A stretch of 23,101 bases of DNA from a virus (IMGVR_UViG_3300030333_005575:21515-44615); one strand, 5' to 3'. Shown: positions 1-23,101, counted from the stretch's first letter. The notes: a model not told the origin generated them from the letters alone. Program-made: numbers and translations.

Positions 1-3000
1 ACGTCAATGCGTAATGCATTTCGGGCAATGGGTGATTTTAATTTTGTAGAAGCAGGCATCGATAGCTTTAATGCTCTCTTTTTTGAGCAAGGAGCCACTC
101 CAGAGGCCCATACTGATCATGAACAATTCATGGTGTGGGGAGAGGGGTTTGATCCAGAAGCGCCAGGCCCAATTGCAGAAAATGAAACATATCAATCTCC
201 CACGCTAGATGAGTATGCAGAAATGCTTCTCTCCAACTCTACGAGGGCATTTGACGCAGAAACAAGAAACGAAGCATTTAAATATTTAAATAAGTATCTG
301 GGAGCGCAGGAGCAAATAAAGCCAGAGGACTTGTTTGTTCAGTCCGAAAACGTAACCAGTGCTGGCGGAAAGCTTGCTACGCAGTTGCTTCAACTGACCA
401 CCCTTCTTCCAACGGTCCCGGTTTCTGGCTTTTTGGCCGCCACCCAAGGGAGAGCTAGAAACAGAGGTGAGGTCACCGGAGATGTTAATTACGCAAACAT
501 ACTTAATGCAGAGCAAGCAAACCAAGTAATTGATTTAAGAGGAGCGTCATTAAACGCAGACCCTAAATCTGTAGAGGCGCAGAAAGTCCGAGTGTACGAG
601 GATGCCTTGGCAATAATGAGGGACCCTAATGTTGCGGCCTCTCGGCCAGCAGGAATGTTTGGCCTCTATGCTCGTCTAGGAGGGCGTTCCTACAACCCTG
701 TGTTTTCAAAAGGGGTGGGCAGTGACTTGCCGTCAGACGTGACAGACCGCGAAGTCAAAATGATGCCTTCTGACATTGAGTACATCCTAGACCCAAAGAA
801 TTTAATTCCTTACCAAAAGGGCCTTTGGGAGCACATCAATAAAGTGTACGACGAGCGAGTTGTTGCAAAGCTTGCTGGATCAGAACTTGACCCATCTGAC
901 CTCCCTGCAGATTGGCGAGGCAGTTTATTTAGAGGCGGAAGAGGCACTACTTTATCGCCAGCAAACATGCCTTACCCAGACTCTCCATACTGGAGCAAAG
1001 AAGCTATTTTTGAAAGGCTAAAACTTTCATCAGCTTTAAGTTGGGTAGACGCGATAGACCCAGATAATGCAGATAGCCTCTTCCTTCAAGGCTACCGCCC
1101 AATTAGGCCCCCCAAGGAAGGCTGGGCGATGCAAAAAGCTCAAGACGACGCTAAGGAAGAGTGGTTAAAATACCAACGAGGTGAATCTGCAGGCGCTCCG
1201 TGGACAGGGGAAGATTCGCATTTCTCAACGAGCATATCGGAGAGAAACCCGTGGTCGCTTAAAAATGAGCTTCGTGAGCATACTTACAGAAAGGCATTAA
1301 AAATTAGTTCAGAGCGAATTGGAAAAGCTGCGAAGGCTGGAGCCTTTGGACAGGCGTTCCAAAACGAAGCCGGGGTAATTATGGCCCAGGTGTTCACAGA
1401 AATTGCCACCCGGCAACACGCTTCTGAGTTTGATACAGTTGTTGGAGAGTATACCCAGCGAATGGCAGAGTCTATGAGCCCTGAGATGATGTGGCATGAC
1501 TTTACCCTTTCTTTTGCAGGGGCGACTGGCATTGGAGACCCAAAGCTAGTAGCGGAAGGAAAAGAGTTTTGGAATAATTACCCGCTCTTTGGTGTCCTTA
1601 ATGTCGCCATGGGGTCTGCTGGCATTTCAAAGCTTGCAGTAAAACCCGCTATAAAGCATGGGGTCACCACAGTGGGTGCTGCGATAGAGGCAAGCCCTGC
1701 GCTTCAAAAAGTATCACAAGCCTTTGAATTATTTAAAGAGGGAGATGTCGCTGGCGCTAAAGCTCTTTATGTAGAGGGGATGACTGAGTACAAAGCGCAG
1801 TACAAAACCGCAAAAGAAGTTCAAATGGAAGCGTTTAAAGACGCGGAGAAATTAGCAAGCAGCCCTATTAGCAGGAAAAAGGAAGCCGCTGCTAGTTTAG
1901 ACAGTCCAGAGAATGTAATTCGCATTAGTGGGGATGACGTACAGCCCACAATAAACCAAAAGCGAAGAGAAGCCCAAGAGTTTGAGGCGAAAGCAGATGA
2001 GCTTGCAGAGGCAAATGATCCTACTGCGCGTGCGTATAGAGACAAGGCGCAGTTTGCTCGAGATGTGGCAGATGCTCTCGAGGTAGGCCTAAAAGAAGAG
2101 CTTCAAATAAAATCTCAGCAGGCTGGGGAATCCCCAAGAAGAACTCCGTCTCCAGAAGAATTCCAGAGAAGGGAAGAAATTGCTGCTGATATTAGTGAGA
2201 AGGCTGCAAAGAAAGGTACGGTTGGTCTCACAAAGCTCAGAGAGGCCCTAAAGGTCTTTTGGAATACAGACCATCCCAACAATCGCAAACTGCTTGCCCA
2301 TCTCCGCACAGACGCAGAGGCAGCAAAAGATTACGCTCGAAGAATAGCTGCTACTGGCGAAACAGATGTCAGGGTGTACCTTGAACTGCTTGGCGAGTCT
2401 GAAGCAGCTTTAATTCAAGACCTCGTGTATCGAGCAGAAAACGCTCCGGTCTCTAAGAATTTACGGACTGTCCTTGATGAGATGGCCGCAAAGAATAATA
2501 CGACGCCAGAGGCTTTGATGGCGCAACAAAACCGCCTAAGCACTGCGGAGCAGCTTGCACATCGAGGGGAAAAGAACGCGGCTGTTTATGAGGCCCTTGG
2601 TATTTCAGACAATTACATAGATTATTTTGTAAACATGGCAGAGAGGAGAAGTGCCTCCAAAGCGTACGTCACCTCAAGAGTGTTTGGGGATGGCTTAGAG
2701 CTTACCATTAAAAATGCTCCCCACAGAGGTCGTTTTCAAACTGGAATTATCGGTGCCGCGCAAGTTGCAAGAAGAAATATTCTAGGAGAAAAGGCAGATG
2801 CCCTTGTGTCTGCGGCTTCAAAAAACAATCGCGCTGTTAATTATGGGTTGGCAGTTGCTGAGTTTATGGAAAGGCCTTTTTCTTTTGCAAATATACCAAG
2901 CTGGTATTCGGACGTAGTTAATTACGGGCTGCACCACCAAATTGCAAAGAATCACCAAAGCGGTTTTGGAAGATTTCTCGAGCACCTTTTTATGTATTCC

Positions 3001-6000
3001 GCCACAAACAGCAGTCTTTTGGGACGAGATGTCTACCATCAAATACAGCGAGCCGGTGGCGTTGAGCAATTGGCAAAGGCGGACATTGAGGCCGCTACAA
3101 AAGAATTGCTTGGGGGGGATTTTGATCTAAGGAATGCGGATGTTGCAAATGCTCTAAGGGAGCTTGGCATCTTTTCTGAGGAGTTTGGAACTGAAGGAGA
3201 GCTTTTGCAAGGCCTTACGACCTTGGCTGAAGATCAATTCCAGTTTGCAGCAGAGTTAATTCATCGCGGCCTTGCTGGCGAAAAGATTGACGTTGGTGGC
3301 CTTTCTATTGACGTTGCTGACGTAATGCGCCTTCAGGTAAAGCGTAAGAAAGATAAGGACAGTCCTGGCGTTTGGGAAGACGCGATTGATAAGCGTGGGC
3401 GCATGGAAGAAATCAAAACCCGCAAGGGGGAGATAGACGCCACGCTACAAGACCAACTAACCAAGAAAGAAATTGAAGACTCCGTTTCTTTAGACCCCAA
3501 AGATGTCGCAAAGATTGAAGACTTGCAACTGCGACTACAAAAACAAAAAAGCCCAGAAGAGATTGCAGCCCTTAAACAAGAACGTGATGCTCTTATTGCT
3601 GAAGAGAAGGACATTAGGTCCATTACTCAACAAGATGCCCTTGAGGGTGTAGAGTCCATTCGATGGGTACCTGCTTTAGATGAAAATGGAAACCAAAGAA
3701 CGTATGCCTCTATGGGTCCAAAAGAGCGGGAAATGCTTGCTGTGGCCAACAACACGGTGCAGGGAATATCCAGTAAGATCTTTTCTGTAGGAATGGATTT
3801 CATTCTTGGGCAGCAGGCTCTTGATATTTCAATTCAAAGCGCACGGCCAAAAGGCGTCATTGTCAGAGACATGGACGTTGTTTCGACTCGCGGCACCTGG
3901 GACCGAAAAGAAGTGCCTAGTCGGAGAAAGAAATATAAAGTTCTCCGTGACTTTGGAGACACAAAGCAGGCCCAGGAAAGAGCGGCCCGTGTGGCGGCTG
4001 CTATTAACGAGCTAACCCATGGCAGAGAAATGCCGCAGGGAATAAGTGCGGCAGACCAGAAGTTTGTTCGGGCAACTGTAAAAGAGCTTGGGGAAAATGA
4101 AAAGGTTTCCACACAGACAAGACAGCAGTACGAAAATCATACTCGTGTTGTAGGAGAAAGCCCACTTAAATTCCAAGGGTACGAAGTCATTCCTCGTCTT
4201 GTTAACTATGTAAGCTCTTACTTCTTGAGAGAGGCTGAGGCTGGCCACATCACTAGGCTTCTTGGGGACTATAAAAAATGGCTAGATGATGAGAAGGCAG
4301 GAAAGCCCTTTGAGGAAAGGCGCGGGATTAGCCCAGAGCAGTACAAGGTTCAGGTTTCCGCTGTTGCTCAGAAATATCTGCAGCTATTCCCAGACCAGAA
4401 AAAAGTGCAGGAGTTTGTAGATAAAAAGAACGGAAAGGGTACGTTTAAAACCAACCCGGTAAAAGCTCTTGAAACATTAATGGATGCGGCCAAGGAAACC
4501 CTTGATCAAAACGGCATTGTCATGCAGGGAGACGCACGGTTTTTTAAAACAAGACTGTGGGCAAAAGACCTTTCTTTTGAACAGCAATTAGAAAGCCTTG
4601 CAAGCTACAGAGAGTCTGCAACCAGAACGTATGTAGGGCTAGTTCAAAGAAGAGAAGTTCTTCGACTCCAAACAATGCTCAGGGAAAATGGGCTTTTGGT
4701 ATCTGATTACGAATTAGACACCAACCCAGGTTTAAATCGAAATTCATACGTTAAAGGAGATGCAATTCCTTTGCCGAGAATGGCGGAATTGGGGCTGCTT
4801 TGGAAGAACCCGTTTGAGGTAAAGACAAAAGAGCGAAAGGTTGGCGATAAAACAGTTCGATACCAGCGACCAGGACTAAAAGATGCCGAGACCGTTCAGG
4901 CGGGTGGCGTTATGTCCGACTTCTACATTCACAAAAGTGTAGCGAGGTATTACGCACAGCAGCATGTGCTTGTAAAAGCCCAAGAAAGTGCGCTGGTTAA
5001 GCTAAACAATATGTACAAGATTGGTGCTGTTGTAAACCCAATCACAGGTACAATGGTCCGAAACTTAATTGGTATGTACACCTTCCAGTCTGTTGCTGCA
5101 GACATCCCGTTTCGAGGAACGTACTGGAGAAAAGTGCATAATGAGTTGAAAAAGGTTCGGGCTGGGGACAAAAGCGCAGACCCTGTTATTCGACGAATGG
5201 TTGAAGAGGGCGTGCTTGGAAATCTAATTGTAGAGCTTGGGGATTCAGGGGCAGCGAGAGCAGCTACGGAGTCTTTCCTTGTAGACGTTTTTGCAGGCAA
5301 AGACAACAAGGGCACTGTAGGGGAGTTTATGGACTCCTTGGACTCCACTGACCTTAATAACCGCGCTATGGGCAAATTGCTGGATGGCCTTATGGGGTCA
5401 GATCAGGCATGGAATGGTCTGGCAGATAACATTAGTTTGATTAGAGCAACGGATGATGCCGCCCGTCCGGGGCAAATTCCAAAAAGGGAAAATCTTTTTG
5501 AGGTTCCTAACATCCCTCGCGCAATTAGTGCTTCTCTTAGGAAAGGGCGTCAGGCATATGGCTCCATCGATGACATTGGACGTGCAGCGTATGCGTATGA
5601 GCTTGTGAAGAACCATAATTTCACAGTTCGAGATGCCGTAATCCGGGCAAACCAAGTTATGTTTGATTACCCAGATGTCAGCATGTTCACTGCAATGCTT
5701 CGGACGAATCCGTTTTCTTTTGGAATGCCTTTTATTGGCTACACTGTTTGGGCAAATGAAGCGTTTGCAAATCTTTTGACCAAGCACACTCCTCGAGCAT
5801 ACATGATCGCAGGCGCTGCAAAGGCGCAGATTGCTGTGGTCGAGGCTATGCTTGGAACTCCTGACGCAACGCGAATGTTTGCCAGCACAGAGTATGACCC
5901 CGGAGCACTTCCTATGCCTGCGTATAAAATACAAAAGGCTAAAGGGTATGCAAAAAGAAGACTAAAGGGCAAAAGAGACGAATATGTTGGCGGCCCTGAG

Positions 6001-7302
6001 TTTATGAGAGGGTCTCAATTTAGCGCCTTCATGGATCCAAATGTGTGGCGTCGAATACAAATGGCTGAAACCAGGAGCATGGAAGACCTGTCCATGCTAG
6101 AAAAGCTTAAGTACACAGGGGCGGCGCTTTTAGGATCACAAGGGTTTACAGGAGAAGCCGCATCAAGCCTTCTCTTGCCATCTGTCAGAGACAACCCAAG
6201 GGCAAGCGACCTGGAGCAAATAAGCCGAGCCAAATTGTCCGTCAGGCTGGACAACATTAAAGAAGACGGCTACGAGGATGCCAATGCGGTTGTCCCAGAA
6301 GCGGGAGACATTGCAGAGCGCCGAGCATGGCAAAACCTGATAAAACACCAGCCTTATTTTAACGCTGCTATCAGAGGCCTTGTTGGTATTTACAGTGCCG
6401 CAACAGGCGAGGACACCCTCGGGATGGGAGCTACCGGAAGAGATGTTATTCAGAAGTTTCTGGGTATATCTACAACTCTCTATGACGAAAGATTTAAATC
6501 CGTGTTGCAGGAAGAGGGTCGAGCAGAGCTTTCAAACTTAAAGGCGGCGTACAAAGGTTTGATTGAAATGGGCAAGCGCCTAGATATAGAGAACAGAGCC
6601 GGTGTTCGCAATGAGGCTCAGATAAAAATGGTTAATAATTATGCAAACCACGTCTATAACTCAATAAGCAAAATCAAAGGAAATAAAAACGCAGTAAAGG
6701 CTAGCCATCGAATTAAAGTCCAGGCCCATTTGGATAAGATGCAAGTGTACTTAAAGGCGCTTGTGTTGGGGCAGGACATTAGCTTGGCCGAGTACGAGGC
6801 CAGCCCATTTGGAGGCCCAGAGTTTTCTCTTCCGTCTCCAGCGCCAACCTTTGATGATATGGATGTTGCCCCTCCGACCGAAATTGAGTCTTCTCGCTCT
6901 TTGCTGGAAGAACACAAAGAAGTTCCTTTTGTAAAGCGGATGTTAGACCCAGGGTCGTACCCGGTTGCAAGAGATGAGGCCGGAAACCCTATGACGCATT
7001 TAATGTCCGACGCAGAGGTTGAGGGAAGGTTTATTGCTTTTCCAACATTGCGCTTTGACGGCAATACGCTGGTTGAGGATACAGACCCGATGACTGCGAT
7101 CAAGTCGGGGAATTTTATTGAGTTTGACACGCCAGAAGAAGCTTCAGCGTTTGCTCGTGGCTCTTGGAAAAAAGGTGTGGGCATGGGTGTTTTTAAGAGC
7201 CCTGCTGATGATGACATTGAATTTAACGACGAGGAACTAACTCCAGAAGAGGTAGAGGAACTACGTCTGATTAAGGAGGAGTTGGGCATCGGCCCGCTGT
7301 AA
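1..7302 (+). CDS. Giant phage large polyvalent / internal virion protein (5' partial)
   Basis: This reading frame is open at the left edge. The first ATG is at 7, but codons 1-6 are in frame and no SD is visible, so the true start may lie upstream. At least 2,431 residues. Established: tailed phages carry giant, mostly helical proteins of this type as virion or ejection-associated polyvalent proteins. Seen: a charged coiled-coil-like stretch near residues 640-700 and a strong one near 1125-1215. A hydrophobic segment with an NPITGTMVRNLIG motif lies at about 1677-1689. A helical block around 1865-1930 includes FDYPDVSMFTAM and NPFSFGMPFIGY, a pattern I associate with such proteins. A compact C-terminal module at about 2305-2400 (THLMSDAEVEGRFIAFPT, then IEFDTPEEASAFARGSWKK) recurs in many phage virion proteins. 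I see no peptidase or transglycosylase active site. Inference: an internal or ejected virion protein. Virion-associated class is fairly likely; exact role unknown. Confidence 0.7.
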   Translation, partial: TSMRNAFRAMGDFNFVEAGIDSFNALFFEQGATPEAHTDHEQFMVWGEGFDPEAPGPIAENETYQSPTLDEYAEMLLSNSTRAFDAETRNEAFKYLNKYLGAQEQIKPEDLFVQSENVTSAGGKLATQLLQLTTLLPTVPVSGFLAATQGRARNRGEVTGDVNYANILNAEQANQVIDLRGASLNADPKSVEAQKVRVYEDALAIMRDPNVAASRPAGMFGLYARLGGRSYNPVFSKGVGSDLPSDVTDREVKMMPSDIEYILDPKNLIPYQKGLWEHINKVYDERVVAKLAGSELDPSDLPADWRGSLFRGGRGTTLSPANMPYPDSPYWSKEAIFERLKLSSALSWVDAIDPDNADSLFLQGYRPIRPPKEGWAMQKAQDDAKEEWLKYQRGESAGAPWTGEDSHFSTSISERNPWSLKNELREHTYRKALKISSERIGKAAKAGAFGQAFQNEAGVIMAQVFTEIATRQHASEFDTVVGEYTQRMAESMSPEMMWHDFTLSFAGATGIGDPKLVAEGKEFWNNYPLFGVLNVAMGSAGISKLAVKPAIKHGVTTVGAAIEASPALQKVSQAFELFKEGDVAGAKALYVEGMTEYKAQYKTAKEVQMEAFKDAEKLASSPISRKKEAAASLDSPENVIRISGDDVQPTINQKRREAQEFEAKADELAEANDPTARAYRDKAQFARDVADALEVGLKEELQIKSQQAGESPRRTPSPEEFQRREEIAADISEKAAKKGTVGLTKLREALKVFWNTDHPNNRKLLAHLRTDAEAAKDYARRIAATGETDVRVYLELLGESEAALIQDLVYRAENAPVSKNLRTVLDEMAAKNNTTPEALMAQQNRLSTAEQLAHRGEKNAAVYEALGISDNYIDYFVNMAERRSASKAYVTSRVFGDGLELTIKNAPHRGRFQTGIIGAAQVARRNILGEKADALVSAASKNNRAVNYGLAVAEFMERPFSFANIPSWYSDVVNYGLHHQIAKNHQSGFGRFLEHLFMYSATNSSLLGRDVYHQIQRAGGVEQLAKADIEAATKELLGGDFDLRNADVANALRELGIFSEEFGTEGELLQGLTTLAEDQFQFAAELIHRGLAGEKIDVGGLSIDVADVMRLQVKRKKDKDSPGVWEDAIDKRGRMEEIKTRKGEIDATLQDQLTKKEIEDSVSLDPKDVAKIEDLQLRLQKQKSPEEIAALKQERDALIAEEKDIRSITQQDALEGVESIRWVPALDENGNQRTYASMGPKEREMLAVANNTVQGISSKIFSVGMDFILGQQALDISIQSARPKGVIVRDMDVVSTRGTWDRKEVPSRRKKYKVLRDFGDTKQAQERAARVAAAINELTHGREMPQGISAADQKFVRATVKELGENEKVSTQTRQQYENHTRVVGESPLKFQGYEVIPRLVNYVSSYFLREAEAGHITRLLGDYKKWLDDEKAGKPFEERRGISPEQYKVQVSAVAQKYLQLFPDQKKVQEFVDKKNGKGTFKTNPVKALETLMDAAKETLDQNGIVMQGDARFFKTRLWAKDLSFEQQLESLASYRESATRTYVGLVQRREVLRLQTMLRENGLLVSDYELDTNPGLNRNSYVKGDAIPLPRMAELGLLWKNPFEVKTKERKVGDKTVRYQRPGLKDAETVQAGGVMSDFYIHKSVARYYAQQHVLVKAQESALVKLNNMYKIGAVVNPITGTMVRNLIGMYTFQSVAADIPFRGTYWRKVHNELKKVRAGDKSADPVIRRMVEEGVLGNLIVELGDSGAARAATESFLVDVFAGKDNKGTVGEFMDSLDSTDLNNRAMGKLLDGLMGSDQAWNGLADNISLIRATDDAARPGQIPKRENLFEVPNIPRAISASLRKGRQAYGSIDDIGRAAYAYELVKNHNFTVRDAVIRANQVMFDYPDVSMFTAMLRTNPFSFGMPFIGYTVWANEAFANLLTKHTPRAYMIAGAAKAQIAVVEAMLGTPDATRMFASTEYDPGALPMPAYKIQKAKGYAKRRLKGKRDEYVGGPEFMRGSQFSAFMDPNVWRRIQMAETRSMEDLSMLEKLKYTGAALLGSQGFTGEAASSLLLPSVRDNPRASDLEQISRAKLSVRLDNIKEDGYEDANAVVPEAGDIAERRAWQNLIKHQPYFNAAIRGLVGIYSAATGEDTLGMGATGRDVIQKFLGISTTLYDERFKSVLQEEGRAELSNLKAAYKGLIEMGKRLDIENRAGVRNEAQIKMVNNYANHVYNSISKIKGNKNAVKASHRIKVQAHLDKMQVYLKALVLGQDISLAEYEASPFGGPEFSLPSPAPTFDDMDVAPPTEIESSRSLLEEHKEVPFVKRMLDPGSYPVARDEAGNPMTHLMSDAEVEGRFIAFPTLRFDGNTLVEDTDPMTAIKSGNFIEFDTPEEASAFARGSWKKGVGMGVFKSPADDDIEFNDEELTPEEVEELRLIKEELGIGPL

Positions 7303-7314
7303 AGTAATTAGCTA

Positions 7315-7342
7315 TTGAGCAATTAACCAATTGTGGTATACC
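7315..7342 (+). promoter_or_regulatory. Possible sigma70-like promoter
   Basis: TTGAGC (7315-7320) and TATACC (7337-7342) are separated by 16 nt in the gap after the giant gene, just before the strong SD of the 52-aa gene. Each hexamer matches 4 of 6 consensus bases. The spacer holds a small inverted repeat, CAATT-AACC-AATTG (7320-7333). Position and spacing are plausible, but the match is modest. Confidence 0.3.
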
Positions 7343-7364
7343 CTAGCACCAAAAGGAGAAAGTC

Positions 7365-7523
7365 ATGCCAGACTACGGAAAGGATTATAGCTTGCCTAAG
7401 TACTCTCACACTAAGTTGAAGAGCAGCGACAAGGCTAGCAGCACAAAGAGCCTGGACTCTAAGTCCAAATCCAAAAAGAATCACAACTCTTCCAAGAAGA
7501 GCGGGAAGAAGATGGGGTACTAA
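7365..7523 (+). CDS. Small basic Lys/Ser-rich protein, 52 aa
   Basis: A 52-residue protein starting MPDYGKDYSLPKYSH, followed by a tail made almost only of Lys, Ser, Asn and Asp and ending KKSGKKMGY. The start is supported by AAAAGGAGAA 5-14 nt upstream of the ATG. The stop lies 3 nt before the next ATG (7527). There is no hydrophobic segment or Cys. Composition suggests a disordered nucleic-acid-binding or virion-packaged peptide, but I recognise no family. It may be co-transcribed with the next genes from a promoter in the preceding gap. Coding status rests on the SD, the tight packing and the biased composition. Confidence 0.6.
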   Translation: MPDYGKDYSLPKYSHTKLKSSDKASSTKSLDSKSKSKKNHNSSKKSGKKMGY

Positions 7524-7526
7524 GCC

Positions 7527-7958
7527 ATGGCTTCTAATTTAAGGGTACTTGTTTCTAATCTTGGAGATGGAAACTGGAATACCGGAAATGGGACAAGTGC
7601 TAATACAACTAAGTATTTTCCAATAGGCTCTAACACTGACGCTACCAAAAGATTTGGCGGATCGATAGACTATATTAGCTGGGCCTCTAAGACTAACTGG
7701 TTAATTCAAATTGACAATACTGGTGGTGGTTCGGGAACAATTCAGGTGCTTGGTCATCGACCGAGCGGGGTTGCGGAAGAGTTGGTCCCCGCCACCGCTA
7801 TTGGCGCAGGGGGTTCTTTGTCTCAAGGCGGAGTTGGCGGTGAAGAGATCTACGGTCCCTTTACTCACTTTTCCTTTGTATCGACTTCAAATAGTGGCAT
7901 GTTAATGTACTATGTCACTGCATGGAATTATGGCGACATTTTGGACGCAGGAGCTTAA
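7527..7958 (+). CDS. Hypothetical Gly/Ser-rich protein, possibly virion structural, 143 aa
   Basis: Unrecognised 143-residue protein, rich in Gly, Ser, Thr and Asn with alternating hydrophobic residues (DYISWASKTNWLIQID, GPFTHFSFVSTS), as in a beta-sandwich. No signal peptide, membrane segment or Cys. The ATG lies 3 nt after the stop of the 52-aa gene with only a weak upstream GGGG. The stop is 2 nt before the ATG of the next gene. Composition and a location downstream of a virion protein fit a decoration, fibre or head-associated protein, but this is inference from context only. Confidence 0.65.
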   Translation: MASNLRVLVSNLGDGNWNTGNGTSANTTKYFPIGSNTDATKRFGGSIDYISWASKTNWLIQIDNTGGGSGTIQVLGHRPSGVAEELVPATAIGAGGSLSQGGVGGEEIYGPFTHFSFVSTSNSGMLMYYVTAWNYGDILDAGA

Positions 7959-7960
7959 TT

Positions 7961-8191
7961 ATGGGACTTGTAGGGCAAAAGAATCGGTCTGTAAAGCTAG
8001 TTGTAGATGGCATGGACGAGTTTGATGTTCGCCTGGATGACGCTGAGACAAAGTTTAACGAGATTGAAAAGAAAGTAGATGATGTCATCACTGTTATGGA
8101 GGGTCTTGTAAAAGACATTGCTGCATTGAAGAAGCCAGCAAAGAAAGCTCCAGCCAAAAAAGCCCCTGCAAAAAAGGCAGCCAAAAAATAA
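7961..8191 (+). CDS. Small coiled-coil protein with Lys/Ala/Pro repeat tail, 76 aa
   Basis: The ATG at 7961 is preferred over an in-frame ATG at 7922 because AGGAG (7949-7953) precedes it at good spacing and the upstream start would lie inside the previous gene. The first ~55 residues form a heptad-like acidic helix (FNEIEKKVDDVITVMEGL). The end is a basic low-complexity tail with three PAKKA copies and a final AKK, like histone H1 tails. A coiled coil for self-association plus a basic tail for nucleic acid or envelope contact is a reasonable guess. No named family is recognised. Confidence 0.65.
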   Translation: MGLVGQKNRSVKLVVDGMDEFDVRLDDAETKFNEIEKKVDDVITVMEGLVKDIAALKKPAKKAPAKKAPAKKAAKK

Positions 8192-8200
8192 TGGGGCAAC

Positions 8201-9079
8201 ATGCCAATCAAATACTCCCTCATCGCTCGCATCATCAGGGCCATTAAACGGGCCTTAGCCAAAAAGAATTATCCTAAATTCATTTTAACTGTATGGAAGA
8301 AGTCTCAACTTCATAAGGATTGGGCTTCTAGCATAGATGGGTTTGATGCGATCTCTGTAAAGGTCTTAGACGGCTCCTCTAAGTTTCAGCTACAAGAGGC
8401 TGCGGCAGTGCTTGTGGAGGCCGCACATCTAAACCTAGAGCACCACGGGTGGGGATTCCATTACTGTCTCACCAAGGAAAAAGCAAAGAAAGAGGCTTCC
8501 GCAGCAGCAGACCTATGCAAAAAGATGAATCTGGTGGGATACCATTGGAATGCTGAAAAGCAATGGGCTGCCATTGGAGATCCCGAGGCCACTGCAATTG
8601 AGTTTGCAGAGCAATTTAAATTATTGGCTCCCAACGTAAAATTATTCGCAAATTGCTTTTCATCGAAGGTCACATCGGAGATGATGGAGGTGTTCGATTA
8701 TTACGAGCCGATGATTTATGGAACTAGAGTTTCTACAATTTCTAAGAAGTTTAAAAACAGGTGGAGTGCCCCGAGCATCCGTCCTGACCAGCGATGCGCT
8801 ATGGTTGGTACCGGGAGAAAAAATCCGCGTAATCCAAAGCAAGCCTGGGGGTATACTCACTCCACTGGCGATGATTCTTCTGAATCAGGACTTGATAGAC
8901 TTGTCAGAGATTACAAGCCAGCATATTTAAATTACTTCAGAGCCGGAGTAATTGGTGGGGAGGACATAATGATGGAATCAAACGACATTAATCCTACCCT
9001 CTCACAACAAATTAAAGTAATAAAGAAGTCGATTAGAGATGAGCAAAGAACACTTCAACGGGATGGTCAACGTGTCTAA
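8201..9079 (+). CDS. Putative TIM-barrel glycoside-hydrolase-like protein, 292 aa
   Basis: The first ~25 residues are basic and amphipathic, then beta/alpha alternation follows: FILTVWKK, FDAISVKVLDG, HGWGFHYCL, LVGYHWNAEKQW, NVKLFANCF, YEPMIYGTRVS and a late YLNYFRAGVI. This spacing resembles barrel proteins of phage lysis or tail modules in which one strand ends in an acidic catalytic residue. Here Glu119 in HWNAEKQW would be the candidate. Inference: a cell-wall or glycan hydrolase, placed before two membrane-anchored proteins as in a lysis cassette. The start has a GGGG motif just upstream. The fold call is mine from pattern only. An alternative is a tail-associated or catalytically inactive barrel. 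Confidence 0.4.
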   Translation: MPIKYSLIARIIRAIKRALAKKNYPKFILTVWKKSQLHKDWASSIDGFDAISVKVLDGSSKFQLQEAAAVLVEAAHLNLEHHGWGFHYCLTKEKAKKEASAAADLCKKMNLVGYHWNAEKQWAAIGDPEATAIEFAEQFKLLAPNVKLFANCFSSKVTSEMMEVFDYYEPMIYGTRVSTISKKFKNRWSAPSIRPDQRCAMVGTGRKNPRNPKQAWGYTHSTGDDSSESGLDRLVRDYKPAYLNYFRAGVIGGEDIMMESNDINPTLSQQIKVIKKSIRDEQRTLQRDGQRV

Positions 9080-9422
9080 CGACGAATCGAATGTGCTATT
9101 GAGGGAAATCCTTGATAACCAAAAAGAGGCTCTCGATTTAAATGGCCAACTCGTTTTATTAAACGAGAAGATGGACAAGCTTATTGACTGCGTTGATAAA
9201 AAGATGCAGCCCTCGAGCACCATTAATGCCGTTCTTTCAAACACACATGCCCTCTCATCCATTGTATTCATTATCCTTGTGGCCCTTTTCCTAGGACTGG
9301 GAGATGGCATTATGGAAAGATGGCTTGGACCTGGGGAGGTAGACGATGAAAGTATTGAAAAAATTATCCGAGTACTGGAAAAAGCTTCTCAGTCTGCCGC
9401 AAGCTCAGGCCCTTCTGAATAA
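9039..9422 (+). CDS. Single-pass membrane protein with coiled-coil N-terminus (holin/spanin candidate), 127 aa
   Basis: The start is uncertain: ATG 9039 (used here), ATG 9063 and GTG 9072 all lie inside or next to the end of the previous gene, and none has a strong SD. Residues ~15-57 are a charged heptad-like helix (LLREILDNQKEALDL). One hydrophobic segment spans ~71-88 (ALSSIVFIILVALFLGLG), followed by a short acidic C-terminal tail. It overlaps the next gene, also membrane-anchored, by 77 nt. A single-pass protein between a possible hydrolase and a Cys-rich membrane protein suggests a holin or inner-membrane spanin, but the topology is atypical for both. Class unproven. Confidence 0.5.
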   Translation: MSKEHFNGMVNVSNDESNVLLREILDNQKEALDLNGQLVLLNEKMDKLIDCVDKKMQPSSTINAVLSNTHALSSIVFIILVALFLGLGDGIMERWLGPGEVDDESIEKIIRVLEKASQSAASSGPSE

Positions 9423-9912
9423 ATTTAAAAAGGACCCAATGGCAGAACTCCAGCTTTATCTCTGGGGATTTCTTGCTGCGTCCCTGGTCCTTGTTCTTTT
9501 TTTAAATATGTGCAGTTGCACCCCATCGATGCGTAAGGCATTAAAGGAAAACCTTTTCTCGGTGGCAGATTGCAGCCTGCACACAAGCTTAGGCTGTGCC
9601 GCTCAAGGAATCGGGGGGTGCCTGGGGCCAACTCCAGGCGGGGATTATTCGGAGTTTGCACAATGCTTAGTGGACAAGTCCTCTTCCTGTGCCGGGAGAG
9701 GGTTAGCTTTATGCGCCTATGGTGGAATGAAGAGAGCGTTCCCAGACGCCCCACTCGCTGGTGGGTTCGTTGGTTGCGCCGGGGAAGATGGCCTAGAAGA
9801 TGTTAAGGGCTGTGTAAGGGACGTTACCATCGAGACAGAGCAAGAAGCTGTAGGTGCCGTGGCGTACTGCTACCGACAGGTGTGCCTAGAGGGTCCCAGC
9901 ACAGAGCCTTAA
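9346..9912 (+). CDS. Cysteine-rich membrane-anchored protein, 188 aa
   Basis: The start is supported by GGGGAGGT upstream, inside the preceding gene. A basic N-terminus (about 30 residues) precedes one hydrophobic segment (~36-55), so it is likely anchored N-in/C-out. It ends at NMCSC, so Cys56 or Cys58 could be lipidated, although the N-terminus is long for a lipoprotein signal. Beyond the anchor the domain has ten more Cys (76, 84, 92, 107, 115, 123, 144, 156, 175, 180), 12 in all, with Gly-rich spacing. An even, dense Cys pattern outside a membrane anchor suggests disulphides in the periplasm. No family is recognised. A lysis role (outer spanin-like) or a superinfection/surface role are both guesses. 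Confidence 0.6.
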   Translation: MKVLKKLSEYWKKLLSLPQAQALLNKFKKDPMAELQLYLWGFLAASLVLVLFLNMCSCTPSMRKALKENLFSVADCSLHTSLGCAAQGIGGCLGPTPGGDYSEFAQCLVDKSSSCAGRGLALCAYGGMKRAFPDAPLAGGFVGCAGEDGLEDVKGCVRDVTIETEQEAVGAVAYCYRQVCLEGPSTEP

Positions 9913-9927
9913 TTAACTGGAGCAGTT

Positions 9928-10191
9928 ATGCCTACTAAAAAGTCTAAGCGTAATTATAAAAAAGAATATGCCAGGGACCATGCGTCCACCAAGGCCAAGA
10001 AAGACCGCGCAAAAAGAAATGCTGCTAATAAAAAATTAAAACCCGGCAAGGGCAAAGAAGTCGACCATAAGAAGCCACTCAGTAAAGGTGGCTCCAATAA
10101 AAAGAGCAATCTTCGTGTAGTGTCTAAGTCCACCAACCGCAAGAAAGCCACTAAGACTGTTACGAGGAAGCGGAAGAGTACTCGTAAGTAA
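9928..10191 (+). CDS. Small HNH-type endonuclease-like protein, 87 aa
   Basis: A highly basic 87-residue protein. GKGKEVDHKKPLSKGG followed by SNLRVVSKSTNRKK matches the short phage HNH family lacking a zinc ribbon: Asp46-His47 (His47 the candidate general base), Asn61 and Asn70 as the remaining core residues. Such proteins are usually 75-100 residues with a Lys/Arg/Tyr-rich N-terminus, as here (KSKRNYKKEYARDH). The start has GGAG about 7 nt upstream. It is the last gene of the + strand block, and its 3' end overlaps antisense with a small - strand gene. Established: phage HNH proteins act in packaging, nicking or homing. Which applies here is not shown. Confidence 0.7.
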   Translation: MPTKKSKRNYKKEYARDHASTKAKKDRAKRNAANKKLKPGKGKEVDHKKPLSKGGSNKKSNLRVVSKSTNRKKATKTVTRKRKSTRK

Positions 10192-10339
10192 AATTAGCTG
10201 TGCGTCGGTCTAGGTCGGCTTGCATTCGGTGCTGTATTTCTTTGGTGCGTTCGTTATCATCCCACCATGCCTGCCTTTCACGTTCGCTCGCTCTATCGTA
10301 GTTCCATCCTCTGCGTTTGTGTGCCGGAATGTTTCTCAT
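10160..10339 (-). CDS. Short paralogue of the 164-aa neighbour, 59 aa
   Basis: A 59-residue protein beginning MRNIPAHKRRGWNYDRASER. It matches the upstream gene (10357-10851) in two blocks: the start (MRNIP vs MKNIP) and a Trp/Arg-rich motif (ASERERQAWWDDNER vs ASEHERQAYWNDHER). The Cys-containing block between them in the larger protein is missing. The 5' leaders (CAGGAGATGAAG through the start) are almost identical, so this is a tandem duplicate with internal deletion and a divergent C-terminus. Its 3' end overlaps the HNH gene antisense by 32 nt. Function unknown; it may be decaying or a short active form. Confidence 0.55.
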   Translation of the reverse strand: MRNIPAHKRRGWNYDRASERERQAWWDDNERTKEIQHRMQADLDRRTANFTYEYSSASS

Positions 10340-10356
10340 CTATTCTTCATCTCCTG

Positions 10357-10851
10357 CTATGGCCTAATGTAGCCGGGTTGTAGGTTTGTGTCGTAGTTAT
10401 CTACAATATTTTGCAATGCTTTAATCTCCTTGCTTCGCCCCTGTTCCCACCAAAGGATATCGCCGCTTTCTCGCGCTTTTTTTTCTTGCCTTTCATAATA
10501 CTCTTTTAAAACAATCCACTGCTCAACTGTGTGATCAATTAGCGCACCTCGGTTTTCTTTTCTGAATTTGCGGTGCCGCTCTACAGCTTCTTTATACTGC
10601 GGGTAAGGCACTTCGCTTTCTGGATGCCAGAGCGCAAACTCCTCTCTTAGTGTAAAGAGCCCCTCCATTGTAAAGACGCGTTCATGATCATTCCAATACG
10701 CTTGCCTTTCGTGTTCGCTTGCTGTCCAGTAGTCCCATTCTTTAAGGGTGTATGCGGGGGGTTCACCTGCTGTCCAGTAGTCGTCCCAGCACGGCGACTT
10801 CGGATTGTGCGGACGACTACAAACTTTGCACGGGTCGGGAATGTTTTTCAT
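10357..10851 (-). CDS. Hypothetical Trp/Tyr-rich protein, 164 aa
   Basis: Unrecognised 164-residue soluble protein. The N-terminus has CKVCSRPHNPKSPC (Cys8, Cys11, His15, Cys20), a possible small metal-binding knuckle. An internal duplication follows, DDYWTAGE then WDYWTASE, encoded by a 15-nt exact repeat at 10720-10734 and 10768-10782. The rest is helical and charged (VERHRKFRKENRG, EYYERQEKKARES). The leader has CAGGAG with the ATG 12 nt after GGAG, an unusually long spacing shared with the downstream paralogue. It is near the promoter-distal end of the - strand block. Confidence 0.65.
   Translation of the reverse strand: MKNIPDPCKVCSRPHNPKSPCWDDYWTAGEPPAYTLKEWDYWTASEHERQAYWNDHERVFTMEGLFTLREEFALWHPESEVPYPQYKEAVERHRKFRKENRGALIDHTVEQWIVLKEYYERQEKKARESGDILWWEQGRSKEIKALQNIVDNYDTNLQPGYIRP
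10720..10782 (-). repeat. 15-nt direct repeat inside the 164-aa gene
   Basis: TGCTGTCCAGTAGTC (as read on +) occurs at 10720-10734 and 10768-10782, a period of 48 nt or 16 codons. It keeps frame and encodes the repeated DYWTA unit. The related downstream gene has the same region once, in degraded form (NYDRASE). Confidence 0.8.
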
Positions 10852-10888
10852 CTACCCTTCATCTCCTGTTATAAAAGGAACTATCATA

Positions 10889-11149
10889 CTATGCCCCATC
10901 CATAATGTGCTTAGACAGAAGCTGCGTAGCTCCAATCAAAGCAAGACGGTCTGTATTATTCTTGTAAGACTCCTGGCAATGGACATCACCATTAGACATT
11001 AATGCGACAAGCCCAATAGACTGGATGCGTCCCTCCTGGGCCTCCACAACCAAATCTTTTAAAGCACGAATTAAAACATCTCGACGGTCTGTATAGTATA
11101 TTACATCATCACTATTACTATTACTATTACTAGTAGTATTAGATTCCAT
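10889..11149 (-). CDS. Hypothetical small phage protein, 86 aa
   Basis: The start has AGGAG six nt upstream, and the gene overlaps the end of its upstream neighbour by 11 nt. The first ~15 residues are a low-complexity Asn/Ser stretch encoded by a hexanucleotide repeat. The folded part (DVLIRALKDLVVEAQEGRIQ, then SIGLVALMSNGDVHCQESY and LALIGATQLLSKHIMD) has an alpha-beta-beta-alpha look. It resembles a common family of small phage proteins of unknown function that end in a helix with LIGA. No catalytic motif is apparent. Confidence 0.6.
   Translation of the reverse strand: MESNTTSNSNSNSDDVIYYTDRRDVLIRALKDLVVEAQEGRIQSIGLVALMSNGDVHCQESYKNNTDRLALIGATQLLSKHIMDGA
11111..11130 (-). repeat. ACTATT hexanucleotide microsatellite in a coding region
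   Basis: Three and a third copies of ACTATT (+ strand) encode alternating Ser-Asn near the N-terminus of the 86-aa protein. A unit of six keeps frame, so copy-number changes would alter only the length of a disordered tail. Confidence 0.8.
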
Positions 11150-11474
11150 TATTACTCCTATCCTTCAATGTAATTAGTTTTAATTCTAAGTGTTTTAATT
11201 CTATAGAGCGCACGCGCAAATCCTCTTTGGCGTCCACATACCATTCCTCTTCCTTAAAACCCATCTCATCTTTACGACGTCTTGACTTGCGGTACTTGGC
11301 AACCTTCTGCATCAGGTGAGTGAAGTCTGTCTCAATCCCGCTGCTAAGGGTGCTGACTTCCTCTGCAAGGCTCTCCAGGGCACTCTGGTATGGGTTGGTA
11401 TGGGTGGACACTGTCGAAGGCTCCTGAGGCCCTTCTACGGGCTTCGTTGATTTCGGACTCTTTGGAGTATGCAT
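11139..11474 (-). CDS. Hypothetical charged coiled-coil protein, 111 aa
   Basis: The first ~30 residues are Pro/Ser/Thr-rich and probably disordered (MHTPKSPKSTKPVEGPQEPS). The rest is helical and charged (MQKVAKYRKSRRRKDEMG, LRVRSIELKHLELKLITLKD), consistent with a coiled coil. The start at 11474 lies 131 nt inside the RusA-like gene in another frame and has only a weak AGGT upstream, so the real start could be internal. It overlaps the next gene by 11 nt. Family unknown. Confidence 0.55.
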   Translation of the reverse strand: MHTPKSPKSTKPVEGPQEPSTVSTHTNPYQSALESLAEEVSTLSSGIETDFTHLMQKVAKYRKSRRRKDEMGFKEEEWYVDAKEDLRVRSIELKHLELKLITLKDRSNNGI

Positions 11475-11883
11475 AGATGTGTACCTGTGGTTGGAGTTTA
11501 TTTCTTACTGGCTTATGTCTTCTGAGGACAAGGGACTCGATGTCTTTGTCGTCTCCTGACTCGAACAGGACTCCTTGGTATGCGTCGAGGAGGACTTTGA
11601 CGGGTGCGTCGATGTCACATCCTCCGGGTAGCGCGTACTCGATGACGACAATTGCGGGGCCTTCAACCGGAGTCCCGCTGACTTTGGAGTGGGCCTCGGC
11701 AGCCGCCATCCATTTTGTTTTGGCACCATGGGCATATCTCCAGTGCTTGCTTCGTAGTTTATTCGCCAGTGCCATCCTGAGTAGATAAAGAGGGTCTGAC
11801 CTTTTCCATTTCTTTTTATCGGACTCGTCCGCCCCATCTTTTTTAATTGGCATATGGGTGCCATGTATCTCTACGTGAATCAT
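11344..11883 (-). CDS. rusA: RusA-like Holliday-junction resolvase, 179 aa
   Basis: Established: RusA proteins are dimeric metal-dependent endonucleases that symmetrically cut four-way DNA junctions. Seen: the core motif CDIDAPVKVLLDAYQGVLF followed by ESGDDKDIESL. Asp90, Asp92 and Asp111 have the same spacing as the E. coli RusA catalytic aspartates (70, 72, 91), offset by 20. The N-terminus (HVEIHGTHMPIKK) and HIYAY strand also fit. The ATG at 11883 is chosen because it overlaps the upstream stop as ATGA and has AGGG before it. The core ends near residue 142. The last ~40 residues overlap the next gene and exceed the usual ~120-150 length. It likely resolves recombination or replication junctions made by the upstream module before packaging. 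Confidence 0.8.
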   Translation of the reverse strand: MIHVEIHGTHMPIKKDGADESDKKKWKRSDPLYLLRMALANKLRSKHWRYAHGAKTKWMAAAEAHSKVSGTPVEGPAIVVIEYALPGGCDIDAPVKVLLDAYQGVLFESGDDKDIESLVLRRHKPVRNKLQPQVHIYAYSKESEINEARRRASGAFDSVHPYQPIPECPGEPCRGSQHP

Positions 11884-12110
11884 AATACCCTGCGAATAAC
11901 TGCAAGCGCCCCTAGCATAAGCGCAGCCCAGTGCCATATCTCTGGCTTAAAGAAGTGGTCGTACTCACTGACATACTTTTTTTCAAAGTAATTCAGCCCC
12001 TTTAATTTCTTTAATTCCCGGTGGGAGCTACCAAGCTTATACCTTTCGACCATGTCCATGGCAGATAAGCCCACAAAGATAATTATTATTATTTCAATTG
12101 GATGAATCAT
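11880..12110 (-). CDS. Small membrane protein between helicase and resolvase, 76 aa
   Basis: Two hydrophobic segments flank a charged middle: an extreme Ile run at ~5-20 (EIIIIIFVGLSAM) and a second at ~60-75 (HWAALMLGALAVI). The middle contains ELKKLKGLNYFEKKY. The start at 12110 is preferred because it overlaps the helicase stop as ATGA, the coupling used at other junctions here. An ATG at 12128 would add six residues. Neither has a clear SD, so translation probably depends on coupling. It might tether replication complexes to the membrane, but only position suggests that. Confidence 0.6.
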   Translation of the reverse strand: MIHPIEIIIIIFVGLSAMDMVERYKLGSSHRELKKLKGLNYFEKKYVSEYDHFFKPEIWHWAALMLGALAVIRRVL

Positions 12111-13453
12111 AATTCTGATATTAAACATTGCGATGGTTCAAACTTGTATTTAATCGCAACGTTTTCTCCCTGTTTGCATTTTTCAATGTTTATCAAAAGG
12201 TCATTAAACCTATGTGCTCTCTCCGCATCTGAATGCCGAGGGTCCCTAAAAGGCCTATAGATAACTGCGCCAACGTAACACTTTTGCTCCGCAGCACCAA
12301 TCCATTCTGTGTGTCGGAGTCCAGGCATCGCAGGAAGAGGCAGGTTCTCCCACTCCCTGTTTAGCTGGGCCGTCAGCATAAGGGGAACAGATAGCCTATC
12401 CGCCTCCCTCTCCATCATAGCCCAGCAATACTCCAACCAGTCTCTGCGCGAGCGCGTATTGCGTGCGTCCGCGTAAATAGCTTGAAGATAATCTATCCAG
12501 ATGACCTGGCACCCCTGTCTGACACAGAGGTCATTCATCACCCGCAGCACGTCTGTAAGACGACCACCCTTTGCATCCGCTAAGAATATGTTATCAAGGT
12601 AATCTGTCTCCGTGCTCTGCTCAATTGCAGCAGCCTCTCTATCTGTGAGTTCCTCCGCATTGGGCGATGTGAGTACGTTATCCCTGATTTTACCCAGAGA
12701 GACACCGGAAACCTTTGACATCCACCTCGATGCCCACACAGACGTGGAATCTTCCAGGCTTATAATGCCTACGCGGTGACCTGCTTTGGCCTGGTGGTTG
12801 ACTACCTGGGCCACCCAGGAGCTTTTCCCGTGGGATGTTCTAGCAGTCCAAAGATAAGTACAGCCTGGTACGAGAGCCCCAATGATGTCATCCATCTTTT
12901 TAAACCCGGTGGTAATTAAAGCAGATGGATTGTTAAACCGTTGGTGCCACATGTCATGCATCATCCTACGCACAGTATTGGACTCGTATTGCTCAGACAT
13001 ATGCAGGCTCACCACATCACTTTGAATATGGCTGACGGTCTCTTCAGGCCCGTATACCCCTTGTTCTAGCTGCGCCATGCGGTCAGAGAACTTGTCCTCG
13101 AGGAACCTCAATGCGGCATAATGCTCGAGAAGTTGGTGGAACCTTTCAGGTGCGCTTTTAATGGTTGGGTCCGAGAGGTCTTTCCATACCGAGCGCACAT
13201 CGATGCTGGTGTTTCGAGAGAACTCTGCTGTTAGCTCAAGCTCCTCATAGTCTAGCCGGTCCAACAAGGGGTCGTCTGCCCCTCTGCGGTTAATCGCCTG
13301 CTCCATCATGCGGAACAAAGACAGAAGGTCCTTGTTGGCTAAAAGGCTATGGGGTTGGTCTACCGAGTGGATATACCTCGGTGCTCTTACAAGCGAAGCC
13401 AAAAAATAAAACTCTGTTTTCCACGTCACGTCTCCAGTCATTTTCTTTGTCAT
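12107..13453 (-). CDS. dnaB: DnaB-like replicative helicase, 448 aa
   Basis: Established: hexameric RecA-fold helicases that unwind DNA ahead of the phage replisome. Seen (numbered from the 13453 start): an N-terminal helical region of ~180 residues; Walker A ARTSHGKS at ~204-211, the DnaB variant in which Ala replaces the first Gly; SLED at ~232-235 in place of SLEM; Walker B VIWIDYLQAI at ~317-326; the sensor Gln in LMLTAQLNRE (~Gln363); GAAEQ and VIYRP as in DnaB; and a C-terminal KCKQGENVAIKYKFEP arginine-finger region. The ATG at 13453 overlaps the previous stop as ATGA. An in-frame ATG at 13534 would lie deep in the upstream gene. Its partner is probably the winged-helix protein just upstream. 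No primase motifs are present. Confidence 0.9.
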   Translation of the reverse strand: MTKKMTGDVTWKTEFYFLASLVRAPRYIHSVDQPHSLLANKDLLSLFRMMEQAINRRGADDPLLDRLDYEELELTAEFSRNTSIDVRSVWKDLSDPTIKSAPERFHQLLEHYAALRFLEDKFSDRMAQLEQGVYGPEETVSHIQSDVVSLHMSEQYESNTVRRMMHDMWHQRFNNPSALITTGFKKMDDIIGALVPGCTYLWTARTSHGKSSWVAQVVNHQAKAGHRVGIISLEDSTSVWASRWMSKVSGVSLGKIRDNVLTSPNAEELTDREAAAIEQSTETDYLDNIFLADAKGGRLTDVLRVMNDLCVRQGCQVIWIDYLQAIYADARNTRSRRDWLEYCWAMMEREADRLSVPLMLTAQLNREWENLPLPAMPGLRHTEWIGAAEQKCYVGAVIYRPFRDPRHSDAERAHRFNDLLINIEKCKQGENVAIKYKFEPSQCLISEL

Positions 13454-14061
13454 CGGAATTTCCAGGCTCGCTTTTGGTCTTGTTTGGCCAGTTGAGGGGC
13501 GGACTTGAAGAATACTTTGAATGCATATCCCCACTGCTTAAAGCGTATGTCATCAAAATATCTTTCCATCGCCACAAAGATTTGGTCTTCGAGGGTTTGA
13601 TACAATTGATTCCAGTCCCCTAGCTCTTTCCAGTAGTCAGAGCGAGAGCGGACGTACTTGTATTCGTTTTTCTTTTCATACAACTCGTCCCAGCGGTTCA
13701 TCAAGTCTCTTATTGGGACTTCTTTAGGGGGCTCTACTCCATCGTCACCGACCAGCATGCTTGCACACTTGGTCATATCGATAAGCCACTCACCTCGTTT
13801 GCCCTGATGCTTATCAACACGAATGAGTTCATGCTTGCATAGGTCCACGATGGCGTTTTCTATTTGTGAACGGGACGCTGAAAGAGTGGCTGCCAACGCT
13901 GCTGGTGAAACGAAGAAACACAAAGGAGCGATGGAAGTCTCCATGTTTTTTGTTTCCACCGGGGCAGCGAAGGCAGCCAAGTGTGCAAGTACCCCGACGC
14001 GAAGGGGGGATGCAAATGCAGGATGCGTTCGTATCGTCTTTGAGTCAAGGGTCAAGTTCAT
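13450..14061 (-). CDS. Winged-helix replication protein / candidate helicase loader, 203 aa
   Basis: The N-terminal half (residues ~15-95) reads as a winged helix. FVSPAALAATLSASRSQIENAIVDLCKHELI gives the helix-turn-helix and the following strand pair IRVDKHQGKRGEWLID the wing. The second half is helical and aromatic (RWDELYEKKNEYKYVRSRS, LEDQIFVAMERYFDDI). It sits exactly between SSB and the DnaB-like helicase, coupled to the helicase by an ATGA overlap. Phage replication initiators and loaders often have this layout. The start at 14061 is 2 nt after the SSB stop and has no strong SD, so it probably depends on coupling. The loader role is inference; an origin-binding initiator is equally possible. 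Confidence 0.55.
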   Translation of the reverse strand: MNLTLDSKTIRTHPAFASPLRVGVLAHLAAFAAPVETKNMETSIAPLCFFVSPAALAATLSASRSQIENAIVDLCKHELIRVDKHQGKRGEWLIDMTKCASMLVGDDGVEPPKEVPIRDLMNRWDELYEKKNEYKYVRSRSDYWKELGDWNQLYQTLEDQIFVAMERYFDDIRFKQWGYAFKVFFKSAPQLAKQDQKRAWKFR

Positions 14062-14063
14062 AG

Positions 14064-14675
14064 TTAGAATGGGATGTCTGAGTCTTCTAGGATGTGTGCC
14101 CGCTCTTCCCAACCATCTTTTTCTGTGAGCCAGTATACCGTCCCACCTTTTCTGGGGTTAGTTGGGTCTTTCCAAGAAGCGCAGTATTCCTTCCCTCCTT
14201 TTCCACTGTAAGAGAACCCGTCTGGTTCTGGTTTGTTCCAGGAGACTTTTAAAAGTTTGTCCACATAGGGAAAGGCACTCCCGCCACCTTTCCCTCCGCT
14301 AAAACCCGAGCCTGGTGGCCCTCCTTGTGGTGCGCTAAACGCTGCGGATGCCGTCTCCTCACTGTCTGCGCCTTGGCCCACCTGGACAAATACAGAAGCA
14401 GTCAGAATCTTTTTATAAATCTTCTGGCCATTCTTCTCGTAAGAGTCCGTGGTCATACGGCCACTGACAAACGCCCGGTCCCCTTCTTGCAAGGTGGCTG
14501 CGATGTCAGCTAGTTCGTTCCAGCAAGTTACGTTGTGGTACGTGCTAAAGGTCTTATCCCCTCGCACCTGCTTTGTCTCAATGGACACGTTGGCCACCGA
14601 GCCATTCTTTGTTGGGTTCACTCGAACCGGCTGGTTCACAGTGCCTAACAGGGTTGCCTGGTTAATATCCCTCAT
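14064..14675 (-). CDS. ssb: Single-stranded DNA-binding protein with extended C-terminus, 203 aa
   Basis: Established: SSB coats and protects single-stranded DNA and recruits partners through an acidic C-terminal tip. Seen: an OB-fold at residues 1-104 (NQATLLGTVNQPVRVN, STYHNVTCWNELADIAA, RAFVSGRMTTDSY) and the tip EDSDIPF. Between them is a Gly-rich linker (~115-133) and an extra ~60-residue segment with aromatic, possibly beta-forming stretches (YVDKLLKVSWNKPEPDGF, GGTVYWLTEKDGWEERAH) where most SSBs are disordered. AAAGGAG precedes the ATG, which overlaps the upstream stop as TAATG. It heads the SSB-loader-helicase segment. Confidence 0.88.
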   Translation of the reverse strand: MRDINQATLLGTVNQPVRVNPTKNGSVANVSIETKQVRGDKTFSTYHNVTCWNELADIAATLQEGDRAFVSGRMTTDSYEKNGQKIYKKILTASVFVQVGQGADSEETASAAFSAPQGGPPGSGFSGGKGGGSAFPYVDKLLKVSWNKPEPDGFSYSGKGGKEYCASWKDPTNPRKGGTVYWLTEKDGWEERAHILEDSDIPF

Positions 14676-14860
14676 TAGAGTTCTCCTTTCTCAAGCTTGA
14701 GAAGTTCTCTTCGCAGATCTTTGTATGAGTCGCGAATTCGTACTGAAAGTTTACGTGCCCTGCGGTTGGCTGACCTATTGCCTGCCTCCGCATTGGCGAC
14801 CTCTAGCGCCAACACCTCTGCGTTAGACACCAGTTCAAAAGCCTTCTCTCGAAGCTTCAT
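14675..14860 (-). CDS. Hc1-like small basic DNA-binding protein, 61 aa
   Basis: Start chosen at ATG 14860 because AGGAGGAAGT lies directly before it; a longer frame from 14890 runs through a hairpin. All-helical, Ala/Arg/Lys-rich: NAEVLALEVANAEAGNRSAN, then RRARKLSVRIRDSYKDLRRE. The GN-x2-A-x2-RARK-x15-R spacing resembles the N-terminal domain of chlamydial histone H1-like Hc1 and its relatives. It overlaps the SSB start by 1 nt, so the two are co-translated. Inference: compaction or protection of DNA during replication. Alternative: a generic helical regulator. Confidence 0.55.
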   Translation of the reverse strand: MKLREKAFELVSNAEVLALEVANAEAGNRSANRRARKLSVRIRDSYKDLRRELLKLEKGEL

Positions 14861-14864
14861 ACTT

Positions 14865-14885
14865 CCTCCTCGTGCCCAAGGCACG
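14865..14885 (-). promoter_or_regulatory. SD-adjacent hairpin upstream of Hc1-like gene
   Basis: In the - strand RNA, CGUGCC-UUG-GGCACG (14885-14871) forms a perfect 6-bp stem with a 3-nt loop. It is followed with no gap by AGGAGG (14870-14865) and then the ATG at 14860. The upstream stop is about 7 nt before the stem. A stem stacked against the SD could tune initiation or mark a processing site. The layout matches the gaps in 19.8-22.2 kb. Confidence 0.6.
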
Positions 14886-14891
14886 TTCAAG

Positions 14892-15122
14892 TTATAGTGG
14901 ATAGAAAAAGTGGCAGTCTCTCCTGCCAGTCACACCACTCGAGGTAGGTGTCACCTTGGTTTTCCAGGTGGGGACGACGCGAAACTCACCAGGGTAAATG
15001 AGCTTCCCCACTTTCCAGCAGGTGCCGCATGGTCCTAACCATGCTCCCGGCCCCTCAATGCGTCCATTGAGCGGTGCCCCTGAATCAACGGGGAGCAACC
15101 CCCGTGTCTTCTCAAAAACCAT
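14892..15122 (-). CDS. Small CxxC protein, 76 aa
   Basis: Unrecognised 76-residue protein with GPCGTCWKVGKLIYPGE (Cys32, Cys35) and a distal RDCHFF (Cys70, His71). These four residues could bind one zinc, as in a small treble-clef or ribbon domain. The start is 2 nt after the stop of the annealing-protein gene with only a partial SD (GGCAGAG), so it is probably coupled. Its place in the recombination cluster suggests a DNA- or protein-binding accessory role, not demonstrated. Confidence 0.55.
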   Translation of the reverse strand: MVFEKTRGLLPVDSGAPLNGRIEGPGAWLGPCGTCWKVGKLIYPGEFRVVPTWKTKVTPTSSGVTGRRDCHFFYPL

Positions 15123-15124
15123 GG

Positions 15125-16186
15125 TTATTCTCTGCCTTCATTGGCAGACATCCATCTTTGCCCTAAGGCGAAGATTTTATCAACCGACTCTTGCGTTAAA
15201 GCGCCATTTTGATGAGCGGATATAGCCGTCTCATGGCCAGTGACCTCCCGCACAAGCCTGCTGATAATTAGTTGGGACATACCAAAACTACGCAGTCGGT
15301 CTGAGACATCCCTCCACACAGTGTGGTATTCTTGCTTAGTAAGAGGGGCCACCTCCTTTTTGGGCTTAGGCGGCTCGCTTAAGATAGACCCTCCTGGCAA
15401 CTCATACCTTGTGCCCCTCTTTTGGCCTGTGCGAATCACAACACCAGACTCAACAAGCGGGTTGATGTGGCTCAGGAAAGAAGAGGGCTCCCATCGCATG
15501 GCAATGCACAGGTCACGTTTGCTCGAGGGTCCATTGGCGCGAATATAGCCAATCAGCCCCCTCTCCCATGGCCTTTCCTTTTCCCCCTGAGCCTCAACCT
15601 TTTTTGGCGCTGGTGGCCTTGGTGCTGGTGCCCTTGGTGTTGGCGTGGATGAAGCAACCTGGGGTGCCTTTGGCTGTGGAGCCCTTGGCACTGGCGCAGG
15701 TGCAACCTCCTGCTTCACGCTAACGCGCTGGGATGGGTCGCTGAATGTGTCGGCCTCCTCCGCTGAGTAGAACCCATGCGAAGCAAAAGCAAGTACATCC
15801 AAAACACCACGGTCAAACATTCTTTTCCATGCCATTGCCCATGGGTATGCTAGACTCTTGTTGACGTTGCTGGGGTTGGCCTCACCAACTGCGTACACTT
15901 TGCGGATTATCTTACCGCTTGTGGTCTGCAAGCAGAACTCCGCTCCGATTACTACTTCTGGTCCGTGTATACCACCTTCAGTAACGTCACCCTTCTTAAT
16001 CCAGTCGATGTCTGCGCGGCCAGGAAAGGTAATGATGTACCCCTCAGGCGTTGGCTGATTTGCAATTTTTTGAACTGCGGCATGAGTCAACACCCACTTT
16101 CCTGACTGGCGGTGCTGCCACCAATCCTTATCCGGCTCAAGCACGTAGTGCTCTGCCAGACTCTTAAACAATGTACCCCTATCCAT
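15125..16186 (-). CDS. Probable single-strand annealing protein fused to a winged-helix domain, 353 aa
   Basis: N-terminal domain (1-150): an alpha/beta region ending in YAVGEANPSNVNKSLAYPWAM, then WKRMFDRGVLDVLAFASHGFYSAEEA in pieces. This GEA-x-P-N...YPxAMA-x-KR-x-xDR-x-VL...YS-x-EEAD pattern is what I associate with phage Rad52/DdrA-like recombination proteins that anneal complementary single strands. A Pro/Ala-rich linker (~160-198) follows, then a winged helix (~209-263: GLIGYIRANGPSSKRDLCIA ... ESGVVIRTGQKRGTRYEL) and a helical C-terminus (284-353). AGGAGGT lies before the ATG, which is 8 nt inside the nuclease gene. Together they look like a RecET/Red-type exonuclease-annealer pair. 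The SSAP call is from motif memory; the fused winged helix is unusual. Confidence 0.6.
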   Translation of the reverse strand: MDRGTLFKSLAEHYVLEPDKDWWQHRQSGKWVLTHAAVQKIANQPTPEGYIITFPGRADIDWIKKGDVTEGGIHGPEVVIGAEFCLQTTSGKIIRKVYAVGEANPSNVNKSLAYPWAMAWKRMFDRGVLDVLAFASHGFYSAEEADTFSDPSQRVSVKQEVAPAPVPRAPQPKAPQVASSTPTPRAPAPRPPAPKKVEAQGEKERPWERGLIGYIRANGPSSKRDLCIAMRWEPSSFLSHINPLVESGVVIRTGQKRGTRYELPGGSILSEPPKPKKEVAPLTKQEYHTVWRDVSDRLRSFGMSQLIISRLVREVTGHETAISAHQNGALTQESVDKIFALGQRWMSANEGRE

Positions 16187-17069
16187 GAAGGACCTCCTTT
16201 AGTTTGGGGTTAACGGGCTCAACTAGCCCCTGACATACGCTGTATCGCTGACACCACCGGGTAGAGCAGCGAATGCCGTTCCATACCACCTCATCTCCAG
16301 AGTCTGGTATTGCGGGCACTGTTTCGTTTCGGTAGTGGTCTTCCACCAAGTCATATGTGTCTTCCAGCCAGACCTCCACCTCCACCGGGTCAATGTCAAA
16401 CTGGCAGATGTGTATCTTGGGAAGGTCCACCTTCTTCTCCCCGTACCCTTTTGTGGGCCGGTCCACAGCCAAGTACACGATGAGACCACCACCAAACTCG
16501 TACCCCTCAAAGTGCAAGTCACTTACCTTGTACCCGTTGATGTCTGGGTAGTTACTGTCTTGCACAACGGCCTCTGAGTACAAACTCACCTGTTGTCGGT
16601 AGTTAAGACTTACTTTGCTCTCGGTAGGGCTGTATGTCTTTGAGTACATATATTTTCCGGCAGTTTTCACGTCAATGACGTACCACTTCCCCCCGAGTGG
16701 CATTGGCTCGCCAGTTCTTGGGTCTTCATGTGGCACTATGGCGATGCCATCCATGTGGCCCAGCACCTTAATCCCTCCTGGGGTGGTGTTGAATACCTCC
16801 ATCTGCTGGCACTCGACGGGAATTCCCGCTTCTTCCAGCTTGGCAATCATTCTCTCCTCTCCGTCATGACCCTGGTCAAAGCGAAGCTGAGTGCCCCAAG
16901 ATGCTTCCGGGGGGTCGCTCCAAGGCTCACCGTAACGGTGGAACACCATGTCCCTTGGGCACCGGGACACTGCCGACGTCCGAGGGTAGTATTTACCATC
17001 CCCTCGAGAGATGGTTTTTTGATTACTGACCTCAAGCACTATGCTTGCCAGTTTCGCCGCGTCATTCAT
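16179..17069 (-). CDS. Cas4/RecB-family PD-(D/E)xK exonuclease with Fe-S signature, 296 aa
   Basis: Established: Cas4-like nucleases are Fe-S PD-(D/E)xK enzymes that resect DNA; phages pair them with annealing proteins. Seen (from the 17069 start): SRCPRD with Cys37; RFDQGHDGEERM (~63-74) with the conserved helix acidic residue; VLGHMDGIAIV with Asp107; KWYVIDVKTAGKY with Asp133 and Lys135; YRQQVSLY (Gln160, Tyr164, the RecB-family QxxxY motif); and C-terminal RCSTRWCQRYSVC with Cys268, Cys273 and Cys279. One early and three late cysteines are the classic 4Fe-4S arrangement. The start overlaps the upstream stop as ATGA; a longer in-frame start at 17099 is less likely. It probably makes 3' single-stranded tails for the annealing protein downstream. 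Confidence 0.85.
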   Translation of the reverse strand: MNDAAKLASIVLEVSNQKTISRGDGKYYPRTSAVSRCPRDMVFHRYGEPWSDPPEASWGTQLRFDQGHDGEERMIAKLEEAGIPVECQQMEVFNTTPGGIKVLGHMDGIAIVPHEDPRTGEPMPLGGKWYVIDVKTAGKYMYSKTYSPTESKVSLNYRQQVSLYSEAVVQDSNYPDINGYKVSDLHFEGYEFGGGLIVYLAVDRPTKGYGEKKVDLPKIHICQFDIDPVEVEVWLEDTYDLVEDHYRNETVPAIPDSGDEVVWNGIRCSTRWCQRYSVCQGLVEPVNPKLKEVLHG

Positions 17070-17464
17070 ATCGACCTCAATGCCGCAAGGGCTGTACAAA
17101 GTAATTGATTGACCAAGTCAGAAGGTCCTCGGTCGCCACGGTGACGAACCAAAGATTCCAACTGCGCCTTTTCCACATTCGACAGATAGACAATGAACTT
17201 CGTCTTGTTTGTCCTACCCCTCAAAGAATGCCGCTCCACTTTCTTCTCCGCACCGGAAGTCTCGCCCTTAATCTCACGCACAAACGCATCCGGGGCATCG
17301 ACACACTGCCGAAGCAAGTTTTCTAGGAACTCTTGGTCGCCCAGAATCTCACCCTTCTTCGCCTCCATCGACTCATGCAGTCGCTTTGCTGCCTCAGTCG
17401 CGTCTGATGGCTGGGTGTCTGATTGCCCAAGTTCTTCAAAAGAGAGTGGCTCTTTGTTCTTCAT
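17066..17464 (-). CDS. Hypothetical protein with ribbon-helix-helix-like C-terminus, 132 aa
   Basis: N-terminal ~70 residues are acidic/helical (FEELGQSDTQPSDATEAAKR). The C-terminal ~45 residues read as a strand and two helices: TKFIVYLSNVEKAQLESLV, then RGPSDLVNQLLCTALAAL. This is the CopG/Arc-type ribbon-helix-helix pattern, preceded by a basic patch (SLRGRTNKTK). A DNA-binding regulator or nuclease accessory is plausible, as it is coupled to the exonuclease by ATGA. A modest SD (AGGCGAGG) lies upstream. Confidence 0.55.
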   Translation of the reverse strand: MKNKEPLSFEELGQSDTQPSDATEAAKRLHESMEAKKGEILGDQEFLENLLRQCVDAPDAFVREIKGETSGAEKKVERHSLRGRTNKTKFIVYLSNVEKAQLESLVRHRGDRGPSDLVNQLLCTALAALRSI

Positions 17465-17493
17465 TGCTAAATAACCTCGCCTTTTGTAGAAGC

Positions 17494-17955
17494 CTAGTGA
17501 ATAGGTCCTTTCTTTGCAACAGTTAAAAGATATTTTTTTACACTATCTTTATCGAGTCCAAGGGGACTGTCTCTCAGTACCTCGGTTTCATCCAGCCCGT
17601 CCTCGGGAAGCTCGCCTCTCCCCAGGTTGCAAAGAAGGCTGACCGCCATGGTAATCGTGTCCACAACAAGGCTCAGGTCCACCACCATCTTGAGTCGTTT
17701 CTCAAGACGTCCTATGGCCCTTCCTCGAAGATGGCCACGAATGATGTCCTCCTCTGCCTGCTCAAGGATGCGCGTGGCAGCGGTCTCTACCGCCTCCGAG
17801 ATGTCCGCCAGACCCTCTTGGCCTAAGCGCGCACACAAGGAGCCGGGGACCAGCACGTTACTTAGCCACACGCCACTGGCTATAGGCATTGCGTTCTTGT
17901 TTAGCCACCTGCGCCTGGTGGGCGAAAGGCCTGGGTTAATTACTAGATATGCCAT
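17494..17955 (-). CDS. Hypothetical protein, 153 aa
   Basis: Unrecognised soluble protein. The N-terminal ~40 residues are mixed (MAYLVINPGLSPTRRRWLNK). The middle is a long helical region (SEAVETAATRILEQAEEDI, GRAIGRLEKRLKMVVDLSLV) and the end is charged. The start has AAGGGGAG about 8 nt upstream and overlaps the preceding gene by 20 nt. A 29-nt gap to the next gene shows no hairpin. It is the last of the small unknowns before the recombination module. Confidence 0.55.
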   Translation of the reverse strand: MAYLVINPGLSPTRRRWLNKNAMPIASGVWLSNVLVPGSLCARLGQEGLADISEAVETAATRILEQAEEDIIRGHLRGRAIGRLEKRLKMVVDLSLVVDTITMAVSLLCNLGRGELPEDGLDETEVLRDSPLGLDKDSVKKYLLTVAKKGPIH

Positions 17956-18196
17956 GCTCTAAACTCCCCTTTTCTTTTGAGTACCTGGTCACAACAATTC
18001 CCTGAAGCTTTGGGCTTCTACTCATGTCCATCGGGTCGTATTCCGGCTGAATCGTCCACTCGGACTTCACGTAACACATGGGGAAGTCAAGTTCTGAAAA
18101 GGCCTCTTTGAGTATCTCGATGAGGTACTCCCTGCTGATTTGGACCCTGACAAGCTTGGGCTCCTTGCTGGTTACCGTGAAACGCTCATTCGGCAT
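17936..18196 (-). CDS. Hypothetical protein, 86 aa
   Basis: Unrecognised alpha/beta protein. KLVRVQISREYLIEILKEAF begins a strand-helix unit, followed by CYVKSEWTIQPEYDP and a basic strand QGIVVTRYSKE. GGGGAGG precedes the ATG inside the upstream gene (11-nt overlap). No Cys cluster, membrane segment or catalytic motif is evident. It belongs to a row of overlapping small early genes. Confidence 0.55.
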   Translation of the reverse strand: MPNERFTVTSKEPKLVRVQISREYLIEILKEAFSELDFPMCYVKSEWTIQPEYDPMDMSRSPKLQGIVVTRYSKEKGSLEHGISSN

Positions 18197-18461
18197 ACAA
18201 CACCTCCCCGGTATGCTCCTCCACAGCAGCTTTGACTGCCATGTCTAGAATTGCTTTCAAGACGTGTGGCAACTCACATATGCCAATGCCACCGTAGTCT
18301 TTGTACAAAATGGATATGATTCCTGTGTACACGAAGTAGAACTTCTGCGTTCGCCCTCCGGCTTGAGGCGCAACGACTTTTAATACTCCACCATACTTGC
18401 CCATCGTCGAGCGAGGTATCTTGTGGAACTCTTCTACTGTCACCTCAAAACTAAACGTCAT
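18186..18461 (-). CDS. Hypothetical protein, 91 aa
   Basis: Unrecognised. A beta-rich N-terminal half (FSFEVTVEEFHKIPRS, YGGVLKVVAPQAGG, QKFYFVYTGIISILY) and a C-terminal helix (LPHVLKAILDMAVKAAVEEH). AGGAAG lies 6 nt before the ATG. Its start is 1 nt after the stop of a predicted 24-aa membrane peptide gene. Compact size and fold pattern suggest a single small domain, perhaps a binding or inhibitor protein, by inference only. Confidence 0.55.
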   Translation of the reverse strand: MTFSFEVTVEEFHKIPRSTMGKYGGVLKVVAPQAGGRTQKFYFVYTGIISILYKDYGGIGICELPHVLKAILDMAVKAAVEEHTGEVLYAE

Positions 18462-18462
18462 C

Positions 18463-18537
18463 TCAGTCTTCCTGTACGAACCAAATAATTGCCAAGAAAA
18501 ATACCCACATGGATGTCAGCGCAATGGCCGCATCCAT
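18463..18537 (-). CDS. Very small single-pass membrane protein, 24 aa
   Basis: A 25-codon frame fills the gap between two genes exactly: its ATG directly follows the TGA of the 97-aa gene and its TGA ends 1 nt before the next ATG. GGGGAG precedes the ATG at good spacing. The product starts MDAAIALTSMWVFFLAI and ends IWFVQED, one hydrophobic helix with a short acidic tail. The exact fit, SD and hydrophobic pattern argue for a real gene despite the length. It could be a membrane-perturbing or partner-binding micropeptide. Confidence 0.5.
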   Translation of the reverse strand: MDAAIALTSMWVFFLAIIWFVQED

Positions 18538-18831
18538 TCACTCCCCCTGGCGGGAGAGGAACTCCTCACATCGGGCTAACTCCTCCTGGGCGCGCGCCTC
18601 CTGTCGGTTTTCGTGGTACACATCGGGGTCTTCAAAAAACAGGTTGGCGTAGTTCACAAGGCCCCAAAGCTCTTCTGATTCCTTTTCGATGCTGTTTAAC
18701 GCATCGGTAACTTCACCAATGTCTTTCTCATCCGGCTTTCCGTCAGTGCCTAGCAGAGAGCCCAGGTCAGATATTTTCTGACCAAGTGTGGCAATCTCGT
18801 CACCAATTCCAATCAAGTCTTCACCTTTCAT
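18538..18831 (-). CDS. Hypothetical acidic helical protein, 97 aa
   Basis: Strongly acidic and helical throughout: IGDEIATLGQKISDLGSLLG, DEKDIGEVTDALNSIEKESE and a C-terminal RQEARAQEELARCEEFLS. AAGGAG lies about 6 nt before the ATG. No family recognised. High acidity and small size are common among phage proteins that bind host enzymes or mimic DNA, but this is speculation. Confidence 0.55.
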   Translation of the reverse strand: MKGEDLIGIGDEIATLGQKISDLGSLLGTDGKPDEKDIGEVTDALNSIEKESEELWGLVNYANLFFEDPDVYHENRQEARAQEELARCEEFLSRQGE

Positions 18832-18840
18832 CGCGTCTCC

Positions 18841-19233
18841 TTAAAGGCTAGAAATTACATCTTCGATTCGCAGGACTGTCTGACCTGCCATCTCCATTGG
18901 TTGTTCGTACTGAGACAAGACAGGCTGTTTAGTGTCAACCTCAACACTAAAATGCGTCTCACCTCGACCATGACGTGGCTCTACTCGGATGGTGCCAGAC
19001 GAGTGCAGGCGTATCCGAGCGTTGGCAGGGTAGAAGATGGACCTATCATCTTTACCTACCCACGATGGGTCAAGGTTTCCGTAGTCATACTCAATCGCAT
19101 ACAGCCGCACCTTTGCCTTGCCCGGTACCATCACCCCGGTGGGGTTTGTGTAAACGCTATTGAGCAAAGCCACTTGCGGTATCTCATGCGTACACCATCC
19201 ATGTGCAGTCACACCCAAGTACAAGGTTTCCAT
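18841..19233 (-). CDS. Hypothetical beta-rich protein, 130 aa
   Basis: Unrecognised 130-residue protein with many short strands (KAKVRLYAIEYDYGN, ARIRLHSSGTIRVEP, ETHFSVEVDTKQPVLS) and little helix until the end (QTVLRIEDVISSL). GGAGGT precedes the ATG. It ends about 9 nt before the next gene's ATG, which holds the SD AAGGAG. No Cys motif or signal peptide; probably a small beta-barrel or sandwich in the cytoplasm. Confidence 0.55.
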   Translation of the reverse strand: METLYLGVTAHGWCTHEIPQVALLNSVYTNPTGVMVPGKAKVRLYAIEYDYGNLDPSWVGKDDRSIFYPANARIRLHSSGTIRVEPRHGRGETHFSVEVDTKQPVLSQYEQPMEMAGQTVLRIEDVISSL

Positions 19234-19246
19234 CGCTCACCTCCAC

Positions 19247-19519
19247 CTATTCGTACTCATTGTTCTCAAGCATTTCGTTAACCAAGCCCACGAACATATC
19301 CCCACACGCCTTGCCCAACTCTTTGACGCCAAGAGGCTCGCCCCATTCGGCGTCGCCATTTTCACGGATGTGAAGTAGAAACCGGCAGTGACTAAACCGT
19401 ATCTCCTCGATGTGGTTCTCCGAGTCCCTGTCCATAAGGAAATGGACGGACACGCGCCCGAGGTCTATGTCAAAGTCGATGTCCTCGGTGTGAGCTTCAA
19501 TTCGCTTGTAGTTACGCAT
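19247..19519 (-). CDS. Hypothetical protein, 90 aa
   Basis: ATG 19519 is chosen because GGGAGGT lies upstream and the ATG follows the preceding stop by 1 nt; a longer frame from 19552 would overlap that gene. Strand-rich N-terminus (DIDFDIDLGRVSVHFLMD, EEIRFSHCRFLLHIREN) and a C-terminal helix (GKACGDMFVGLVNEMLEN). Acidic. No family recognised. Confidence 0.55.
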   Translation of the reverse strand: MRNYKRIEAHTEDIDFDIDLGRVSVHFLMDRDSENHIEEIRFSHCRFLLHIRENGDAEWGEPLGVKELGKACGDMFVGLVNEMLENNEYE

Positions 19520-19520
19520 G

Positions 19521-19775
19521 TTACACCACCTCCCACGCGACAGGCTTGCCACTGCTTTCTTGGACGAACCCGCCCATCCACTCGCCTACCGCACTCGCCT
19601 CCTTAGCAAGTGGGTAAGACATCCGAGAAGTAGAACCAAAGTCATCCTCGTATTCCACTTCGTGCTCGTTGTCGAGAAAGAACTCCACGGCCTCAACCGC
19701 CTCTTCTAGACTGCTTGACTTGACTTTCACCTGAAGGTCTAGGTTGACCTGGACCACCACCGAAAACTCTTTCAT
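19521..19775 (-). CDS. Hypothetical acidic protein, 84 aa
   Basis: Beta-alpha-beta pattern at the N-terminus: EFSVVVQVNLDLQVKVKS, then SLEEAVEAVEFFLD. The stretch EHEVEYEDDFG is very acidic and GEWMGGFVQES lies near the end. This layout (two strands, helix, strand) resembles small ferredoxin-like or binding domains. AAAGGAG lies upstream in a 121-nt non-coding gap with several inverted repeats, the longest regulatory-looking gap of the early block. Confidence 0.55.
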   Translation of the reverse strand: MKEFSVVVQVNLDLQVKVKSSSLEEAVEAVEFFLDNEHEVEYEDDFGSTSRMSYPLAKEASAVGEWMGGFVQESSGKPVAWEVV

Positions 19776-19896
19776 GCCCTGACTCCTTTGCTATAGCCCG
19801 GTAAGGCTATGCTGCATTGTTATTCTCATCTCTCTCGTATTGCAAGAACTTTTTGCAATAGCCCGCCAATTGCAGCGCAGTGCGCTGGTTTTTTAT
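19776..19896 (-). promoter_or_regulatory. Inverted-repeat-rich leader of the 84-aa gene
   Basis: This gap holds three inverted repeats. AUAGCC-UUACCG-GGCUAU (19810-19793 in - strand RNA) lies 3 nt before AAAGGAG. ATTGCAA-GAACTTT-TTGCAAT (19839-19859) is a perfect 7-bp pair. CAGCG-CAGTG-CGCTG (19873-19887) is followed by six T on the + strand. I see no convincing -10/-35 pair. It could hold a protein operator or RNA processing sites. Confidence 0.5.
19873..19894 (+). terminator. Possible intrinsic terminator facing the + strand
   Basis: CAGCG-CAGTG-CGCTG (19873-19887) then G and TTTTTT (19889-19894). The U-tract follows only on the + strand, opposite to the genes, so it would stop antisense transcription into the early block. 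The stem is short and the role uncertain. Confidence 0.3.
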
Positions 19897-20028
19897 TTAC
19901 TGGATGCCCCGCAATGCGTTAAGCCACGCACTGAGAGACAGGAATACCCACCCTATGATGCCTATAGCCGCACTGGCATAGGTGAAGTGGTTCAGAGACT
20001 CGCTCACTCTGGTGATAATTCGATTCAT
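19897..20028 (-). CDS. Small membrane protein, 43 aa
   Basis: Forty-three residues: MNRIITRVSESLNHF, then a hydrophobic segment (YASAAIGIIGWVFLSLSAWL) and NALRGIQ. The ATG at 20028 is 9 nt after AGGAG. An earlier ATG (20035), only 2 nt from the SD and in another frame, would give a 38-residue Cys/His-containing peptide and is judged less likely. A short basic N-terminus before one transmembrane helix is typical of small phage membrane proteins. Function unknown. Confidence 0.5.
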   Translation of the reverse strand: MNRIITRVSESLNHFTYASAAIGIIGWVFLSLSAWLNALRGIQ

Positions 20029-20046
20029 TTTCCATCGCTCCTGTTG

Positions 20047-20105
20047 AAGTTAAGCCCCCCACAGTACCCACCACCACCAGGGTGATGAGTACAAGCAGGG
20101 TTTAA
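20047..20105 (-). promoter_or_regulatory. Structured RNA element, copy 1 (core stem 20064-20092)
   Basis: In the - strand RNA the core is GUACUCAUCACC, loop CUGGU, then GGUGGUGGGUAC: a 12-bp stem with two G-U pairs. It is flanked by GUUAA and CCC on the 5' side and GGG and UUAAC on the 3' side, which can extend the stem. It begins at the end of the 77-aa gene and precedes the SD of the 43-aa gene. It is homologous to the element at 20622-20681. Confidence 0.6.
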
Positions 20106-20335
20106 CCTCCCGCCTTCGCCTGCTTTCGATGTTCAAGGGCCTGTAGGATGCCTTCCAGTAGCATTGCAGCAGCCTCGTGTGCCTCTTCGATGCTGGCCTG
20201 CTCGATGTAGAACTGGCCGGACTGCTCAATGTAGAACTGGCCGTCAGACCCTCTCTTGAGCCGGTAACCATCCCAGCCTTGCAGCTTGTTGACTGTTTCT
20301 AGAATGTCTCTCACGACTGTCTCTCTAGCTCCCAT
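20102..20335 (-). CDS. Hypothetical helical protein with internal tandem repeat, 77 aa
   Basis: The start has GGAGGT seven nt upstream, inside the preceding gene (11-nt overlap). An 8-residue unit, GQFYIEQS then GQFYIEQA, is tandemly duplicated in the middle. It is flanked by helices (VVRDILETVNKLQGWDGY, EEAHEAAAMLLEGILQALEH). No family recognised. The duplication would lengthen a beta hairpin or linker and appears recent, since the copies differ at two of 24 bases. Confidence 0.55.
   Translation of the reverse strand: MGARETVVRDILETVNKLQGWDGYRLKRGSDGQFYIEQSGQFYIEQASIEEAHEAAAMLLEGILQALEHRKQAKAGG
20195..20242 (-). repeat. 24-nt in-frame tandem duplication
   Basis: Two adjacent 24-nt units (20195-20218 and 20219-20242) differ at two positions and encode GQFYIEQ-S/A twice in the 77-aa protein. 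The length keeps frame. Confidence 0.85.
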
Positions 20336-20603
20336 TGTTCACCTCCTGAATGCATAATGCCAACTGACACACGTTGTGGCCTGCGTCTTTACTGTTGTAG
20401 ACTGGCCAATTCGATTCGTAGTCTTGGACCGTGACCTTGAGATTTCCTTCTGGCACGTCTTTACCATCCTTCTCAATCCAAACATGGACTGTCCGGTGGT
20501 TTGCATCCGGCATGTCGTTTGTCAGAATATCTGTTAAGACATGCGCGACATACCCACCACCTAAATTGACCTTCACCTTCTTGTCTTTGATTAAAGCTCC
20601 CAT
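20325..20603 (-). CDS. Hypothetical beta-rich protein, 92 aa
   Basis: Strand-rich: KKVKVNLGGGYVAHVLTDIL, RTVHVWIEKDGKDVPEG, NLKVTVQDYESNWPVY, then a short C-terminal helix with two Cys (NVCQLALCIQEV). AAAGGAG and the shared GAGCGATGG context lie at its start. It opens with the same MGA codons as the following gene (ATGGGAGCT). It follows structured RNA element copy 2. Function unknown. Confidence 0.55.
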   Translation of the reverse strand: MGALIKDKKVKVNLGGGYVAHVLTDILTNDMPDANHRTVHVWIEKDGKDVPEGNLKVTVQDYESNWPVYNSKDAGHNVCQLALCIQEVNNGS

Positions 20604-20621
20604 CGCTCTTCTCCTTTGTTG

Positions 20622-20681
20622 GGCATTAATTCACCCACAGTACCCACCACCACGAGGGTGATGGGCACAAGTGTGAATCAA
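20622..20681 (-). promoter_or_regulatory. Structured RNA element, copy 2 (core stem 20640-20668)
   Basis: In the - strand RNA the core is GUGCCCAUCACC, loop CUCGU, then GGUGGUGGGUAC: 12 bp with two G-U pairs that would be A-C mismatches on the + strand. A basal stem of UUCAC with GUGAA closes it. It overlaps the stop of the 142-aa gene and precedes the SD of the 92-aa gene. It shares its central sequence with copy 1, while the basal stem is different but still paired. Confidence 0.65.
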
Positions 20682-21106
20682 CCGTATACAATTTCACCGA
20701 GAACACAGTACTGTAGAAACACGTTTGCAGTCTCACCGTCGTGCGTCCCCCTTAGAATGTTGTCCCAGTGTCGAGAGGGTATCCCTCCCTCGCTCCTTGG
20801 TCTGCCGGAGTCGTAGGCCAGCCTCTTGATGCCTCGCTTAATCTTACTCAGGCTCAAGGTGTAGTATCCGTCCTTTCCCGCATTACCCCAATCCGGGTCG
20901 CCTTCGGGGTCTGTGAATTTGAGCACGCCCCCAGGGTCCATTGGTACGCCTGCGGTCCAGTACTCATAGTCCGAGTATCCCTTGCCTTTGGGGAATCGGT
21001 GGACCTTTAGATCGCAGCACCAACTTTGTGCAGCACCCGAGAACGCATCCACCAACAGACCCTCAATTGTCGAATCGTCAATCTGGATTTCCATTTCAAT
21101 ACGCAT
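20678..21106 (-). CDS. Phage protein of unknown function, 142 aa
   Basis: The layout matches a recurring phage family I recognise but cannot name: an N-terminal acidic helix for the LLVDAFSGAAQSWCCD motif (often AFEGG with Trp/Tyr in relatives), a beta-rich middle (GGVLKFTDPEGDPDWG, YYTLSLSKIKRGIKRLA), and an end of HWDNILRGTHDGETANVFLQ plus YCVLGEIVYG. That conserved C-terminus with D-x-E-T-x-x-V-F-L-Q and GE-x-x-YG is diagnostic for me. No enzymatic role is known to me. AAAGGAG and a GCCC-GAA-GGGC hairpin precede the start. Confidence 0.65.
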   Translation of the reverse strand: MRIEMEIQIDDSTIEGLLVDAFSGAAQSWCCDLKVHRFPKGKGYSDYEYWTAGVPMDPGGVLKFTDPEGDPDWGNAGKDGYYTLSLSKIKRGIKRLAYDSGRPRSEGGIPSRHWDNILRGTHDGETANVFLQYCVLGEIVYG

Positions 21107-21112
21107 CGCTCT

Positions 21113-21131
21113 GCTCCTTTGCCCTTCGGGC
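21113..21131 (-). promoter_or_regulatory. Stop-hairpin-SD linker before the 142-aa gene
   Basis: In - strand RNA: upstream UAG, CA, then GCCC-GAA-GGGC (21131-21121), then AAAGGAGC (21120-21113), then the ATG at 21106. Four base pairs with a GNA triloop. The linker is nearly identical to those at 21365-21376 and 21835-21846. Confidence 0.6.
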
Positions 21132-21133
21132 TG

Positions 21134-21352
21134 CTATCGGTCAAAAATTGCTTCGCCTATCTGTGCTCGCATCTTTCGTCCGTGCTTTATCCATCGGTCC
21201 TTAACCTCTTTGCTACTCTCGGCCAGGACGAAAAATTCCGCTTGGTATCCCCCGTCCCCAACTACCCGGACGGCATAAAGGCTCGGATGACTCCATGAGT
21301 CCTCATTCGGCGGGTCCAGCGGTCCTAAATGAATAATCTTGCTAATTTCCAT
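21134..21352 (-). CDS. Hypothetical protein, 72 aa
   Basis: Seventy-two residues: a loop-rich N-terminus (MEISKIIHLGPLDPPNEDSW), two strands (YAVRVVGDGG, YQAEFFVLAESS) and a C-terminal basic helix (KEVKDRWIKHGRKMRAQIGE). A single small alpha/beta domain. The SD AAAGGAG sits between an upstream hairpin and the ATG. No family recognised. Confidence 0.55.
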   Translation of the reverse strand: MEISKIIHLGPLDPPNEDSWSHPSLYAVRVVGDGGYQAEFFVLAESSKEVKDRWIKHGRKMRAQIGEAIFDR

Positions 21353-21357
21353 CGCTA

Positions 21358-21376
21358 CTCCTTTGCCCTTCCGGGC
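21358..21376 (-). promoter_or_regulatory. Stop-hairpin-SD linker before the 72-aa gene
   Basis: Upstream UAG, CA, then GCCC-GGAA-GGGC (21376-21365), directly followed by AAAGGAG and the ATG at 21352. GGAA closed by C-G is a GNRA tetraloop, an especially stable cap. Confidence 0.6.
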
Positions 21377-21378
21377 TG

Positions 21379-21822
21379 CTAGTTGAAATTGTCTTTCTCG
21401 TACTGGTCATAAGCCACCTTGTTGCATTCAATGAGGTAGCAATACTTCCGAAATGGGTATCTAGGTTCTAAGCCCAGAGCACAATAGCGGTGCAGCTTGA
21501 TGCAAGCCTCGTGATAATTTATCGCTTCAGAATACCCTACTACTAAATCCCAGTCGTCTGTCCGCATGAGCTTTAATTGAAGCGCACCAACTCTTTCGCT
21601 GTGGTGCATAATCGCCTTGATGTGTTGGTCTGCACTAAGGTCACCGTTGTAACGCTTCCAGCTTTCAAAGCTGCTGATGTATGGCTCGAATTGCTTTTGC
21701 ATGGCTTTCTTCGCACCCTTTACCTCCAGAGCCCCATACCGCATTGCTGCCCTCCGAAGACATTCGCCATCGGGCGTATCATCCGTAAACTTTGTTGATT
21801 CCCACCGTTTTTTCTTTTCCAT
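21379..21822 (-). CDS. Hypothetical protein, 147 aa
   Basis: ATG 21822 is chosen by its SD (AAAGGAG); a longer frame from 21900 runs backward through a hairpin and into the upstream gene. All-helical and charged: MEKKKRWESTKF, ECLRRAAMRYGALEVKGAKK, QHIKAIMHHSERVGALQLKL, and a C-terminal Cys/Tyr-rich part (KYCYLIECNKVAYDQYEK). Its first codons (ATGGAAAAGAAA) are shared with the 103-aa gene. Family unknown. Confidence 0.55.
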   Translation of the reverse strand: MEKKKRWESTKFTDDTPDGECLRRAAMRYGALEVKGAKKAMQKQFEPYISSFESWKRYNGDLSADQHIKAIMHHSERVGALQLKLMRTDDWDLVVGYSEAINYHEACIKLHRYCALGLEPRYPFRKYCYLIECNKVAYDQYEKDNFN

Positions 21823-21827
21823 CGCCG

Positions 21828-21846
21828 CTCCTTTGCCCTTCCGGGC
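21828..21846 (-). promoter_or_regulatory. Stop-hairpin-SD linker before the 147-aa gene
   Basis: Upstream UAA, CA, then GCCC-GGAA-GGGC (21846-21835), directly followed by AAAGGAG and the ATG at 21822. Stem and loop are identical to 21365-21376. Confidence 0.6.
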
Positions 21847-21848
21847 TG

Positions 21849-22160
21849 TTATTCTGAAGAATAAAAGACCACAGTCACCGGGTACTGGGGGGACCCCCAC
21901 CCCGACTCAAAATCAAATCCAATTTCCTCCCAAGTCTGCGCCCCCAGATACGCATCAGAATTCCAGCCGAAGTACTCGGAAGGCAATCCCATGTCCTTCC
22001 TGCACAGATCAAAGGCGGCATGTGGATTGTGACCCAGGTAGACCGTGTTAAGTCTGGGGCTCCATCCCGTCCACTCGAATCGATAACCTCTGTCGAGCAT
22101 CTGCAGCATAAGAGTGTGTAACTCCTCCATGCTGTGAAGCGTTTTCTCTTTCTTTTCCAT
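21849..22160 (-). CDS. Hypothetical protein, 103 aa
   Basis: ATG 22160 is preferred because AAAGGAG precedes it; an in-frame ATG at 22211 lacks a good SD and would read through the hairpin. N-terminal helix (SMEELHTLMLQMLDRGYR), then aromatic strands (FEWTGWSPRLNTVYLG), a short helix (HAAFDLCRKDMG) and an aromatic C-terminus (GFDFESGWGSPQYPVTVVF). Probably one compact domain. Not recognised. Confidence 0.55.
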   Translation of the reverse strand: MEKKEKTLHSMEELHTLMLQMLDRGYRFEWTGWSPRLNTVYLGHNPHAAFDLCRKDMGLPSEYFGWNSDAYLGAQTWEEIGFDFESGWGSPQYPVTVVFYSSE

Positions 22161-22166
22161 CGCTCT

Positions 22167-22187
22167 ACTCCTTTGGTCCTGCGGACC
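22167..22187 (-). promoter_or_regulatory. SD-adjacent hairpin before the 103-aa gene
   Basis: GGUCC-GCA-GGACC (22187-22175) is immediately followed by AAAGGAG and the ATG at 22160. The stem sequence is entirely different from the neighbouring GCCC/GGGC linkers, yet geometry, GNA-type loop and distance to the SD are kept. Confidence 0.6.
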
Positions 22188-22218
22188 TATCACTTTTGTC
22201 AATCGCTCCATGGTGCCC

Positions 22219-22234
22219 CCGTCCAGACGGACGG
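22219..22234 (-). repeat. Inverted repeat downstream of the Gp88-like gene
   Basis: CCGTCC-GTCT-GGACGG in the - strand RNA, 23 nt after the Gp88-like stop. It has no U-tract, so it is unlikely to be an intrinsic terminator. It shares the 96-nt gap with the SD-adjacent hairpin. Confidence 0.5.
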
Positions 22235-22256
22235 AGACACGAGGAAGGATGGACCT

Positions 22257-23096
22257 CTACGCCGCGAATCGATGCACAAAGCCCGTCGTGTCCTTGGTAC
22301 CCCTGCCCTTGGCGGACAGGACCACGAAGGTACCTTTGCGGTCCAGGAATCGGGCATCGGTCTCGTCTCCGTCAATCACAGGGCGGCCAAAGAGGGTGCC
22401 ACGTTCAACGATAGCTTTTGCCACTCTCTTCGCGTCGTTCTTGTTCGTGCTTCCTATGGCTCCAACTACAATGGCCGCGTTCTGCCCTCGGTCAATGTAG
22501 CGTTGCGCCTCCTCTACACTGCCTACCCTCTCGGATGCGCTGAACGTCAGAGTGAAGTTTGACGCGGTCATGCGACGGCTCAAGGGTGCCTTTGTGTAAT
22601 CGTAGAACGTGACTTCTTCGTGTGCGTCGATTATGCCCGTGTCCTCCCACTTGATATCGCTCGTCCCATTGAGACGCACAGCGCACACCATGCCCGCGCG
22701 AGCGCACGCCTTAGCATGGCGTTCTATCTCATACGACAGGCGAGTCATAAAACTTTCAGGGTAGAGTAGAAACCACCACGACTTTTCGAGTTGGGCAATC
22801 TTCTGGTTTCTGCAGTTCATTTGTCCTGCATACTTCAAGCAACCCGCAACGCATCCAGGAGTGGACCACGGACACAGATTGATTCCCGAAAGGCTAGCGG
22901 GTGCCATGTACAGGATGCGCGTGCTAATTCCTACCGACTCACCCTTGTTGACCTTGTAGGAATGGCCAAGAATGTTGCGCGCCTTTCCCCGTTCGCCTTT
23001 GTACAGGGCACGGGAAAGGGCACCCTCTAAACCTTCCCAGTCGGTCACGGTCTCACCGTTGTGGTATTGGTCAAGCCAGGGGGCACGTTCTGCCAT
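22257..23096 (-). CDS. Gp88-family phage protein, 279 aa
   Basis: Recognised from conserved blocks of a widespread phage family (named after mycobacteriophage L5 gp88): YMAPASLSGINLCPWSTPGC with Cys75 and Cys82, followed by Cys86 and Cys95; AVRLNGTSDIKWED (~139-152); VTFYDYTKAPLSRR (~162-175); a Ser-rich FTLTFSASER strand; VIDGDETDARFLD; and a C-terminal VVLSAKGRGTKDTTGFVH. The Cys cluster suggests a metal site, and the evenly spaced strand-end motifs suggest a barrel fold. The biochemical function is, to my knowledge, not established. The start is 5 nt from the window edge, so its SD cannot be seen. It is the first gene seen of the - strand block. Confidence 0.8.
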   Translation of the reverse strand: MAERAPWLDQYHNGETVTDWEGLEGALSRALYKGERGKARNILGHSYKVNKGESVGISTRILYMAPASLSGINLCPWSTPGCVAGCLKYAGQMNCRNQKIAQLEKSWWFLLYPESFMTRLSYEIERHAKACARAGMVCAVRLNGTSDIKWEDTGIIDAHEEVTFYDYTKAPLSRRMTASNFTLTFSASERVGSVEEAQRYIDRGQNAAIVVGAIGSTNKNDAKRVAKAIVERGTLFGRPVIDGDETDARFLDRKGTFVVLSAKGRGTKDTTGFVHRFAA

Positions 23097-23101
23097 AGCT
23101 T

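Follow-up and report, generated by a model that had tools for sequence, protein, structure and literature searches.

Small structured RNA elements beside phage genes have been described in several settings. In phage T4, short stable C(UUCG)G hairpins lie between genes. The linkers that we describe here resemble them in being small stable hairpins in phage intergenic gaps, and UUCG loops recur in some of the loci that we collected (L280, L257, L263 and L271). However, the present class is locked to the edge of the Shine-Dalgarno sequence (SD) and its commonest loops are of the GNRA type. Within the window, by which we mean the whole 23,101-nucleotide stretch analysed here, there is no C(UUCG)G-type loop, the loops being GGAA, GAA, GCA, UACC and UUG. 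RNA structures at T4 translation starts offer a second likeness, in that phage mRNA structure near the SD alters initiation, but those described inhibit initiation or bind a repressor (PMC3014915), whereas in the window the SD lies outside the hairpin.

The Start-Associated Sequence (SAS) of the cluster K mycobacteriophages is a fixed 13-bp sequence, GGGATAGGAGCCC, which stands at the start and includes the SD; extended SAS repeats of 17 bp also occur, and the authors find little support for an RNA hairpin (PMC3203893). Like the window linkers, SAS elements are repeated within a single phage at many small non-structural gene starts, about half of which have inverted repeats upstream (PMC3203893). 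The window linkers, in contrast, read (hairpin)AAAGGAG(N5-7)ATG and do not match the 13-bp SAS sequence. For RiboJ and for synthetic cassettes, a hairpin at the 5' end is reported to raise mRNA half-life (PMC6206723, PMC6993053). The 3' hairpin of RiboJ and the synthetic cassettes are alike to the linkers in placing a hairpin just 5' of the ribosome-binding site, with suggested effects on site exposure or mRNA stabilisation (PMC6206723, PMC6993053). Those elements are engineered, longer and a product of ribozyme cleavage, whereas the phage linkers are natural, intergenic and only 4-6 bp.

Elements with a hairpin close to a ribosome site are already known. Rfam gave no match in the region at the gathering score, nor up to E=1, and the literature on SD-adjacent hairpins in phages, surveyed in open papers, held nothing describing this class. 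Neither Rfam nor those open papers contained a natural SD-locked tetraloop hairpin used repeatedly by unrelated phages, although priority cannot be claimed.

Hairpin linkers in the window

The window takes up the final 23.1 kb of a virus record of 44,615 bases. Minus-strand genes run from about 10.2 kb to its right end and include a DnaB-type helicase, a single-strand binding protein and a PD-(D/E)XK/Cas4-type nuclease, after which come many small minus-strand genes without family matches. The five linkers belong to small genes at its right end, which are read leftwards, starting at 23 kb, and which may, judging by their position, be early genes. A GP88-type gene on the same strand ends at 22257.

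The initial annotation of this DNA described five gaps with one layout: an upstream stop, a compact hairpin, AAAGGAG and then ATG. We located all five on the minus strand, where each hairpin ends 0-3 nt 5' of AAAGGAG, with ATG beyond it, and has a pair probability of 0.96-1.00 in local folding. The upstream stop is a feature of the three GCCC/GGGC copies, in which it lies 2 nt away, but not of the hairpins at 22175 and 19790, which have no adjoining stop because the preceding genes end at 22257 and 19897, respectively.

In the first GCCC copy, the stop TAA (21849-21851) is followed after 2 nt by GCCC-GGAA-GGGC (21835-21846), which adjoins the SD AAAGGAG (21828-21834) and the ATG at 21820-21822. 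A near-identical repeat of this linker has TAG at 21379-21381, then 2 nt, the same hairpin at 21365-21376, its SD at 21358-21364 and ATG at 21350-21352. The third repeat copy, with its loop altered from GGAA to GAA (GCCC-GAA-GGGC, 21121-21131), again stands 2 nt past a stop (TAG, 21134-21136) and adjoins an SD at 21114-21120 and an ATG at 21104-21106. All three lie within a direct repeat of 20-36 nt at 90-92% identity. They are therefore parts of one duplicated linker and do not provide independent evidence of covariation; the window linkers have spread partly through duplication.

The remaining two linkers differ in sequence. The hairpin GGTCC-GCA-GGACC (22175-22187; pair probability 0.96) adjoins AAAGGAG at 22168-22174, with ATG at 22158-22160. 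The gene that follows could also start at an in-frame ATG at 22209-22211, in which case this hairpin would lie within the gene. Between the end of the GP88-type gene and that alternative ATG sits a long minus-strand hairpin, GTGTCTCCGTCC-GTCT-GGACGGGGGCAC (22213-22240; -21.4 kcal/mol). The last of the five, GC-ATAGCCT-TACC-GGGCTAT-(A)-GC (19790-19812), lies about 85 nt past the upstream stop and adjoins AAAGGAG at 19783-19789 and ATG at 19773-19775.

A sixth example, overlooked by the initial annotation and beyond the range that it covered, is the minus-strand hairpin CGTGCC-TTG-GGCACG (14871-14885), which follows the stop TAA (14892-14894) after a 6-nt spacer and precedes the SD AGGAGG and the ATG at 14858-14860. 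We define the class by a perfect stem of 4 bp or more whose end lies 0-3 nt 5' of a strong SD; this sixth hairpin and the five sites belong to it. In the 19790-19812 hairpin, contact with the SD depends on a 2-bp extension that contains a bulged A. Before the overlapping genes at 17-19 kb, where a lack of hairpins had been reported, we likewise found no comparable hairpin.

Two long extended hairpins on the minus strand had also been overlooked. One (20625-20682) starts at the upstream gene's stop TGA (20678-20680) and ends 7 nt 5' of the SD AAAGGAG (20611-20617); the other (20046-20109) starts at the stop TAA (20102-20104) and ends 3 nt 5' of the SD AGGAG (20038-20042). Their cores are 87% identical, and their outer stems differ in sequence with pairing present in both. 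These outer stems are the best sign of kept structure within the window.

For a chance level, we counted Watson-Crick stems of at least 4 bp with at least three GC pairs and a loop of 3-6 ending 0-3 nt from a random minus-strand position, which occur at 2.5% of such positions. Stems are present at 5 of 9 SD sites (p about 1 × 10^-6), or at 3 of 7 when the three duplicated copies are merged (p about 5 × 10^-4). These figures bear on the view that there is no selection in the window, a chance hairpin linker having been copied twice and the other two being coincidental. The three copies are indeed direct repeats (90-92%), and there is no relative able to confirm the window sites. However, the probability remains about 5 × 10^-4 after merging, there is a sixth case at 14871-14885, and the class is under selection in other phages, so that we regard such a coincidence as highly improbable.

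Pairing and loops beside the SD across phages

Searches of 50,697 phage records by megablast and tblastn, IMG/VR protein scans with two early proteins and blastp against all fetched loci found no close relative of the phage. The searches yielded only broad families, namely Pfam GP88/phrog_1617, with matches of at most 40% identity over most of the length, and the DnaB-type helicase, with matches below 30%. We therefore tested the claim of selection on the class outside the window.

We searched 2.9 million viral contigs (IMG/VR) for the pattern arm-N4-arm-AAAGGAG-N5-7-ATG with four arm combinations. Pairing arms were present in 50 contigs as GCCC/GGGC and in 25 as GGGC/GCCC, and non-pairing arms in 3 contigs as GGGC/GGGC and in 1 as GCCC/GCCC (Fisher p = 3 × 10^-16, odds ratio about 417). 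Away from SDs, the corresponding numbers in the fetched contigs were 301, 170, 101 and 106, an odds ratio of 4.8. Thus, the preference for pairing is much stronger beside the SD. Because IMG/VR contigs are partly redundant, distinct contexts were counted in the fetched loci, giving 55 and 17 paired contexts against 2 and 1 unpaired. As the arm order switches while the pairing stays, this result resembles, for the class as a whole, compensatory change. The sequence GCCCN4GGGCAAAGGAG is found in at least 119 contigs, and 87 of 121 (72%) among the matches listed lie before a start.

Loop composition is also biased. GNRA loops cap 21 of 96 SD-adjacent hairpins (22%) compared with 25 of 406 (6%) of the same hairpins elsewhere, against 3% expected by chance, and GNRA and UNCG loops together account for 26 of 96 and 36 of 406, respectively (p = 8 × 10^-6). 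Among 5-bp hairpins, the GNRA share is 9.3% in leaders versus 3.7% elsewhere. Since either arm order is favoured when paired and the loops are biased towards stable RNA tetraloops, it is the fold of the transcript that is kept.

Individual lineages carry many such linkers. L280 and its relative L257 have tandem hairpins before several small genes, each made up of GCCCC-GNRA-GGGGC or GCCC-UUCG-GGGC plus GGGC-GNRA-GCCC, and the loops in these double linkers are GCAA, GAAA, GAGA or UUCG. Loops in L206 are GAAA and GCAA, GGGC-UUCG-GCCC is present in L263 and L271, and at least six hairpins of differing sequence stand at starts within the single contig L187. An orthologous linker has UCCC/GGGA in L159 and GCCC/GGGC in L182, a two-sided change that retains the pair. 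L182 also has in common with L196 a 30-nt stretch comprising hairpin and SD, which in the two precedes unrelated genes, and the L182 counterpart of the L196 gene has no hairpin. Linkers therefore move or are remade.

The exact 19-mer GCCCGGAAGGGCAAAGGAG was found in two other IMG/VR contigs (L081 and L082), each time a few nucleotides 5' of an ATG; these two copies are unrelated. In bacterial genomes, AGCCCNNNNGGGCAAAGGAGG gave 48 matches in 257 Gb compared with a rough chance estimate of about 30, and only a minority preceded starts. A general bacterial element was rejected, the matches being near chance and few of them before starts. The 76 loci with a GP88-type gene, a broad set, showed no hairpin excess at SDs, and most phage starts have no SD-abutting hairpin linker; both points count against the boundary role considered below.

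In summary, the arm-swap counts, the loops, the compensatory change and the multi-linker lineages give good support to selection on RNA pairing beside the SD for the phage class, and such selection is probable for the sites in this window. The initial annotation had argued for such selection from the window itself; that argument is weaker than first stated, because three of the five stems are copies of one linker and the sites have no close relative for comparison. It is plausible, though short of an even prospect, that many unrelated phages converged on a 4-6 bp, stable-looped and SD-locked hairpin, in places present twice in a row, which would insulate or enhance translation starts as a portable module and be duplicated and moved with the start site.

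Possible action of the hairpin at the start site

At SD sites that were not chosen by pattern, tetraloop stems peak 0-1 nt 5' of the SD, with counts of 12 and 19 compared with about 7 at other distances. We tentatively favour the view, close to evenly balanced in our estimation, that the hairpin forms a boundary at the SD which insulates or stabilises the initiation site. Set against the 5' edge of a small gene's strong SD, a compact GC hairpin, in many cases with a stable loop, would make a fixed structured boundary immediately 5' of it. This boundary may shield the initiation site from its upstream surroundings and protect the translated unit on its 5' side, and each cassette-like gene would thereby carry its own start context.

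A role in blocking read-in by ribosomes had been proposed for the hairpins. The hairpins of L081 and L082 lie approximately 15-20 nt past the expected transcription start, and no gene separates them from their promoters, which match the sigma-70 consensus at 11 of 12 and 12 of 12 positions, respectively. Because these copies stand in promoter-proximal leaders without an intervening gene, read-in blocking is disfavoured as a general role, as is any role that always requires an upstream ribosome. Downstream genes of known family often encode scaffold, major head, major tail or head protease proteins, whereas controls are more mixed; such abundant virion proteins or their partners downstream favour boosting over blocking. 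We infer that the hairpin affects either initiation or the message on its 5' side. RNA processing, stabilisation or the tuning of gene dosage may be among its roles.

The hairpins might instead act mainly on ribosomes finishing the upstream gene, by filling the gap, by preventing sliding after termination or by shortening the path to re-initiation. A stop lies at the hairpin or within 2 nt of it in three of the five window linkers and in both long hairpins, overlapping genes have no hairpins, and among phages a stop lies within 6 nt upstream at 15% of hairpin sites compared with 8% of the remaining SD sites (p = 0.02). This stop enrichment is only twofold, however, two window linkers have no adjoining stop, and the L081 and L082 copies follow their promoters by about 15-20 nt with no gene between, which makes such an action unlikely.

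It is similarly doubtful that the hairpins mark RNA ends, whether processed or native 5' ends, and guard small-gene messages from decay, with their position at the SD being incidental. The GNRA and UUCG caps fit such stability, as does the raised mRNA half-life reported for 5' hairpins elsewhere (PMC6206723, PMC6993053), but a 0-1 nt spacing to the SD is unnecessary for stabilisation and 4-bp stems are short barriers.

The suggestion that the hairpin exposes the SD was unsupported by folding. Median predicted SD accessibility was 0.66 for native sequences, 0.69 when the hairpin was forbidden through a folding constraint with the sequence unaltered, and 0.58 for hairpin-free controls (p = 0.48 versus controls). 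With no consistent accessibility effect, SD exposure through static folding is disfavoured. Transcription termination is also disfavoured: an intrinsic terminator has a GC stem followed by a run of U, but no terminator-like site was present on the minus strand at any hairpin and AAAGGAG follows the stems.

We also considered whether a repressor that binds RNA, such as CsrA/RsmA or a phage protein, might recognise the loops and make a second contact at the SD. CsrA/RsmA targets carry GGA in the hairpin loop and usually another GGA at the SD. Two of the five window loops contain GGA (GGAA), and in each of 12 cultured phages a separate class of hairpins, with GGAU or GGAA loops, stands before scaffold-type genes. 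However, the remaining window loops are GAA, GCA, UACC and UUG, those of L206, L280 and L257 (GAAA, GCAA, GAGA and UUCG) have no GGA, and GGA-loop hairpins are barely enriched in leaders overall (1.9% versus 1.4%). CsrA-type GGA loops were rejected as a general explanation on this loop composition, and we judge repressor binding to be very unlikely.

Dozens of small genes are packed into phage operons, and their protein levels have to be set separately from a shared mRNA. For this purpose, a 12-nt hairpin that recurs next to the SD would cost very little as a natural part. The SD-side hairpin would also be a natural counterpart of engineered insulators and a useful annotation cue for the true starts of small phage genes. 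The arm-swap counts show that selection on tiny RNA folds is measurable across metaviromes where alignment is impossible. The occurrence of SD-side hairpins across unrelated phages, at a frequency far above chance, suggests a simple, overlooked way of separating the translation of neighbouring genes.

GGA-loop hairpins in scaffold-gene leaders

We collected the leaders of scaffold-type genes from 12 phages (PS-1, X2_24, Mcat6, Tbat2_3, AUS531phi, Pmp13, Ssp-JY42, Ftm, ST405-OXA48phi1.3, R656, TCUAN1 and HK639; loci L283-L294), structure being no criterion when they were fetched. All 12 carry short hairpins, one to three per leader, giving 18 hairpins against 0.28 in shuffled sequences. Their stems differ freely in sequence with pairing kept, and the loops are GGAU or GGAA, with AGAU in one. 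These hairpins had no match in Rfam; they may act as an operator to which the scaffold protein binds, or as a CsrA-type site.

Other features of the window

On the plus strand, a terminator-like hairpin (19873-19887; CAGCGCA-GTG-CGCTG region, then TTTTTT) adjoins an inverted repeat, TATTGCAA-AAAGTTC-TTGCAATA, both within 19831-19895: a putative antisense terminator and a putative operator. The 2,431-codon plus-strand gene at 7-7302 had no match in PHROG.

Many minus-strand start codons at 18831-22160 are directly preceded by GCG (GAGCGATG, GGCGATG, ACGCGATG), with and without a hairpin, as if the entire start context had been copied from gene to gene.

Linkers in other phage loci

Two stable-tetraloop hairpins in tandem form linkers 5' of small genes in two other phage loci, L280 (7300-8800, plus strand) and L257 (5440-7000, minus-strand numbering); in both, these small genes adjoin an Erf-type recombinase gene.

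A 30-nt stretch with hairpin and SD is identical in two further loci, L182 and L196. Because it precedes non-orthologous genes, the sequence suggests that linkers have moved between genes or act as recombination points.
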